Part shown: in pieces, positions 1 through 64,000 of the stretch
Numbering within the stretch: the first letter of the stretch is position 1
Layout of the letters: the number at the start of each line of letters is the position of its first letter
The notes under the pieces: model-generated
What the model saw: the letters and a program-made list of their open reading frames with translations, nothing else
Databases searched by the model: none
What the model was told of the DNA's origin: nothing
NCBI GenBank assembly: GCA_023269825.1
Contig: JAGDWI010000001.1
Coordinates: 120,492-184,491, forward strand
Reading direction: 5' to 3'
Source: Desulfurococcaceae archaeon
GTDB taxonomy: Archaea; Thermoproteota; Thermoprotei_A; Sulfolobales; Desulfurococcaceae
DNA: 64,000 bases
Translations under genes and position numbers: made by a program

Positions 1-2028
1 CTTGCTTACTTTCACTCTTCGACGATTGCTTCAGATGTAGTTATTAATGCCGATTTACTAAACAAAGCCATAACCATCGAGCTACATGAACAAAACCCAA
101 AATATTTCATAGTGGATAGGAGTTCATTTTTATCTGGACAATACGTAGTAGGTGTTGTCAAGGTTACCAAGAAATTAGATCCACGGTTGATTATTTACTT
201 CGTGAATGGATCCACGGCCTTGGTAGATGAAAACCAATATGGGGAAATAGAGTTTACATATATTGATATGAACATAGTAGATAAAATATTATTAAATGGA
301 TCTGGTTCAGGCTATCTTGACTTCTTTATTGCTAATTTGAAGGAAATAGGGGATGGCTTGGAGCCACGATTCGAGACTTTTAACGCAACGTCGGGTAAAA
401 ACACGGGTTCAAGTTCTAATGTGCTTAGTGCATATGCATATATCAATGTATACCATGTTAAATTAATACCCGTGGTCATTATTAGCAACACTCATGACAT
501 TGACATCATTTATAGATCTTCACACCACTGGCTAGAAAAATCTCCTGAGGAGATTACGCGGACGCATGATCAAATTGGAGAATTTTACATACTAGAGAAT
601 GTTTACGGATGCATGCTTAACGCAGACCCAGACTCCCTGCTTATATTATATCTAAATACCCAAGCCACGTACTCGGTTTTTTCGCCTATAGATCTTTGTC
701 ATTCCGGCTGTAACTACACCTACTTTATTGGCTTAAACCCCTCAGATAATATTGTATTTTCTGATAAGGAGCAGCCATTTGATCTATCTAACACTATAAA
801 CTTTTTCTACGCTGTTAAATTAAAGCCCAATACAAGCTACTTATTATTGCTCTCGCAAATCTGGTATGAATATCTGCAGGAAGGACTACCTTTACCTGAT
901 AACTTACGAAGTGAAATAAAAGACAAACTTGATTTTTACGCAGGTTATGGATTAAGGGTTTTCGATGTAGATATCGCAACTGGCTCTTTTACGGAAATAA
1001 CCAATATTCTGACTCAAAATACGGGGATTCCGCTATTCCATACGAAGGCGATCATTAATACAAAAACTCAAGATAAGTACTATGTTATATGGACTTATGC
1101 GTATCCCACGCCAAAGACTTATCTAAAACATATCGCAGAGGTGTATGGACGCGCTTTTAATTTGACTCTTGAAGATCTACTCTCGGAGCTACCGTTACAT
1201 TATGAATGGGTACTGAGAGTCTTACCCATAGAAGACTTGATTCCCGGTTCAAAAGCGTTAGCTTCCATAGAGGAAACTAAAGTATACAGAGTAAAATTTC
1301 AAGAACCTGGTGCATATTATCTGGCTCTCGACGTCGGGTTGACGTTATCCAATGCAAAGGTATCAGTGTTTTCAATGGAAAAACCATATGAAGAATTACT
1401 GCTTTCTTCGAGAGAAAACACAAAGACTAAGATCACCACGTATATAGTAGCCTCTGAGTTTTCAGCCTATTTTGTGATGGTAGAGCCCTATACCTCTCCT
1501 TTTGTATATTCTTTAAGCATAAGCTACGTACTTGACATAGACTCATATAAAAAACTCCTCGGCAACTTCAAGAATATCAATGACACCTTAAACTCCCCTA
1601 TGAAGTATATGGTAACTTCTCGTGCTCTCATGGAAATTAAAACAGAATATTCAAGAGCTCTCGAATACTTTAATAATGGAGATGCTTTAAGCACGTTAAT
1701 GATTACTAATGAAATAATCGACAGGATCAATATTGAAACTCAATTAGCAGGGTTAACACTAGTGGTAACAACACTTGTAGGGATATTTTATGGAGCGTGG
1801 ATATTCTTTAAAGGAGGAGAGAAATTAGCTGATATAGGGTTTCCATCTACGATCGTTTTAACCCTAGTTTCCCAAGGCTACCATTTACTATTAGTAGTCA
1901 TGGCTTTGGTAACGTACGCCATCCCCATGTCTATTGGATATATATGTAAGAGAAAACTAGCAAGGTGGAAATCACTGTTAAAGCTTCTAGTGATTAGATT
2001 CAGGAGGCGTACACGTAAAAATAAATAA
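1..2028 (+). CDS. Membrane-anchored surface protein of unknown function, 5' partial
   Basis: The reading frame is open back to base 1 and continues past the GTG at 112, so the true start lies left of the window. I do not recognise a family. Most of the visible ~675 residues look like a soluble extracytoplasmic region rich in Tyr, Ser, Thr and Asn. Near the C terminus there are two or three hydrophobic segments (about bases 1744-1812 and 1870-1950), and the protein ends in a strongly basic tail (RFRRRTRKNK). This fits a large outward-facing domain with a C-terminal membrane anchor and a cytoplasmic basic end. It is followed by an AT-rich intergenic region and has no same-strand partner in the window. 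Function unknown; a surface role is inference from topology. Confidence 0.75.
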   Translation, partial: LAYFHSSTIASDVVINADLLNKAITIELHEQNPKYFIVDRSSFLSGQYVVGVVKVTKKLDPRLIIYFVNGSTALVDENQYGEIEFTYIDMNIVDKILLNGSGSGYLDFFIANLKEIGDGLEPRFETFNATSGKNTGSSSNVLSAYAYINVYHVKLIPVVIISNTHDIDIIYRSSHHWLEKSPEEITRTHDQIGEFYILENVYGCMLNADPDSLLILYLNTQATYSVFSPIDLCHSGCNYTYFIGLNPSDNIVFSDKEQPFDLSNTINFFYAVKLKPNTSYLLLLSQIWYEYLQEGLPLPDNLRSEIKDKLDFYAGYGLRVFDVDIATGSFTEITNILTQNTGIPLFHTKAIINTKTQDKYYVIWTYAYPTPKTYLKHIAEVYGRAFNLTLEDLLSELPLHYEWVLRVLPIEDLIPGSKALASIEETKVYRVKFQEPGAYYLALDVGLTLSNAKVSVFSMEKPYEELLLSSRENTKTKITTYIVASEFSAYFVMVEPYTSPFVYSLSISYVLDIDSYKKLLGNFKNINDTLNSPMKYMVTSRALMEIKTEYSRALEYFNNGDALSTLMITNEIIDRINIETQLAGLTLVVTTLVGIFYGAWIFFKGGEKLADIGFPSTIVLTLVSQGYHLLLVVMALVTYAIPMSIGYICKRKLARWKSLLKLLVIRFRRRTRKNK

Positions 2029-2179
2029 AAATAAATTAATGTTTACCGGCATCCGCTAGAATGCCAACTAGGGCTTATAGTCCCAAAGCATGTTAAAACA
2101 CTATGAATATAGTCATCACTGACTTTTAATAACTCTTTATCTATTCACTGGTGAGAGGACTTTGCTCGTTGAACTATTG

Positions 2180-2213
2180 TCCCGTATTGGGTCGCCTGGG
2201 CCCCCCGTTGGCG
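2180..2213. other. GC-rich island in AT-rich intergenic DNA
   Basis: The 2029-2277 spacer is AT-rich except for this stretch, which includes GGGTCGCCTGGGCCCCCCG and a possible CGCC/GGCG stem. In AT-rich hyperthermophiles such islands often mark structured RNA, but I see no C/D boxes, no tRNA and no convincing long stem. The rest of the spacer shows nothing I can name. Confidence 0.3.
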
Positions 2214-2277
2214 TGTTTGAGTCTTGCTTCATGTTGTTCATTGTTAATCCTGGTAATGAACTATGTATTCTCTATCT

Positions 2278-2697
2278 TTAGAAAACTATGGTCGATGTGC
2301 ATAATGTACTGTTGTTTAAATTAAACTGATATAGTGATAAATACTCACTTTTAAACTCTTCGCGCGATTTCACGTAAATCTTGTACTTCTCAAACAGGTT
2401 TTTGGTGTTCAAAAAACACGAGTCATTGGAGACTAAGTAGACTTTATTTCCCTTTTCGTGTCTCACAAAACACAACTTTGCGACTTTCAGGTCAAATTCG
2501 CTGGCATTATATTTCCTTAGTTCTTCTTCGATTCGACTGGGTAGTTGTATATTCTCGACCCTGGAGACTTCATGATACTTTATTCCGAGTCTTCTCGTAA
2601 CGTCGCGTTTCAAGTTAAAAAGTGCGGAGTATACACCCCTTAGCTCACTGTTGACATTTTGGTGAACATAGATGTGATCACATTTTTGACTACAGTG
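2278..2697 (-). pseudogene. Probable decayed PIN-domain protein (VapC-like)
   Basis: A 111-codon frame can start at TTG 2613, but the frame stays open upstream to a stop at 2698 with no ATG, GTG or TTG in that extension. The extension encodes DHIYVHQNVNSELR, which resembles the first strand of PIN domains (IYVDTNV) with the catalytic Asp replaced by His. The downstream part has FDLKVAKLCFVRHEKGNK and VYLVSNDSCF, like the later PIN segment (DxxiaalA...vLVTND) followed by KIYVKSREEF. Together about 140 residues, close to a whole PIN domain, so I read this as a relic that lost its start and first catalytic residue. No antitoxin gene is adjacent. It could instead be a short live gene of unknown function starting at 2613. 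Confidence 0.45.
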
Positions 2698-2874
2698 TTA
2701 ATAAACTCGTCTGCATCTTTTTTTATCAATAAATAACCAAAAAGCATTGGTATCTGGATTTCATGCTAAGCCGATCATATCCCTTGATCCACCGCTATTC
2801 AAGTACAACAAGGTAAAAACAAAGCTATGATACCACTATGCTGAATTCACTGGATTAAAAAGATTTTCAAGACA
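2698..2874. other. Intergenic, nothing recognised
   Basis: AT-rich spacer between the PIN relic and the end of the ion permease gene. It has no convincing ORF, RNA gene or repeat. Confidence 0.4.
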
Positions 2875-4509
2875 TTAAAAACCATTGAGTAAGTAGAGAT
2901 AGAGGAGTGCGGCAATTATTTGCATTGTCGTGGTGAGGAGTGCTAGTTTAAGCCACCCACTCCAAGTCACTTTTATCTTTCGCTTCTCGGCTAGGCCTAC
3001 TGCTACTATATTCGCGGTTGAGCCTATTGGCGTGTAGTTTCCACCAAATACGCCTCCGAATAGGAGTGCAAAGTAGGACAAGTAGTTCCCCATATTAAGC
3101 TGGTTGAACATCATTACGATTGGCGTAAACGTCACGACAACGGATAGGTTGTCTAGTACTGCACTTAATCCAGCCGAGGATAATAGCATTATAGTTATTA
3201 GTTCTCCAGAGTTTCTCGCGATTCCAGAGAATAAGTATACTAGTTTGGCGATGGCACCAGTATATGTCAATGTACTACTTAGCATAAAGAGGAATACAAA
3301 GAACAGTATCGAAGACCATTCAACGGATCTCTCAACGAACTTTATTATCTCCTCCATTGGGATCATCGAGAACAAAATCACTAGGAACACGTATGGTACA
3401 AACGCGAGAAACGCGTGTGAGTCTACCTGTGACCTAGTAATGAGTGATAATCCATTGGTTATATACTCGTTAAATCCTATCGTGAGTATAAATGCTACTA
3501 GCACTCCAAGTCCTACTTTTATTCTGTGTAATCTCCCCTCCTCTACTTCCACTGCTATCCGTTGCCTCTCAATATACGCGTTAATCTTATCGATTTTTTC
3601 AACGAGCGATTTGCTTATTGAATTTATGAATTTCTTTTCAACGAACACGAATACCAGTACGAGCAGTACAAGATCAATCAGTGATAATGGCAAAGAGGTT
3701 TTAATAAAGACTGATATATCCATTCTAGTAGCAAACAATAAGTAGACACCTATAGGGTTTCCTATCGGCAAAGCCGAACTACCCGTGTTTGTTGCAAGAA
3801 CACTAAATATTAATAATGGTACCGGATTTATCTGGATAATCCTCGACAACTCGAGAACCAGCATTGTCACGTAAACTATGCTAGTTACCTCGTCAAGGAC
3901 TGCCGCCAGGGAGTATGCGAGAAGGGCCAACAATGCTACTAGAGTTACTGCATTGCCCCTCGAAGCCTTCACTATTCTCACGGCTAAAAACCTAAACACA
4001 CCTATTTCTCTGAGCACTCCAGCCATAGTCATTGAGCCGATTAGAAATAAGACCAGATTCCATGAAACACTACTTATAATATATTGCGGTGGCGTCGCTT
4101 CAATAAGTACTAGCATGGCAACAGCGATCATTGCCGCGGCAAGACGCCACTCCATTTTCAACACTGTTAGTGCTATCACGAATAGGAATAATCCAAGCGA
4201 TATTCCCTGGTCGATAATTAAACGGGGAGAATTCAACTGTTCTACACAATATTCTCCTGACTGATTAAAACCCCTCTCAACACACCACACCCTACCTACT
4301 TCTAATCCAACTCTATCGCTCTTTAAGCTGAGAGCGCTCATTAAGACTATGGATAGTCCTACCAACACTATAAACGTGATAATAATCTTCCAGCGAGTCC
4401 TCAAACCACTCCACCTATACAGGTGTGGTAATAAAGGATGATACCTTATTAATTTTCGAGAAGCCATGGATAAACGGGTAAAGGAGTAGAGACTCGAGGA
4501 TCTATCCAT
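2875..4509 (-). CDS. ArsB/NhaD-type ion transporter (IT superfamily)
   Basis: A 544-residue polytopic membrane protein with about 11-13 hydrophobic segments. Two pseudo-repeats each carry the hallmark re-entrant motifs of the ion transporter superfamily: LDEVTSIVYVTMLVLELS followed by NTGSSALPIGNPIG in the first half, and LDNLSVVVTFTPI followed by GNYTPIGSTANIVAVG in the second. This pattern is shared by ArsB arsenite permeases, NhaD Na+/H+ antiporters and related anion carriers, so the substrate is uncertain. There is no ArsA, ArsR or ArsC gene nearby, which argues against a dedicated arsenic operon. A basic hydrophilic stretch of about 40 residues precedes the first membrane segment; a shorter start at ATG 4464 is possible. 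No clear Shine-Dalgarno site precedes either start. Confidence 0.85.
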   Translation of the reverse strand: MDRSSSLYSFTRLSMASRKLIRYHPLLPHLYRWSGLRTRWKIIITFIVLVGLSIVLMSALSLKSDRVGLEVGRVWCVERGFNQSGEYCVEQLNSPRLIIDQGISLGLFLFVIALTVLKMEWRLAAAMIAVAMLVLIEATPPQYIISSVSWNLVLFLIGSMTMAGVLREIGVFRFLAVRIVKASRGNAVTLVALLALLAYSLAAVLDEVTSIVYVTMLVLELSRIIQINPVPLLIFSVLATNTGSSALPIGNPIGVYLLFATRMDISVFIKTSLPLSLIDLVLLVLVFVFVEKKFINSISKSLVEKIDKINAYIERQRIAVEVEEGRLHRIKVGLGVLVAFILTIGFNEYITNGLSLITRSQVDSHAFLAFVPYVFLVILFSMIPMEEIIKFVERSVEWSSILFFVFLFMLSSTLTYTGAIAKLVYLFSGIARNSGELITIMLLSSAGLSAVLDNLSVVVTFTPIVMMFNQLNMGNYLSYFALLFGGVFGGNYTPIGSTANIVAVGLAEKRKIKVTWSGWLKLALLTTTMQIIAALLYLYLLNGF

Positions 4510-4566
4510 CTCTATGCGTACTGTGTAGGAGGGGACTCTGCGAGCTACCTTATTGCTCAGTAATAG

Positions 4567-4974
4567 CTATTTTTCAAATCTAAATGGACTTGGTAGTAGT
4601 TCGCGGAGGTTTTTAATCACATATTTTCCTGTTCTCGCACTATACATTATTATTGTTGCCTCCGGGTTGAATTCTGCTATTACTTGTCTACATGCTCCAC
4701 ATGGTGGTAAAGGTTCCTCGAGGTCTGTGACTATTGCTATTGTCACTGGTTTTCTGTCTCCATTCGTAATCATTGCCGATATAGCTGATCTCTCGGCGCA
4801 AATAGTTAATCCATAGCTAGCGTTCTCCACGTTTACTCCTAGGTATACGCGGCCCGTATTCGTTAATACTGCTGAGGCAACGTGAATATTACTATATGGT
4901 GCATAACTATTCTTTAAAGCCTTTCCTGCTTCCTCAACGAGTTTAAAGAGGGTTTCTTCTTTTATCTCCTGCAA
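4567..4974 (-). CDS. cdd: Cytidine deaminase
   Basis: A 135-residue protein of the small, tetrameric, zinc-dependent cytidine deaminase type, which converts cytidine and deoxycytidine to uridine forms in pyrimidine salvage. The zinc site is clear: Cys59 and catalytic Glu61 in ICAERSAI, then Cys92 and Cys95 in PPCGACRQ. The substrate-binding NVENASYG segment lies just before. Length matches the family. The start is TTG at 4974, preceded by a GGGGG-containing leader. The gene begins 9 bases after the stop of ileS, so the two are very likely cotranscribed; the pairing has no obvious biochemical logic. Confidence 0.93.
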   Translation of the reverse strand: MQEIKEETLFKLVEEAGKALKNSYAPYSNIHVASAVLTNTGRVYLGVNVENASYGLTICAERSAISAMITNGDRKPVTIAIVTDLEEPLPPCGACRQVIAEFNPEATIIMYSARTGKYVIKNLRELLPSPFRFEK

Positions 4975-4983
4975 TTCTACCCC

Positions 4984-7900
4984 CTACTCTACTTGTTTAA
5001 CTCCTATTACGTATAACTCGTCGTCGATGTCCCATTCCTCAACTAGGCCGCCGAGGCTTTCTGCTTCTTTTTTGTTACTTGTAATTATTATCTCTATTGA
5101 ACGCGTTTCATTTGCAATGTATTCTTTCCTCATGGATAGTAACTCTAGTTTATCATTTGGTGCAACCACAACTGTCTTAATTCTCGCGGTTAATGGTAAG
5201 TTAAGCTTTTTCCTCATGACTTGGATGCGCCTAATCACATCTCTAGCTAGGCCCTCCGCTTGCTCCTCCCTGGTCAACCTTGTATCTAGTGCTACTACTC
5301 CGTGTTTGAAGTCTTCTACTAGGAAGCCCTCAACATAGTATGGCGTGATCTCAACGTCTTCGATAGTTAATGTTACTTCTCCATCCTCAACAAATACTTT
5401 ATGTTCTCCTTTACTCAATATATCTCTCGCGATGATGTCGGGGTTGTTCTCGATATATTCAATCAATTTCTTCGCCATAGACTTATACTTCGGGCCCAAT
5501 GTTTTGTATTTCGGTTTCACATTATACCTCGTGATCTCAGCGAGAGCCCTGGCCTCATACACCTCGATCGACTTCGCGTTACAAGAGAACTTCAGCACGT
5601 TTTCGACTGCACCAATTGCTTTCTTTACATAGGGGTTGTCAGTGTAGATTACTAAAGATCTCACTGGTTGCCTTAGTTTGAGGCCGGCTTTCATTCTAGC
5701 ACTTGAGGCTGCTTTATATATGTCTCTTGCTATCTCCATGTATTCCTCTAGTGACTCATCAATGTACTCTTTGTCTATGCTTGGGTAATCTAAGAGGTGT
5801 ATTGACTCTACTTCATGATAGCTCTTGAATAGTGCTTGATATATGTACTCCGTTATGAATGGTGTGAATGGAGCTAATAGTCTTGATACTTTGTCTAATA
5901 CGTAGAAGAGCGTGGCGTAAGCTGTGATCTTCTCTGGAGTGTTTTCCTCGATCCAAACCCTGGGCCTTATTAACCTAATGTACCAGTGGCTTAGGTCCTC
6001 GATTATGAACTCCCTTATCAACCTAGTCGCGGTTGGAACATCGTATTTCTCCATTGCTTCGTCTACTTTTCTGGCGAGGTTGTTTACTCTGCTCAGGATC
6101 CACTTGTCTTCTACTTTCAATTGATCCTTGTACTTCTCCAGGGGTTCTAAGCGTGGATCATATGCGTCGAGGTCCATGTAGGTCTTCGCGAAGACCGTTA
6201 TATTCCAGAGTATTGACAGATCTCTTTTTGCCTCCTCTAGTTCTCTCCACGAGAACTTCACATCCTCCCAGACAGTGTTTCCCAGGAGCCAGAACCTCAG
6301 TGGATCACGACCAATTTTCGCTATTACTTCATCTGTGCCCACGTAGTTGCCAAGGCTTTTATGCATTTCTCTTCCTTGCTCATCTAACATGAATCCATGT
6401 ACTAGCACCGTCTTATATGGTGCTAATCCGAACCCAAGTACTCCTGATCTCAGTAGTGAGAAGAACCAACCTCTGATTTGATCGTGACCTTCCGTGATGA
6501 AGTCTGTGACGATGAAACCTCCCTTCTTATCTGGGTGCCCTAGGGAAGCGTAGAATGCTACACCGCTATCCATCCACACGTCTGCTACGTCTGGTATGCG
6601 GTGCATTTCTAATCCACATACTGGGCACTTGAAGGTTATTCTATCTATCCATGGCCTATGTAAATCGACTGGTTTGATCCCGGAGTACTTGTAGAGCTCG
6701 TCAATGCTTCCAACTACGACTCTGTGACCATTCGGACACACCCAGATCGGTAGCGGAGTACCCCAGTACCGTTGCCTCGATATAACCCAGTCCTGTATAT
6801 TTTCAAGTATGTTCATGAGCCTTGTGAGAGCCCATTCGGGGATCCAGTTAACTCTTGAAGCCTCCTTCTTTAGCTCCTCCTTGATCTTGGAGACTTTTAT
6901 TACCCATTGCCTAGTAGCGCGTAGAACAACTGGTGTTTTACATCTCCAGCAAACAGGGTATCTGTGCGTGATACTTGAGGAGTATATTAAAGCATTACGC
7001 TTCCTTAAATCCTCTATGATTAGCTTATTGGCTTCTCTAACAGGGAGACCTTTATATACTCCAGCGTCATCCATGAATTTTCCTTCATCGTCTACAGGTG
7101 AGACAATGGTTTCAGTAAGCCCGTGTTTCAACGCTACATCATAGTCTTCGAAACCGTGGCCTGGCGCCGCATGAACAAGTCCTGTTCCCTCATTCATTGA
7201 TACATATTCGCTCGTTGTTATCACTTTATGGTATTTGCTTACTTTTCTCTGAAGGGGGATTAAGTCGGTTAACGGGTGGTTGTACGTGTACTTGGTTAAA
7301 TCTGATCCCTTAATTCTCTCTACAATACCATATTCTCTGGCATCAATTTCCTTCATTACTGCTTCTAGTCTCTTTTCAGCCAGTATCCAGTACTCGTATC
7401 CTATTTTGACTTTTACGTAGTATTCATCGGGGTGAGCCATCACGAATACATTGGCTGGAAGAGTCCACGGTGTAGTAGTCCATATTACCAGGTATGTATT
7501 TGCCTCCTCTCTCACGGGGAACTTAACGTAAATACTGGGGTCTGAGAGCGCATGGTATTCTACCTCATACTCTGCAAGTGTTGTTGAACAACGTGGACAC
7601 CAATAGACAACTCTGTGCTCAGAGTCTAGGAGGCCGTTCTCCTCTGCTTTTTTGACTAGCCACCATTCGGCCTCTATGTACTCGTTTTTAAAAGTAAGAT
7701 ATGGGTTATCCCAGTCCATGAATACTCCTAGTTCCTTAAACCACTTAGTCATCGCGGTTAGATTATTTATAGCAAATCTCTTGCACTCCTCGATAAACTT
7801 GTCCACGCCAATTTTCTCCTCAATGTCTTTCTTCACGCTTACGCCTAGTTTCTGCTCTACTTTAACCTCTATTGGTAATCCATGGCAATCATATCCAGGC

Positions 7901-8178
7901 GTGTCGTTAACGTTGAAACCTTTCATTCTCTTATAGCGTAACACTGCATCCTTCAGTGATTTATTCCATGCTGTTCCTATATGTGGAATTTCCCCAGATG
8001 GGTATGGTGGTCCATCTATGAAGTTAAAGAATAATTTCTTATTGATGGATTTCGCTTTAATTATCTCATATATTTTATTTGTCTCCCAGTAATTCATGAT
8101 CCTTTCTTCTACTTCGTGAGGATTATATGTTCCTTTAATTAATAATTTATCGCTCAATTTAACACCCTCATTGTCCAC
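4984..8178 (-). CDS. ileS: Isoleucyl-tRNA synthetase
   Basis: A 1064-residue class I synthetase that charges tRNA-Ile. The HIGH signature reads HIGT (residues 66-69) within PPYPSGEIPHIGT. The KMSKS signature is altered to EMHKSLGN near residue 600, keeping only the KSLGN half. Between them lies the CP1 editing domain (WTTTPWTLPANVFV region), with cysteine pairs CPRC and CWRC, and later CPVCG, likely binding zinc. The C-terminal anticodon-binding and tail regions are full length for archaeal/eukaryotic-type IleRS. Start is GTG 8178 with GGGATCAT just upstream. A TATA-like TTTAAATAAT sequence lies about 35 bases upstream on the minus strand. It is followed directly by cdd. Confidence 0.97.
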   Translation of the reverse strand: MDNEGVKLSDKLLIKGTYNPHEVEERIMNYWETNKIYEIIKAKSINKKLFFNFIDGPPYPSGEIPHIGTAWNKSLKDAVLRYKRMKGFNVNDTPGYDCHGLPIEVKVEQKLGVSVKKDIEEKIGVDKFIEECKRFAINNLTAMTKWFKELGVFMDWDNPYLTFKNEYIEAEWWLVKKAEENGLLDSEHRVVYWCPRCSTTLAEYEVEYHALSDPSIYVKFPVREEANTYLVIWTTTPWTLPANVFVMAHPDEYYVKVKIGYEYWILAEKRLEAVMKEIDAREYGIVERIKGSDLTKYTYNHPLTDLIPLQRKVSKYHKVITTSEYVSMNEGTGLVHAAPGHGFEDYDVALKHGLTETIVSPVDDEGKFMDDAGVYKGLPVREANKLIIEDLRKRNALIYSSSITHRYPVCWRCKTPVVLRATRQWVIKVSKIKEELKKEASRVNWIPEWALTRLMNILENIQDWVISRQRYWGTPLPIWVCPNGHRVVVGSIDELYKYSGIKPVDLHRPWIDRITFKCPVCGLEMHRIPDVADVWMDSGVAFYASLGHPDKKGGFIVTDFITEGHDQIRGWFFSLLRSGVLGFGLAPYKTVLVHGFMLDEQGREMHKSLGNYVGTDEVIAKIGRDPLRFWLLGNTVWEDVKFSWRELEEAKRDLSILWNITVFAKTYMDLDAYDPRLEPLEKYKDQLKVEDKWILSRVNNLARKVDEAMEKYDVPTATRLIREFIIEDLSHWYIRLIRPRVWIEENTPEKITAYATLFYVLDKVSRLLAPFTPFITEYIYQALFKSYHEVESIHLLDYPSIDKEYIDESLEEYMEIARDIYKAASSARMKAGLKLRQPVRSLVIYTDNPYVKKAIGAVENVLKFSCNAKSIEVYEARALAEITRYNVKPKYKTLGPKYKSMAKKLIEYIENNPDIIARDILSKGEHKVFVEDGEVTLTIEDVEITPYYVEGFLVEDFKHGVVALDTRLTREEQAEGLARDVIRRIQVMRKKLNLPLTARIKTVVVAPNDKLELLSMRKEYIANETRSIEIIITSNKKEAESLGGLVEEWDIDDELYVIGVKQVE

Positions 8179-8240
8179 ATGATCCCTAGTGCACGGCTAT
8201 TATTTAAAATAATGATGGTTAAATATATCTTTCAACGAGC

Positions 8241-8993
8241 TCATAAGTGGAGGATGATCAAGAGAGCTGCGGTGACGGCAATTACAGCCATCGAAATTAA
8301 TATGAGTGCCCGCGCTCTAAGTTTAAAGAATAACTTTATGTAGGATAAAATTATCTTACTACTTAGCTTTGAGCTACCTCCCCCTCTAGATTTAAACACG
8401 TATGGTTCCTCGCAGATTTTCCTCGGTTTCACGGTGGCTAGGATTTCAACAAGAGCTTTATATCCCTCAGGTGTTATGGGTTTCCACTTGATAAGTAATT
8501 CCCTGCGTGCAGCGAAAAATCCACTGACTGGATCTTTGACTCTTCTACATTCACTGAGCAGTATTCGAGCAATTAATATTGCTCCAATTGAAACTATTCG
8601 TCTAATTAGACTCCACTCCTGGATGCCTCCGCCTTTAATGTATCTCGATGCAATAACTATGTCGCAGTTTTCCAGCTTGGAGACGAGTCTTGGTACCAGG
8701 CTTGGTGGGTGCTGGAGATCAGCGTCCATTACAACGATTACGTCACCGCTTGCATTAACTAAGCCATCATATATGGCTGAAGTTAATCCGAGTTTTCTAG
8801 GTCTCCTGATCACTTTAACAGGGTACTTAGTTTTCAGTGATTCAGCCACGTCAGCTGTTCCATCTGGGCTGTTATCATCGACAACTATGATCTCGTAGTC
8901 ATAGTTCTTGAGGTTTTCAGCCAATTGTTCTATTACATGAACAATGTTTTCCTTTTCATTATATGTTGGTAGAATAACTGTAATGGTTTTCAA
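8241..8993 (-). CDS. Dolichyl-phosphate mannose synthase-like GT2 glycosyltransferase
   Basis: A 250-residue GT-A fold enzyme expected to transfer mannose or glucose from a nucleotide sugar to a polyprenyl phosphate at the inner membrane face, for archaeal N-glycosylation or glycolipids. The N terminus has ILPTYNEKENI, then VVDDNSPDGT and the metal-binding DAD motif (residues 90-92) in VVMDADLQHPPSLV. The C-terminal part has an SGFFAARRE segment typical of DPM1. One hydrophobic helix at the very end (LILISMAVIAVTAALLIIL) should anchor it; there is no long multi-span extension. Start is TTG 8993, with GGATGAG as ribosome site. It lies 24 bases after lysS and is probably in its operon. The exact donor and acceptor are not visible. 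Confidence 0.88.
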   Translation of the reverse strand: MKTITVILPTYNEKENIVHVIEQLAENLKNYDYEIIVVDDNSPDGTADVAESLKTKYPVKVIRRPRKLGLTSAIYDGLVNASGDVIVVMDADLQHPPSLVPRLVSKLENCDIVIASRYIKGGGIQEWSLIRRIVSIGAILIARILLSECRRVKDPVSGFFAARRELLIKWKPITPEGYKALVEILATVKPRKICEEPYVFKSRGGGSSKLSSKIILSYIKLFFKLRARALILISMAVIAVTAALLIILHL

Positions 8994-9017
8994 TTAACTC
9001 ATCCACGTGTATGCTCT

Positions 9018-10658
9018 CTAAGTCTTCTTCATAACTGGTGACAAGTACTGAAGTGTTTTATCTTTTCCAAGTAGTGTTAGTAATGGTGCAGCTCTGGGCC
9101 CGCTTGGTTTACCCACTAATATCAAGTAAAAGTACTCGTATAGTTTCTTTACCTCATCTCTCGATAACTCCGAAGTAACTTTCATCAATGCTTCCTTGAC
9201 TGATTCTTCACTCCATTCACTCAGTGAACTTAAATTCTCATACATTGTCCTAAGTAGCAGTAATACTTCACCTGGTGTTTTATCAATGTATTTCTCTGAT
9301 TCTTCGAGAGTGTTCAACTTGAACTTTAAATCAGGTGTACCGTACTTAGTAACCCATACATGTGCTCGTGGAATAGTTTCAAGAATTCTTCTCGCACCAT
9401 ACTCTGTGGGGTTTTCAGGGAGTTGTTTACTCGCTTTTAACCTAGCTATTGCATCCGTGCTCCATTTATCTTGCGGAATCAACTGTGATAATATGGCTAA
9501 ATGTAAGTAGGGTACTTGCTCCGGCGGCTCCTTGGGAGGTGAACCTTTCGGGTAGCTTAATTCATAGCTACGTGATATTAAAACAGCTTCTTCATCGCTT
9601 GAGGCTTTCTCGAGACCATAGTATATTCTCTCAGCTTTAAAATACGTGTTATAGTATTGTGGCACTTCATGTAAACCCACTGTTATCTTCTTCATGGGTG
9701 GAGTCCTTAAAACAATGAACCTATAGATATGTGGGTGAGCTACTTCTAACCAATCCCTGGGTGTGAATCCCAGGAAGTCGCTGCTCCCCATGTCCATTAC
9801 TTTTCCATCACGTGTTCTCCACTCCACCCATTCGTATGGGAGACCTTCGGGAGGTTTAATGTTATAGACGTTGACTGCTAAATCAACGCAGCTATCGCGG
9901 CTACCGCCCGGCATCGCGTGATCTTTACCATATGGTTCAAAGTCGACTCCGAGAGACCACCAAACACCAACCCACTCTATTCTCCACATTAACTTACCAT
10001 TACTTAACGATGTTACGCCTCTATGACCGCAGTTATTGCAGATATATTCAACGTGTTCTTCATCAACTATTTTAACTGTTTCAGTTGAATCTATTCTCCC
10101 GCATTTCTCACAAACTGGTTCAAACGGGATCCAGCCCTCCTCATAGGGTTTCCTACCCCTATACTTGTTAACTATTCTTCTAACGTCTTCACGTTTCCGT
10201 ATTGTTAACTTAGCGAAATCAATTAATCTAGTTGAGTAAAGTTGAGTAGTAGTAACGACTTCAATCTCGCCATCCGTGAATTCCTTAATATATGGGCCGA
10301 AATCAGCCCAGTAGTGTTCAACCCAGTTACTGTGGCAAGCTCGGGGATCAGGTACTTTAATGAGAGGCCACCCAGCATACTTCATTCCTTTTTCTCGTTC
10401 CCCGAATACCATTACTTGGCTTTCTTTCGCTTTCCAAGCGTCTTGAGTGTATAGTGTCAAGTATTGTTTAATTTTCAATCCACGCGAAGTCAATATTCTT
10501 CTAAGTGTTTCTGTAATTATTATTTCTCCTCTTAATCTACCCACATGCTGTAACCCCGATACTGATAATCCTCCATTGAAAACATATGTTTCCTTGCCCC
10601 TTGATCTAAGTTTATCGTATAGTTCATCTGCTAATTCATCAATCCAGTGTCTCGCCAT
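9018..10658 (-). CDS. lysS: Class I lysyl-tRNA synthetase
   Basis: A 546-residue class I LysRS, the form found in most archaea in place of the class II enzyme. The HIGH-like motif is HVGR at residues 38-41 in SGLQHVGRLRG. The KMSKS-like loop is strongly altered, reading KVMDMGSSD before FLGFTPRDWLEV. A zinc ribbon is present (CEKCGR ... CNNCGH). The C-terminal half is the alpha-helix-cage anticodon region. Start is ATG 10658 behind GGAGATG, with an AATTATAG TATA candidate at 10690-10697 on the minus strand. It is divergent from leuS across a 105-base promoter region and probably cotranscribed with the downstream GT2 gene. Confidence 0.96.
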   Translation of the reverse strand: MARHWIDELADELYDKLRSRGKETYVFNGGLSVSGLQHVGRLRGEIIITETLRRILTSRGLKIKQYLTLYTQDAWKAKESQVMVFGEREKGMKYAGWPLIKVPDPRACHSNWVEHYWADFGPYIKEFTDGEIEVVTTTQLYSTRLIDFAKLTIRKREDVRRIVNKYRGRKPYEEGWIPFEPVCEKCGRIDSTETVKIVDEEHVEYICNNCGHRGVTSLSNGKLMWRIEWVGVWWSLGVDFEPYGKDHAMPGGSRDSCVDLAVNVYNIKPPEGLPYEWVEWRTRDGKVMDMGSSDFLGFTPRDWLEVAHPHIYRFIVLRTPPMKKITVGLHEVPQYYNTYFKAERIYYGLEKASSDEEAVLISRSYELSYPKGSPPKEPPEQVPYLHLAILSQLIPQDKWSTDAIARLKASKQLPENPTEYGARRILETIPRAHVWVTKYGTPDLKFKLNTLEESEKYIDKTPGEVLLLLRTMYENLSSLSEWSEESVKEALMKVTSELSRDEVKKLYEYFYLILVGKPSGPRAAPLLTLLGKDKTLQYLSPVMKKT

Positions 10659-10689
10659 TTAAACATCTCCAATAACGCTTAGTACCAAC

Positions 10690-10719
10690 TATAATTACCA
10701 GGATACAAATACTTTTAAG
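10690..10719. promoter_or_regulatory. Divergent lysS / leuS promoters
   Basis: AATTATAG on the minus strand (10690-10697) lies about 30 bases upstream of the lysS start. CTTTTAAG on the plus strand (10712-10719) lies about 45 bases upstream of the leuS ATG. Both have archaeal TATA character; assignment is by position only. Confidence 0.45.
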
Positions 10720-10763
10720 CATAAGATAATTAATGAACACTCTTGATTAGTAGGGGTAATTGA

Positions 10764-13673
10764 ATGCAGCGAAAACAAGAGTTTCTCGAGTGGTTAAGAA
10801 ATATAGAGAAAAAGTGGCAGAAGAATTGGAGAGAGAATAGAGTATTCGAGGCGGAACCAGCTGTAGGTAAACAGAAGTACTTCATAACTGTACCATATCC
10901 TTACGCTAATGGGCCCTTACACATTGGTCATGGAAGAACATACACTATAGGGGACATTATTGCGAGGTATAAGAGGCTACGCGGCTTCAACGTACTGTAT
11001 CCGATGGCGTTCCATATTACTGGAACACCTATTGTCGCTTTCTCGGATATGATTAGTAGGGGAGATCAGAAGACAATTAACTTATATAGAGAATACGTTA
11101 AACTCTACGTTGAGGACGAGGAAGAAGTGTATAGAATAATCGAGTCGTTTAAGGATCCATTGAACTTAGCTGTGTTCTTCGCTGATAGAATTCAAAGAGA
11201 CTTCGAGGAACTAGGCTACAGTATTGATTGGAGAAGAAGATTTCACACTGGTGAACCAATCTACAATAAGTTCGTCACGTGGCAATACTACAAATTACTC
11301 GAGAAGGGCTTAATTAGTAGAGGGGATCACATAGTTACATATTGTCTCCTGCACAATCAACCAGAGGGCGAAGACGATATTCAAGATGCCGACGTCAACC
11401 CAGTTGAGGTAGTTGAGTATACTGCAGTTAAATTTAAACTAATTGACCAAGACACATATTTACTCGCAGCCACTCTAAGACCGGAGACTCTCTTTGGAGT
11501 AACTAATATGTGGATTAACCCGGATGAATACTACGTATTATTTGAGTGGAATGGGGAAAAATACGTTATAAGTAGGAATGCATTAGTAAAGTTCATACAC
11601 CAGCACCCAGATGAGGAAATAAGAGTACTGCGGGAGGTGAAGGGAGTAGAGTTCATTGGTAAATGGGTTGAATCACCATTCGGCGACAGGATCATTGTTT
11701 TACCCGCATCATTTGTTGATCCAGATAACGCCACTGGAGTAGTATACTCGGAGCCTAGTGACGCTCCCTACGATTACGTTGCCTTAGTGGAGTTAAAAAG
11801 TAATCCATACATGCTTGTGAAGTATGGTTTAGACCCCAGAATCATAGCGAACATAGAGCCAAGAAAAATAATAGATGTACCCGGAGTCCAGGGGCATCAC
11901 GCGAAAGTCGTGATTGAATCAGCGGGGATCACAAATCAAATGGATCCCAGGCTTGAAGACGTGACTAGAGAAGTCTACAAAGAGCAGTACTATAATGGAG
12001 TACTCATAGTTGACCACCCTGATTTCAAGGGTTTACCCGTGAAAGATGCACGGGAGAAAGTGAAATCTATACTATATAGTCAGAGTAAAGCGCTACCTTT
12101 CTATGAACTCAATAGGAAAGCTAAATGTAGAGCTGGCGGAGACATTATTGTAGCCAAGATAAAGGGCCAGTGGTTTCTCAACTATAATTTAAAGTGGCTT
12201 AAAGATAAAGCACGTGACTTCATTGAAAAAGATGTTATAAAGATCGTACCTGGTAAATACAAGAAATTATTCCTGGACACGATAGAGTGGTTGGATAAAA
12301 GACCCTGCGCTAGGAAGAGAGGCATTGGGACAAAACTACCGTGGAGCCCAGATTGGATTATTGAGAGTTTAAGTGATTCAACAATATACATGGCGTTTTA
12401 CACGATTGCTCACATAATTAGAAAATACAATATTCCGCCGGATAACTTAACCCTGGAAGTATTCGACTACGTGTTCTTGGGTAAGGGGAGCCCAGAGGAG
12501 ATCTCGGGTAAAACAGGCATAGACTTAAATGTATTGGAGGAAATGAGGCGTGAATTCACCTACTGGTACCCTGTTGACCACAGGCACACCGCTATCCCGC
12601 ACATATCAAACCACTTAACGTTCTTCATACTTCATCACCTCGCAATATTCCCAGATAACTATGTTCCAGGCATGATTTCTCTAAATGAAACAGTAATAAG
12701 AGAAGGCGCTAAGATGTCTAAGAGTAAGGGTAACGTCATACCCTTAAGACATATATCAACGATTTACTCAGCTGATTTGTTCAGACTATATATTTCATGG
12801 GCTGCAAGCCTCGACAGTGTCTTAGATTGGCGTGAAGCAGAAGTAGATAAAGTTATAAATAGTTTGATGAAATTCGTGAACATCGCGAAAACAGCATCAG
12901 AGTCTAGTTGCGTAGTCGAGGATATTTATACGACATGGTTCGTAAATAAGTTCTATGAGTTATTATCTAAGGCGACAACTTCGATTGAAAACCTGGAAAT
13001 AAGAGACTATGTTCAAACATCTTTCTTCAACGTGTTGGCTTTAATAGATAGATACCGTGAAATGACTGGTGACAAGTACATTTGCGGCGTGAGGAAGATC
13101 TTAAAGGACTGGATAATTGTCTTGAACCCCGTTATTCCACATATAACAGAGGAGGTCAACAGTTGGCTGGGTGGAGGTGAACTTGTTTCACTATCGAAAT
13201 GGCCCGAAATACCAGAAATCGAAGAGAACATCATTATCCTAATGGATGCAGTGGAATCCCTTATCTCTGATACTAGGGAATTAATTGAAGTATTGAAGAA
13301 AAAACCATCAAAAGTATACATTATAGTGGCACCTGAATGGAAACGTGAAATAGCTAAACAAGTACTTGAAGGGAGTCAATTGAAGACGGTCATAAACGAT
13401 TTGAGAACAAAGTATAATTTACGTGGCCGAGAATCAGAGATCGTGGATGCTTTCAACACTTATAGAAAAATGGATAAATCTGTACTTGAAAGAATAATTA
13501 AGACAACGAGCAAGGAAGAGTTTGAGTTCTACTTCAAAGTCGTAGAATACATTAGAGGAAAAATCCCCGGAGTAGAGGAAATCGTAGTACTATGGGAGGA
13601 TGACGCTAGAATAAGGAATATTCCTAAGGCTGAGAGAGCTATTTCATTGAAACCTGCTCTATATGTTGAGTAA
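10764..13673 (+). CDS. leuS: Leucyl-tRNA synthetase
   Basis: A 969-residue archaeal-type LeuRS. HIGH is intact at residues 53-56 in ANGPLHIGHGR, and KMSKS is intact in AKMSKSKGNVIPL. The CP1 editing domain has TLRPETLFGVTN, the threonine-rich editing motif, followed by the archaeal-position insertion. The long C-terminal extension needed for tRNA-Leu long-arm contact is present and the length is normal. Start is ATG 10764 behind GGGGTAATTGA. A CTTTTAAG box at 10712-10719 is the likely TATA element, placing the transcript start around 10742. The gene is divergent from lysS and monocistronic, with an AT-rich tail before the next gene. Confidence 0.97.
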   Translation: MQRKQEFLEWLRNIEKKWQKNWRENRVFEAEPAVGKQKYFITVPYPYANGPLHIGHGRTYTIGDIIARYKRLRGFNVLYPMAFHITGTPIVAFSDMISRGDQKTINLYREYVKLYVEDEEEVYRIIESFKDPLNLAVFFADRIQRDFEELGYSIDWRRRFHTGEPIYNKFVTWQYYKLLEKGLISRGDHIVTYCLLHNQPEGEDDIQDADVNPVEVVEYTAVKFKLIDQDTYLLAATLRPETLFGVTNMWINPDEYYVLFEWNGEKYVISRNALVKFIHQHPDEEIRVLREVKGVEFIGKWVESPFGDRIIVLPASFVDPDNATGVVYSEPSDAPYDYVALVELKSNPYMLVKYGLDPRIIANIEPRKIIDVPGVQGHHAKVVIESAGITNQMDPRLEDVTREVYKEQYYNGVLIVDHPDFKGLPVKDAREKVKSILYSQSKALPFYELNRKAKCRAGGDIIVAKIKGQWFLNYNLKWLKDKARDFIEKDVIKIVPGKYKKLFLDTIEWLDKRPCARKRGIGTKLPWSPDWIIESLSDSTIYMAFYTIAHIIRKYNIPPDNLTLEVFDYVFLGKGSPEEISGKTGIDLNVLEEMRREFTYWYPVDHRHTAIPHISNHLTFFILHHLAIFPDNYVPGMISLNETVIREGAKMSKSKGNVIPLRHISTIYSADLFRLYISWAASLDSVLDWREAEVDKVINSLMKFVNIAKTASESSCVVEDIYTTWFVNKFYELLSKATTSIENLEIRDYVQTSFFNVLALIDRYREMTGDKYICGVRKILKDWIIVLNPVIPHITEEVNSWLGGGELVSLSKWPEIPEIEENIIILMDAVESLISDTRELIEVLKKKPSKVYIIVAPEWKREIAKQVLEGSQLKTVINDLRTKYNLRGRESEIVDAFNTYRKMDKSVLERIIKTTSKEEFEFYFKVVEYIRGKIPGVEEIVVLWEDDARIRNIPKAERAISLKPALYVE

Positions 13674-13749
13674 AATTAGAGGTTTTAAATTACTCATCGA
13701 TATAAATTGAAACATATTTTCCACTGAACAATGGTTTCCTTTAACCAAG

Positions 13750-13802
13750 TATTTAAGTACAAGACTGTATCAATTTCTAAACGATTCAATTAAAGCGGTG
13801 AT
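13750..13802 (+). promoter_or_regulatory. Promoter and ribosome site of the MarC-family gene
   Basis: TATTTAAG at 13750-13757 is a good archaeal TATA box. GGTGAT at 13797-13802 lies three bases before ATG 13806 and decides that start. Confidence 0.6.
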
Positions 13803-13805
13803 CTA

Positions 13806-14432
13806 ATGGATCAGGAAATAGTATTAACATTCGTTGCTTACTTCACACAGTTACTCGCAATAATGAACCCTTTCTCAGTGGTGCCAACTTTTATTACTCT
13901 TACAGAGGGTCTTAGTAAAAAAGAGGTAAACGCCATAGTACGTAAAGCTACTATAGCTGGTTTAATAATAGTGATTGTTTTCGCTGTTGCAGGCAAATAT
14001 ATACTGGAAGCATTTAACGTATCAATCGCTGGTTTAAGAGTGGCTGGAGGCATAGTATTGATGACAATTGCTTTAGATATGTTGGGAGAGGAGCCAAGAA
14101 CGAAAAGAATGGATCCTAAGGACATAGCTGTTGTTCCCATAGCAACACCTCTCATAATAGGGCCGGGCACTATTACCACTATACTATTGCTAGTTTCATC
14201 TAAACCAGGCGACCTTGTAAACCATGTTCTCGTACTAGTCGCGGGCATATTAGCATGCTTGATCTCTTTTGGAATACTGAGAATAAGTGAGTATCTCGTT
14301 AAAGTTTTAAGGACATCAACTATTAGAGCCATAGGAAGATTCATGGCATTAATCATAGCAGGAGTAGCTGTTGAAATGATAGTTCACGGTGTTCAAACAT
14401 ATTACGTAACTTTATTTAGTAATCATAATTAA
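13806..14432 (+). CDS. MarC-family integral membrane protein
   Basis: A 208-residue membrane protein with six predicted hydrophobic segments. It matches the MarC/UPF0056 pattern: an N-terminal helix with IMNPFSVVPTFITLT, charged loop LSKKEVNAIVRKAT, a middle helix with AGGIVLMTIALDML, and IATPLIIGPGTITTILLL (the conserved P-x-x-x-GPG motif). Biochemical role in the family is not established; it was named after an Escherichia coli locus and no longer linked to antibiotic resistance. Start at ATG 13806 is supported by GGTGAT. It is followed by an intergenic region of about 345 bases. Confidence 0.9.
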   Translation: MDQEIVLTFVAYFTQLLAIMNPFSVVPTFITLTEGLSKKEVNAIVRKATIAGLIIVIVFAVAGKYILEAFNVSIAGLRVAGGIVLMTIALDMLGEEPRTKRMDPKDIAVVPIATPLIIGPGTITTILLLVSSKPGDLVNHVLVLVAGILACLISFGILRISEYLVKVLRTSTIRAIGRFMALIIAGVAVEMIVHGVQTYYVTLFSNHN

Positions 14433-14736
14433 ACATTTAAGTTGAATTGGAGAGCAAAGTAAACGATATATTAATTAATGAAGTAATTTCAGACGAGTTA
14501 CTGTTTGTTTTTTAATTATTTGGGATCAAAAAGTGTTTACAGCGATTTAAACCCTTCATGAAGTGCATTCTAAAAGGATATTGATGTAAATCACTCATCA
14601 TATCTAGTAAAGTCTCTTTACTGAAGGTAGATTATTGGAGTGCTGAAGAACCAGGGGGCTTTGACCTATGAATGAAGTTGGCGCCGAGTAGATGAGCTTG
14701 AAGATTCCTTAAAGGTTCTTCCAGTGTGCAATAAGA
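14433..14736. other. Intergenic stretch with a GC-rich segment, no gene seen
   Basis: About 300 bases between the MarC-type gene and the ferredoxin promoter. Most is AT-rich. Bases 14650-14700 are distinctly richer in G and C (AGGGGGCTTTGACC, TTGGCGCCGAG) and could be part of an RNA. I tested C/D box patterns on both strands and found no complete set. A short TGATG...CATCA hairpin lies at about 14582-14600. Confidence 0.4.
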
Positions 14737-14774
14737 TTTTTATACCGCAGGTTGTCTACATTATAAGAGGTGAG
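14737..14774 (+). promoter_or_regulatory. Ferredoxin promoter and ribosome site
   Basis: TTTTTATA at 14737-14744 is the TATA candidate. GAGGTGAG at 14767-14774 is a strong Shine-Dalgarno site three bases before ATG 14778 and excludes the longer upstream frame as the real start. Confidence 0.7.
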
Positions 14775-14777
14775 AAT

Positions 14778-15020
14778 ATGGCTAAGTACAGAGTTATAAT
14801 AGAACCCAGGGAGAGCTGCATCTCAGACATGGTATGTGTATCAATATGCCCAGACGTATTTGAAATGAACCCCGACGACAATAAATCGCAGATAACAGAA
14901 AAATACAGGGAGGGTGGAAATATAGCTGTAGGAATTATCTCAGACGACTTGTTATCATGTGCACAGGATGCAGCGAACGCGTGCCCGGTTCAAATAATCC
15001 GAATAGAGAAAATAGGGTAA
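14778..15020 (+). CDS. Single-cluster [4Fe-4S] ferredoxin with Asp ligand
   Basis: An 80-residue ferredoxin. Cysteines are at 14, 20, 24, 61 and 69, with Asp17 in the second ligand position: CISDMVCVSICPDVFEM. This is the same layout as Pyrococcus furiosus ferredoxin (CxxDxxCxxxC...CP), where Cys, Asp, Cys and the last Cys bind one [4Fe-4S] cluster and the other two Cys form a disulfide. By that comparison Cys14, Asp17, Cys20 and Cys69 are ligands and Cys24/Cys61 the disulfide pair. It should serve as electron carrier for 2-oxoacid and aldehyde ferredoxin oxidoreductases in sugar and peptide fermentation. The start ATG 14778 is fixed by a strong GAGGTGAG site. A U-rich terminator follows. Confidence 0.95.
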   Translation: MAKYRVIIEPRESCISDMVCVSICPDVFEMNPDDNKSQITEKYREGGNIAVGIISDDLLSCAQDAANACPVQIIRIEKIG

Positions 15021-15038
15021 AAACTCATCATCTATAAG

Positions 15039-15055
15039 TCTTTTTTATTTATACT
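15039..15055 (+). terminator. U-tract terminator after ferredoxin
   Basis: A run of T residues (CTTTTTTATTTATACTT) lies just past the ferredoxin stop, fitting archaeal U-tract termination without a strong hairpin. Confidence 0.4.
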
Positions 15056-15099
15056 TAAAATACTTGTCTCCCATAACTCTACTAAAAGCATGTAGTGTG

Positions 15100-16320
15100 A
15101 TGTCATTGAATAGTAAAAAGTTAACTGAGTTCGCAGTGAAAGTACTAGCAGATAGTATAAAGTATAGAACAGTGCTAGGTGAAGATTACGAAGAGTTAGT
15201 GGATTATTATAGAGAAGTCTTATCGAGTTATGGGGTTCATGTAACAATTCACAGAGTGCCTGATGAATACCTTAAAAAGAATTTACGAGTTCAGTATAAT
15301 CCATCTAAGCCTAGGTACATTCTAATCGCAAGAGTTGGTTCTGGCGAGAAAGTCCTTCAGTTTAATGGTCACTACGATGTAGTACCCCCTGGTAGTGATT
15401 GGAGGACAAATCCCTTTGAACCAGTTATAATTGAGAATAAATTATATGGCAGAGGATCAAGCGATATGAAGGGAGGTATAGCGGCTTTCCTAGCTGCAAT
15501 GGTTTATTACGCTGAGAGAGAGCCGAGCATAGTTCTCGAGGGAGTTCTAGTGCCGGATGAAGAAATAGGTGGATTAACTGGGACAGGATATCTCGTAAGA
15601 GAACTTGGGAGTAGACCAGACTGGGTTGTAATAGCTGAACCTTCTGGATTAGATAATGTCTACGTTGGACACAGGGGAAACCTGTGGTTTATGGTGAAAA
15701 TATATGGTAAACAAGCACATGGGTCCGCCCCGTGGTTAGGGGATAATGCATTTGAGAAAATGATAATCTACGCGAAGGAATTCATAGATAAATACAGAAT
15801 AAAACTAAGCACTAAGAAAAGCTCATTTGAATATGAACACCCAGAAGCATCTAAGCCAACTATTACCCCGGGAGGACTACTCATATCTCCTGGTGCAGTT
15901 AACATCGTTCCAGGCATGGTTGGTTTCAGTGTCGACAGAAGGTTGATAGTCGAGGAAAATATTGAAGAAGTATTTAATGAGATAAGGGAGCTTGCAGAAA
16001 GTATTAGTGGAGAAACCGGTATACAAAGTGAAATCGAAGTAATAGAAGCTTCTAACCCCGCTTATACCTCCCTGGAGTCAACAATAGTTGGTTCCCTTGG
16101 ATCCTCAATAGAAGAAGTTCTAGGCTTAAAACCACGTTTCACAATTTGTACTGGTGGGTTAGACTTAAGGTATTACTCAGAGGCAAAAATAGAAGCAGTC
16201 GCGTACGGTCCTGGCGCTATAGGAGCAGCTCATAAACCAAATGAGTATATTGATTTACTTGACTTGGAGAAAGTGATCAACGTCTACGTGGAGCTGGTTA
16301 GGAAACTGGAGTCACAGTGA
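15100..16320 (+). CDS. M20-family metallopeptidase / deacylase (ArgE/DapE-like)
   Basis: A 406-residue cocatalytic zinc hydrolase. The metal and catalytic motifs are in order: GHYDVVPPG (His and catalytic Asp), GRGSSDMKGGIAA (bridging Asp), PDEEIGG (general-base Glu and metal Glu), IAEPSG (metal Asp/Glu position), and a C-terminal AAHKPNEYI with the last metal His. A dimerisation insert with GHRGNLWFMVKIYGKQAHGSAP is present. Family members cleave acyl groups from acetylornithine, succinyl-diaminopimelate or LysW-bound lysine intermediates, or act as aminoacylases; I cannot tell which. No lys, arg or dap genes lie nearby. I choose ATG 15100 rather than TTG 15064, because the extra residues lie outside the family start. 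Confidence 0.88.
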   Translation: MSLNSKKLTEFAVKVLADSIKYRTVLGEDYEELVDYYREVLSSYGVHVTIHRVPDEYLKKNLRVQYNPSKPRYILIARVGSGEKVLQFNGHYDVVPPGSDWRTNPFEPVIIENKLYGRGSSDMKGGIAAFLAAMVYYAEREPSIVLEGVLVPDEEIGGLTGTGYLVRELGSRPDWVVIAEPSGLDNVYVGHRGNLWFMVKIYGKQAHGSAPWLGDNAFEKMIIYAKEFIDKYRIKLSTKKSSFEYEHPEASKPTITPGGLLISPGAVNIVPGMVGFSVDRRLIVEENIEEVFNEIRELAESISGETGIQSEIEVIEASNPAYTSLESTIVGSLGSSIEEVLGLKPRFTICTGGLDLRYYSEAKIEAVAYGPGAIGAAHKPNEYIDLLDLEKVINVYVELVRKLESQ

Positions 16321-16452
16321 TCTTTTAGAGAATTCAACAAATGATCAATATTTGTTACATAGTAATAGAATTTATTAACACCTAACATTATTCAAAAACA
16401 CGAAGTACAATGATACTTAATGTAGGGTTCATGCTCATTACCGGGTTTGATC

Positions 16453-18015
16453 ATGACATTCAGCATATTAATAGCGAATAGAGGAGAAATAGCTATAAGA
16501 ATAGCTAGAACACTAACAGAGAACGGGTTTAAGCCGCTAGGCATATATGAACCCGAGGACAAGTTTTCTCTGCATAGAAAATACCTGATTGAAGACGCCG
16601 AGGTATCAAGTTACCTAGATATCAGGGAAATAGTTCAAGTAGCAGTAGAGTTAGGAGCTGACGGTATACACCCGGGTTACGGGTTTCTAAGTGAAAACCC
16701 CGAGTTTGCACGCGAAGTAATCAGAAAGAACCTAGTTTTCATTGGGCCTCCGCCGAGTGTAATGGCTTTGGCTGAAGATAAAATTGCATCCAAGATCTTT
16801 GCTGAGAAATTAGAGATTCCTACTTTGCCATGGGTTGAAGTTAAAACTCCTGACGATGTGTTATCATTCGCTAAAACTCACGGTTACCCTGTTATAGTGA
16901 AAGCAGCAGGGGGTGGTGGTGGTAGAGGTACTAGAATTATACGGAGTGAAAAAGAAGTTGAATCAGCTGTGAAAGTGGCTAGATTAGAAGCCGAGAGATC
17001 ATTTAAAGATCCTAGATTATTCGTGGAGCCGTATATCGAGAAAGCAAAGCACATAGAAGTACAGATCCTTGGCGATGGAGATAACATAGTTCACTTATTT
17101 GAGAGAGAATGCAGTGTCCAGAGGAAATTCCAAAAAGTTGTAGAGGAAGCTCCCAGTCCATCTATTACGCAGAGTGAAAGAGAAAAACTACTGGAATACG
17201 CGGTTTCATTTGCTAAAGGGTTGAAGTATGTAAACGCTGGAACAATAGAGTTTCTATTTGATGTTAAAAACAGAGAATTTTACTTCATGGAGATGAATAC
17301 GAGACTACAAGTTGAACACCCTGTAACAGAGATGATTACGAGAAGAGACATTGTGAAGAAACAAGTTGAGATAGCATTTTACTCAGCACTAGACTTAAAG
17401 CAGAGTAGTATATCGCGCGAGGGCCATGCAATAGAAGCTAGAATATACGCGGAAAACCCGATTAATGGTGAGCTCTCGCCAGGCGTTATAAAGAGGTACT
17501 ATGAACCAGGTGGGCCGGGTTTGAGAATAGATTCAGGAGTAGCAGAGGGCATTCAAGTTAGCAGTAAATACGACCCCATGATATCTAAAGTCATCGCGTG
17601 GGGTTATGATAGAAACATCGCGTTGAATAGGTTGACAAGAGCTCTCAGAGAGTACGTTATAGAAGGAGTTTCAACGAATATACCTTTATTAAGGCACTTG
17701 ATTAACTCGCCTAGATTCATTGATGCATCGTATACTACGTGCTTCTACGAGGAGGAATTCAATGTCTTCTCCAGTAAAGTAGCGGAAGAAACTAGAGTCC
17801 ACGCAGTAATACTGGCTACCCTAATAGAGTACGATGACAAAGCTGCGAGTAAGTATACAGTGAAAAGTAGCCTAGTTCAAAACGTATTGAGGAGTGAAAG
17901 AGTATCTTCAATAAAGAGACACGCATGGTATTACTATGTGAACTTGAAAGGAATGCTTGAGAGAGGATACTCTTCTAAGAGAAAGAGAAATGAAGAGAGA
18001 GGATCCCACAGATAA
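16453..18015 (+). CDS. accC: Biotin carboxylase subunit of an acyl-CoA carboxylase
   Basis: A 520-residue ATP-grasp enzyme that carboxylates biotin on a separate carrier using bicarbonate and ATP. It has the N-terminal ILIANRGEIAIRIART motif, the HPGYGFLSENPEFA segment, the glycine loop KAAGGGGGRGTRI, the bicarbonate/ATP site region ERECSVQRKFQKVVEEAPSP and the MEMNTRLQVEHPVTE catalytic segment. The C-terminal ~70 residues go beyond a minimal biotin carboxylase but contain no biotin attachment site, so it needs the separate carrier at 42196. The carboxyltransferase is at 42721. Start is probably ATG 16453; a TTG two codons earlier is possible. It precedes pps. Confidence 0.95.
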   Translation: MTFSILIANRGEIAIRIARTLTENGFKPLGIYEPEDKFSLHRKYLIEDAEVSSYLDIREIVQVAVELGADGIHPGYGFLSENPEFAREVIRKNLVFIGPPPSVMALAEDKIASKIFAEKLEIPTLPWVEVKTPDDVLSFAKTHGYPVIVKAAGGGGGRGTRIIRSEKEVESAVKVARLEAERSFKDPRLFVEPYIEKAKHIEVQILGDGDNIVHLFERECSVQRKFQKVVEEAPSPSITQSEREKLLEYAVSFAKGLKYVNAGTIEFLFDVKNREFYFMEMNTRLQVEHPVTEMITRRDIVKKQVEIAFYSALDLKQSSISREGHAIEARIYAENPINGELSPGVIKRYYEPGGPGLRIDSGVAEGIQVSSKYDPMISKVIAWGYDRNIALNRLTRALREYVIEGVSTNIPLLRHLINSPRFIDASYTTCFYEEEFNVFSSKVAEETRVHAVILATLIEYDDKAASKYTVKSSLVQNVLRSERVSSIKRHAWYYYVNLKGMLERGYSSKRKRNEERGSHR

Positions 18016-18066
18016 CCCTTTTTAATATATACATGTTCGTATTAAATGTTTGTCTCAAGAGAAAAG

Positions 18067-18074
18067 TATTTAAA
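18067..18074 (+). promoter_or_regulatory. TATA box of the PEP synthase gene
   Basis: TATTTAAA preceded by GAAAAG (BRE-like), 39 bases upstream of ATG 18113. Confidence 0.65.
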
Positions 18075-18112
18075 CTCTTTTACGTATGCCAATGAGATGA
18101 AGGGTGTTTCAT

Positions 18113-20614
18113 ATGAGTGAAAAAGAAAATAAGTTTGTTCTCTGGCTTGAGGAACTTAGAAAAGAAGATGTACCACTAGTTGGAGGTAAGAACGCTAATC
18201 TCGGTGAAATGCTAGCAGCAGGTATACCAGTACCTCCAGGATTCGCTGTCACAGCGTATGCATTTAAGTATTTCCTTGAGAAAACAGGTTTAGGTCCAAA
18301 AATATATGAAATGCTGAGGAAACTAGACGTAAATAACACTAAGGAACTCGAGGAGACAACTAGGAAAATCAGAGAAATGATTCTCGCGCAGCCAATGCCG
18401 CCTGAAGTGGAAGAAGACATCAAGAAACACTACCTTGAATTAGCTAAAAGATTAAACATGGATCCAAGCAATTTAAGAGTAGCTGTGAGAAGCAGTGCAA
18501 CAGCAGAAGACTTACCAGAAGCAAGCTTCGCGGGTCAACAGGACACATATTTAAATGTTTATGGAGTCGACAAGGTTGTAGAGCACGTTAAGAGATGTTG
18601 GGCAAGCTTATTCACAGCTAGAGCAACATTTTACAGAGTTGCTCAAGGTATACCCCATGAGAGAACTCTTATGAGTGTAACAGTGCAGAAGATGGTTAAC
18701 AGCAAGGCAGCTGGTGTAATGTTCACACTGCACCCTGTCACCGGGGATGAGAAAGTAATCGTTATAGAGGGTAGCTGGGGACTAGGCGAAGCAGTAGTAG
18801 CAGGCAAGGTCAAGCCAGATAACTACGTAGTAGAGAGGGGCACTTACAAGGTCATCGAGAAGAATATAAACAAGAAGACATTCATGATAACCTTTGATCC
18901 AGCCTACGGAAGAAACCTGCACCTGAAATGGGACGAGGAGAAGGGCAAGTGGATATCAGAAGAGGGATTAGAGCCTACAGCACCACTTGCAAAAATCGCC
19001 AAGCCGGACATTCCTGCAATGACTGAGGATGAGGTTAAGAGGCTTGCAGAGCTAGCAGAGCTTATTTACAAGCACTACGGCAAACACATGGACATAGAGT
19101 GGGCAATCGACCTAGACCTGCCATTCCCGCAAAGCGTGTACATTACACAGGCGAGGCCGGAGACATTCTGGAGCACTAGGAGGGCTAAGGAAGCCAAGAA
19201 AGTAGAGGTAGCAGGCAAGAAGGTTGTCAAGCTCTCAGAGGCCAAAGTAATAGTAAAAGGTCTACCGGCAAGTCCAGGTGTAGCAGCCGGTGTTGCAAGA
19301 ATAATATTCGACCCCAAGAGCCCTGAAGCCATGGAGTTCAGGAATGGAGACATCTTAGTAACAAAGATGACAGATCCAGATTGGGTTCCACTAATGAAGA
19401 AGGCTGCTGCAATAGTCACAGACGAGGGAGGAATGACGAGCCACGCAGCAATCGTTAGCAGAGAGCTTGGTACCCCGTGTATCGTTGGAACAGGAAATGC
19501 AACTAAAGCTATTCCACACGGCGCAGAGGTAACTGTTGACGCCAGTAGAGGAATAGTATATGAGGGCGTAGTAGAAGACCTCGTTAAGCCAAAGGCGGAG
19601 GCAGCGGCCCCAGCCACCGGTGTGGTGGCAGCTGTCGGGATAAGCCCAGAGCAATTATTACCACTATACCCAGTTACATCAACAAAGATCTACATGAACC
19701 TAGGAGAGCCGGATGCAATCGAGAAGTACAAAGACCTACCATTTGACGGTATTGGCTTAATGAGAATAGAGTTCATTATTAGTGACTGGGTTCAATACCA
19801 CCCAATGTACCTAGTGGAGACGAAACAGGAAGAACTATTCGTTAATAAGCTTGCTGAAGGCATTGCTAAAGTAGCACAAGCAGTATATCCAAGACCCGTA
19901 GTAGTGAGATTCAGCGACTTCAAGACCAATGAATATAGGGGGTTAAAGGGCGGTGAAAAATATGAGCCAGATGAGCGCAACCCAATGATTGGTTGGAGAG
20001 GAGTATCAAGATACATTCACCCAGATTACGCACCAGGTTTCAGATTAGAGGTTAGAGCTATTAAAAAAGTAAGAGAAGAATACGGGTTAACCAATGTATG
20101 GGTTATGCTACCATTCGTTAGAACACTATGGGAAGTTGAAGAAGTACTAAAGATAATGGAGGAAGAAGAACTCAAGAGAAGCAAGGACTTCAAAGTCTGG
20201 ATCATGGCTGAAGTACCAAGTGTAGCATTCCTAGCTGAGCAGTTCGCTGAACTAGTAGATGGATTCAGCATTGGAAGCAACGACTTAACTCAGTTAACAC
20301 TGGGTGCAGATAGAGATAGCAACATATTAGCGGAAATGGGATACTTCGATGAACGCGATCCAGCGGTACTAGAAGCAATTAGAATGATTATTAGAGGAGC
20401 CCACAAGAAAGGTAAAACAGTAAGCATATGTGGACAAGCACCAAGCGTATACCCAGAAATCGTGGAGTTCCTAGTAAGGGAAGGCATTGATAGTATCAGC
20501 GTTAACCCTGACGCCGTGGTAGCAACAAGGAGACTAGTAGCTAGCGTGGAAAGGAAGATAATGCTTGAGAGACTCGAGAAAGTACTAGACAAGCTTAAGG
20601 AATTGAACTTTTAG
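18113..20614 (+). CDS. ppsA: Phosphoenolpyruvate synthase
   Basis: An 833-residue three-domain enzyme that interconverts pyruvate plus ATP with PEP plus AMP and phosphate. The N-terminal ATP/pyruvate-binding domain has [11 protein letters not shown] and [20 protein letters not shown]. The swivelling phosphohistidine domain has [17 protein letters not shown], with the phosphorylated His near residue 444. The C-terminal PEP-binding TIM barrel has [16 protein letters not shown] and SICGQAPS. Start ATG 18113 is preferred over GTG 18104, with AGGGTG as ribosome site. A clear TATA box lies upstream. The middle third uses more G- and C-ending codons than the two ends. In such archaea it can run toward gluconeogenesis or pyruvate formation. 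Confidence 0.97.
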
Positions 20615-20744
20615 TTAATAGGGAGCAATATTTTTTATCCAAACATTAGTGCTTCTCTTTAAGATTTTTTAGTTTAACCTAGTATATAGATACAGTGTAG
20701 TATATACTGATCTAGCGTTGACCAGTTTGTTTCAGGTGATGATT

Positions 20745-22076
20745 GTGGTCAAAAAAGTCGTGATAATTGGTGCTAGTGGAAGAGACTACCATAACTTCAA
20801 CGTTGTTTTTAGAAATAATCCAGATTATAGAGTAGTAGCGTTTCTGCAAACACAGATACCCGGCGTCTCGGGTAGAAGATACCCATCATCACTCGCTGGG
20901 TCCTTATACCCTGATGGCATACCAATAATTAGCTTTGAATCATTCGAAGAAATAGTTAAACTATATGGTGTAGATGAAGCTGTTTTATCGTATAGTGATT
21001 TGACCTACAGTGAGTTGGGTTATGCTATTTCCCGTATTGTAGCATCAGGTTTATCCTTTAGGATACTGGGGCCAGCTGAAACTACTTTAGAATCATCTAA
21101 ACCGGTTATAGCTGTTCTAGGTGTGAAAACAGGCGTAGGTAAAAGCACTGTGTCACGTGAAGTAGCACTAGAGTTAAAGACGAGGGGCGTCAAGGTTGGA
21201 GTAGTGAGGCATCCTATGCCGTACGGCGACTTAGAGAAAGCAACTGTTCAAGTATTCCACACGCTTGAAGACCTGGATAAACAGGGTTGCACAATAGAGG
21301 AACGCGAGGAGTATGAACCATACCTTAAACAAGGATTCTACGTCTATGCTGGAGTAGACTATGGTAAGCTACTGCAAATCATTGAGCAAGAAAACGATGT
21401 TATCCTATGGGATGGAGGTAACAATGATTGGTCATTCTTTAGGCCAGATTACTCAATAGTAGTTGTTGATGCCATGAGACCTGGAGTAGAAATCAGTGCT
21501 TTCCCAGGAGAAATCAACTTGAGAACAGCTGACGCAGTTGTAATTAATAAAGCGGATCAGGCTAGAAGAGAGGACATCGATTTGATTAAGAAAAACATTA
21601 GATCAAGGAATCCCAGAGCAGATATAACCGTGGCGGCTAGCGAGGTTTCACTGGAAAACCCTGAATTGGTTTCAGGTAAAAGAGTCCTTGTAATAGAGGA
21701 TTCACCGACAGTTACGCATGGAGGCCTCCCATACGCTGCTGGATACGTGGCCGCGAAGAAGTATGGCGCAGAGGTAGTAGATCCAAGGCCGTTTGCAACT
21801 GGTTTCTTCAAGAAGATATATGAGGAATACTCGCACATGGGCCCTATTCTACCCAGCACTGGTTATACTTCTGATCAACTCAGAGAACTCGAGGAAGTAA
21901 TAAGGAGAGCACCCGTAGAAGCCATAATACTGGGAACCCCTTCGGATATAACAAGATTAATAAAAATCGATAAACCAGTAGTGAGAGTAACTTATAGGTT
22001 GAAGGTAATAGAAGGACCATCAATCAAGGACTATGTTGACGAGTTCCTGGAGAAATCTAAGAAGAAGTTGCTGTGA
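20745..22076 (+). CDS. COG2403 predicted GTPase (cyclic 2,3-diphosphoglycerate synthetase-related)
   Basis: A 443-residue nucleotide-binding protein. The N terminus VVIIGASGRDYHNFNVVF is the Rossmann-like signature of this archaeal family. A P-loop, GVKTGVGKSTVSREVA, follows at about residues 125-140. Further features are LWDGGNNDWSFFRPDY, VVVDAMRPG and the guanine-type motif NKAD. The family is related to cyclic 2,3-diphosphoglycerate synthetase of methanogens, but the crenarchaeal members have no proven substrate. I prefer GTG 20745 because GGTGAT lies four bases upstream and homologous proteins begin near this point; ATG 20739 is also possible. Two TAGTATATA copies lie in the 103-base upstream spacer. 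Confidence 0.87.
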   Translation: MVKKVVIIGASGRDYHNFNVVFRNNPDYRVVAFLQTQIPGVSGRRYPSSLAGSLYPDGIPIISFESFEEIVKLYGVDEAVLSYSDLTYSELGYAISRIVASGLSFRILGPAETTLESSKPVIAVLGVKTGVGKSTVSREVALELKTRGVKVGVVRHPMPYGDLEKATVQVFHTLEDLDKQGCTIEEREEYEPYLKQGFYVYAGVDYGKLLQIIEQENDVILWDGGNNDWSFFRPDYSIVVVDAMRPGVEISAFPGEINLRTADAVVINKADQARREDIDLIKKNIRSRNPRADITVAASEVSLENPELVSGKRVLVIEDSPTVTHGGLPYAAGYVAAKKYGAEVVDPRPFATGFFKKIYEEYSHMGPILPSTGYTSDQLRELEEVIRRAPVEAIILGTPSDITRLIKIDKPVVRVTYRLKVIEGPSIKDYVDEFLEKSKKKLL

Positions 22077-22160
22077 TTTTTACATTTTGAGCATTAACTG
22101 CGAGTACTCAGAGTATATAAGAACATTTACATGTAATTTTTCTCGTAATGGTGCTAAAAC

Positions 22161-23726
22161 GTGAGAATCGCTGGTGAAACAATATACATACCAGACTTTG
22201 CATCAATCATAGAGGGAGCTGTAAGCAAATTAGTTGAAGAAGGAGTTATCAGCGGTAGAGTTGTAATTCATAAAGCGATTATTCAACTCTTAGAGTTCTT
22301 TGCCTCTAAAGGGCGAGGTATTGCTCACGCGGGTCTCGAGGAGCTCGGTAAACTGAGAAAACTACACGAGGAAGCGAAAATAACACTCGAGTACATGGGT
22401 GAAAAAACCAGGTTACATGGGGATGAAGCAGAAGAGGTAATTATAAGCGAGGTCAACAGCGCAGTCAGAGATCTCGCCATGAATATTGGTGGAGTAGTAG
22501 TTACAGGCGACATAATTGAGTACAATATTTTAAAGGCACTGGGTTTACAAGCATACCTGATTGAGAAACGCGAGAGAAATGTCTTATTATTCGAGAAATT
22601 CTTCGATGAGAACACTATGAGCGTGCATTTGAAGGAGGGAACTCGCCCAATAGCGAAGAAAGGAAAACCCGGTGAATGGAGGTACGTTAAACTTGATGAT
22701 AAACTTCTAACAAGAGAGTTCGTTGAGAAAATAGCTAATGAAATAATCGAGGAAGCACGTAGAAGAACAGATGCTTTCATAGAGATAGATAGAGCGGGTT
22801 CGACGATCGTTCAGCTAGGACCCTATAGGATCATAATTGTTCGTCCACCACTCAGCGATGGATGGGAACTAACAATCGTGAAACCAGTTAGAAGGCTTAA
22901 ATTAGAGGACTATAATTTAACCCCAGAGTTGATAAAGAGGTTCCACGAGCGAGCTGAGGGAATATTGATAGCGGGAGCACCGGGGATGGGTAAAACAACT
23001 TTTGCGCAGGCACTCGCCGAGTACTACATGAGAGCAGGGAAAGTTGTTAAAACAGTTGAGTCACCTAGAGACATGATGTTACCCGATGAAATAACACAGT
23101 ATAGTAAGCACTATGCTTCAATCGGGGAGCTACACGACATACTACTATTATCCAGGCCTGACTACACGGTCTTCGATGAAATGAGAACAGATGAAGACTT
23201 TAAATTATACGCTGACTTAAGATTAGCTGGAATAGGAATGATAGGTGTAGTGCACGCGACTTCACCTATAGATGCTATTCAAAGATTTATTGGGAGAGTT
23301 GAGCTAGGTATGATACCATCAATAGTGGATACCGTGATATTCATAAAGAATGGAATGGTTGAAAAAGTCTACGAGGTCAAAATGACTGTTAAACTTCCGA
23401 CAGGTTTACGTGAAGCAGAGTTATCTAGGCCAGTTATAGAAGTCAGGGACTTTATAACAGGGGAACTAGAATACGAGATCTACACGTTCGGTGAACAGAC
23501 AGTAGTTGTTCCAGTGAAGAAACTACGCGAAGGAGGATTCAAGTGGCAATATCTCCTAGAAAGAGTGAAATCAACTCTACCAGGAGTGGATGTAAAAACA
23601 ACCGAGGAAGGCATCATTGTTGAAATATCGAAGGATCAACTTAAACAATACAGGAGGAAACTAACAAGGTTGAGGAAAATCTGCGAGAGGCAGGGTGCGC
23701 AACTTAGAATAATTTTAAGGGAGTAA
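22161..23726 (+). CDS. PIN-domain / VirB11-like ATPase with KH-type tail (COG1855)
   Basis: A 521-residue archaeal fusion. Residues 1-140 form a PIN-type nuclease domain (YIPDFASIIEGAV with Asp12; later GDIIEYNILKALG). Residues about 225-400 are a secretion-type RecA-like ATPase with Walker A GAPGMGKTT (272-280), Walker B in PDYTVFDEMR (333-342) and a VVHATSP motif near 364. The C-terminal ~100 residues look like a small RNA-binding KH-like domain. The combination suggests ATP-driven RNA processing or transport, but no biochemical role is established for the family. Start GTG 22161. It ends only six bases before the convergent hjc stop. Confidence 0.9.
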   Translation: MRIAGETIYIPDFASIIEGAVSKLVEEGVISGRVVIHKAIIQLLEFFASKGRGIAHAGLEELGKLRKLHEEAKITLEYMGEKTRLHGDEAEEVIISEVNSAVRDLAMNIGGVVVTGDIIEYNILKALGLQAYLIEKRERNVLLFEKFFDENTMSVHLKEGTRPIAKKGKPGEWRYVKLDDKLLTREFVEKIANEIIEEARRRTDAFIEIDRAGSTIVQLGPYRIIIVRPPLSDGWELTIVKPVRRLKLEDYNLTPELIKRFHERAEGILIAGAPGMGKTTFAQALAEYYMRAGKVVKTVESPRDMMLPDEITQYSKHYASIGELHDILLLSRPDYTVFDEMRTDEDFKLYADLRLAGIGMIGVVHATSPIDAIQRFIGRVELGMIPSIVDTVIFIKNGMVEKVYEVKMTVKLPTGLREAELSRPVIEVRDFITGELEYEIYTFGEQTVVVPVKKLREGGFKWQYLLERVKSTLPGVDVKTTEEGIIVEISKDQLKQYRRKLTRLRKICERQGAQLRIILRE

Positions 23727-23732
23727 TTGTTC

Positions 23733-24173
23733 TCAACTCTTGAACTCTGTAAGTTTCCTGACTCCTTTCATAATTGATACGAAGGCCTCTAGTTTCAACC
23801 CCTCTTGGAGAATCTCTTTCTTTAACTTATAGTTGCCATTAGTTGTTTTTTCGAGCTTAGAGATAGGCATGAAAATCCATTCACCTGTTCCAACAACTTT
23901 GACAGCGACGTATGCTTCTCCACCAGCGCGATCAGCGAATTCTAATAGTTTCTTCACTTGATAAGCTTCTATGTATAGTGTCCTAGTTTTCTTCATTGTT
24001 TTAACTTCAATAGCGGCTGTTTTACCTTTATAAATAATCACTATATCCGGGTAGAGTAGGTGCTTGGTTTTACTACCGCTGGCTGGCGCCCTGATCACAG
24101 CTAATCCGTGATCCCATAGTTTTCTCGCTAAATCTCTTTCGTGCGAAAATCCCCGAATCCTACTTTTTGACAT
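23733..24173 (-). CDS. hjc: Holliday junction resolvase Hjc
   Basis: A 146-residue archaeal resolvase that cuts four-way DNA junctions during recombination and fork repair. All catalytic residues are where Sulfolobus Hjc has them: Glu12 in GFSHERDLA, Ser32 in RAPASG, Asp43 in YPDIVI and Glu56/Lys58 in IEVKT. An upstream start at 24197 would add eight residues, but ATG 24173 gives the conserved MSKSRIRGFSHERD N terminus. It is convergent with the PIN-ATPase gene and divergent from the surface phosphoesterase gene, whose start lies 81 bases away. Confidence 0.95.
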   Translation of the reverse strand: MSKSRIRGFSHERDLARKLWDHGLAVIRAPASGSKTKHLLYPDIVIIYKGKTAAIEVKTMKKTRTLYIEAYQVKKLLEFADRAGGEAYVAVKVVGTGEWIFMPISKLEKTTNGNYKLKKEILQEGLKLEAFVSIMKGVRKLTEFKS

Positions 24174-24253
24174 GTGGAGAAACCCTCTTTGCATCATTAA
24201 CCTTCTTTATCTTAATAAACATGTTTAGTGGTAAAGGAGATTTGGGTGAGTTA

Positions 24254-26542
24254 ATGCATAGAGTTATGTTAAATAGCAAGCATCGTTATAGCATAGCATT
24301 ATGCGTTGTTCTCATCTACATATCAGCATTAGTATCGCTAATTATTCAACCTTTCGCTATGAGTGAATTAAATCCTAGTTACATAGATTTCGCCAAGCAA
24401 CTACCGGTCGCGGATTTTGGTCCAACAGCACCAATCGTGGTTTCACCGGGAGAATGCTTTACAGGTACTTTAACGGGAGACTATGAAATTAAGTACATTT
24501 ACTTATGGGCCATTAAAGGCGAAGAATTAAAATTACTGAATTACACTTTGAAATTCGAGAAAATAAGTGGAAGCACGCTGAGAATTTGTGTACCCGAAGA
24601 AGTAGATAACGGGGTCTACGACCTAGAATTAGTGGCTGATAATGCGCAGTACTCTGTGCCCAGATCAGTGTGGATTATTAAGCAATTGGATAACAAGCTT
24701 CGAGTAGTTGTTATGAGCGATCTCCACTTCGGAGCAGGTCCTGTAAATGTAACAACAGGTGATATTAATAGATACTCTGCAGCTGTATTAGCTACATCGC
24801 TTAATCCTACTTTGATCCTGTGGGCTGGCGACATAGCGGACACAGCGTCTGAGAGTGAAACGAGGCTAGCTCAGACATACAGGTACATGATGCTATATAG
24901 TTACCCAGTACTAGGTGTTCCAGGGAACCATGATCATCTCGGAGAAAACTACAGGAAATACCTTGGTCCCACTAGGTGGGCTCGAGTGATAAGTAATAAA
25001 ATACTGGTTATAGGAATATATACTACTCCATACTTCAGTGAAAACAACGTAATAACATGGGATGAAATAGTTTTCTTGGAGGAAGCTTTGAGAAACTATA
25101 GCTATGTTCCATACAAGATCATCGTTACTCACTACCCAATGTTCTATTATCAGGGAGAGTTAATTACGAGGTATGATGATGAATCACTGCAACCCTACAC
25201 TCAGGGATCAAGCACGCCGGTCAGTAGTTACTGGAGCGGAAACATGACCACATTCAGGTACGTTTTAAAACTCATTGAAGATTATAATGTTACAGCAGTG
25301 ATATCGGGTCACATACACGTAGATCAATACGTTAAATACACTAGCACTAGAACCAATACTACTACATACTTCATAACTGTTACGACAGCTGCTCATGGTT
25401 CATCAACATATCAGGGAATAACGGTTTTCGACTTAGACCTCAACACAGGAGAATTAATGTTCCCCGTGAAACCACCTGGATTCATAGGATTCAATAATAG
25501 TACAAGTAGATCTGCTTCAAACTCTATCCCAGTATCAATTGTGGAGTCGAAAGTAATTAGAGCACCCCTCTTCTATAAGTTATCAGTGTATAATAGAGCG
25601 TCATGGTACACAGTTAATGCATCAACTATCATGGCTTTACCTTGGAGTACTTCGCTTGAAAAAATCCAAATAAGACAAGGTTCAGTAAATAATAACGCGG
25701 AGTTAATTATTAGTAAGCACGATGTAATCGGAGATCGCCTATTCGTTAACATATTGATGAATATTCCACCTAAAACAAGTGCAGAGGTATCTGTTTCAGG
25801 CATAGACGACACCAGTCCACCGAGAATAGAGTTAACTGGAAAGAAGTATTCTCCACCAGTACCTGTTCTCAACAAGACTTTAACATTATACTTTAAGGTC
25901 ACAGATGATGCTTGGGGACTAGACTACAGCAACTATGTATTTAGGTATAATGGAACATCCATAAAAGTAGAGTATAGTCCTCAAACAATAATGACTGATT
26001 TAAATGAAATGTATTTGACAATCACGTTAACAGTGAAAGGAGTAAACAAGACACTAACAATCCTCGAGATCTACGTTGGAGATAATTATGGGCACTCAAT
26101 TCTAAGAAAATATGGAATAATATTTTATCCAGCTGGTGTAACACCAGTAGAAGACCCGGTTTTCGAGGTAATAGAAACAACGCCAACAATTACTATTACA
26201 AGTCCTCCTATAACCATGGTCACTAATACTACAACTACGGGTACCACGACATACTCTACATACACGTCAACCTCAACTACTCAAACTCAGAGTACTCCTA
26301 CAACAATTACTACCTCGTTGACTAAGCCTACTACCCAGACGTATACTACGAGTCCTACACCTACGATGACAATCACGCCGAGTGAACAACCCGCATCAAC
26401 AAGCGAGACTAAAATCACAGCATCAACTCAACTAACTATTCAGCAACCTACTTATACTATCGTGTTAACTGGAATCATTGTAGTCACAGTGGTCATTGTT
26501 GTTATCGCATCATATATCGCATTGAGAAAGAAAACCTCTTAA
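24254..26542 (+). CDS. Secreted, membrane-anchored metallophosphoesterase
   Basis: A calcineurin-like phosphoesterase displayed outside the cell. After a short basic N terminus there is a signal/anchor helix (SIALCVVLIYISALVSLII). The phosphoesterase metal motifs follow: VVMSDLHFG, LILWAGDIAD, GVPGNHDH, IIVTHYPMF and VISGHIHVDQ, a full set. A second, Ig-like region with DDTSPPRIEL leads to a Thr/Ser/Pro-rich stalk of about 90 residues, a hydrophobic helix and the basic end ALRKKTS. Start ATG 24254 is supported by GGTGAG three bases upstream; a frame extension back into hjc is unlikely to be used. Substrate unknown; scavenging of phosphate from extracellular esters is a reasonable guess. Confidence 0.88.
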   Translation: MHRVMLNSKHRYSIALCVVLIYISALVSLIIQPFAMSELNPSYIDFAKQLPVADFGPTAPIVVSPGECFTGTLTGDYEIKYIYLWAIKGEELKLLNYTLKFEKISGSTLRICVPEEVDNGVYDLELVADNAQYSVPRSVWIIKQLDNKLRVVVMSDLHFGAGPVNVTTGDINRYSAAVLATSLNPTLILWAGDIADTASESETRLAQTYRYMMLYSYPVLGVPGNHDHLGENYRKYLGPTRWARVISNKILVIGIYTTPYFSENNVITWDEIVFLEEALRNYSYVPYKIIVTHYPMFYYQGELITRYDDESLQPYTQGSSTPVSSYWSGNMTTFRYVLKLIEDYNVTAVISGHIHVDQYVKYTSTRTNTTTYFITVTTAAHGSSTYQGITVFDLDLNTGELMFPVKPPGFIGFNNSTSRSASNSIPVSIVESKVIRAPLFYKLSVYNRASWYTVNASTIMALPWSTSLEKIQIRQGSVNNNAELIISKHDVIGDRLFVNILMNIPPKTSAEVSVSGIDDTSPPRIELTGKKYSPPVPVLNKTLTLYFKVTDDAWGLDYSNYVFRYNGTSIKVEYSPQTIMTDLNEMYLTITLTVKGVNKTLTILEIYVGDNYGHSILRKYGIIFYPAGVTPVEDPVFEVIETTPTITITSPPITMVTNTTTTGTTTYSTYTSTSTTQTQSTPTTITTSLTKPTTQTYTTSPTPTMTITPSEQPASTSETKITASTQLTIQQPTYTIVLTGIIVVTVVIVVIASYIALRKKTS

Positions 26543-26614
26543 TAAGAATCCACGATTTTCTGGAGACTTAAATTTTTTAGCCTACCCTTACATTGTTCTA
26601 ATTGGGGGGATAAC

Positions 26615-28615
26615 TTGAATAGTAAGTTAAGCCTAGCAATCATAATACTTTCACTTCTAGCAACATTTGCAGTATTCCCCAGAATTATTCTCGCGGAAAA
26701 AACATCTGTAACTATTGCTGTGGATTTAGCTCACGGTGAAAGCGATAAATATTTAGCATATATTCAAGGAAACATTACAGAGGTTACAGTCGCGGGGAAA
26801 ACTTATCAGATTAACTGGTTGAATATTACTACTAGTATCAGTAGTGATCTTCTCGCAAATGTAGATATTTTACTGATCGGTCAACCCAGGGTTTCACTTA
26901 CTCCTAGTGAAATGGACGCTATTATGAACTGGTTGAAGAAGGGAAACAAAGTACTATATGTTGCAGGTGATAGCGACTACAACCCAGGTCAAACAACAAT
27001 AAATGCTGTTAACAAGTTCCTAGAGTACATAGGCTCAAAGCTTAGATTAGAGCAAGGTGCAGTGTATAGTGAAGTCAACAGAACCTATACATATAAGGGC
27101 GTAGTTTACCCAACGGTTGCAGCGAGTTACTACAGGATGCTAGCGTTCGTAGAGCCTGATCCATCGCCTTTCCTACGCACAGAAATCCTCTCAGAGGGAT
27201 TAAGTAAACCAATATTGATGCATGGTCCAACATGTATTATATGGGTCGACGATCAAGGTAATTACAGAGACCCCGTGAATGATACTTACCCTGGATTAAT
27301 TAGGATAGCTTGGTTCAGGAACTCATATATTGGAGTAAACTACAAAGAATGGATGCCGCTAGTATATGACCCGCTACTTTATGGTCTCGGTGCACCAATG
27401 GATAACTCAAGCTTTGTGGCGTACGCAGCTGAGTATTGGCCTATCTCGAATGTAGTTATTACGGTGGCAGGTGAGTCACTATATGGAGACTATGAACCAG
27501 CATGGGCCTCTAAGTACTATGGAGTCGACTTAGATGGACCATTATTCGTCACTAACTTGGTTAAATGGTGGATTAGCATTATAACCATGCAGAGAACTGA
27601 GGTATTAGCTTTTCTAGACCCATTAGGCGACGATAATGGAGCAGGTACATTGAAATACCCGACAAACCCTGTGTTTAAACCAGGTGTATTTGATCTTGTT
27701 AAATTCCAAGTATTCACTGATGATCAAAACGTTTACTTCAGAGCTACATTCAAAGACCTAGGTGGAAACCCATGGATTGGTCCAAATGGTTGGTCTCTGC
27801 AATTACTGCAAATTTACGTCCTCACAACGCTTAGAATAATGCCTAATACCACGGCTCCAGGATTGAACGTTAAGATTTATCCAGGATGGCACTACTTAAT
27901 TACTGCTACACCTGGCTGGGGAGATACTCCATGGCCAGACGGCGAAGTCAGTGCGTTATACGCATATAATGGGACTCTTATAGCTAAGGAAGGAGACAAA
28001 TTTGACGCCTATGCGATACCAGAAGTTAACGCTATAGAAGTAAGAGTAGATAAAAGTCTATTGAAAGATGTTGAAAATATTGCAGACTGGGTTTTCGTAG
28101 TAGCAGTTGCAAGCTATGATGGATACGGAGATTACAAAGTGAGAGCTGTTCAGGCAGGTGACCCAGCTGAATGGGTACTGGGAGGCGGTGATCCGCTGGC
28201 GATCCTAAACGGAGTTCAACCACGTGTTGTGGACTTACTGGCTCCTACTGCTGAGGATCAGTTCAAGATGCTCAAGAGCTATAACATTGATAAGAAAGAA
28301 CTAGCAACAGTTTTTGGCCTAAGTAGAATGGGGTTAGTTAAACCAGTTGAAACACCCACGGTAACAGTAACACTAACAGAGACCCGTACGACAACAATTA
28401 CATCAACGGTTACCCAGGAGAGAACCACTACGGCTACAGTTCACTACACGACTACACTAGTTCAAACTTCAACACAAACAACTACGAAGACAGTAACTAA
28501 TACGGAAACATCGACAACAACTGTTACAGTGCCTGATATGACCACTTCAATAATTGTCGGCATTATTGCACTAGTGATTGGTCTAGCTATAGGCTACATG
28601 TTGAAGAAGAAGTAA
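26615..28615 (+). CDS. Secreted protein with glucodextranase C-domain and Thr-rich anchor
   Basis: A 666-residue surface protein. It has an N-terminal signal helix (LSLAIIILSLLATFAVF), then a Rossmann-like domain with VDILLIGQPRVSLTP and KVLYVAGDSDYN, resembling glutamine-amidotransferase-like or ThuA-type folds. From about residue 325 comes FLDPLGDDNGAGTLKYPTNP, the hallmark of the glucodextranase C-terminal beta-sandwich, a module found on archaeal pullulanases and transporter-linked surface proteins. The end is a Thr-rich stalk, a hydrophobic helix and basic KKK. Start is TTG 26615 behind GGGGGGAT. Its position just before an ABC importer suggests a role in holding or presenting substrate, which is inference. 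Confidence 0.82.
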   Translation: MNSKLSLAIIILSLLATFAVFPRIILAEKTSVTIAVDLAHGESDKYLAYIQGNITEVTVAGKTYQINWLNITTSISSDLLANVDILLIGQPRVSLTPSEMDAIMNWLKKGNKVLYVAGDSDYNPGQTTINAVNKFLEYIGSKLRLEQGAVYSEVNRTYTYKGVVYPTVAASYYRMLAFVEPDPSPFLRTEILSEGLSKPILMHGPTCIIWVDDQGNYRDPVNDTYPGLIRIAWFRNSYIGVNYKEWMPLVYDPLLYGLGAPMDNSSFVAYAAEYWPISNVVITVAGESLYGDYEPAWASKYYGVDLDGPLFVTNLVKWWISIITMQRTEVLAFLDPLGDDNGAGTLKYPTNPVFKPGVFDLVKFQVFTDDQNVYFRATFKDLGGNPWIGPNGWSLQLLQIYVLTTLRIMPNTTAPGLNVKIYPGWHYLITATPGWGDTPWPDGEVSALYAYNGTLIAKEGDKFDAYAIPEVNAIEVRVDKSLLKDVENIADWVFVVAVASYDGYGDYKVRAVQAGDPAEWVLGGGDPLAILNGVQPRVVDLLAPTAEDQFKMLKSYNIDKKELATVFGLSRMGLVKPVETPTVTVTLTETRTTTITSTVTQERTTTATVHYTTTLVQTSTQTTTKTVTNTETSTTTVTVPDMTTSIIVGIIALVIGLAIGYMLKKK

Positions 28616-28621
28616 TAGCCT

Positions 28622-28645
28622 AACTCATTTTTTTTAGTTTTATCC
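28622..28645 (+). terminator. U-tract terminator
   Basis: ATTTTTTTTAGTTTTATCC directly follows the glucodextranase-domain gene and precedes a new promoter region; consistent with archaeal U-tract termination. Confidence 0.45.
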
Positions 28646-28707
28646 TTCCTCACATTTAAATATTAATTAACCGCATTTACATCTTTCTTCAAGTAGGTGG
28701 GGATTAA

Positions 28708-30468
28708 ATGTTACCTACACATAGGTTATTGGTTATACCTCTACTAGTTATAATATTAGTTTATGCGGGTACTAGTGTTTCCTTGGCTGAGTATCCTTGG
28801 AGTTCGCCTAGCAATGAGAAGTTTCCTTGGCTGGATTATCTTGCTAGTTTAACAACTGTGCGTAATGTTAGATTAGTTGTTTTAACTAGGCATGAGCAAT
28901 CTATTCAGAGTCTTGCTAGAGCGATGTTTCTTCAATCCGATGTAGCCAAGAAACTGGGTATTGTGGAGATTCAGTACCTGTATGTTCCAGCTGAGCAGTG
29001 GCCTAGCTATATTGATAGAGCAAGCAAACTAGGAACATCAATAGATGTAGCATGGGGCGGTGGACCAACACTATTCAACAATCTTGACGAGAAAGGATAC
29101 TTAATGCCAATAAACCCAAATAAAAACCCCGAGCATTATGCAATAAAGTACGAACTAGATAAAATACCGAAGAGTATTGCTGGTGCACCAACATATAAAG
29201 AAGACTCCGAAGGAAACATAAGGTGGATTGGCGCCAGTATCAGCAGTTTTGGGTTCACAGTAAATAAGGATGTGTTAAACAAGTACAAAGTGCCAATGCC
29301 TAAATCATGGAGTGATCTAGGGCGCCCGGAGTACGCGAACTATCTTCCCGCAACCCCACTCATAGGTATAGCTGATCCGACTCTGAGTACATCTAACACG
29401 AGGATCTTCGAGATAATTCTTCAGGCTAAGGGTTGGAGTGAGGGTTGGCGCATATTAACACTCATGGCTGCTAACGCGAGGATATACCCAGGTAGCGGTG
29501 ATGCTAGAGACGCCGTTATACGCGGAGATGTCGCAGTTGCAACTACTATAGATTTCTATGGGTATATGGCGATGAACGTTAACCCGGATTGCGAGTACAT
29601 TGCACCAGAGGGAGAAACAATGGTTAACGCTGATGCTGTCGCTATATTAAACACAACTAAGCACCCTGTTCACGCAGCTGCTTTCATAGCGTGGGCTTTA
29701 AGCGAGTTCGGTGGCCAAGTAGTATGGCTCGACAAGGACATCAATAGAATACCAGTAAATCCCAATACCTTCAACACCACGGAAGGACAGAGCAGGCCAG
29801 ACTTAAAACAAGCATTTAATACATTATTGAATCTTCGCGGCATAGAGTTCAATGAAACACTGTCATCGAACTGGGTTTATTCGATTATGTATTACTTTAA
29901 GGCTACGCTTGTTAATGCGCATGATGATTTGCAGGCTGTTTGGGCCCGGGTTGCTGGGGCTTACTTGGATGGGAGGATTTCTAGGGATTGGTTTGACTAC
30001 TTGACTCTCGAGTTATCTAAACCACTGAGATTCAAAGACCCAGTAACAGGAAGCAACGTAGAATTCACACAAGAATACGCAGTATACATAAACAAAAAAC
30101 TAGCAGAAGAAGCATCAACATATCAAGCACTAATGACAACATGGGAAAACGCTGCGAGAGAAAGATACCAGAATGTACTCAACTTATTAAGTAGAGCAAT
30201 TAGCGGGGAACCAGTACCAACAACGGTCACAAAGACTACTCCAACTACAACTGTAGTCTCAACAACCATCACATCAACTCCAACTACTCAGGTCACGAGT
30301 ACGCCCACAACAACTACCTCGTTAACTACGTCTACTACTTCACCTACATCTACTCCGGTATCTACGCTAACAAGTCCCACGGAGGGTATTTCCTCGACAA
30401 TAATAGCTCTTGTAGCTGTATTGGTCTTAGTAGTGGCCGCGATGCTGTATTTTATTAGAAGAAAATAG
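28708..30468 (+). CDS. ABC transporter substrate-binding protein, family 1/6 type, anchored
   Basis: A 586-residue periplasmic-type binding protein with an N-terminal signal helix (LLVIPLLVIILVYAGTSVSLA), a two-lobed binding region, then a Thr/Ser-rich stalk, a C-terminal helix and basic RRK end. Features such as DVAWGGGPTLFNNL, FGFTVNKDVLNKY, PKSWSDL and GDARDAVIRGDVAVATTIDFYG match the Fe(III)/thiamine/phosphonate class of binding proteins (SBP_bac_1/6). It is followed by a fused double permease and an ATPase with the same class affinity. Start ATG 28708 with GGTGGGGAT. Codon use changes in blocks: 28840-29010 and 29880-30010 favour T/G endings, the rest A/C endings. Substrate cannot be fixed. 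Confidence 0.88.
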   Translation: MLPTHRLLVIPLLVIILVYAGTSVSLAEYPWSSPSNEKFPWLDYLASLTTVRNVRLVVLTRHEQSIQSLARAMFLQSDVAKKLGIVEIQYLYVPAEQWPSYIDRASKLGTSIDVAWGGGPTLFNNLDEKGYLMPINPNKNPEHYAIKYELDKIPKSIAGAPTYKEDSEGNIRWIGASISSFGFTVNKDVLNKYKVPMPKSWSDLGRPEYANYLPATPLIGIADPTLSTSNTRIFEIILQAKGWSEGWRILTLMAANARIYPGSGDARDAVIRGDVAVATTIDFYGYMAMNVNPDCEYIAPEGETMVNADAVAILNTTKHPVHAAAFIAWALSEFGGQVVWLDKDINRIPVNPNTFNTTEGQSRPDLKQAFNTLLNLRGIEFNETLSSNWVYSIMYYFKATLVNAHDDLQAVWARVAGAYLDGRISRDWFDYLTLELSKPLRFKDPVTGSNVEFTQEYAVYINKKLAEEASTYQALMTTWENAARERYQNVLNLLSRAISGEPVPTTVTKTTPTTTVVSTTITSTPTTQVTSTPTTTTSLTTSTTSPTSTPVSTLTSPTEGISSTIIALVAVLVLVVAAMLYFIRRK

Positions 30469-30473
30469 TACTC

Positions 30474-30495
30474 ATTTTTCAATTTCTTTTTCAAG
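30474..30495 (+). terminator. U-tract terminator after binding-protein gene
   Basis: TTTTTCAATTTCTTTTTC follows the stop codon; likely separates the abundant binding-protein message from the permease message. Confidence 0.4.
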
Positions 30496-30513
30496 ATACT
30501 AACATAATTAAAA

Positions 30514-30525
30514 CACGGATCCGTG
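30514..30525. promoter_or_regulatory. GC-rich 12-base palindrome, possible operator
   Basis: CACGGATCCGTG is a perfect palindrome in an otherwise AT-rich spacer. It lies upstream of the TTTAAAA TATA candidate at about 30543-30549 and 56 bases before the permease ATG. Position fits a transcription factor site; the factor is unknown. Confidence 0.45.
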
Positions 30526-30580
30526 CTCTACAATATAATAGCTTTAAAACCCATAAGGCTATAACGGAGAGGAATACGCC

Positions 30581-32812
30581 ATGAAGACGCCTGGTTTCAA
30601 GGAGCTAGCTTTAGGCGGATTAGTAGCAGGTGTATTAGTTTTAATCGGGTACGAGGCTCTAGATATTAATGAAGCGATATTGTTCTCGTACATAGTGTGG
30701 TTTACCTCGTTTTTATATGGGTTTATTTTACTGAGGGCAGGTTTCGACTATTACAGGATTAAGTATAGTTTTTCTTTAACATTTATTTCAATAGTAATCT
30801 TTCTTTACGAACTCATTGTGATACTAACCGGGGGATTGGGATTAATACAAGCTATTGCAGTAGCATTGACACCTTACTTAGGAGTTTCAATTCTAGGATC
30901 TCTGCGCGAAAAAATCGGGAATCGTAGAACTATCTCCTCATCAATTAAAACAAGGATTACACTCGCTAGGAGAATAAGAGCGGTATTTTACCAATTGGAT
31001 TCCACGATGTGGTTCTTCATGGTGTTCGGCTTTGCATACTTGATTGTTTTTATGTTAGTTCCAATACTACTCGTTCTAGTGTACTCATTTACTCCACCAA
31101 TTGGAGGCCACTGGTGGACTAATTTCTACAATGTTTTGAGAACTAGGCAGTACGTTAACTTCAACCCCATTTACGCTGAACCACTAGTTAAGCAACAGTT
31201 ACCAGATGGAAGCTGCATATTAGTGTTGAGAGGAGTAAATTATGGGCCTGTCTTAAATAGCCTAGTAGTAGCATCCATTGTTACAACTGTGGCGACCACT
31301 ATAGGTATAATTGTTGCATATGTTCTCGCGCGTTATAGGTCACCTGGTCATACTATTCTCATAGTGCTTGCAATGGTACCTTTATTTAATACCCCGTTCA
31401 TAAACGCCTACGTAATTAAACTAATATGGAGTGAAGCGGGCCCAATTTCAATAATTACGAGGAGTTTAACTGGTTGCTCGTTACGCATTGAAAGCTTAGC
31501 TGGAGTTATTATTGCGCAAATCTTAACCTTCTACCCAATAGTCTATATGAATGCTTACACTGCTTTTATAAATGTTGATCCATCTACTGAGGAGCAAGCG
31601 GAGAACCTTGGTGCACGCGGCTTCAAAGTATTTAGATCAGTTACCTTACCTCTCGCTTTACCTGGTATCGCCGCGGGATCTACTTTAGTTTTCGTTTTCA
31701 GCCTCGAAGACCTTGGTGCACCAATAGTTTTCAACGAGCGTTACTTAATTAGCTACAAAATCTACGAGGGCATAATCAATGCTCAGGGAGTTATATCACC
31801 AGAAGTAGCGGCTCTAGGTGTTATATTACTACTGATAGCGTTAACAGCTTTTCTTGCAATTAGGAACTATGTGAGTATGCGTAGTTATGCTATGATAAGT
31901 CGTGGGGGTAGATGGAATCCGAGAATAAGGAAACCAGGTATACTAGGAGCTTTAGCAATATATCTAGGTGTATTACCACTAATATTGTTTGCTATGCTTC
32001 CACAAGTAGGGGTAATACTTATATCATTGGGGGTTTTAAAGATATATCCTAGGGAGAACAAGCTTCTATTCGAAATACCGCAAAATCCATTTACATACAT
32101 CCAGCAACTATTATCTAAACCCGAGATATTCAAGTATATTTTGAACACTCTCATATACGCTGGAGTATCAGTGATTATCGCTGTTTTCTTAGCTATTAGC
32201 GTTGGATATAGTGTTAGTAGACTAAAAGTTAAATATATTCCAAACATATTGGATGCTCTTGCGACTTCTCCTCTAGCAATACCTGGGCTTGTATTCGCAC
32301 TGGGATACTATATAATGTTCACTACGCTAGGCGAGATACTTCCCCCAAGTATTAGTTTAAAAATAAGTCCTGCAAGCATAGCTTTTGAGGCTTGGGTTAT
32401 ATTCATCATAGCTTTCAGTGTTAGAAGATTGCCTTACGTCGTTAGATCAGTATTCGCTGGGTTCCAGCAAGTTCACGAGAGCCTCGAGGAGACAGCAATG
32501 AATCTAGGGGCTTCAAGATATAAAGTTGTCTTCGGAGTAATTTTGCCTTTCATCATTGGCTATGTTTTAAGTGGTGCAATGATAGGGTTTATTTACATGG
32601 CTACAGAGGTATCTACAAGTATTACTTTTGGAGGTATAAGGCAGGATCAAGCCCCCCTCACATTCTACATGAGACAGTATTTCACTGGAGCAGCAGGCGA
32701 AGGCCCATACTTAGTTGCAGCAATGGGCACGTTGTTAATATTAATCCAGTTAACTATAGTAATAATCTTAGTGTACGTGTTTAAGCAAAGATACGCTTTC
32801 ATAGGCGTGTAG
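30581..32812 (+). CDS. ABC transporter permease, fused two-domain type (FbpB/ThiP-like)
   Basis: A 743-residue membrane protein. An N-terminal block of three or four hydrophobic segments (to about residue 105) precedes two complete permease domains. Each carries the cytoplasmic EAA loop that docks the ATPase: EEQAENLGARGFKVFRSVTL in the first and EETAMNLGASRYKVVFGVIL in the second. Fused permeases of this kind occur in FbpB (ferric iron), ThiP (thiamine) and some phosphonate or spermidine-type importers. The extra N-terminal helices are longer than usual for those. Start ATG 30581 with GGAGAGG. It is followed after 11 bases by the ATPase gene. Confidence 0.93.
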   Translation: MKTPGFKELALGGLVAGVLVLIGYEALDINEAILFSYIVWFTSFLYGFILLRAGFDYYRIKYSFSLTFISIVIFLYELIVILTGGLGLIQAIAVALTPYLGVSILGSLREKIGNRRTISSSIKTRITLARRIRAVFYQLDSTMWFFMVFGFAYLIVFMLVPILLVLVYSFTPPIGGHWWTNFYNVLRTRQYVNFNPIYAEPLVKQQLPDGSCILVLRGVNYGPVLNSLVVASIVTTVATTIGIIVAYVLARYRSPGHTILIVLAMVPLFNTPFINAYVIKLIWSEAGPISIITRSLTGCSLRIESLAGVIIAQILTFYPIVYMNAYTAFINVDPSTEEQAENLGARGFKVFRSVTLPLALPGIAAGSTLVFVFSLEDLGAPIVFNERYLISYKIYEGIINAQGVISPEVAALGVILLLIALTAFLAIRNYVSMRSYAMISRGGRWNPRIRKPGILGALAIYLGVLPLILFAMLPQVGVILISLGVLKIYPRENKLLFEIPQNPFTYIQQLLSKPEIFKYILNTLIYAGVSVIIAVFLAISVGYSVSRLKVKYIPNILDALATSPLAIPGLVFALGYYIMFTTLGEILPPSISLKISPASIAFEAWVIFIIAFSVRRLPYVVRSVFAGFQQVHESLEETAMNLGASRYKVVFGVILPFIIGYVLSGAMIGFIYMATEVSTSITFGGIRQDQAPLTFYMRQYFTGAAGEGPYLVAAMGTLLILIQLTIVIILVYVFKQRYAFIGV

Positions 32813-32823
32813 GTGATATACAG

Positions 32824-33903
32824 GTGACACGGGTAACGCTTGAAAACATTTCAAAGTACTATGGTAACGTTGTAGCGGTTGAAGACGTCTCGTTGAAAGT
32901 AGAAAAAGGAGAATTCTTCACTATCCTGGGCCCAAGTGGATGCGGTAAGACAACTACTCTTAGAATAATCGCGGGTTTCGAAGTCCCCGATAAGGGTAAA
33001 GTTTACTTCGACGACGAAGATGTTACGTTCTTGAAACCATATAAAAGAAACACTGCAATGGTGTTTCAAAACTATGCCTTATGGCCTCACATGACGGTTT
33101 ACGAGAACGTAGCATACGGCTTAAAAATTAAGAGAAAAGAACTAGGTTTAACAGAGGAAGAAATAAAGAAGCGCGTGGAATGGGCTCTAGAACTAGTAAA
33201 ATTAAAAGGATTCGAGAACAGGTACCCACTTCAACTCAGTGGTGGACAACAGCAAAGAGTTGCACTTGCTAGAGCACTTGTTGTTCAACCAAGAGTACTA
33301 CTATTAGATGAACCCTTAAGTAATTTGGACGCTAAATTAAGAATTGAAATGCGCGAGGAACTGAAGAGGCTTCAGAGATCACTGGGCATAACTACGATCT
33401 ATGTAACACATGATCAACTCGAAGCAATGAGCATGTCCGATAGAATAGCAGTCATGAATAGAGGAAGAGTTGTGCAGGCTGGGACACCGAAAGAATTATA
33501 CTTTAAACCAAGATCTATTTTCGTCGCGGATTTCCTTGGACGTAGTAGTATTTACAGAGGGCTTGTCCTAGAGCAAAGCGGCTACGAAGTTAAAGTGCAA
33601 TTGGAGGATTCTAATTTAGTATTGAAAGGCATTGCACTCGAGGAGAAACTACCGCCTAAAGTTGCAGTAGTCATCAGACCTGAAGTAATAAAAATTGGGG
33701 AAGACGCTGAGCCCGGTGATATAGTTGTCAAAGGCATACTTGAGTTCGCCATGTTTACAGGCGAGAAAATTGAGGGTAGACTTAGAATTCATAATTTAAA
33801 ACTCCTAATCTATCTACCAGGATACATGGATGTATCCGTTGGAAGCGAGCTAACTATTACAATACCTTGGAGGAACACCGTTATATTGCCTATTAAGGAG
33901 TAG
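32824..33903 (+). CDS. ABC transporter ATPase (FbpC/PotA/MalK type)
   Basis: A 359-residue ATPase with Walker A GPSGCGKTTTLR, Q-loop MVFQNYALWPHMTV, signature LSGGQQQRVALARAL, Walker B LLLDEPLSNLD and H-loop YVTHDQLEAM. The C-terminal ~110 residues form a TOBE-type regulatory domain, as in iron, polyamine and sugar importers, and longer than thiamine ATPase ThiQ. Start GTG 32824 is behind AGGTGAT, 11 bases after the permease stop, so the two genes are cotranslated from one message. It converges with the phosphoesterase gene, two bases between stop codons. Confidence 0.96.
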   Translation: MTRVTLENISKYYGNVVAVEDVSLKVEKGEFFTILGPSGCGKTTTLRIIAGFEVPDKGKVYFDDEDVTFLKPYKRNTAMVFQNYALWPHMTVYENVAYGLKIKRKELGLTEEEIKKRVEWALELVKLKGFENRYPLQLSGGQQQRVALARALVVQPRVLLLDEPLSNLDAKLRIEMREELKRLQRSLGITTIYVTHDQLEAMSMSDRIAVMNRGRVVQAGTPKELYFKPRSIFVADFLGRSSIYRGLVLEQSGYEVKVQLEDSNLVLKGIALEEKLPPKVAVVIRPEVIKIGEDAEPGDIVVKGILEFAMFTGEKIEGRLRIHNLKLLIYLPGYMDVSVGSELTITIPWRNTVILPIKE

Positions 33904-33905
33904 GA

Positions 33906-34487
33906 TTACTGCTCCAAGAACCATTTACCTTCAATAAACTTAGCAATCGTTATCTTTTCCTGTAAGGTACTATCAAGCAATCTATATGTTTTAACTGTTA
34001 ACGCGTTGTTCATGAACTCTAGTACCATGAAAGATGGTGTAAATGAACCACCACCTCCACCCCACACTCCAGTCAATGAACCAGGGTTTAGTAGTAATTC
34101 TCGGCTTGTTGATCCAACTTTGATGAAATCTAAGTGAGTATGCCCTGATACCAATATATTTACACCTAGTTTCTGCGCGATCATGCTGAGTTTAACCTTA
34201 TCTCCGCGTGGATAAAATCCATCTCCATGGTGTACACCTATTTTGAAACCTTCATACTCAAACACTTGGGTTTTAGGTAATGGCAAGTAATCCATGTTTC
34301 CACGAACAATGTATAGTTTTTGCCCCAAGCCACGTATCCAGCTTAAGGTTTCTTCTCCAGTAACATCACCAGTGAAAATAACGATTTCCCATGATCTTCC
34401 TCTTTGTATGAAGTCTTCAATAACTTCTGGAACGTTGTCTGCTCTATCAGGTATATGAGTGTCCCCTATGAGTAGAACCCGTTTCAA
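33906..34487 (-). CDS. YfcE/MJ0936-family metallophosphoesterase
   Basis: A 193-residue cytoplasmic phosphodiesterase of the YfcE/MJ0936 (Vps29-like) family. Motifs: IGDTHIPDRAD, FTGDVTGEE, VRGNMDYLP, VHHGDGFYP and VSGHTHLDF, giving a full two-metal site. Family members hydrolyse model phosphodiesters; the natural substrate is not known. A glycine run (WGGGGGSF) sits where the family has a surface loop. Start is TTG 34487, since an in-frame stop lies four codons upstream. There is no usual Shine-Dalgarno spacing; the region just upstream is the D box end of a C/D sRNA candidate on the same strand. Confidence 0.9.
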   Translation of the reverse strand: MKRVLLIGDTHIPDRADNVPEVIEDFIQRGRSWEIVIFTGDVTGEETLSWIRGLGQKLYIVRGNMDYLPLPKTQVFEYEGFKIGVHHGDGFYPRGDKVKLSMIAQKLGVNILVSGHTHLDFIKVGSTSRELLLNPGSLTGVWGGGGGSFTPSFMVLEFMNNALTVKTYRLLDSTLQEKITIAKFIEGKWFLEQ

Positions 34488-34493
34488 TATACA

Positions 34494-34542
34494 TCAGCCG
34501 GGTAAGTTTTCTTCACTAGTCGAGCCGGAGGTAATTCATCAC
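34494..34542 (-). ncRNA. C/D box sRNA candidate
   Basis: Read on the minus strand: C box GTGATGA (34542-34536), 12-nt guide ATTACCTCCGGC, D' TCGA (weak), 3-nt spacer, C' GTGAAGA (34516-34510, 6 of 7), 12-nt guide AAACTTACCCGG, D box CTGA (34497-34494). The spacing is the standard archaeal one for L7Ae/Nop5/fibrillarin 2'-O-methylation guides. A TATA-like TTTATTA at 34570-34576 lies about 30 bases upstream of the C box. The D box ends seven bases before the TTG start of the phosphoesterase gene. Targets would be complements of the two guides in rRNA or tRNA; none could be checked here. Confidence 0.78.
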
Positions 34543-34567
34543 TATTCATTAACTTATAGTTTTTAAG

Positions 34568-35299
34568 CTAATAAATGTGCTCAACGTATTCTCCTATTTT
34601 CTTGTAGAAGACATAATTTAATGGGAAGGGAATAAGCAACAAGATTAATGGCTTGAACTCATTTGATCGCAACATCTTGATGACGTCAGCGGATTCCCTA
34701 TGTGTATCAATATAGCCTCTAAGAATGAAATCAACGATTCTCGAGTAATCACTTTTAACGGCTTTCAGGTATCCATCCATGGATAAAGTAGATATTAAAA
34801 CAAGTATATCCCATGCAGCATACTTCTCATTGTATTCCCTTATTGCTTGCTCAGCGTCAACGATGAATAATCCTTTCTCATTGTAAACAAAATTAGTTAT
34901 CTTTGTATCTCCTAAAACCCAGCCTTCCTCGTGACAAAAACCAAGACATTTTCCAATTTCATAGTGAATATTAATGGGTGAATCATAGCTATAAACTTCT
35001 CCCTTCACAAAGCTTCTCACTATTTTCGGTTTAGTGTAGTCTACTATTAAAACCTCAGGTTTCTTGAAGCATTTAGTTGATTTCCTCATAAACTCAACTT
35101 CTCGGATCAATCTCTCCTTGGGGTCTAGTTTGAATGGATATATTCCAACCGCGAAATTCGAAACCATGATAATATACCATTTTAATAAACCGATCTCAGA
35201 CGCGTATTCCTTCAAAACATACATATTATTATCTACTATAAAGAACCTAGACTGCTTAACAAATGTGTCCAAGAACTCCAAAGGGTTCTGCTTCAACAC
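34568..35299 (-). CDS. Protein kinase-like fold protein (Bud32/RIO-like)
   Basis: A 243-residue protein with remnants of a protein-kinase fold. Residues 126-139 read GWVLGDTKITNFVY, matching the catalytic loop (Asp131, Asn136), and 145-151 read FIVDAEQA, matching the DFG-position metal Asp148 in the style seen in Bud32 and lipopolysaccharide kinases. An upstream RSFVKGEVYS could form the hinge. The glycine-rich loop is not evident. The C-terminal third is helical with a hydrophobic stretch FKPLILLLIPFPLNYVF. It may phosphorylate a small molecule or a protein; target unknown. Its upstream region on this strand holds the stem element at 35351-35400. Confidence 0.65.
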   Translation of the reverse strand: MLKQNPLEFLDTFVKQSRFFIVDNNMYVLKEYASEIGLLKWYIIMVSNFAVGIYPFKLDPKERLIREVEFMRKSTKCFKKPEVLIVDYTKPKIVRSFVKGEVYSYDSPINIHYEIGKCLGFCHEEGWVLGDTKITNFVYNEKGLFIVDAEQAIREYNEKYAAWDILVLISTLSMDGYLKAVKSDYSRIVDFILRGYIDTHRESADVIKMLRSNEFKPLILLLIPFPLNYVFYKKIGEYVEHIY

Positions 35300-35350
35300 T
35301 TACCCCTCACTAATTTAATAAACTCCAACATAAAATTAAAATGATGCCCA

Positions 35351-35400
35351 GGAGAGAGCCTTTGCTCATCCTCTCCCACGCACGGGAGTGTTGCAAAGGC
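35351..35400. other. Structured element with two competing stems
   Basis: GCCTTTGC (35358-35365) pairs perfectly with GCAAAGGC (35393-35400), enclosing a second stem CTCCC/GGGAG (35373-35377 with 35384-35388, loop ACGCAC). Alternatively GGAGAG (35351-35356) pairs with CTCTCC (35371-35376), which breaks both. It lies in the 273-base divergent spacer between the kinase-like gene (minus) and the ribbon-helix-helix gene (plus), about 52 bases upstream of the former. Either strand could carry it as an RNA leader or sRNA. The remainder of the spacer is very AT-rich with no further feature recognised. Confidence 0.5.
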
Positions 35401-35572
35401 CATTAAATACTTATGAAATGAGGTATTATATTTACTTTTGGACGAAATTTTTACCATAAACAAAATTTGTATTATATAATAAATGTCATAGTTGAATTTA
35501 AGATTTAATTTAATTTTGTATTATCAGATTAATCCGAATTTGATTTAAGTTTAATGATATTACTCAACTCTG

Positions 35573-35902
35573 GTGGAGTTATTGGTAGCAGTGCTAAGCA
35601 ATTCTAGCGATGGATTAACATCTAGAGGTATTATAATCGAGATACCATTGAAGCCCAGGAAAAAAATGATATCGTTGAGAATTGATGAAGAAGCATTATT
35701 AGCTTTAGATAAATTCACAGCAATATGCGGTGAGTATTCTCGAACATTGTTTATAACTAAAATTATCGAAGCTGTTGCTAAAGGCCTTAAAGAATCTAAC
35801 TACAAAGCAACAAAACTGGAACTTAACTTTATTCTAGATGGTTCTAATGATAATCCTAGTGGAGTTAGAATCGTGATCCCGCTTAAAAGTGGCGAGAAAT
35901 AA
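35573..35902 (+). CDS. Ribbon-helix-helix DNA-binding protein, putative regulator
   Basis: A 109-residue basic-to-neutral protein. The middle (about residues 30-72) reads KMISLRIDEEALLALDKF then a helix ending in FITKIIEAVAKGLKE, which is the strand-helix-helix pattern of MetJ/Arc/CopG-type regulators. The N-terminal 28 residues and C-terminal 35 residues are not recognised. The start is uncertain: GTG 35573, TTG 35582 and GTG 35591 are all usable, and GGTGGAG at 35572-35578 would suit the later ones. It is divergent from the kinase-like gene and exactly abuts the convergent winged-helix gene. No toxin-like partner is adjacent, so a transcription factor is more likely than an antitoxin. Confidence 0.65.
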   Translation: MELLVAVLSNSSDGLTSRGIIIEIPLKPRKKMISLRIDEEALLALDKFTAICGEYSRTLFITKIIEAVAKGLKESNYKATKLELNFILDGSNDNPSGVRIVIPLKSGEK

Positions 35903-36277
35903 TTATTTCTTGCTCTTGAGAATATTTAATATCATTCTAACAATGTCTGCTGGTAAACTTATCATGTGTGCCAACTGTTCTGGCGATATGCTATCTCCAT
36001 ATAAGCTATAATGTTGTTGAACAGCGTAGATTGGTTCCATATAGTAGATCTTTCTTCCTTCTTTAATCTTCGCAACTATGCCGAGTTTATTTAATTTTGC
36101 AAGATATCTTGATTCAATTGTTCTAGCTCTACCAGTGTAATTTGCTACATCATCGGCTGTAGCTCTTTTAAGGGTGATTACTGCGTCTAAAGTTTTTAAT
36201 GTGGGCGGGGTAATTATTATTCCTCGTTTAACTAAGAACCTTATATCGTATATTCCGCAAAAACCCTGTTCCTCCAT
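35903..36277 (-). CDS. Winged-helix DNA-binding protein
   Basis: A ~124-residue putative regulator. The centre reads TLKTLDAVITLKRATADDVANYTGRARTIESRYLAKLNKLGIV, with ATADDVANYTGR and the following helix resembling an HTH, and KIKEGRKIYYMEP as the wing. A C-terminal helical part (SPEQLAHMISLPADIVRMIL) could mediate dimerisation. I prefer ATG 36277 because GGGTGAA lies three bases upstream; GTG 36286 is possible. Its stop abuts that of the ribbon-helix-helix gene with no base between, so the two transcripts should overlap at their 3' ends. Targets unknown. Confidence 0.7.
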   Translation of the reverse strand: MEEQGFCGIYDIRFLVKRGIIITPPTLKTLDAVITLKRATADDVANYTGRARTIESRYLAKLNKLGIVAKIKEGRKIYYMEPIYAVQQHYSLYGDSISPEQLAHMISLPADIVRMILNILKSKK

Positions 36278-36509
36278 TTGTTTCACCCATAATTATTTCA
36301 TTTAAGGGATTAATAAGTATTAATTTCTATAGTTAATTGTTATAGCTTATTATTAATTGGGAAAAATATAGCTATTTGTCTTTTTTCATGAGTTAACTTA
36401 AAGTTTACTTGTAATTATGGCTTAATCTCAGCTAAAAGAAAAAAGAAATAAGTGTTTCTCGATGCAAGATATAAATGTGGCTAATCAATGAGATTATGTG
36501 GGTTTAATA

Positions 36510-37166
36510 ATGAAGTTAACTGGAGGCAAAATATTTGAGGACGTTGTCAGCGAGATAATTCATCATTCAGGTATTGTGAGAGATGGAGTGAAATTACTGA
36601 ATGAAATCATTGAAAAATATGATACAATGAGTCTCGAAGAATTACAAAAAAACTACGCATCACTGAGTAATATGGAGAATCAAGCGGATGAATTAAAGAG
36701 AAAACTCATGAACATGCTGAAAGCTACTCACATACACCCAGAGGATCGCGAGGATTTCCTTAGATTAGTACTACGTATTGATGAAATAATTGGGTACTCT
36801 AAGGCTGTTGCCAAGAAACTCTTAGTTTTTAAGCATTTAAACATAGTGATACCGAGCAGTGTAAATACCTACGTGAAGGCAATCGTCAATAAATCCGTTG
36901 AATCAGTTGAACAGTTAATAAAACTCGTTGAAACAATACAATCGGATATGACTCATGTACTGGAAATATCATATCGAATCGAGTCATTGGAAAAAGAAGT
37001 AGATGATCTACGTTTACGAGCACTAGAGGAAATATATAAAGATTGTCTGACAAGCTACAAGGTTACATGTGTAGCGTTACCCATAGTAATAGATGATTTA
37101 GAAGCAATAACTGATCTATGCCAAGATGTAGCAGACATCTACAGACTCCACTTAATTGCAAGGTAG
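36510..37166 (+). CDS. PhoU-like / DUF47 family protein
   Basis: A ~218-residue all-helical protein with the DUF47 pattern: an N-terminal LTGGKIFEDVVSEIIHHSG, long amphipathic helices with acidic repeats, ENQADELKRKL and ESLEKEVDDLRLRALEEIY, matching the metal-binding E-x-x-x-D motifs of PhoU-like bundles. Family genes usually sit beside a Pit-type phosphate permease; none is present within this window, so its partner must be elsewhere. The start is ATG 36510 or GTG 36498; the ribosome site is weak either way. Likely involved in phosphate uptake control. Confidence 0.85.
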   Translation: MKLTGGKIFEDVVSEIIHHSGIVRDGVKLLNEIIEKYDTMSLEELQKNYASLSNMENQADELKRKLMNMLKATHIHPEDREDFLRLVLRIDEIIGYSKAVAKKLLVFKHLNIVIPSSVNTYVKAIVNKSVESVEQLIKLVETIQSDMTHVLEISYRIESLEKEVDDLRLRALEEIYKDCLTSYKVTCVALPIVIDDLEAITDLCQDVADIYRLHLIAR

Positions 37167-37235
37167 GTACTTCCAGTATATGGACCTTTTGATTATTTGA
37201 AAATACATATTTAGCTCCTATTTTCTTAACTGTTC

Positions 37236-38987
37236 TCAAGTATATAATTCTTCGCGTTTAGCTATTTCTAACTTAATTTGTCCATCCTGTTCTCTTAATA
37301 TTATCTCGGGTGCACCGTATATTAAATTATGTCTCATGGATAATGTATCTTGATAAGCCCCTGTATCAAGAAACACTACGTAATAGTTTTCACCTCGGTT
37401 AGGTAAATGCAGTGGAATACCGCGGAGCTTCAATTTCAAACCTGGAATAGCTATTAACTTACTGTCAAGAATTGTAAACAATGGGGTTTTACCCTGCAAC
37501 TTGACTCCAACACTAATGAATTGCTTTACTTCACCCATGCTGTCGCAAGTGAGATCACTTATGGATGCTAGAACATGTGGTTTCTCGTTCAATCTCTGGG
37601 CTGGTAAAATAGGGAAATATTGATCTACTAATACAACATCCGGGATGTCGGCGAAGATAGACATACTGAGAACATATCTCTTCGTTGGAGTTACCAATAA
37701 TCTCGCGATTTTGTGGTTTTTAAGGACATCTGCTATATCAACTCTACCCGATAGTATTAGCTCAGCTAGTTTGGAGGATAGATCTTCCCTCATAATTGCT
37801 ATCAGTTCCTCGTATAGCTCTCTCCTACTATTATCTAGTGGCTGCTCCGCGCGTAATTCATGTAAGAGTTTTTCAATATTATCAAGGAATTCCCGCAACT
37901 CATCTATGTTATTGAAGTCCTTTGTTTTAACAATTTGTTCATGTACTAAGTGAACTGCAGAGTATGATCTAACGTCGACAACTTTAGATACAACTATGCG
38001 ATGTGATGAAACAACGAATCTCCCTCCTTCATATATTATCATCGGGTTAGGTGCGATGTCTTTGAATTTCTCGAGTAATTCTTTGAAGTAATCTACAATA
38101 GTGTAATCTGGTGATTCTTCTTCACCATCCCTTGCATCTATGTATGGGTAAGCCATTCCTCCTCCAGTATCCACCATCGATATGTTTTCAAAACCCATGT
38201 GTTTAAGCTCATCATATACTTGTTTAACTTCTAAGAAGTAGTTCCTGATATCTGTGTGCTTGTAGACCTGTGAACCAGGATGCATATGTAGTAGAACTGA
38301 TTTTTCCATTATGTACTTGTATTCTGATTTAAGATTCATTAAAGCATTTGTAGTTAACCCGAATTTGCTGCTTAATCCAACTGAACCAGACCATTTTCCG
38401 TGTAGTTTAACTAGTGGTTTAACCCTTATACCTATTTCGAATTGTGGATATTTTGCTAATAACTCGATTTCGCGCTCGCTTTCAACATCAATTATGATCC
38501 TCCAACCTTTCTCCTGCAGTTGTAATAAATCCTGAATAGTGGACTCGGTTACTACGCCATCGTAAATAAGCATTCTTGGAGTATACTTGTCAGCTAGCTT
38601 TAATAAAGTCCTTAGTTCACCAATAGATCCAGTGTTAAATCCCCATTGGTATTTCTCCCCGTAGTTTAATATAGCTTCGATAATTATAGGTAGAGGATTA
38701 ACTTTCATGGGAAACACAGGTATTAGTTTTCCCTTGTAGCCAATGGCTTCACTTACTGTTAAGTAACTATTGTAAACTAAGTCCATTGAGCTCCTAATGG
38801 CTGGAAGTATTCTAATGTATGCTACGTCGAAATTATACTTGTCCATGATCTCTTTAATTCTCAAAGTATTATCTCCTATTTTTATCACTAAGTAACCTTC
38901 TTCATCAATATCTATCAGTGATTCTCTAACGTAGTTTTCTAATCCATATATTTTTCTAGCTGTGTTCACGTTCCATTCTTCGTTCAT
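37236..38987 (-). CDS. speA: SpeA-type biosynthetic arginine decarboxylase (PLP fold III)
   Basis: A 583-residue PLP enzyme of the alanine-racemase-like fold, group IV decarboxylases. PLP lysine is Lys95 in VFPMKVNPLP. Other SpeA-like blocks: SSKFGLTT, LLHMHPGSQ, DTGGGMAYPYI, IIYEGGRFVVSS, VLVDQYFPILPAQRL, LTCDSMGEV and LDTGAYQDTLSMRHNL. These align in order with bacterial SpeA (KVNQ, GSKFGL, HLGSQ, DVGGG, EsGRa, QLFPIMP, CDSDG, GAYQE..HNL). It is about 50-70 residues shorter than bacterial SpeA. The expected product is agmatine for polyamines, important in thermophiles. It is preceded by a small coiled-coil gene. Specificity for arginine is inferred, not proven. Confidence 0.82.
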   Translation of the reverse strand: MNEEWNVNTARKIYGLENYVRESLIDIDEEGYLVIKIGDNTLRIKEIMDKYNFDVAYIRILPAIRSSMDLVYNSYLTVSEAIGYKGKLIPVFPMKVNPLPIIIEAILNYGEKYQWGFNTGSIGELRTLLKLADKYTPRMLIYDGVVTESTIQDLLQLQEKGWRIIIDVESEREIELLAKYPQFEIGIRVKPLVKLHGKWSGSVGLSSKFGLTTNALMNLKSEYKYIMEKSVLLHMHPGSQVYKHTDIRNYFLEVKQVYDELKHMGFENISMVDTGGGMAYPYIDARDGEEESPDYTIVDYFKELLEKFKDIAPNPMIIYEGGRFVVSSHRIVVSKVVDVRSYSAVHLVHEQIVKTKDFNNIDELREFLDNIEKLLHELRAEQPLDNSRRELYEELIAIMREDLSSKLAELILSGRVDIADVLKNHKIARLLVTPTKRYVLSMSIFADIPDVVLVDQYFPILPAQRLNEKPHVLASISDLTCDSMGEVKQFISVGVKLQGKTPLFTILDSKLIAIPGLKLKLRGIPLHLPNRGENYYVVFLDTGAYQDTLSMRHNLIYGAPEIILREQDGQIKLEIAKREELYT

Positions 38988-39022
38988 TTCTACATGAGCC
39001 CTTTTAATCAGTAGTATAGTTA

Positions 39023-39259
39023 TTAACTAGGTTTAAAAACGTTGCTTAATTCTCCACTGGTTAAAATATCAGTTAAAATTTCCTCCTTTAATTTCTCGAG
39101 CAAATCCTTGATTTTTCTCTTGAACTCGTCATGCATATCGCTTCTATCTACTTCTACTTCAAGGTCTCTTATTTTATCAAGCAAAGATATTGATTGAGTT
39201 ATAATCATTTCATCTAATTCACTAGCCCTATGCACTACTTTACCAAGACTCGTCTCCAA
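39023..39259 (-). CDS. Small coiled-coil protein, unknown
   Basis: A 78-residue charged, helical protein starting at TTG 39259. It is almost entirely predicted helix with heptad-like Leu/Ile spacing (ISLLDKIRDLEVEVDRSDM, FKRKIKDLLEKLKEEIL). I do not recognise a family. It ends 35 bases before the speA start on the same strand, so it is probably cotranscribed; an accessory role is speculation. Codon use looks normal for the window, supporting a real gene. Confidence 0.55.
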   Translation of the reverse strand: METSLGKVVHRASELDEMIITQSISLLDKIRDLEVEVDRSDMHDEFKRKIKDLLEKLKEEILTDILTSGELSNVFKPS

Positions 39260-39304
39260 TTAAATCCCGTTGAATTTATTCAAAATTCATAAATTATTAA
39301 AGGC

Positions 39305-39363
39305 GGGGTCAGGCGGTCCGTGAAGCACTCACCGTTCGTCTAGGAGGGCTCACCTCATTCCCC
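39305..39363 (-). ncRNA. Possible C/D box sRNA (degenerate boxes)
   Basis: A GC-rich island in AT-rich spacer. On the minus strand GGGG (39363-39360) and CCCC (39308-39305) can form the terminal stem. Inside are a C-like box ATGAGGT (39358-39352, 5 of 7), a weak D' ACGA after 12 nt, a weak C' GTGAGTG, and a perfect D box CTGA (39312-39309) after 13 nt. Layout fits, but three boxes are poor. It lies 45 bases upstream of the small coiled-coil gene on the same strand. A TTTAAATAT sequence at 39375-39383 is a little too close to be an ideal TATA box. Confidence 0.42.
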
Positions 39364-39397
39364 AATTACATAGATATTTAAAGAAAACCTATTATTT

Positions 39398-40096
39398 CTA
39401 CGTCCTGGAGATTTTTCTCGCCGCTCTTTTTATTACTTCAAGAATTTCTTCGTTCGGTACATAACCTGGAATTACTTCAACAGGCTTAGCTCCATATTTA
39501 TCGTAGTCTTCTACTCGATTTATAGCTATGAATGGTACGTATTGAACCATGTATTTATCAGCTTCTAACGGATGCTCAAAGGCTTCGATGGTTTCAACGA
39601 TGAAGTTATCGTTTATTAAACCTATTTGATTTACGAAATCAACTACGAGGGGACAGTATGGACACTCAGGTGTTACAAATACTTTAATATGTAGTGGAGT
39701 ATCTATGGTTTCTACTTCTTCGACCACTGCTTCAGGTAATTTAACTCCATCTGATATATATCCATGGATATATATGAATGGTGCAAATTCTTGTCCACTC
39801 GGTAAGCCGTAATATCTGATATTCCTCTTTCTAGTGTCATAAATGAAAGCTGGTAGATATCTTGGCCTATAAGTCCTTCCTTTAACCGCATCCAATATTT
39901 CGAATACGAGTTTACCACTTGAAATCTTTGTTAACTCTTCTGCGAGCGTTTTTGCCTCTGGGCATGTATGGCAGTGACTATTTGACCCTGGTGCGTCAGT
40001 GGAGTCAATTACTAGTACATCTTTCATGTTTTTCTTGAACGCACTAAATATCTTCTTTAACTCCTCTACTGTTTCCTGGTCAAATAAAGCACACAT
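39398..40096 (-). CDS. Protein disulfide oxidoreductase (PDO, two thioredoxin folds)
   Basis: A 232-residue glutaredoxin-like PDO, the thermophile enzyme that forms and rearranges disulfides in the cytosol. Two thioredoxin folds are in tandem. The C-terminal domain has the classic CPYC site at residues 145-148 (VTPECPYCPL), with cis-Pro in VQYVPFIAIN. The N-terminal domain has CHTC at 42-45 rather than the more usual CQYC type, plus an extra Cys2. Start ATG 40096 follows GGTGG with an A-rich gap. It is divergent from the winged-helix gene at 40175 across 78 bases. Confidence 0.93.
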   Translation of the reverse strand: MCALFDQETVEELKKIFSAFKKNMKDVLVIDSTDAPGSNSHCHTCPEAKTLAEELTKISSGKLVFEILDAVKGRTYRPRYLPAFIYDTRKRNIRYYGLPSGQEFAPFIYIHGYISDGVKLPEAVVEEVETIDTPLHIKVFVTPECPYCPLVVDFVNQIGLINDNFIVETIEAFEHPLEADKYMVQYVPFIAINRVEDYDKYGAKPVEVIPGYVPNEEILEVIKRAARKISRT

Positions 40097-40174
40097 TTTT
40101 TTTCCACCTATAACTTCGTTATAATTAAAAAGAATAAAGCCCTTTTAAATAAGTATATCTATTGGAGGAAAAAA

Positions 40175-40948
40175 TTGAAGAAAACTCTACAACATAGAGT
40201 TCTCGAGCTTCTAAGAGATAATCCAGGTATTACGTTAAAAGATTTGGCTTCAACAATCGGAATCGATCCAAGTAAGTTAAAGGCTTTAATATATAAGCTA
40301 AGATCACTAGGTTATATTGAGAAAGCAGGTAAAGGATATATCCTCACGCAACGAGGCGAGAGCTTTCTCCACTACTTGAATAGAGTTTCTAAGGTGGAAT
40401 CCCGTGACGAAGGTGTAAGCCTTAATGAAGGCTCACATGCCCCCACCGAGGTACCCGTAGAGGAAGCAAGGGCTCAGAATACTGTTAGAATAGATATAGA
40501 ACCGCATGTTGAACACGCGGAGGCTTCAAGTAAAGTTAGAACAAGTGAAGATATAATGGTGATCATTGAAAACATGATGAATAAAATTAGGGAATTAGAT
40601 AGGAGATTGAATCGATTAGAAGAACAATTAAGAAACATCGAGAAAGCACTAACATCGCATCAAAAGAGAAGTGAGCCGGTTTCAATTGAGCCACCAGTAA
40701 TGTTATACAGTGAAGCATTATCCAAGTACGGGTCATTGGTGGAAAAAATGCTAGGTGAGAACAAAATACTTAAAATAGGTTCTCTAATAGTTGATAGTGG
40801 GTTCTACGTAAACTTTAAGAGCAAGTTTCCGATAAGAGTTGTAGATGTTGAAAAACTAAACCAGCACGAGAGACAATTACTAGAAGAAATGCGTAGAGAA
40901 GCTCTAGTAGTTTTACATGCTGGAAAAGAGTATAGGTTGATAGAGTAG
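40175..40948 (+). CDS. Winged-helix protein with coiled coil
   Basis: A 257-residue protein. Residues 5-65 are a winged helix (LRDNPGITLKDLASTIGIDP, KLRSLGYIEKAGKGYILT). A linker of about 60 acidic residues follows, then a heptad helix (IMVIIENMMNKIRELDRRLN, RLEEQLRNIEKAL). The C-terminal 80 residues form a small folded domain with LKIGSLIVDSGFYVNF. I do not recognise a named family; a dimeric DNA-binding regulator is likely. Start is TTG 40175 behind GGAGGA. It ends two bases before the convergent TYW1 stop. Confidence 0.7.
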   Translation: MKKTLQHRVLELLRDNPGITLKDLASTIGIDPSKLKALIYKLRSLGYIEKAGKGYILTQRGESFLHYLNRVSKVESRDEGVSLNEGSHAPTEVPVEEARAQNTVRIDIEPHVEHAEASSKVRTSEDIMVIIENMMNKIRELDRRLNRLEEQLRNIEKALTSHQKRSEPVSIEPPVMLYSEALSKYGSLVEKMLGENKILKIGSLIVDSGFYVNFKSKFPIRVVDVEKLNQHERQLLEEMRREALVVLHAGKEYRLIE

Positions 40949-40949
40949 A

Positions 40950-42038
40950 TTACTCCTCGATTTCCTCGTATTCCTCAGTTAGTACTGGTACATATTTCTC
41001 GGGGCATTCAACTCCTTCTGGGCAACCTTTACCGTGTCTTATAGGTTTCTCGAGCCTACTCAATAACACTACTCTGCTTGGAATAGATTCACTAAGAAGT
41101 CTATAGCCAGTGAGTTCTCCTAGTTTCCTCGCGTAATCTCTTACCTCAGGGTGAGACGGCATATTGTCTCTAGTCAATCTCCCTTTGCTGACTCCTAAGT
41201 ACATGTATGCTTTGACTTCAACGTAGTGCGGGTTTCCTTTCTCAATGATTTTTGCAAGGCTCTTCAATGCCTCCGGCTGATCATTGAATTTTTTTACAAG
41301 AGTTATTCTAAACACGACAGGGGATTTAAATGACCTAACGTAATCGATTGTTTCCTGTAATAATTCCCAAGCTCTCGGGATAAGTGGTCTATTAAAGTAA
41401 TCATAGGACTCCTTATTCCAAGCCTCAATACTTATATATAATTGCGTGGGTTCAACCTCCAGGTTCTTCAGAACATCAGGCCTCGTACCATGTGTTACGA
41501 GAAAAGTTGTTATTCCTCTTTTATGGTATTCTTCTATGAGATCACTTAAGCGTGGATATAGAAGTGGTTCTCCAGCTAAGCTTATTGCTGCGTGTTTTGG
41601 TTTGAGTGCTTCTTCAACTAATCTTTGATCTGCTCTCGGGTTGCCCTTGAATCCAGCCATTATTTGCTTATGTGTAGCAATGCTCTCTTCAACTATAACT
41701 TCAGGGTCATCTATAATAGGGATCTTTGTGTCATCCCAGTGCATACCAATGTCTTCGGGTTGAATTCTCCAGCAGTGTAGGCACCTGTTCCAACACCATG
41801 CAACAACAGGTGTCATTTGTATACATCTGTGACTCTCAATACCGTACCATAAACACTTGTAACAGAACCTGTGATGAAGTACAGCTTCCTTGGTCCAGTG
41901 GCATCTTTTAACTGCTCCTATTGTCCCTATTATGTGGTAGCCTTGTTTAGTGAGTCGCTCGTAGATCGCTCTATATACTGGCGTACTATTCCAGAATTCT
42001 TCGCGCTTCATCTTAACTGTCTTCAAGTCTATTGTCAA
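40950..42038 (-). CDS. taw1: 4-demethylwyosine synthase TYW1 (radical SAM)
   Basis: A 362-residue archaeal TYW1 that builds the tricyclic base of wyosine at position 37 of tRNA-Phe, using pyruvate and SAM. The radical SAM cluster is Cys82, Cys86 and Cys89 in WCWNRCLHCW. A second cluster site is Cys46, Cys59 and Cys72, spaced 13 and 13, exactly as in the Methanocaldococcus enzyme. ISLAGEPLLYPRL and YISIEAWNKESYDYFNRP follow as typical. Start is TTG 42038 with AAGGTG upstream. It lies divergent from the sRNA/biotin carrier unit. Confidence 0.95.
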   Translation of the reverse strand: MTIDLKTVKMKREEFWNSTPVYRAIYERLTKQGYHIIGTIGAVKRCHWTKEAVLHHRFCYKCLWYGIESHRCIQMTPVVAWCWNRCLHCWRIQPEDIGMHWDDTKIPIIDDPEVIVEESIATHKQIMAGFKGNPRADQRLVEEALKPKHAAISLAGEPLLYPRLSDLIEEYHKRGITTFLVTHGTRPDVLKNLEVEPTQLYISIEAWNKESYDYFNRPLIPRAWELLQETIDYVRSFKSPVVFRITLVKKFNDQPEALKSLAKIIEKGNPHYVEVKAYMYLGVSKGRLTRDNMPSHPEVRDYARKLGELTGYRLLSESIPSRVVLLSRLEKPIRHGKGCPEGVECPEKYVPVLTEEYEEIEE

Positions 42039-42069
42039 AACGATGCACCTTCATGAAACATATTTCGAA

Positions 42070-42106
42070 AACACTCTTATAATAGTGTTATTAGCAATGC
42101 TTATAA
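42070..42106 (+). promoter_or_regulatory. Promoter of the sRNA / biotin carrier unit with inverted repeat
   Basis: TTATAA at 42101-42106 is placed so that transcription would start near 42130, five bases before the sRNA C box. AACACT (42070-42075) and AGTGTT (42084-42089) form an inverted repeat just upstream that could bind a regulator. Confidence 0.5.
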
Positions 42107-42134
42107 CCATTCAAGGTAATTACTTATTTTTTGA

Positions 42135-42183
42135 GTGATGAACGAACCCGTGTCTGATAGATGAAGATGGTTGGCGTTGCTGA
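42135..42183 (+). ncRNA. C/D box sRNA in the leader of the biotin carrier gene
   Basis: C box GTGATGA (42135-42141, perfect), 12-nt guide ACGAACCCGTGT, D' CTGA (42154-42157, perfect), spacer TAG, C' ATGAAGA (42161-42167, 6 of 7), 12-nt guide TGGTTGGCGTTG, D CTGA (42180-42183, perfect). This is a textbook archaeal 2'-O-methylation guide for L7Ae, Nop5 and fibrillarin. The D box is immediately followed by GGTTGAT, the Shine-Dalgarno site of the gene starting at TTG 42196. The expected methylated base is the one pairing with the fifth guide base upstream of each D box; targets must be sought in rRNA and tRNA. Confidence 0.88.
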
Positions 42184-42195
42184 GGTTGATCCATT

Positions 42196-42726
42196 TTGCC
42201 GAAAATATACAGAGTTAAGACAATACTTGGAAACACTATTGAACTAGAAATGGTTGAAAAAACAAGGAACATGATCGTGTTTAAAGATATAAACACTGGT
42301 GATCTCTACAAAATTTCCATCAAGAAAGTTGATGATGGAAAATATGTTTTAAACGTTAACGGTGAAGAGCACACAGTGTACTCGTTCGAGAACGACTTAG
42401 TAGTGGATTTCACGCAACCGTTGATTAGCGAAGTACGCTCGGAAATTACCCAAGAATCGAAGAAGGAGAAGAAAGAGCATGTTAAACTACTGCAGCAAGT
42501 AGTAGAGCCAGGTGTTATTCAGTCACCGATATCGGGTAGAGTAGTTGAGGTTAAAGTTAAACCGGGAGCAGTCGTAAATGTAGGTGATACCGTTATATTA
42601 CTTGAATCCATGAAGATGATTATAGAAGTTAAATCTCATTTAGCTGGAGTGGTTGAAGAAGTATACGTTAATCAAGGTAAAGCTGTTAATAAGGGAGAAA
42701 AATTATTGAAAATAAGATCATCATAA
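42196..42726 (+). CDS. Biotin carboxyl carrier protein
   Basis: A 176-residue carrier subunit. Residues 105-176 are a biotinyl domain: SPISGRVVEVKVKPGAVVNV, the attachment motif ESMKM with biotinyl Lys140, and NQGKAVNKGEKLLKI. The usual first residue of the motif is Ala; here it is Ser. The N-terminal ~75 residues form a separate beta-rich region as in methylmalonyl-CoA/propionyl-CoA carboxylase gamma subunits, joined by a charged linker. Start is TTG 42196 behind GAGGTTGAT, which is also the tail of the sRNA. Its stop codon overlaps the convergent carboxyltransferase stop by six bases. It should serve accC (16453) and the carboxyltransferase. Confidence 0.92.
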   Translation: MPKIYRVKTILGNTIELEMVEKTRNMIVFKDINTGDLYKISIKKVDDGKYVLNVNGEEHTVYSFENDLVVDFTQPLISEVRSEITQESKKEKKEHVKLLQQVVEPGVIQSPISGRVVEVKVKPGAVVNVGDTVILLESMKMIIEVKSHLAGVVEEVYVNQGKAVNKGEKLLKIRSS

Positions 42727-44277
42727 AGGTATATTGGTGTGTTTCCTGAATGGAGGTAACTCAGCTCTCTTACCACTTAGCAATGTAAGTGCTTCGTAGA
42801 TCTTTCTCCTTGTCTCAGCTATATCGATGACGTCATCTATGTAACCTAGTTCAGCCGCTCTAAACGGGTTCGCAAAGATTTCCCTGTATTCTCTTAGTTT
42901 TTCGCGGTAGAGTGCCTCGGGATCAGTAGATTTCTCCATTTCTCTCCTATACAGTATTCTAACAGCTCCTTCGGGACCCATCACAGCTATTTCAGCTGTA
43001 GGCCAAGCGAAGTTTACGTCGCTTCCAAGCGATAAACTACCCATTGCTATGTATGCTCCTCCATATGCTTTACGCATTATTACAGTTATCTTTGGTACTG
43101 TGGCTTCAGCGTAAGCATGGAGGACTTTTGCTCCGTGTTTTATTATGCCCCCGTGCTCTTGATCAACACCTGGCATGAACCCGGGAGTATCTACAAGCGT
43201 TACTATTGGTATATTAAATGAGTCGCAGAACCTAACGAACCTCGCTATTTTATTGCTTGCATCTATATCTATAACTCCTGCGTTTACAGCTGGCTGATTT
43301 GCAACAATTCCCACTGAGTACCCGCCTATTCTTCCGAAACCTACGACAGCTGATTTAGCCCAATTAGCGTGGACTTCGAGGAAGTCGCCGTCATCTAGAA
43401 TAGATTTTACAACTTGTTTAACGTCAAATGGTTTCATGGGGTCGGTTGGGACTACTTCATATAGTTCTTCTAATTTACGATCAACTGGGTCATCTGTTGG
43501 GATATAGGGTGGATCCTCAGTGCTATTGCTCGGTAGATAGGATAATAGTTTTCTAACTATTATGAATGCTTCCTCCTCTGTTTCACTTACGAAGTGAGCT
43601 ACTCCACTAGTGGAACCATGTACATCAGCACCTCCCAGCTGATCAAACGTTACAGACACTCCTGTAGCAGCTTTAACGACCTCGGGACCTGTGATGAACA
43701 TGTAGGCTCCTTTGACTATTATAACGAAATCCATGAGAGCTGGACTATAAGCTGCTGCCCCAGCACATGGGCCCAGGATAATAGCTATTTGTGGTATTAC
43801 TCCACTAGCTTTAACATTAGCGTAGAAAATTCTGCCACAGCCATGTAACGCTGAAACACCCTCCTGTATTCTAGCTCCACCTGAATCATATAGCCCTATA
43901 ACTGGTACACCTGCTTGTATAGCTTGTTCTATTGTTTTCGCAATTTTCTCTCCGTGTGCTTCACCTATGCTTCCTCCTAGTACAGTGAAATCCTGAGCGT
44001 AAATAAACACGGTTCTACCATCTATTTTACCGTAACCTACGACTACGCCGTCGCCGAAGTACTTTTGTTTATCTAAGCCGAAGTATGTTGATCTATGGAG
44101 CCGCATCCACTGATATTCCACGAAGGAATCAGGGTCTAGTAGTTTAGTTAGCCTGTCTCTAACCCATAATTTACCTTTTTGTCTTTGTTGCTCTATTTTA
44201 TCTTTGCCTCCGCCAGTAATAGATAGTTCTCTGTATTCACGGACTTTTCTTATTAGATCATCATGAGAGCTCATCAT
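42721..44277 (-). CDS. Acyl-CoA carboxyltransferase beta subunit (PccB/MmdA type)
   Basis: A 518-residue biotin-dependent carboxyltransferase with two crotonase-like halves. The N-terminal half has YGKIDGRTVFIYAQDFTVLG, GLYDSGGARIQEGV and GPCAGAAAYSPALMDF; the C-terminal half has TLVDTPGFMPGVDQEHGGII and MRKAYGGAYIAMGS. It transfers CO2 between carboxybiotin and propionyl- or acetyl-CoA, or the reverse as a methylmalonyl-CoA decarboxylase. No membrane beta subunit (Na+ pump) is next to it. Its start overlaps the thiolase stop by four bases (ATGA), so the two are translationally coupled. Confidence 0.94.
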   Translation of the reverse strand: MMSSHDDLIRKVREYRELSITGGGKDKIEQQRQKGKLWVRDRLTKLLDPDSFVEYQWMRLHRSTYFGLDKQKYFGDGVVVGYGKIDGRTVFIYAQDFTVLGGSIGEAHGEKIAKTIEQAIQAGVPVIGLYDSGGARIQEGVSALHGCGRIFYANVKASGVIPQIAIILGPCAGAAAYSPALMDFVIIVKGAYMFITGPEVVKAATGVSVTFDQLGGADVHGSTSGVAHFVSETEEEAFIIVRKLLSYLPSNSTEDPPYIPTDDPVDRKLEELYEVVPTDPMKPFDVKQVVKSILDDGDFLEVHANWAKSAVVGFGRIGGYSVGIVANQPAVNAGVIDIDASNKIARFVRFCDSFNIPIVTLVDTPGFMPGVDQEHGGIIKHGAKVLHAYAEATVPKITVIMRKAYGGAYIAMGSLSLGSDVNFAWPTAEIAVMGPEGAVRILYRREMEKSTDPEALYREKLREYREIFANPFRAAELGYIDDVIDIAETRRKIYEALTLLSGKRAELPPFRKHTNIPL

Positions 44278-45458
44278 TTAACCCTTCTAAAAACAGCTAC
44301 AGCAGCAGTTGTACTTACTCCTCCAATATTATGCGTTAAAGCTGTTTCAGGATTACTAGCTTTAAAACCTGGGAAATCTCCTCTTAGCTGCATCACTGCC
44401 TCAGCAGCTTGGTAGATTCCAGTGGCTCCTACTGGGTGACCACGTGCTTTTAATCCACCACTGAAGTTTATTTCTGGTTTATCGCCTTTATGGAATCTTC
44501 CTTCACGGTATAGTTTCGGAGCTAGACCTTTGGGTGCTAAACCTAGATCTTCTATTGAAAGATAACCAGTTACGTGGAAAGCATCGTGTAGTTCAATGTA
44601 GTCAACGTCTTTGATTTCTAGGCCCGCCTTCTTCAAGGCTTCTCTTGATGCTTTAACAGTGGAATCCATTGTTAGTAAGTCGTTGCGTGTTGTTAAATCA
44701 ACGCTGTCTGTTGCTAACGATACGCTTGCTAACTCTACAACTACGTCTCTACCTGTTTTCTTAGCTATTTCTCTTGCTCTATCTTCTCCGCGAACGAGGA
44801 GCAGTACAGCTGCACCGTCACCTATGGGTGCACTATGGTATAGTCTTATGGGGTCAGCTATTAGTGGACTAGACATTATTTCTTCAATAGTGGTTTTTCC
44901 CCTTATTTGAGCATAGGGATTATAACTTGCATACTCATGCATTTTTAGAGGCCAATAAGATAGTTCTTCGTCAGTGTAACCAAATAATGTCTTATATAAT
45001 CTCGCGATCATGGCATTTAACCCTGTAAAAGTCGCACCATACAGTACCTCGTAGTCAGCGTCAGCTGCTTGCGCGAGCGCTCTTGTAACGTAGCCTGTTG
45101 TCGCCTCAGTTAGCTTCTCCACTCCAGTTGCTGCCACAACGTCGACTAATCCAGATTTAACTAATGCATATGCAGCGTATAGAGCTGCGCCGCCGCTACC
45201 GCATGCAGCTTCTACTTTAAAAGCTGGTAATCCGCGGAAACCAGCATGATCAGCTAGTAGTGCACCGAAGCTGTCTTGACCCATTAAAACACTGGAAGTC
45301 ATGTTCCCTACAACTATTGCTTGCGGTTTTACTCCGCCTGCGTCATCAATGGCTTTCCATAAAGCCTCGGAGAATAGTTCCTTAGCGTGTTTCTCATAGA
45401 ACCTACCGATCTTGGTTAACCCTACTCCTATCACAAAAACCCTTTCCAACATCGACAC
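44274..45458 (-). CDS. SCP2-type thiolase / acetyl-CoA acetyltransferase-like
   Basis: A 394-residue thiolase-superfamily enzyme. Nucleophile Cys86 is in EAACGSGGAALYAA. The other motifs are HDAFHVTGYLSIEDLG, GGLKARGHPVGATGIYQ with the catalytic His, and HNIGGVSTTAAVAVF, where the second catalytic Cys of standard thiolases is replaced in the common archaeal SCP2-like way. Archaeal members act with HMG-CoA synthase in isoprenoid synthesis and usually need a small DUF35/OB-fold partner, which is not adjacent here. It is instead coupled to the carboxyltransferase. Start GTG 45458, or ATG 45452. Confidence 0.9.
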   Translation of the reverse strand: MSMLERVFVIGVGLTKIGRFYEKHAKELFSEALWKAIDDAGGVKPQAIVVGNMTSSVLMGQDSFGALLADHAGFRGLPAFKVEAACGSGGAALYAAYALVKSGLVDVVAATGVEKLTEATTGYVTRALAQAADADYEVLYGATFTGLNAMIARLYKTLFGYTDEELSYWPLKMHEYASYNPYAQIRGKTTIEEIMSSPLIADPIRLYHSAPIGDGAAVLLLVRGEDRAREIAKKTGRDVVVELASVSLATDSVDLTTRNDLLTMDSTVKASREALKKAGLEIKDVDYIELHDAFHVTGYLSIEDLGLAPKGLAPKLYREGRFHKGDKPEINFSGGLKARGHPVGATGIYQAAEAVMQLRGDFPGFKASNPETALTHNIGGVSTTAAVAVFRRVK

Positions 45459-45568
45459 CTTACTGTTTAGTAATTGTATATAAGGAACCAGGTATAAAAA
45501 TAGAGTTCAAAACATCCCTGATAATTAATTCATATTAGTAACTATTTAATCATGGAATGGTGTACTGT

Positions 45569-46273
45569 ATGGACTTGCAAGTTATACGGGAGCTAGTTAA
45601 TTTAATTAAAGATGATGAGTTGAAGAAAATAGTGGAAGACGTTTTAAACAACCCTGTTCTCAGTTTTACAAATATTAAAGCATTAATTAAGCTCGACGAA
45701 TCTCCAGCAGCTCCAAGGAAACACCATTTTTTCACAGGCGGCTTAATACTACATACATATACTGTTACAAAGATAGCGTTAATGCTATCCGAGATCTTCT
45801 ATGAAGTATATGGTATTAGAGCAGATAAAGACACAGTGTTAGCCACAGCAGTTCTCCACGATATATTCAAGTACTATCAATATGTCCCAGATAAAGTTAA
45901 TGGTGGATATAAAGCCAGAGAAGACTGGTATTTAAGCCATGACTATGCTATAGTTGCCGAGTTATCGAGGAGAAATGCACCAGACAAATTAATAAGAGCT
46001 ATCACAGAGGTTCATGGTCAAACGCCTTTTTCCACTTTAGAGGGATTAATTGTTCACTTAGCGGATACTATTGATGCGAGAATAGGTGAAATACTTCAAA
46101 ACATTATGTTATCAAAGTTAAGGGATTATGAGAAGAACTGTGAGTTGTATAAGGTTTTAGATTCCTTAATCAAAAAACACGGAGTAAGAGAGATAGTTTC
46201 GAGAGCGTTAATAAACGATGACGAATTCAAGAAAATATTTGAAAACGAGTGTAGAAACACGTTAAATAACTGA
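45569..46273 (+). CDS. HD-domain phosphohydrolase
   Basis: A ~234-residue HD superfamily hydrolase. Metal-binding signature residues are seen in order: HHFFTGGLILHTYTV, AVLHDIFKYYQYV (the HD pair), SHDYAIVAEL and VHLADTIDARIGE. This layout matches the YfbR/CCA-associated-like and 3'-5' exoribonuclease (KH/HD) style metal phosphohydrolases; substrate unknown. ATG 45569 is preferred since GGTG lies nine bases upstream, though ATG 45557 is in frame. A T-rich tail with a GGAGT/ACTCC hairpin follows before the convergent DUF998 gene. Confidence 0.85.
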   Translation: MDLQVIRELVNLIKDDELKKIVEDVLNNPVLSFTNIKALIKLDESPAAPRKHHFFTGGLILHTYTVTKIALMLSEIFYEVYGIRADKDTVLATAVLHDIFKYYQYVPDKVNGGYKAREDWYLSHDYAIVAELSRRNAPDKLIRAITEVHGQTPFSTLEGLIVHLADTIDARIGEILQNIMLSKLRDYEKNCELYKVLDSLIKKHGVREIVSRALINDDEFKKIFENECRNTLNN

Positions 46274-46396
46274 AAAACATCAATAAAAACCAATTGTTTA
46301 TCAAAACAGTAAGATTCAATGGAGTTATAAGCATATTCACTTGTACTCCTTAATTTTTATTGTAAAAACAGGTTAACTTACGTTTCCTAAAATAGA

Positions 46397-46969
46397 TTAC
46401 GTGTCTGTGGAACTAATTCTCCAAGATAAGTGCAAGTAAAATGGTGCCGCAGTGAATATTGAGAGGAGTTCAGGTATTGCAGCACCTTTAGGCATTCTAT
46501 AAGCAAAGTGCGTATACCATAACAGGGTATCTATTGCTATGAGTATAATGAGCAATGCTATCATCTTTACGTCTCTAATTTTTATGGCATAGATGAGCAT
46601 TGTAAAAAGCAATAAAACGAAGAACAAGGTAGAAACAGCGAAGTGCAGTGAACCATATACCTCGTTGAACACGCTTATAAGTATTAATGAATATCCTGTT
46701 AATGCAACTAAGTACCCAATAAGCCTGCTATATTTTGAGAAATATTTGACCCCGATCAAGGACATTAAAAAACCTCCAAGAGATAACCCGAAGTTAAATA
46801 TTGCTGCAACATTGCTCTTAGTTGAGTGTCCTAGGTCGCTTAATGCATTATTGAATAAATTAAACCAACCTGAAAGATAAGCAGATATAAATATAAGTAA
46901 AAGTGGAATCGCAATGGAGAATAAACTCAAGATAAACATTTTACTGATATATTTCTTCAAGAGCATCAC
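46397..46969 (-). CDS. DUF998-family membrane protein
   Basis: A 190-residue protein with six predicted membrane helices. ALSDLGHSTKSNVAAIFNFG is the conserved first-loop signature of DUF998, followed by HFAVSTLFFVLLLFTMLIYA. Function of the family is unknown. Its start overlaps the stop of the CinA-like gene, so it is the last gene of the nadM operon. The exact initiation codon (GTG 46969, ATG 46966 or TTG 46960) is uncertain. Confidence 0.85.
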   Translation of the reverse strand: MMLLKKYISKMFILSLFSIAIPLLLIFISAYLSGWFNLFNNALSDLGHSTKSNVAAIFNFGLSLGGFLMSLIGVKYFSKYSRLIGYLVALTGYSLILISVFNEVYGSLHFAVSTLFFVLLLFTMLIYAIKIRDVKMIALLIILIAIDTLLWYTHFAYRMPKGAAIPELLSIFTAAPFYLHLSWRISSTDT

Positions 46970-47730
46970 TCCTTTTTCTCGACTATTACATCTCTTATTC
47001 TAATTACTTCTCTAAGTTTACTTAATATCTCATTAACCTTGTTCTCAAGTTCAATAGTAGAAGATGAAGATATAACCACGCTTAACTGTACTGGAGTAGA
47101 GGCATGAGTTTTAAAGTAAGAATCGCTATATTTAGCACGTATCTCCGATATACGTTCATCAACTTCGCGTTCTTTCTCATGATCGGTTACAATGATTATT
47201 CTCGCTGAATATTGCTTCAAAACTGAAGCAAGAACCGCTTTAACTTGGTCTTCAAACATCTTCATCATTTCGGATGGGACGCCGGGCAGAATGAACATCT
47301 TTTTACCCATGATTTCCAAGTAAACACCAGGTGATACACCGACAGGGTTGAATAAAGGTTTACTTGTCTCGGGTAAGTAAGCTGCTTTTGAATATGATGC
47401 AATATTTTCTCCCACTTTTCTCTTGATCATATCCAATGCCTCCAAGTTAAGAACAAGCTTTAATCCAAGGGTTTTTGCGATGGCTTCTAATGTCACATCA
47501 TCTTTTGTGAATCCTAACCCACCTGTTGTTATTAAGATATCTGAAACATTTAATGATTCTTTAACGGCCCAAGCAATATCTTCATAGTTATCGGGTACAA
47601 CGATGATCCTTACTACGTTAAACCCCATTTCAGTCAGGTTTCTCGCCAACCAGTGTGAATTCGTATCTTGAATAATTCCCTTTAAAATCTCTGAACCAAC
47701 TATGATAATTGAAATTCTAGGTGCTCGCAG
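46966..47730 (-). CDS. CinA/MoaB-like (MoCF) protein, NMN deamidase-related, non-canonical start
   Basis: A ~254-residue protein of the COG1058 family, the N-terminal domain of CinA, for which ADP-ribose pyrophosphatase activity is known in bacteria. Core motifs: IVGSEILKGIIQDTNSHWLA, ILITTGGLGFTKDDVTLEAI and FILPGVPSEMMKMF. The first of these lies upstream of the earliest ATG/GTG/TTG (TTG 47649), so that codon cannot be the true start. Between the in-frame stop and this core no ordinary start exists. AAGGTGAT at 47736-47743 is a strong ribosome site, and CTG 47730 lies five bases after it. I infer CTG initiation. It follows nadM by 32 bases. Confidence 0.82.
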   Translation of the reverse strand: MRAPRISIIIVGSEILKGIIQDTNSHWLARNLTEMGFNVVRIIVVPDNYEDIAWAVKESLNVSDILITTGGLGFTKDDVTLEAIAKTLGLKLVLNLEALDMIKRKVGENIASYSKAAYLPETSKPLFNPVGVSPGVYLEIMGKKMFILPGVPSEMMKMFEDQVKAVLASVLKQYSARIIIVTDHEKEREVDERISEIRAKYSDSYFKTHASTPVQLSVVISSSSTIELENKVNEILSKLREVIRIRDVIVEKKE

Positions 47731-47735
47731 AATAT

Positions 47736-47743
47736 ATCACCTT
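47736..47743 (-). promoter_or_regulatory. Ribosome-binding site fixing the CTG start
   Basis: AAGGTGAT on the minus strand, five bases before CTG 47730 and 19 bases after the nadM stop; no ATG, GTG or TTG lies between it and the conserved core of the CinA-like protein. Confidence 0.65.
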
Positions 47744-47762
47744 GATATAGTTCAATACGACT

Positions 47763-48302
47763 CTAGTATCTTTCACCCATAGTCTTACTTTGCGTCTTCC
47801 ATATGGCTTTAATGCGTTCATCGCCCTTGATCAACTCAATGAACTCTGCAACTTTGCTCGGCACCATGTGCCTCCACTGCAAACCCTCAGCTATAGCTCT
47901 TCTAATAGATGTGCCACTAACTCCTGGTAGTACAGGTGTCTCCTTGACATCTAATCCGTAATCCTTGAACAGTAATTTAACGAATTCATTATTGGTATAA
48001 ACAGATTTCACTCTTGGAATATATGTGAGAACGTGTCTAGGCCATTCATAGTTGCTTGGAACATTGTCTACGGGAATAACGTAGCATTTACTGTACATTT
48101 CCCCTAAGCCGAGTTTTACCATTTCCACTCTTTCACCAGCTGTAAATGGATTATCCAAAGTGTAACTATACTGTGCAGCTGCAATAACTATTACTGCTTC
48201 TTCATTGTATTCGAGTATGTGCTTAACAGCGAATAAATGACCATTGTGAAAAGGCTGAAATCTCCCTATAAATAAAGCCCTATTCGCCAAGAGTGGTCCC
48301 AT
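47763..48302 (-). CDS. nadM: Nicotinamide-nucleotide adenylyltransferase NadM
   Basis: A 179-residue archaeal NMN adenylyltransferase that makes NAD from NMN and ATP. The nucleotidyltransferase motif FIGRFQPFHNGH is at residues 11-22, and GVSGTSIRRAI gives the C-terminal ISGTxxR-type ATP site. Length and layout are normal. Start ATG 48302. It leads an operon with the CinA-like and DUF998 genes, so NAD synthesis and NAD-derivative turnover are together. A perfect 8+1+8 palindrome lies about 80-95 bases upstream. Confidence 0.94.
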   Translation of the reverse strand: MGPLLANRALFIGRFQPFHNGHLFAVKHILEYNEEAVIVIAAAQYSYTLDNPFTAGERVEMVKLGLGEMYSKCYVIPVDNVPSNYEWPRHVLTYIPRVKSVYTNNEFVKLLFKDYGLDVKETPVLPGVSGTSIRRAIAEGLQWRHMVPSKVAEFIELIKGDERIKAIWKTQSKTMGERY

Positions 48303-48381
48303 TGATTTGTTTAAGCACTAGGGTTTAATAGTTATTTTAATCATAAGACCATTGAGGTCGCGATCTTATCACGTAGAAACA

Positions 48382-48398
48382 TGGTTTATCATAAACCA
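48382..48398. promoter_or_regulatory. 17-base perfect inverted repeat upstream of nadM
   Basis: TGGTTTAT-C-ATAAACCA. It is well placed for an operator of nadM (start 48302, minus) and lies about 90 bases before the sRNA C box on the plus strand. Confidence 0.45.
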
Positions 48399-48487
48399 AT
48401 GTATTTAATCAAATAGTATCACGTCATTTGGGGAAACTAATTTATTACTTCCTTATTAATCCCTCACTTATTATTTAATGTAAATAG

Positions 48488-48536
48488 ATGATGAAGTGGT
48501 CCTAGTGTGAGGGGTGATCGCTTTCGCCCTTACTGA
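48488..48536 (+). ncRNA. C/D box sRNA candidate
   Basis: C box ATGATGA (48488-48494, perfect), 12-nt guide AGTGGTCCTAGT, D' GTGA (48507-48510, 3 of 4), spacer GGG, C' GTGATCG (48514-48520, 5 of 7), 12-nt guide CTTTCGCCCTTA, D CTGA (48533-48536, perfect). Spacing is identical to the candidates at 34494 and 42135. TTATTAAT at 48453-48460 is a TATA box at the right distance for a start near 48482. It stands alone, antisense in orientation to its protein-coding neighbours. Confidence 0.8.
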
Positions 48537-48564
48537 TCCTAGGTGAATATTGGGACGAAATTCG

Positions 48565-48876
48565 CTATTCTTTCTCATCATATATAAATCCAACTGTTTT
48601 ATCGTGAAGATCCGTGGCGAGGATATCGAGTATTGCGATTAAAATTAACTCTTCATCTACGCTAATACTTTCTTTACTTAAAAGATTAGAAGCTAAATCG
48701 AATAGTCTTTTAACGATTTCTTTACTGGTTTCATGGTTCATTAGTGCCTCTACGTACTTTGTGATTAGCTCGTTATACATTGTGTCGACGATATCGTAGA
48801 GGTCCAGCATTTCATCTCTTGAAAGCTCAAAATACTTTGCTAGTTTCTCTAGAATAGTTGATTTAATATTACTCAT
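48565..48876 (-). CDS. Small helical protein, unknown
   Basis: A ~103-residue acidic, all-helical protein. I do not recognise a family. It reads as a four-helix unit with LSRDEMLDLYDIVDTMYNEL and ISVDEELILIAILDILATDL. ATG 48876 is preferred over GTG 48885, as GGGTG lies six bases upstream. It begins 26 bases after the ilvA-like gene stop on the same strand, so it is probably cotranscribed with that gene. Confidence 0.6.
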   Translation of the reverse strand: MSNIKSTILEKLAKYFELSRDEMLDLYDIVDTMYNELITKYVEALMNHETSKEIVKRLFDLASNLLSKESISVDEELILIAILDILATDLHDKTVGFIYDEKE

Positions 48877-48902
48877 ATTCAACACCCATTATTCAATAAT
48901 TT

Positions 48903-50135
48903 TTAGCTCCAGATTATTACGTCAAGCTCACTGAGTTCTTTCCTAATTTTATCAATAACGTCTACATCCGGTATTTCAATAATTATTTCTACTAGTGCAT
49001 GTCCAACTGGTACTTTGAGGTTGAACCTATCATGCCTTATGTCAACGATATTGCATTTATATTTGTAGAGAACATTGAGTACTTTTAGTAGTTCCCCGTG
49101 TACATCTCTTAGAACAACCTTTATGTTAACTATTCTACTATCATATGCTAGTCCTTTAATTAAGATCTTGTATAATGTCGCGAGATCGATGTTTCCTCCA
49201 CTAATAACCAGCACTACGTTTCTTCCTTGATTAATTAAGTTTCCTTCTAAGAGTGCAGCCATGGGGAGTGCTCCCGCACCTTCAGCAACGATTTTAGCTC
49301 GCTCCATTAGTATATATATTGCTCTAGCGATTGATTCTTCGTCCACGGTTATAACATCATCTACTACTTCGTTCATTATTTGATATGTTAAATCACCAGT
49401 ACTTTTAGCTATAACGCCATCAGCTATAGAGGCCCTTGGTTGAATTGTTACTAGTTTACCTGTTTTCCTGGAGGCAAAGTATTTAGCTGCATTAGATGGC
49501 TCAACACCTATTACTTTGATACTTGGATTAAGCTTCTTCAAAGCAGTACCTATACCTGATATTAATCCACCGCCTCCAATTGGGATTACAACTATCTCTG
49601 CTTTACTTAATTGTTCCATTATTTCAAGGCCTATGGTTCCTTGCCCTGCAATAACGTCAATGTCGTTGAATGGGTGAATGAATACACCGCCTGTCTCACT
49701 AGTTAACTCTAATGCTTTTCTGTATGCATCATCATATACGGTTCCATATAATACTACTTTAGCTCCATAACTTTTAGTTGAGTTCACTTTGAAAGGTGGA
49801 GTTGTTTCAGGCATAACTATCGTTGCTTGTACTCCTAGTATCGATGCAGCGTATGCAACTCCTTGTGCATGATTACCGCTGGAAGCTGATATAACGCCTT
49901 TACTTCTAGCTTCATTTAAACACTTGTGTATTTTGTAATAAGCTCCTCTGGCTTTGAATGACCCAGTAACCTGCAAGTTTTCTAGTTTTAAGTATACGTT
50001 ATTGCCTGTTAACTTCGACATGAATACATTGTGAACAAGAGGTGTTTTATGTACTGCATTGTAAACGATGTTAGATGCATCCAGAACCGTCTTCCACACA
50101 GTTTCTAAAATGGAATTCGAAGGCAATCTGTTCAC
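48903..50135 (-). CDS. ilvA: Threonine dehydratase
   Basis: A 410-residue fold-II PLP enzyme that deaminates threonine (and serine) to 2-oxobutyrate, the first step to isoleucine or an entry to threonine breakdown. PLP Lys61 is in VTGSFKARGAY; the phosphate-binding loop is VVIPIGGGGLISGIG; SSGNHAQGVAYAA is the substrate loop. The C-terminal ~75 residues form a single ACT-type regulatory domain (VNIKVVLRDVHGELLKVLNV), as in the TdcB/IlvA short forms with one ACT unit. Start GTG 50135. A downstream small helical gene probably shares its transcript. Confidence 0.94.
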   Translation of the reverse strand: MNRLPSNSILETVWKTVLDASNIVYNAVHKTPLVHNVFMSKLTGNNVYLKLENLQVTGSFKARGAYYKIHKCLNEARSKGVISASSGNHAQGVAYAASILGVQATIVMPETTPPFKVNSTKSYGAKVVLYGTVYDDAYRKALELTSETGGVFIHPFNDIDVIAGQGTIGLEIMEQLSKAEIVVIPIGGGGLISGIGTALKKLNPSIKVIGVEPSNAAKYFASRKTGKLVTIQPRASIADGVIAKSTGDLTYQIMNEVVDDVITVDEESIARAIYILMERAKIVAEGAGALPMAALLEGNLINQGRNVVLVISGGNIDLATLYKILIKGLAYDSRIVNIKVVLRDVHGELLKVLNVLYKYKCNIVDIRHDRFNLKVPVGHALVEIIIEIPDVDVIDKIRKELSELDVIIWS

Positions 50136-50218
50136 CTAAAACATGCTCGAACTGCAATTTAGTTAATTTTTAAACACATTAATTAATAGAGTGACAGTGA
50201 AAACAAGAACAAATTTAA

Positions 50219-51775
50219 TCAAATTTTGCTTACGATGTTTTTATATATGTTGATCATTTTCCTCGCTGAGGAATCCCAGTTGAATTCTCCTGCTCTTCTT
50301 ATGCAGGAATTTCTAATTAACCATGCTTCATTTAATTCCATGTACCCTGCTTCCATGAGTTCAACTAGGTACATTGTTGATTCAACTAAGTCATTTATAT
50401 CGCCTGGTGTAAATAAGACTCCAACACCCTTGCTACCTGTAGCTCTCACATCTGAAACAATGTCTACTAATCCACCAACTCTCGATGCTGCTACCGGAGT
50501 TCCAGCGGCCATAGACTCCAATGCAACTAATCCAAATGGCTCATTTCTACTGGGTATTAAAGTCGTGTTCGCAGCATAGTAGAATTCAACGGCGTAGTCT
50601 CTAATGAGCATCCCTGGGAAAACTCTTAGGTTATCAGGATACGATAACATTGCTTCAATCCATTTCTCAACAGATTCGACATCCCACCTAGTGGGAGAGA
50701 ATGCAGCAACCATCTTCACTCGTGGATTCACGAGTAGTAGTTTATCCATTGCTTTTAACACGTAGTCGAATCCCTTCTGAGAACTCAGTCTTCCAATCAT
50801 GAAGATTAATGGACCATCAGATTTAAATGGTGCATTGTATTCTACATCGTACTTTGCGAGTAGGCTTTCCACGTATTTTTCAACGACTTGTTCAACAAAA
50901 GATACTCTAATTTTTTCAATGTACTCTGTTAATAGCTTACTTCGATACAGCTTTCTACTCGATGGTTTATCAAGCTCCTTTAACCCAGTTTTTTCCTTTA
51001 ATATTTCGACTACTTGGCTCCAAGTCAATGGGGAAGCATTATATACGTAGTCAGTTTTCTTAGCTGAGTTTAACCCAATTAATCTAACAAGGTTTCTAAT
51101 ATAATTCATACTCACAGTGATGACCTTGTCAACTGTTAATGCAGCTAAACGCTCGATTAAACCACTCGATACCTCGTAGTATTGTTTCAACTCCGTGATA
51201 CCTAGATCACCCTTTACAATGGTGTCACTGCATAGCATGGTTTTAATACACAACTCATTTAATTGCACTTTGTTCTTGGAGCCTAGATGCACATGTAATA
51301 TGAATCCATTCCTCAACTTTTTCTCAACGGAGAGAGCGTTTAATGCGAGCAATGCTGGAATACTGTGCCAGTCGTGTCCATGAAACACTAGGCCATCCAC
51401 TTCACTACTATTCTTCCCTTTGAAAAACTCGTATATGATACGAGCGAACACGAGTGCTTTATCAACTAATTTCCCTGGGGGGTATACGGATGGATCATCG
51501 AGAATGCCTCCTCCAACCACGTAGTGGACTGGTTTAAAATTACTCACTTTCTTTATGCAGTAAGTAGTTCCATCTATCTTCGTTTCGTAGATGGGGTCTT
51601 TGCATGTATCAATAACTGAGTGACTAGGTGTAAACAACTCTACTTCCACGCCTAGTCTTTCAATTGCTTCTCCAAGCCTAGGAGGAACTTCAGCGAGCCC
51701 TCCGATTTTCTTAATGTAGATGGATTCAAATGTAAACATAGTGGATTTCATGAATGTACGCCAGGCCCCCTTCAC
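50219..51775 (-). CDS. Starch/glycogen synthase-like glycosyltransferase (GT5-type)
   Basis: A 518-residue GT-B enzyme. The N-terminal acceptor/ADP-sugar loop KIGGLAEVPPRLGEAIERLG matches glycogen synthases (KxGGLaDV). Further matches: VFHGHDWHSIPALLAL, IGRLSSQKGFDYVLKAM and PSRNEPFGLVALESMAAGTP, with the catalytic-type E-x7-E pair. It should extend alpha-1,4-glucan from ADP- or UDP-glucose. The central region with LYRSKLLTEYIEKIR is longer than in bacterial GlgA, as in archaeal forms. GTG 51775 overlaps the upstream GH57 stop by four bases; ATG 51751 gives a shorter N terminus nearer the family start. Last gene of the glucan operon. Confidence 0.9.
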   Translation of the reverse strand: MKGAWRTFMKSTMFTFESIYIKKIGGLAEVPPRLGEAIERLGVEVELFTPSHSVIDTCKDPIYETKIDGTTYCIKKVSNFKPVHYVVGGGILDDPSVYPPGKLVDKALVFARIIYEFFKGKNSSEVDGLVFHGHDWHSIPALLALNALSVEKKLRNGFILHVHLGSKNKVQLNELCIKTMLCSDTIVKGDLGITELKQYYEVSSGLIERLAALTVDKVITVSMNYIRNLVRLIGLNSAKKTDYVYNASPLTWSQVVEILKEKTGLKELDKPSSRKLYRSKLLTEYIEKIRVSFVEQVVEKYVESLLAKYDVEYNAPFKSDGPLIFMIGRLSSQKGFDYVLKAMDKLLLVNPRVKMVAAFSPTRWDVESVEKWIEAMLSYPDNLRVFPGMLIRDYAVEFYYAANTTLIPSRNEPFGLVALESMAAGTPVAASRVGGLVDIVSDVRATGSKGVGVLFTPGDINDLVESTMYLVELMEAGYMELNEAWLIRNSCIRRAGEFNWDSSARKMINIYKNIVSKI

Positions 51776-53694
51776 ACGTTGATCGAGTGTTCTACCTCGA
51801 GCTCGAAGGCTTCACCGTGTCTAAGTTCAATGTTTTCAATGAACATTACTCCGAGGCCTTGGGGTATTTCTTTTAATCCTTTCTCTGTTCTTGCGTAACT
51901 TGATAATTTAGCAATCCATGTTTCAATGCTTCTACTGGTTTTCAATGTAATATCAGGGTATATTCCTGAGTGCAGTGTTAGCTTGTTGAGTTTCTCAGAT
52001 AACCAGTAATCTATATCGAAGTTTTTCCCGTTCACGCTGTACCATGGTTTCCGCTCCTGAGATCTATCGATTTTCCAGGCTAAATGATATTCTATACCTA
52101 TTTTACCCCGGGCAGGGGCTTCACTTAGGTTTTTAACAATGTATCTAGCCACGTATCCTTTATCTTTGAGCTCGATTCTTTTTTCGACGAAAACAGATGA
52201 TGCTTTAACTCCGTGATAGTAAACGGCACCTATAGTTCTTAAGTAGAATACACGTGGATCATCGGAGAAAGCTATATTATACTTGGATAACGCGAGGTCA
52301 CTCATATCCTTGAAAGGAGTGTTGAACATCCAATCATGCAATGTTGATTCATGGCCCCAAATGTGAACTCTCAAACTGGTTCTCCTGTACCAATCAGGGT
52401 TAAAGTTTGTGCCCTCAAGGTATGGTTCTCTATACCTTGTCATAGTGTCCTGCACGTTGTGTTCTAAACCTGGTTTTTTAATATCGAATTCGAAGAGTGT
52501 GCCTCCATCTCGTGGATTGATGTACATGTTGAAATCAGGTGTTTCAATAATTAGTTCCTCGTTTCCATCGTAGTCAAAATCCGCCAGTATTCTCCTAATG
52601 TTGCTGGCTTCAAAGTAATTAATTGCATCCTCAGATACTTTCTCGGATTTAATTAGGCTCTCATAAACTGCTTGCCGTAAATGTGCAAGGTAGATACCTC
52701 CGAATAACCCATGCCAATACGCATCATTACAGTAAGCCATAAAGTAATCCAATGGAATATCCTCAGGTTTAACTTGAGCTTTTAATAACTTGTTTTTGAC
52801 CCATAGAGCTTTCTTATGCATGTTGTTGCTTTCAGCGTATTTAACTAAGAAGTTTCTAAAGAATCCACCGCTCCACTCGAGCATTTTATCATAGCTTCCT
52901 GTATCCAAGTAAATATATCCTTTCACGGAGTGCTCTCGCAAGTACTCCGATGGGTGAACCATTACTACTCTCTTCTCGAACCTCAACTTATTAAAGAAAT
53001 CCATTAACCAGCGTTTACTGCTCTCCTTATCCCACCATTCACCAAATTTCTCGGCGTCACTACCCCATAACAGGACAGAGCTGGGATCACCAGAGAACTC
53101 AGCCATATAGCTTATCACTTTATCGGGGTGATCCCATGGCAAAATATACCTCAACTTCTCATCTATGAATAATACCTTAACACTGTACCCGCTCTCCTCA
53201 GTTATCCACGCGTATTTAGTTTTCTCAGCTGAAAACCCTGTTTTTCTGAGGGTAGCGTCATCTATTACCACGTATTCGAGTCCTGCTTTAGCTAATACTT
53301 CAGGTAACCAGGGTTCCCAAACACGTTCAGGTAACCAGAACCCTCTAGGTTTAAACCCGGATATGGACTCGAATAACTCTATGTATCGCGTAATATGTGA
53401 TAACCTTAGATCACTTGGTACTAGTGGTAGAACTGCTTCACTAATTGTTCCTCCCATGAACTCTATTGTTCCAATGTCTCCTAGTTTCAACATTTCTTCG
53501 AGCCAATAAGGATGTGTATCTCTCAAGTATAAGAGTAATGGTCCACTAATGTGAACAGTGAATTTAAGATCACTGAACTCCTTGAAAACCTCTAAAAGCA
53601 TCTTATAACTATTCTCGAAAATCCTCTCATTTATGTATTTTAACTGGCCATGAGGTTGATGAAAGTGCAATATGAAGATAAAGTTTGAAGGCAT
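51772..53694 (-). CDS. GH57 alpha-amylase / 4-alpha-glucanotransferase
   Basis: A 640-residue GH57 enzyme close in size and motifs to Thermococcus litoralis 4-alpha-glucanotransferase. The five family blocks are visible: FHQPHGQ (11-17), TIEFMGGTISEAVLP, FWLPERVWEP with nucleophile Glu123, LWGSDAEKFGEWW with acid/base Asp213, and CNDAYWHGLFGGIYL. The C-terminal half is the beta-sandwich typical of this subgroup (FEFDIKKPGLEHNVQDT and later). It should move or hydrolyse alpha-1,4-glucan segments; intracellular since there is no signal peptide. Start ATG 53694. It is followed by the synthase with a 4-base overlap. Confidence 0.93.
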   Translation of the reverse strand: MPSNFIFILHFHQPHGQLKYINERIFENSYKMLLEVFKEFSDLKFTVHISGPLLLYLRDTHPYWLEEMLKLGDIGTIEFMGGTISEAVLPLVPSDLRLSHITRYIELFESISGFKPRGFWLPERVWEPWLPEVLAKAGLEYVVIDDATLRKTGFSAEKTKYAWITEESGYSVKVLFIDEKLRYILPWDHPDKVISYMAEFSGDPSSVLLWGSDAEKFGEWWDKESSKRWLMDFFNKLRFEKRVVMVHPSEYLREHSVKGYIYLDTGSYDKMLEWSGGFFRNFLVKYAESNNMHKKALWVKNKLLKAQVKPEDIPLDYFMAYCNDAYWHGLFGGIYLAHLRQAVYESLIKSEKVSEDAINYFEASNIRRILADFDYDGNEELIIETPDFNMYINPRDGGTLFEFDIKKPGLEHNVQDTMTRYREPYLEGTNFNPDWYRRTSLRVHIWGHESTLHDWMFNTPFKDMSDLALSKYNIAFSDDPRVFYLRTIGAVYYHGVKASSVFVEKRIELKDKGYVARYIVKNLSEAPARGKIGIEYHLAWKIDRSQERKPWYSVNGKNFDIDYWLSEKLNKLTLHSGIYPDITLKTSRSIETWIAKLSSYARTEKGLKEIPQGLGVMFIENIELRHGEAFELEVEHSINV

Positions 53695-53714
53695 ACAACG
53701 CCACCAGATCTAAG

Positions 53715-55265
53715 CTATGACATTAGAGCACTAATGATTTTCTTTATTTTCTCAACTTTATTGAAAATTGACTCTGCTTCCATTTTTATTCTAGATATCT
53801 CCTCCGCGATATTATCCAAGAAGAACACACTTCTAAACCAGTTTTCGAAGTCGCCGTTATTAAGATGGTACATGATTGAATCCAATGGAGCTTTATTCAG
53901 TGCACTAAGAAACTCAGCAATCGATCTCGCGGATATCCCCGTGTACTCGCCCGTTGGCTTTTTGAAGTAGAATGCTTTACTCCACGGTAATTCTAAATTG
54001 GCTAGAGTTTTGCGTGGATTCTCCTTGATTTTCTCGGCGATAATCGAGATCAATAGTCCCAAGCTCTCCATCATTAATCCATGCGCTATCGAGGCATTCT
54101 TATAGGGTGAAAAGTACGCGTGTACCTCGCCAATGCTACCAAATTTTGTAGCCATGTAGTAATAGTGGTCGCTTATAGTGAGTTTTCTCCAGAGCTTAAT
54201 GATGTTCACATCACCTAATGCTTTAACATATGGTCTTAGCTCGCTCGCGATCCTGAACGCTTCCCACTGTAGCTCATTGCCCAGCCAAGCTGACAGATCT
54301 CTTTCATCAGCCCAACTTATAGTCGACCATGGTGGGACATCGTAAATATCCCTTGGATGATACCTATCTAACACCTCTCTTGGAGTAATGAACTCTAAGT
54401 TACTATGCTTCAACACTTCTCTAGGTAGCCATCTAAGGAACTCGTATATACCCGTTTCAGGCCAGTGGTGTTCTCCAAAGGTCTCGTAGTCAACCGCTAT
54501 TAATATTACGTCTCCAGGTGTTGATGCAAGCCACGCAGCGTACTTATCAGCTGTTAATGGGTATTGATCCCATCTTCTATCACTAAATCTGAATCCTATG
54601 TCATCACTTAATCTATAGTTTCTCGTGAGGACTCTCAAGTCGCAGTCTCGTGCTTTGTATACGTAGTTTGGACTACGCCAACCTAGAACCCAATCTACGC
54701 CCTCGGTCAACATGACTCTGTAACCCAGACCGTTGAGGAAACAAGCTACATCATTATTATATGTGAACTCGGTATTCTCAACGGTTACTGGTTCATATCC
54801 AAATAACTCGTTCAAAATTCTCTTGTGCTCTAAGACTTGTTCTCTTAGTTCCTCTAAACCATAGTAGGGCATGAATGCAACCATGCTGTGATAATATGTC
54901 TGCTGCGATAATTCAACCATTCCAGTATCAACTGCTTTATCCAATAATTCCACGATATCTCTCCTCCATCTAAGAGCCTGCTCTAATAGAACTCCACTTA
55001 CGCTAAAAGTCACCTTGAATGTTTTACTTGAATTCCTGAACATTTCAATGTTTTCCATAATGATTTTTGTAGCGGGAATATAACACCTATCAGCCACTCT
55101 GTTGAGCACGTATTTATTCAGCTCATTGTCAAATATAGCTTCCTCAATATCATTGACTTCTATTCTCCCGGTGAGAGCTTTCTCCATTAATGCATAGTGG
55201 ATGTTTCTATTCAACCTATATGGTTGATGAACCTCGAAAAACAGAATTATTCCTGGCAAGCACAC
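53715..55265 (-). CDS. GH57 family glycosidase (MJ1611-like alpha-amylase)
   Basis: A 516-residue GH57 protein of a different subgroup from its neighbour. Blocks seen: FFEVHQPYRL, MVELSQQTYYHSMVAFM, VENTEFTYNND with predicted nucleophile Glu166, and AVDYETFGEHHWPETGIYEF with predicted acid/base Asp259. This matches the archaeal MJ1611-type putative alpha-amylases that sit beside glycogen genes. No signal peptide, so intracellular. Start GTG 55265 is only about 20 bases from a strong TATA box, so the message may be leaderless. It leads the unit GH57-GH57-synthase. Confidence 0.92.
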   Translation of the reverse strand: MCLPGIILFFEVHQPYRLNRNIHYALMEKALTGRIEVNDIEEAIFDNELNKYVLNRVADRCYIPATKIIMENIEMFRNSSKTFKVTFSVSGVLLEQALRWRRDIVELLDKAVDTGMVELSQQTYYHSMVAFMPYYGLEELREQVLEHKRILNELFGYEPVTVENTEFTYNNDVACFLNGLGYRVMLTEGVDWVLGWRSPNYVYKARDCDLRVLTRNYRLSDDIGFRFSDRRWDQYPLTADKYAAWLASTPGDVILIAVDYETFGEHHWPETGIYEFLRWLPREVLKHSNLEFITPREVLDRYHPRDIYDVPPWSTISWADERDLSAWLGNELQWEAFRIASELRPYVKALGDVNIIKLWRKLTISDHYYYMATKFGSIGEVHAYFSPYKNASIAHGLMMESLGLLISIIAEKIKENPRKTLANLELPWSKAFYFKKPTGEYTGISARSIAEFLSALNKAPLDSIMYHLNNGDFENWFRSVFFLDNIAEEISRIKMEAESIFNKVEKIKKIISALMS

Positions 55266-55280
55266 ACCCGTTCTCAGCGA

Positions 55281-55290
55281 TTTTATATAA
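55281..55290 (-). promoter_or_regulatory. TATA box of the glucan operon
   Basis: TTATATAAAA on the minus strand. The spacing to GTG 55265 (about 16-26 bases) predicts transcription starting at or within a few bases of the start codon. Confidence 0.6.
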
Positions 55291-55317
55291 GGTTTAGTCT
55301 AACTTATATTCGTGTAT

Positions 55318-56757
55318 CTATATCCGTGGTGCAACCAAGTACTTTCTAGCCTCCAATAAGCCAGCGACAGGAATAGATATCCATAGTGGTCTATAAAGTG
55401 ACTCGTAGAAAAACTCGTATACAGCTCTCTCAACTACCCAAGGGTACAAGTAGATCCATATGTTCCGCACGATCTTGTTCTCATCATACCCAAGTATGTT
55501 TACACCATGCACTCTAGCAATATAACTAAACGTCATGGCGATGACGTGTCTTATTCTCCAATTAAACGTTGGATCGTTTTTCACCATCATAGTGGATGCA
55601 TCGTGCCTAGAGGCGCTAAACTTATTCATTAAAACTGCGTGAGATAAGTAATGGTAACTCCTGATCATTGAAGCAATGTCTCTGAGAAGGGGCTCCTTCA
55701 TAAGTCTTTCTTCTCGATTTCTCCCAGGTTCTCCCTCGAAATCAGTTATAACGAAATCTATTTCCCCATCTCCTACGTATATCATTTGAGCGAGGTGGAG
55801 ATCTTGGTGGGTTCTAGCCTTGTATAAGTCGCGCGTGTATTTCTCAAGGTAATTTACTGCTTCATATATAATGCTCTCAGCTTCCTCAGCGAGTTTCCTC
55901 CAATACTCGACTTCCTCCCTATCTCTTTTTTCAAGATTTATGGATAGCTTCTCGATTCTCTTAAGTCCGGAACTATACATTTTTTCCACTCTATTGATCC
56001 AAATAGTTAAATCCCGATCAGTAACGTTCTCTACTCCAAAGAAGTCTTCCTCGGAATCAGTGTTCAATGCGATATGCATTTCACCTATAATTACACCGAG
56101 TTTCGAGGCTAAACCTATAGTGTACCTCTCTTTTCTGCCTTCTAGGTAATCTAGTAAAGATGCGTAGAAAGGCGCCCCTCCATCTCCTAGGCCTTTAACG
56201 TAATCCATTAGTATTCCCGATGCAAGGTTATCAATGAATAATAATCCATGTACTTTTGGAATATACTTGTACTTTTTTCGAGCTAAATGTTTTAGGATAA
56301 GGGTTTCTATGTTAACATCGGGTAGTAAACGGTAACTCTTCAGAACAAGTGTTCCTTTATTTGTTTCGTAAACAGCGATGGAGTTCGTTGACTCCAGGGT
56401 TAGAGGACGTGCAACGTATACTTTAATATCCTCTATAGAACTCAACAATTCTACATACTTAGAAACCTTTAGTTTCATGAATTCATTCAAGTAATCCGGC
56501 GAATATTCTGCTTCAAGGAAGCACTCGTCATCGACACAGAAACCTCTATCTGTAAGCTCGCTCGGGATCTTCTCAGTCTTCATCAATGGAACATGGAAAA
56601 GAGCGTCACCTATTTTCATTAGTACAATGCTCAGTTTTCCTGTTGTATCAATAACATACGGTTCTACGTTGACATAGCTTCCTTTCCATGGCCACCACCT
56701 CGCATTAAACACGTAATTTCTGAAAGCAGCGTTGAATGTATCACTATTGATCATCAT
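55318..56757 (-). CDS. Maltokinase-like protein (aminoglycoside-kinase fold)
   Basis: A ~479-residue kinase-fold protein. The signature HQDLHLAQMIYVGDGEIDFV followed by ITDFEGEPGR matches the catalytic and metal loops of maltokinase (HGDxHLGQv...iDFEGEP), with Gln in place of the usual Gly after His. An N-terminal cap-like domain of about 130 residues and the EMHIAL helix are also as in maltokinases. The predicted reaction is ATP plus maltose to maltose 1-phosphate. The true start is ATG 56757, with GGAGGTG five bases upstream; an extra eight codons upstream are unlikely. Adjacent genes are GH57 enzymes and an ABC-2 permease. Confidence 0.82.
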   Translation of the reverse strand: MMINSDTFNAAFRNYVFNARWWPWKGSYVNVEPYVIDTTGKLSIVLMKIGDALFHVPLMKTEKIPSELTDRGFCVDDECFLEAEYSPDYLNEFMKLKVSKYVELLSSIEDIKVYVARPLTLESTNSIAVYETNKGTLVLKSYRLLPDVNIETLILKHLARKKYKYIPKVHGLLFIDNLASGILMDYVKGLGDGGAPFYASLLDYLEGRKERYTIGLASKLGVIIGEMHIALNTDSEEDFFGVENVTDRDLTIWINRVEKMYSSGLKRIEKLSINLEKRDREEVEYWRKLAEEAESIIYEAVNYLEKYTRDLYKARTHQDLHLAQMIYVGDGEIDFVITDFEGEPGRNREERLMKEPLLRDIASMIRSYHYLSHAVLMNKFSASRHDASTMMVKNDPTFNWRIRHVIAMTFSYIARVHGVNILGYDENKIVRNIWIYLYPWVVERAVYEFFYESLYRPLWISIPVAGLLEARKYLVAPRI

Positions 56758-56784
56758 GTAAACACCTCCATTAAATCCCATACT

Positions 56785-58032
56785 TCAAGTAGCTAGGAGA
56801 ACTTTTTCTCTATCCAGCGTTTTTAATGAAACAACCATGATAATAAGTGATAATACTATTAGTACGGAAATGCTTCCTAGGGATCTAGAGTAATCCCTGT
56901 ATACATAGCTCTGTATTACGAGTACACTGTGAGTATAAGGTACCAGTAATAGTGGATTCAAAATATTCTCTGGTAATTTGTAGAAATCTATGATCCAGCC
57001 TGCGACGAAGAACGCTAAACCAATTATAGAAAACATGCTTGCAATGTTACTAGCAGTCCTAATACCCTTCGTCCTAGTTATGAAAGGTAGTGAAATAGAT
57101 ACTGTTACTAGTATGGTGAGAAAAGCTGTGAATGCATGGAGAATTATTAAACCAGGATCAAAAACAGCCATGAACCATCCTCCCAGCGCTGTGACAAGTA
57201 TACCATAGTAGAGAAGCAAACCAATAATATCTGCTAGTGAAGCTATTAACCCTATTAGAGAGGATGACACGAGTTTAGTAACCAGAAGATCCCATAAACC
57301 AGCTGGAGAAGATAAAAGCATTTCAATGGTTTTCCGCTCTCTTTCACCGACAATGCCGTCCACGATAAAAGTAGATGCAGGGGTCACAATGAAAGTAAAG
57401 CTCAAAATAAGTAGTCTTGCTATAAATGGTTTTACTATATCCTCTATTTTAGCTGGTTCACCTGATGGACCAATATAAATAGGTATTTTTACTTGAACAG
57501 GGTTTCTTATAGCATCAACGTTTACATCAATTAATCCAGCTCTTCCAGCTAAATCCTTGATTTTCAGCTCGGAGACAGCATTCGAAATAGAAGCAATAAT
57601 ATTTTTAACGTCTTGTTCTGCTCGGTCAACTCTGTCGCCTGAAACACCGGCACGCTTGATGATCTCAACGTAAGCTACTTTATTTAAACTAGTCAAGTTC
57701 TCGGAGAAACCGAGCGGTATCTTAATTATTAAATCAAACGTAAGGTTCCTTAATGCAGCATCCAGTTCTTGTACTGTTTCAACTTTATATCCGCGAGATG
57801 ATAGATCACTAATTAGGTTATCTACAAACCATTTATTAGTTTCTTCTTCCACATCTTGGTTAACTACGGCGATGAATATAGGCTGATAGTATAGTAGGAG
57901 CGCTGTTAATATCCCTATTGCGGGTAGTGATATAAGTGGTAGGAGAATAGTTGAAATTAGGAGTTTTCTATCTCTTTTAATTTCTTTAACTTCCTTCCAT
58001 AACATGGCTTTTAACGCGTTAAAGGGCTTCAT
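56785..58032 (-). CDS. ABC-2 type permease (NatB-like)
   Basis: A ~415-residue exporter permease. One helix near the N terminus (KLLISTILLPLISLPAIGIL) is followed by a large extracytoplasmic domain of about 160 residues, then five or six helices with GERERKTIEMLLSSPAGLWD, the typical cytoplasmic coupling loop of NatB/YhgE-type permeases. Start ATG 58032 is chosen because AGGTGA lies six bases upstream; this overlaps the ATPase gene by 14 bases. It works with the ATPase just upstream. Substrate unknown. It is a paralogue of the permease at 61243. Confidence 0.9.
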   Translation of the reverse strand: MKPFNALKAMLWKEVKEIKRDRKLLISTILLPLISLPAIGILTALLLYYQPIFIAVVNQDVEEETNKWFVDNLISDLSSRGYKVETVQELDAALRNLTFDLIIKIPLGFSENLTSLNKVAYVEIIKRAGVSGDRVDRAEQDVKNIIASISNAVSELKIKDLAGRAGLIDVNVDAIRNPVQVKIPIYIGPSGEPAKIEDIVKPFIARLLILSFTFIVTPASTFIVDGIVGERERKTIEMLLSSPAGLWDLLVTKLVSSSLIGLIASLADIIGLLLYYGILVTALGGWFMAVFDPGLIILHAFTAFLTILVTVSISLPFITRTKGIRTASNIASMFSIIGLAFFVAGWIIDFYKLPENILNPLLLVPYTHSVLVIQSYVYRDYSRSLGSISVLIVLSLIIMVVSLKTLDREKVLLAT

Positions 58033-58750
58033 GTAGTTCACCTGTAGCGGCTTCAAATACTTCTTCAAGGTTTCTCGACGAGAACTTATCTAAGAGTTCC
58101 CTGATTTGGCCTTCAGCAATTATTTTCCCTTTAAATATTAATCCAACACGGTCACATAGACTCTCTATTTCAAGCATATTATGGCTACTTACAATGACTG
58201 AGGCCCTTGTTTCCTCAACGTATCTCTTTATCGCTCTCCTGATTTTTAGACTAGCGTGAACATCTAATCCAGCAGTTGGTTCATCGAGTAGAGCTATTTT
58301 AGGTTTTCTCATTAAGACTAGGGCTAATAATAGTCTCCGCTTCATTCCTTTACTGTAACCTCTGGTTAAATCATGAACTCTCTTATCCAGAGAAGCTAGC
58401 TCTAATCCGTAATTCAGGTTTTCAGTGGTCAAATTATATAGTTTTAAGTATAATAGAAAGTGCTCATACCCAGTAAGTAAATCATAGGTATCCGCATCCT
58501 CTGGTAAATACCCTATATATTTTCTTGTTTCATCAAAATCTGTGTAAGGGTTTAAACCAAGAACTTTTACTTCGCCACTTGTCGGTTTAATTAAACCAGA
58601 GATGATTCTTAGGAGAGTTGTTTTGCCAGCACCGTTCGGTCCAACAATACCATATATCTCTCCTTCACGTATACTTAAAGATACTCCTCTTAATGCTTCA
58701 ATTTTACCGTAGTTCTTATGGATGTTTCTAGCTTCAATTACAATGCTCAT
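58019..58750 (-). CDS. ABC-2 type exporter ATPase (NatA-like)
   Basis: A ~243-residue ATPase with Walker A GPNGAGKTTLL, signature LTRGYSKGMKRRLLLALVLM, Walker B IALLDEPTAGLD and H-loop IVSSHNM. The YSKGMKRR-type signature and YLPEDADTY loop are typical of the NatA/CcmA-like exporters. I choose ATG 58750 (MSIVIEARNIHKNYG), because the longer frame to 58807 crosses the likely promoter. Partner of the permease at 56785. Close paralogue of the ATPase at 62519, sharing the YLPEDA/YLPEEA and YSKGMKR features. Confidence 0.93.
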   Translation of the reverse strand: MSIVIEARNIHKNYGKIEALRGVSLSIREGEIYGIVGPNGAGKTTLLRIISGLIKPTSGEVKVLGLNPYTDFDETRKYIGYLPEDADTYDLLTGYEHFLLYLKLYNLTTENLNYGLELASLDKRVHDLTRGYSKGMKRRLLLALVLMRKPKIALLDEPTAGLDVHASLKIRRAIKRYVEETRASVIVSSHNMLEIESLCDRVGLIFKGKIIAEGQIRELLDKFSSRNLEEVFEAATGELHEAL

Positions 58751-58831
58751 CTCGGTAATACCCAATAAATAGTGTACACAGAAAACGATTATATTCTGTA
58801 ATACCACTATATTAGTAATCAGGGTGTTTTA

Positions 58832-59530
58832 TTGCTAGGATTTAGCGCTGGGGAACGGATCAAGTTATTTCTAGAGAAATACGGTGAAAAAGGATTAGTT
58901 GTTTTGAAGGCAGCTTATGATATCTCACAAGACCCAAATATTGATCACAGATTAGGAGACTTCAGTTATAAGCACTTAGTACTTAGATTAGCGACAATCG
59001 GTTTCAACTATAACCCTGTTAATCTCCTCAGAATACTTGAGAAAGAGTATAATATTATAGAAAAATCGTATTCCTCCGCTAATCAATCATGGTGGCGGTT
59101 TACAGATATTGAAGCAGTTAGAAGCGCTCTCAGCGAGCACTATGGGGCCTCAGTTGAAGATCCCCATGTGAAACTACTTCTCATAAAGTATAAAAGCATG
59201 GAGCCATTTTCCACTCTTGAAATGCTTAGACGCCTCGTTGCTAAAGAGAACTTAACTAATGGTGACAAAGAGATCTTTAAGAACTTCGTCTTCAATAGTC
59301 TCGAGAAAATAGTTGATCTTCTAAACAATATGGAGAAATACGGGGAAATATTCTCAGGGGAAATAAGTACACTGAGGGAGATATTGAACTTAGCCGACCT
59401 CGTATCCAGTAAACTTGAAAAACCTAAGAGTAGATTAAGTATTCGTGGAATTGGTGCTCTAGCGAATGTTGATACACGAGCTGGCTTCAACAAGAATACT
59501 ACCAGCTATGAGAGGGATTTTAGCTCATAG
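58832..59530 (+). CDS. Conserved-looking protein of unknown function upstream of ThiR-like gene
   Basis: A 232-residue, mostly helical protein. I do not recognise a family. It starts at TTG 58832 behind AGGGTG. YKHLVLRLATIGFNYNPVNL with RILEKEYNIIEKSYSSANQS and WWRFTDIEAV looks like a winged-helix unit, followed by a helical tail. Its 3' end overlaps the ThiR-like gene by 65 bases in another frame, so both are probably expressed together. A DNA-binding or accessory role is possible. Confidence 0.6.
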   Translation: MLGFSAGERIKLFLEKYGEKGLVVLKAAYDISQDPNIDHRLGDFSYKHLVLRLATIGFNYNPVNLLRILEKEYNIIEKSYSSANQSWWRFTDIEAVRSALSEHYGASVEDPHVKLLLIKYKSMEPFSTLEMLRRLVAKENLTNGDKEIFKNFVFNSLEKIVDLLNNMEKYGEIFSGEISTLREILNLADLVSSKLEKPKSRLSIRGIGALANVDTRAGFNKNTTSYERDFSS

Positions 59531-60341
59531 ACTAAGCGGAAGGGGGGTTAGTCAGAGAAAGATTTCATGGTTTCTTGAAGTAACGCAACCAATGATAAGT
59601 AAGATTTTGAAGAAACCCATCGATGAGTACTATGAAGAACTAGAAAAACTGGGTTTACCGAGAGAACTCATAGATCACTACGTAAATATATTACTAGATA
59701 CATCTGCAAACAGTAACTACGAGAGATTCATTGTAGTGTCATATACCATTATAAATCAAATGGCTCTAAGAGCCCTATGCAACACTAGGAACTATTTGTC
59801 GAGAATATGCTTTTCCGGAGAATTTAGGGATCCTGAAGTAGAGTACTATAAGAGCGTACTCTTCAAGATTTTAAGTATACGTGGATTAGAGAAAATAATA
59901 CCCGAAGTAGGTTCAAACCTAGTTTATGCACCCGAGAAACCCACTAATATTGGTGACATAATTGGTTTAACTGGGAGAATAGTTAAAGTATATGAAGGCG
60001 TAACGTACTACGGTGAACCAGTATACGGAGGCAGCAGGCACGTCGCTAAAATCTTATTATATGCATCGAAGTATAACCCCAAAATCAGGTTTTGCTTTAA
60101 CATAGTATGCAATAGTCGCGTTAAATCAGCTCTATTGAGAATTGAGGCGAAGACTATTGTAACAGGTCCACATATGAGTGAAGAAGAATTTTGGACAGGA
60201 ATAGAAAAGGCCGCCGAAGAATCTCCTAACATAATATGCGATCAAGGGGGACTAGGTTTAGAACCAAACACGTACATACTTGCAGAAGATTATTCACGAC
60301 TTGAATATTACTTGAAAAGAATAATGTCCGAGTTAACTTAA
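59466..60341 (+). CDS. ThiR-like regulator (HTH plus ThiN domain)
   Basis: A 291-residue protein. Residues about 10-55 are a helix-turn-helix region (ILPAMRGILAHRLSGRGVSQ, WFLEVTQPMISKILKK), as in archaeal ThiR proteins. Residues about 125-290 are a ThiN-like domain (NIGDIIGLTGRIVKVYEGVT, VYGGSRHVAKILLYA, NIVCNSRVKSALLRI, ICDQGGLGLEPNTYIL), the fold of thiamine-phosphate synthase. Stand-alone HTH-ThiN proteins are described as thiamine-sensing repressors in archaea. Whether this copy keeps catalysis is not decidable here. No thiamine synthesis gene is adjacent. Start ATG 59466. Confidence 0.85.
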   Translation: MLIHELASTRILPAMRGILAHRLSGRGVSQRKISWFLEVTQPMISKILKKPIDEYYEELEKLGLPRELIDHYVNILLDTSANSNYERFIVVSYTIINQMALRALCNTRNYLSRICFSGEFRDPEVEYYKSVLFKILSIRGLEKIIPEVGSNLVYAPEKPTNIGDIIGLTGRIVKVYEGVTYYGEPVYGGSRHVAKILLYASKYNPKIRFCFNIVCNSRVKSALLRIEAKTIVTGPHMSEEEFWTGIEKAAEESPNIICDQGGLGLEPNTYILAEDYSRLEYYLKRIMSELT

Positions 60342-60403
60342 GGCATTAACATTAAACAGTTACGATTAAACTAATAATAGAAAAGTAGTCCCCCTAGTAG
60401 AAT

Positions 60404-60426
60404 AAAGTGACGAGAAGTAAAGTGAC
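60404..60426 (+). repeat. Direct repeat of AAAGTGAC
   Basis: Two copies of AAAGTGAC (60404-60411 and 60419-60426), 15 bases apart, in the spacer upstream of the zinc-ribbon gene. May be a regulator site; short enough to be chance. Confidence 0.3.
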
Positions 60427-60510
60427 TAACGTAAAAACAACTATGTTATAAGAGGAAAAAGTTAACAACTGTTATCAGCATGAAGTTCAACATCTACATG
60501 AGTATTATGC

Positions 60511-60558
60511 TTTATAATTGAACCCATATCCAATTAAACCCAGGAAACTCGAGGAGGT
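60511..60558 (+). promoter_or_regulatory. Promoter and ribosome site that decide the start at 60563
   Basis: TTTATAAT (60511-60518) is a good TATA box and covers the in-frame TTG at 60518, which therefore cannot be the start. GAGGAGGT at 60551-60558 lies four bases before ATG 60563. Confidence 0.65.
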
Positions 60559-60562
60559 AAAC

Positions 60563-61165
60563 ATGGTTGACGCAGATTACTTTATACCTTTATATTGGAA
60601 GCCCTCATTGCTCATAACCATTGAGGAACAATTAATCGTTAAGCATAAAGGTTGCCTTATATGTGGGAGTAGAAATATTCAACTCATTAGACGAGAAGAA
60701 GTCCAGGATAAAAGCTCAATGGATTCTAAGATCGACTCGTTTATTTACCTGTGCAATAATTGCGGTGCTATAAGTAATTTAAGGTTTATTTATAAAAAAC
60801 CAAGTCAAAATGATGATCCATTGAGAGACGTTGTTTTCGTGTACGAGGAGCTTCTTGAATCAAGCTCCAAATCCATGATCCCTGACTATGGAGAATTCCC
60901 GCGTAAAATGGCTTTAATATATGATGAGGTGAAAAGCAATAAACCAAGTGTTTCAAAGCGTTTTCTTGACTTAGTGATAAATGATATAAATAGATACTAC
61001 AGGGAAATTAGGGATAGACAAGGTTTTGATGACGCTAAAAAAGTCAATCGTTTAAAACTCCTATTATCATTTATATCGCTACTTCCACTGGAGGACTATA
61101 GTTACGTGATCAATAATCTCCCACTGGAAATCCGAGAATATCTCGTTAAGAATTCTATTAGTTGA
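60563..61165 (+). CDS. Zinc-ribbon protein of unknown function
   Basis: A 200-residue protein. Residues about 30-70 hold two cysteine pairs, CLICGSRNIQ and YLCNNCGAISNL, typical of a zinc ribbon. The rest is charged and helical (RFLDLVINDINRYYREI, KKVNRLKLLLSFISLLPLED). No family recognised. It may bind nucleic acid or protein. Start ATG 60563 is fixed by a very strong GAGGAGGT site. Monocistronic, convergent with the ABC-2 permease gene. Confidence 0.72.
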   Translation: MVDADYFIPLYWKPSLLITIEEQLIVKHKGCLICGSRNIQLIRREEVQDKSSMDSKIDSFIYLCNNCGAISNLRFIYKKPSQNDDPLRDVVFVYEELLESSSKSMIPDYGEFPRKMALIYDEVKSNKPSVSKRFLDLVINDINRYYREIRDRQGFDDAKKVNRLKLLLSFISLLPLEDYSYVINNLPLEIREYLVKNSIS

Positions 61166-61242
61166 TTTGTGTAGCTTTTTAATGTTCAAAACAGATCCAA
61201 TAATCATCCGAGTATTTGCGCGGATAACCTATGTTTTTTAAT

Positions 61243-62514
61243 TCATTCTCTTCTCAGACGAATTCTGAGCCCTAGAACAACTATGTCTCTATTGAACAGG
61301 AATACTGCTATCGAGGTTAACAATATGCATACTGCTATACTTGATGCAAGAGATACCACTATGTAGATTGTTTCACCTGATATTAGTGATAGCATGTAAA
61401 CCATGGGTAAAGGTAAAACTATGAATCCCGCTAGAACCGATGTAGCTATATTAACTTGGAATCCAATGAAAGTGAATGCGAATGCTAAACCAAGATAGAG
61501 AAACATTACTGGCGTAATCAATAAACCCGCTGTTCTCTCATCCGATGCCATTGAACCTAGTATTATACCCAGTGAACCTGTTTCAAGTAAACCTAGGATT
61601 AACGCTATCGCTATGGAAACGATGAAGTGAAACGCTACATCGAGTCCTAACTGTCTTGAAAGCTCTGTTATGGAGCTAGTTATTACACTGTTATCAATTG
61701 ATTGAACTTCTCCCGGTATGGAGCCTAATGCTAATATAAATATACTAGCTAAGATAACAGCGGAGTAAATTATTGTAGCTACTGATGCGCCGATTATTTT
61801 CGCTATAACAATACTGCTTCTCTTAATGGGTTGTGCAAGTAGCATCTCGAAGGCTTTCTCGAGTTTCTCATATGCAACTAGTTGAGCCGCGTATCCTGCA
61901 TTAGTACCAATAAGTATGCCCACTAGTAATGGTAGCATTGTTATAAACGTGAGGAACCCCATGAGCAGCGCTGAATCCACTTCTCGACCATAGAATAATG
62001 CGGATCCATGTATAGATACCATGTACTCTCCACTGATTTCATACCCCAAGGTCTTGCTCACTACGTATGGTAGAATGTGCTCTATTAAGCTAGCGAGTTG
62101 ACTCAGTATACTAGTCTTTGCTTGCACTATGGTTGTTGATGGTGAATCTATTTTCACCATGCTTGACAAGTATAACGTTGTTAAATTATTGGTTATATTT
62201 GTAGTAAATCCTCTTGGGATCAATAATCCTACTCCAGTGTCTTCTACCGCTTCTCTTATATTTGAATAAATTTTTACTCTTCCGCCCAGGGTCTCATTAA
62301 TTGTTTTAACGAGCTCTTGCACGAATGCGGTGTTATCTTCAACAACGAAGCCTATATTCGATTGGAGAATTATTCTCTGGGTTTCCTCCGCGCTTCTCCG
62401 CATTATTCCTCCCATAGCAGCGTAGAATGCGAATAGTATCACTAGAGATATAATGAAACCAGGGTTCTTGAGGAACGCTTTTATTTCTCTTTTAACTAGT
62501 TGAGTTAAAACCAT
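61243..62514 (-). CDS. ABC-2 type permease (second NatB-like copy)
   Basis: A 423-residue exporter permease with the same plan as the one at 56785: one N-terminal helix (PGFIISLVILFAFYAAMGGI), a large outside domain, then five or six helices with the loop VAYEKLEKAFEMLLAQPIKR, the coupling-helix region (ekGTlE.LLatPi). It ends in basic RIRLRRE. Start ATG 62514 lies four bases after the ATPase stop, so the genes are coupled. Substrate unknown. Confidence 0.9.
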   Translation of the reverse strand: MVLTQLVKREIKAFLKNPGFIISLVILFAFYAAMGGIMRRSAEETQRIILQSNIGFVVEDNTAFVQELVKTINETLGGRVKIYSNIREAVEDTGVGLLIPRGFTTNITNNLTTLYLSSMVKIDSPSTTIVQAKTSILSQLASLIEHILPYVVSKTLGYEISGEYMVSIHGSALFYGREVDSALLMGFLTFITMLPLLVGILIGTNAGYAAQLVAYEKLEKAFEMLLAQPIKRSSIVIAKIIGASVATIIYSAVILASIFILALGSIPGEVQSIDNSVITSSITELSRQLGLDVAFHFIVSIAIALILGLLETGSLGIILGSMASDERTAGLLITPVMFLYLGLAFAFTFIGFQVNIATSVLAGFIVLPLPMVYMLSLISGETIYIVVSLASSIAVCILLTSIAVFLFNRDIVVLGLRIRLRRE

Positions 62515-62518
62515 GGTT

Positions 62519-63250
62519 TTACACCTTTGCCTTAAGTTTAACGAATGCTTCTTCTAGGTTTTCAGCGTTTAGTGATTCTTTTATTTCTCTCGGGGTTCCC
62601 TCACCAATGAGTTTTCCTCTGTATATGATGCCCACTCTGTGGGCAAGGTACTCGACTTCAAGCATATTGTGACTACTAAGTAGAACGGTTACGCCGAACT
62701 CTCTATTATACTTCTTAATTAACTCTCTGACAAATAATGCTTTTTCAACATCTAGTCCTGCTGTTGGTTCATCGAGTATTAGTAGTTTTGGTTTACTAGC
62801 TAAAACAACGCTTAAAGCTAGTGTTCTCTTCATGCCTTTACTGTATGTTCTAACAGGGCGCTTTAACTCTCTACCCAGACCACTAATACTTACTGCTTCT
62901 TCAACCGCTTTCTCTAACTCGGGTTCTCTATATCGCATTGAGAGCATGAATTTTATGAAATCTTCTCCGGATAAATCTCTATAAGCTCCAGCTTCCTCGG
63001 GTAGGTAATTTATTAGACTTCGAACCTTCAATGGATCTTTAACCACGTTGACTCCAAATACCTCCACTAAACCTCTTGTTGGTTTAATTAAAGTAGCTAC
63101 AATTCTTAAAGTAGTTGTTTTACCGCTACCATTCGGCCCTATTAATGCGTATATTTCCCCCGGTTTAACTTCAAATGATAAACCATTCAGTGCAATTGTA
63201 CTCCTACTGTAAACCTTATATAGGTCCTTTACCAGTACAGCGGAATACAA
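62519..63250 (-). CDS. ABC-2 type exporter ATPase (second NatA-like copy)
   Basis: A 243-residue ATPase with Walker A GPNGSGKTTTLR, signature RTYSKGMKRTLALSVVLAS, Walker B LLILDEPTAGLD and H-loop VLLSSHNM. INYLPEEAGAYRDLSG matches the paralogue at 58019, and the C-terminal NAENLEEAFVKLKA resembles SRNLEEVFEAATG there. Start TTG 63250 behind AAGGTGAG. It is divergent from the phosphoglycerate mutase gene across 91 bases. Confidence 0.94.
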   Translation of the reverse strand: MYSAVLVKDLYKVYSRSTIALNGLSFEVKPGEIYALIGPNGSGKTTTLRIVATLIKPTRGLVEVFGVNVVKDPLKVRSLINYLPEEAGAYRDLSGEDFIKFMLSMRYREPELEKAVEEAVSISGLGRELKRPVRTYSKGMKRTLALSVVLASKPKLLILDEPTAGLDVEKALFVRELIKKYNREFGVTVLLSSHNMLEVEYLAHRVGIIYRGKLIGEGTPREIKESLNAENLEEAFVKLKAKV

Positions 63251-63341
63251 TCAAGTACTCACCTTCACTCCTCATTTACTTAATTAATCTTATGAAGTGT
63301 TATTAATCCTGAGCGATTTGATTAAAGTTAAGGGGTTGATT

Positions 63342-64000
63342 ATGAAGTATAGGTTACTCTACCTAGTGTTAGATGGAATGGCGGATAGTATTAACGATGA
63401 AGTCACCACGCTTGAATTAGCTGATAAACCGGGATTAGATGAATTAGCGAGGAAAAGCATCTGTGGATTAATGTACACTGTTGGAAAAGGAATCGCACCG
63501 GAGAGCGATGAAGCCGTTATATCTATACTTGGATATGATCCACACGAGGTTTATACAGGGAGAGGCCCCATTGAAGCGCTTGGTGCTGGCTTAAATATAA
63601 GAGAAGGATATGAAGTCGCTTTCAGAGCGAATTTCGCGACTATTGACCCAGTTACTCGTAAAATCATTGATAGAAGAGTTGGCAGGAATCTATCAACAAG
63701 TGAAGCGAGAGAGCTAGCCAGAGCACTAGACAACATGGAGATAAGTATTCATCAAGGATACGCTAAAGTTGTAGCTACAATAGGTCATAGAGCAGTAGTA
63801 GTAATAGGTAGCAGGACGAGGAAATTATCACCAATGGTTAGTAATAATGATCCAGCATACCAGCGGAAAGGCTTGGTCAGTATTGCTGTTGAAAACCCCA
63901 AGCCATACGTAGAGCCAATAACACCGCTTGATAATAGCGAGGAATCGAAAGCAGCAGCAGAGATAGCTAATGCGTTCTTCGAGAAAGCGGTTGAAATCTT
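63342..64000 (+). CDS. apgM: Cofactor-independent phosphoglycerate mutase ApgM, 3' partial
   Basis: The first 219 codons of an archaeal 2,3-bisphosphoglycerate-independent phosphoglycerate mutase, running off the window end. It interconverts 3- and 2-phosphoglycerate. LLYLVLDGMAD gives the alkaline-phosphatase-superfamily metal Asp; APESDEAVISILGYDP contains the catalytic Ser (SDEA), and YTGRGPIEALGAG follows. The visible part also has ANFATIDP and VSNNDPAYQRKG. Start ATG 63342 lies behind GGGGTTGAT. It complements PEP synthase in the lower sugar pathway. Confidence 0.95.
   Translation, partial: MKYRLLYLVLDGMADSINDEVTTLELADKPGLDELARKSICGLMYTVGKGIAPESDEAVISILGYDPHEVYTGRGPIEALGAGLNIREGYEVAFRANFATIDPVTRKIIDRRVGRNLSTSEARELARALDNMEISIHQGYAKVVATIGHRAVVVIGSRTRKLSPMVSNNDPAYQRKGLVSIAVENPKPYVEPITPLDNSEESKAAAEIANAFFEKAVEI

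Follow-up and report, generated by a model that had tools for sequence, protein, structure and literature searches.

Positions 42135-42183 (+ strand) of the window, by which we mean the whole 64 kb stretch of DNA that was analysed, are a genuine C/D box sRNA of textbook form lying directly upstream of bcc, the gene for a biotin carrier protein. The best explanation for this arrangement, which we regard as probable, is that bcc borrows the promoter of an old sRNA that is complementary to tRNA, so that guide RNA and mRNA would begin as a shared transcript with competing fates. The sequences contain the sRNA and its conserved relatives, a TATA-like element at a constant distance from it, an overlap between box D and a Shine-Dalgarno (SD) stretch, and downstream genes that change from one genus to another.

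Identity and conservation of the sRNA

The sequence-only reading that preceded this analysis had placed four boxes and two 12-nt guides in this interval, and direct reading of the forward strand finds each of them where it had been placed. Box C is GTGATGA (42135-42141) and is followed by the 12-nt D' guide ACGAACCCGTGT (42142-42153), box D' CTGA (42154-42157), the internal TAG loop (42158-42160), box C' ATGAAGA (42161-42167), the 12-nt D guide TGGTTGGCGTTG (42168-42179), and box D CTGA (42180-42183). The interval thus has the features of the C/D sRNA class, with C and D terminal, C' and D' internal, and a guide of ~10-12 nt before both D' and D. A strict pattern for such RNAs (RTGATGA-N10-14-CTGA-N0-6-RTGAWRA-N10-14-CTGA) has a single match on the two strands of the 64 kb window, at 42135; matches in 200 Markov-1 simulated windows average 0.00 per window, and 0.02 when the internal boxes are relaxed. 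No terminal stem around boxes C and D is apparent in the window's genome, and the window gives no match above the gathering score in Rfam release 15. Many archaeal sRNAs confined to single lineages are not represented by an Rfam model.

Conservation removes the remaining doubt about this identity. Strong copies of the sRNA were found in ~20 of 61 genomes by sequence search, and a model built from 16 sRNA copies (threshold E<1e-7) identifies homologues in 31 of the 40 family genomes, representing 13 genera, with only weak matches outside the family; several of the nine family genomes having no match are incomplete. When these 16 copies are aligned, 38 columns are unvarying. The boxes, whose loss in close relatives had been named beforehand as the observation that would count against the proposal, are retained in all 16 copies as RTGATGA (box C), TGAAGA (within box C'), and CTGA (box D), with box D' being CTGA in the window's genome and a few others and CAGA or CGGA in most. 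Positions 2-11 of the D' guide are unvarying in the alignment, as are positions 2-11 of the D guide save for one T/C change; variation is seen at position 1 in each guide and, in the D guide, also at position 12. The spacer between boxes D' and C' ranges from 5 to 50 nt in the homologues and in other genera often forms a stem; in genera g5, g15, and g9 (g1 denotes the window's own genus, the other g-numbers further genera, and G000 the window's own genome) it carries differing self-complementary arms, such as GCCTATAC...GTATAGG and GCCCCCG...GGGGGC, in line with expectation for an extended internal k-turn. Loci L305-L311, L054, L057, and L058 have such long linkers, with stems of unrelated sequence, and offer a good case for covariation analysis.

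Candidate targets of the two guides

Complementarity suggests that tRNAs fit the guides better than does rRNA. The sequence-only reading had proposed that complements of the guides be sought in both kinds of RNA. Because a search of the G000 assembly (3 contigs) yielded neither 16S nor 23S rRNA genes, rRNA targets were sought in the relatives, which carry them. (Some of these genes contain insertions; the 16S genes of G004 and G005 measure 2.0-2.6 kb.) No full or perfect guide complement is present in the 16S or 23S rRNA of these relatives. The best unvarying rRNA site is 16S CAACGCCGGG, which would pair with the D guide and is the same in all 11 16S sequences. A 23S site, CAACGCCAGG, is good in g10, g8, and G004 and was rejected on its failure in g14.

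Complements in the own genome with at most one mismatch comprise the sRNA itself and sites outside the detected tRNA genes, and exact occurrences of the D' 10-mer in six genomes are mostly the sRNA itself. The target search covered G034 completely and ~1.1 Mb of the own genome, window included; apart from the sRNA itself, the sites conserved in both are for the most part tRNAs, with some coding sequences. Positions 4-10 of the D' guide pair with the T arm in 31 of 43 tRNAs in the own genome and 32 of 47 in G034, with G51 as the predicted N+5 nucleotide; permuted D' guides match about 1 tRNA on average over these positions, and 0.4% of them reach the observed counts in both genomes. When the pairing is extended to positions 2-10, it takes in 11 and 13 tRNAs, respectively, a result reached by 0.03% of permuted guides. 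For the D guide, positions 2-11 fit nt 23-32 of 11 (own genome) and 12 (G034) tRNAs when G:U pairs are allowed, placing N+5 at G26, the junction of the D stem and the anticodon stem. This second assignment is suggestive only, since 5% of permuted D guides do as well. Between 10 and 11 tRNAs fit both guides. Among the archaea compared in one study, m2,2Gm occurs only in thermophiles (PMC7668247), and C/D guides to G26 of tRNA-Gly have been predicted in Pyrococcus (PMC7668247). The D guide ends in GGCGAA instead of GGCGTT at L312 (G019, genus g13) and L313 (G010, genus g4), with the D' guide nearly intact at both loci, perhaps implying that the D target in these two genera has changed along with the guide.

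It is possible but rather unlikely that the sRNA instead serves rRNA; its D guide would then select for methylation a guanosine of 16S CAACGCCGGG, in the helix 31 region, leaving D' as an orphan. This unvarying site pairs with positions 2-9 of the D guide, and the T8-to-C8 change seen in g9, g12, g14, and g16 strengthens the 16S pairing; position 10, however, is mismatched at the 16S site even though positions 10-11 of the guide are unvarying, and the tRNA candidates pair with both. Moreover, the near-unvarying D' guide fits the T arm strongly, and rRNA offers it nothing comparable.

Genes adjoining the sRNA

The gene bcc (42196-42726, + strand; Pfam Biotin_lipoyl, E 4.8e-15) has a TTG start codon, the position of which is supported by the proteins of relatives, which begin at the same place with LPK or MPK. 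Divergently upstream of the sRNA lies Taw1/TYW1, encoding 4-demethylwyosine synthase (40950-42038, - strand; TIGR03972, E 5e-125, over the cut-off), and an mmdA-like carboxyltransferase gene (42721-44277, - strand; Pfam Carboxyl_trans, E 1.9e-190) converges on bcc. The 3' ends of bcc and the mmdA-like gene share six bases (42721-42726).

The sequence-only reading asked for a comparison of sRNA-gene synteny, and bcc does stand behind the sRNA in eight genomes of two genera, g1 and g10 (G000, G001, G003, G004, G005, G016, G026, and G034). The gap from box D to the bcc start, always on the same strand, is 12 nt here and in G003, G004, and G005, 24 nt in G001, and 21 nt in g10 (three genomes, probably of Desulfurococcus), hence 12-24 nt overall and within a limit of about 25 nt. 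Elsewhere the synteny does not hold, and most genera with the sRNA have no bcc behind it. A sugar-phosphate nucleotidyltransferase gene follows box D at 12-27 nt in four genera (12 nt in g8; 23-27 nt in g14, g15, and g2, the start codon in g15 being uncertain), and a reductase-like gene lies 53-114 nt downstream in g6, g12, and g5 and farther away in g16. Within g1, G002 has no bcc match and keeps the sRNA, with 103 nt to the next gene. As a result, a dedicated coupling of the sRNA to the biotin gene is rejected as a general rule, and the sRNA is older than its pairing with bcc. In g8, the nucleotidyltransferase loci L051-L053 share the layout seen at bcc: the start codon is TTG, it lies 12 nt past box D, and a GAGGTG extends out of the box.

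Taw1/TYW1 adjoins the sRNA divergently in g1, g10, g6, and g8, and bcc is convergent with the mmdA-like gene in most of the relatives inspected, with different upstream neighbours of bcc in other genera. Two modules, Taw1-sRNA and bcc-mmdA, are thus adjacent in g1 and g10. A functional link between Taw1, which acts in wyosine synthesis on tRNA, and an sRNA that is probably directed to tRNA is possible. In g5, Taw1 is found on the same stretch as the sRNA.

Predicted promoter, probable leader, and ribosome binding site

A TATA box at 42101-42106 and a transcript start about five bases before box C had been claimed for this site. Using a hand-written crenarchaeal TATA matrix, we find the TATA-like element CTTATAA at 42100-42106 (+ strand; score 8.7), 35 nt 5' of box C, in agreement with that claim. 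The scores of single copies are not striking when compared with shuffles, so that the argument for a promoter is the constant position of the element across copies: of the nine from g1 and g10, eight have their best TATA-like element starting 31-36 nt 5' of box C. Taken with the usual spacing from TATA, this places the predicted transcript start at about 42129-42131, ~5 nt 5' of box C.

An SD stretch, TGAGGTTGATC (42181-42191, + strand), gives the best duplex with the 3' end of 16S rRNA (-8.1 kcal/mol), with 4 nt between it and the start codon. The sequence-only reading was correct as to its presence but not in having it merely follow box D, as the anti-SD pairing takes in the last three bases of the box. 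Every syntenic bcc has, just 5' of its start codon, an SD (-8 to -11.5 kcal/mol). This SD begins inside box D in four of the five g1 copies (G000, G003, G004, and G005), as does that in g8, with the TTG start 12 nt past the box; in G001 and g10 it stands apart from the box, beginning at least 7 nt beyond it. An SD next to or within a k-turn, a feature of 5' UTRs regulated by L7Ae, is seen at 42181-42191, whereas G001 and g10 lack the overlap with box D.

Given this SD, and given that we find no promoter-like site between the sRNA TATA element and the bcc start codon, the bcc mRNA very probably has the sRNA as its 5' leader, as the sequence-only reading had supposed. It is unlikely that the two are plain neighbours, with the sRNA made and ended alone and bcc transcribed as a nearly leaderless mRNA from a separate, unrecognised promoter in or just behind the sRNA. 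Leaderless mRNAs are common in Crenarchaeota, and the sRNA does not need bcc, since it persists in G002 and in other genera that have no bcc behind it. Nevertheless, no TATA-like site is found within the sRNA, where the best score is 1.4 in the window and below 0 in the other g1 and g10 copies, and the SD at every syntenic bcc would be superfluous for a leaderless mRNA.

A probable shared transcript with competing fates

The explanation that we favour is of an old C/D sRNA with its own promoter, the guides of which would both be complementary to conserved parts of tRNA (the T arm and the junction of the D stem and the anticodon stem). In g1 and g10, bcc lies directly behind this sRNA and would use its promoter. 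Transcription would begin just 5' of box C, with part of the transcripts continuing into bcc. The boxes would be bound by L7Ae, Nop5, and fibrillarin, and trimming would yield the mature sRNA, whereas transcripts escaping this fate would serve as bcc mRNA, translated via the SD that overlaps box D. Because of this overlap, it is unlikely that any one RNA is translated while carrying an assembled sRNP. We infer the read-through, and the occlusion of the SD, from the anatomy of the TATA element, sRNA, and SD; maturation of the sRNA, its competition with translation, and methylation of tRNA are likewise predicted from sequence, and by analogy it is plausible that L7Ae occludes the bcc ribosome site. 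The presence of an SD at each bcc start, which begins in box D in four of five g1 copies and again in g8, counts for this explanation. Against it count the gap between SD and box in G001 and g10, the unremarkable single-copy TATA scores, the marginal fit of the D guide to tRNA, the altered D guide in g4 and g13, and the want of an apparent terminal stem in the window's genome.

We think it improbable that bcc retains its sRNA leader as an adaptive switch, by which the abundance of L7Ae or sRNP would control synthesis of the biotin carrier: some bases do belong to both box D and the SD in g1 and also, ahead of a different gene, in g8, and masking of the SD by L7Ae is documented for l7ae mRNA (PMC5539422), but bcc is behind the sRNA in two genera only, g10 and G001 lack the overlap, bcc has been lost in G002 with the sRNA kept, and box D provides GA to any neighbouring SD, making an overlap possible by chance. 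We give similarly little credence to a dual tRNA guide whose box D was selected as an SD in two genera, before two unrelated genes, with RNP assembly setting downstream expression. The shared bases may reflect either regulation or thrift.

Comparison with known systems

The significance of the locus lies in a comparative series in which one guide RNA is followed through 13 genera with exchanged downstream genes, and in which a gene appears to borrow the promoter of an sRNA and even to take its ribosome site partly from one of the sRNA boxes. Competition between guide-RNA maturation and translation on one transcript becomes testable in cultured relatives, and an sRNA with both guides possibly serving tRNA bears on the ribose-methylated tRNA nucleosides of thermophiles. 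Such nucleosides include m2,2Gm26, which is seen in thermophiles (PMC5539422, PMC7668247). Known tRNA-directed C/D guides are Sac-sR10 of Sulfolobus acidocaldarius and those predicted in Pyrococcus for G26 of tRNA-Gly and tRNA-Val (PMC5539422, PMC7668247). Our sRNA resembles these in having as its candidate target a conserved tRNA region that is common to several tRNAs, G26 of tRNA-Gly being among the predictions, and differs, in a comparison by description only, in that both of its guides fit tRNA.

The 5' UTR of l7ae, in which L7Ae binds a k-turn beside the SD and lowers translation (PMC5539422), is similar in placing a k-turn element against the SD of a 5' leader. That leader, however, is a simple k-turn rather than a guide sRNA, and regulation at bcc is hypothetical. 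In the work of Tripp et al. 2017 on archaeal C/D sRNAs, as described in PMC7994747, a 5' overlap is present for 7% of the genes studied and others lie <25 nt from a neighbour; C/D sRNAs that closely precede or 5'-overlap a gene are trimmed from longer transcripts and matured by sRNP protection, and a 5' overlap lowered reporter expression (PMC7994747). The present sRNA is like those cases in its proximity to the start of a downstream gene. Unlike them, it has its own TATA-like element, apparently borrowed by the gene, its box D is part of the SD, and the downstream gene is exchanged between genera. Leader or 5'-overlapping C/D sRNAs are a published minority arrangement; what the present locus adds is a set of genera that differ in the gene behind the sRNA, two of these unrelated genes having an SD that takes in part of box D.
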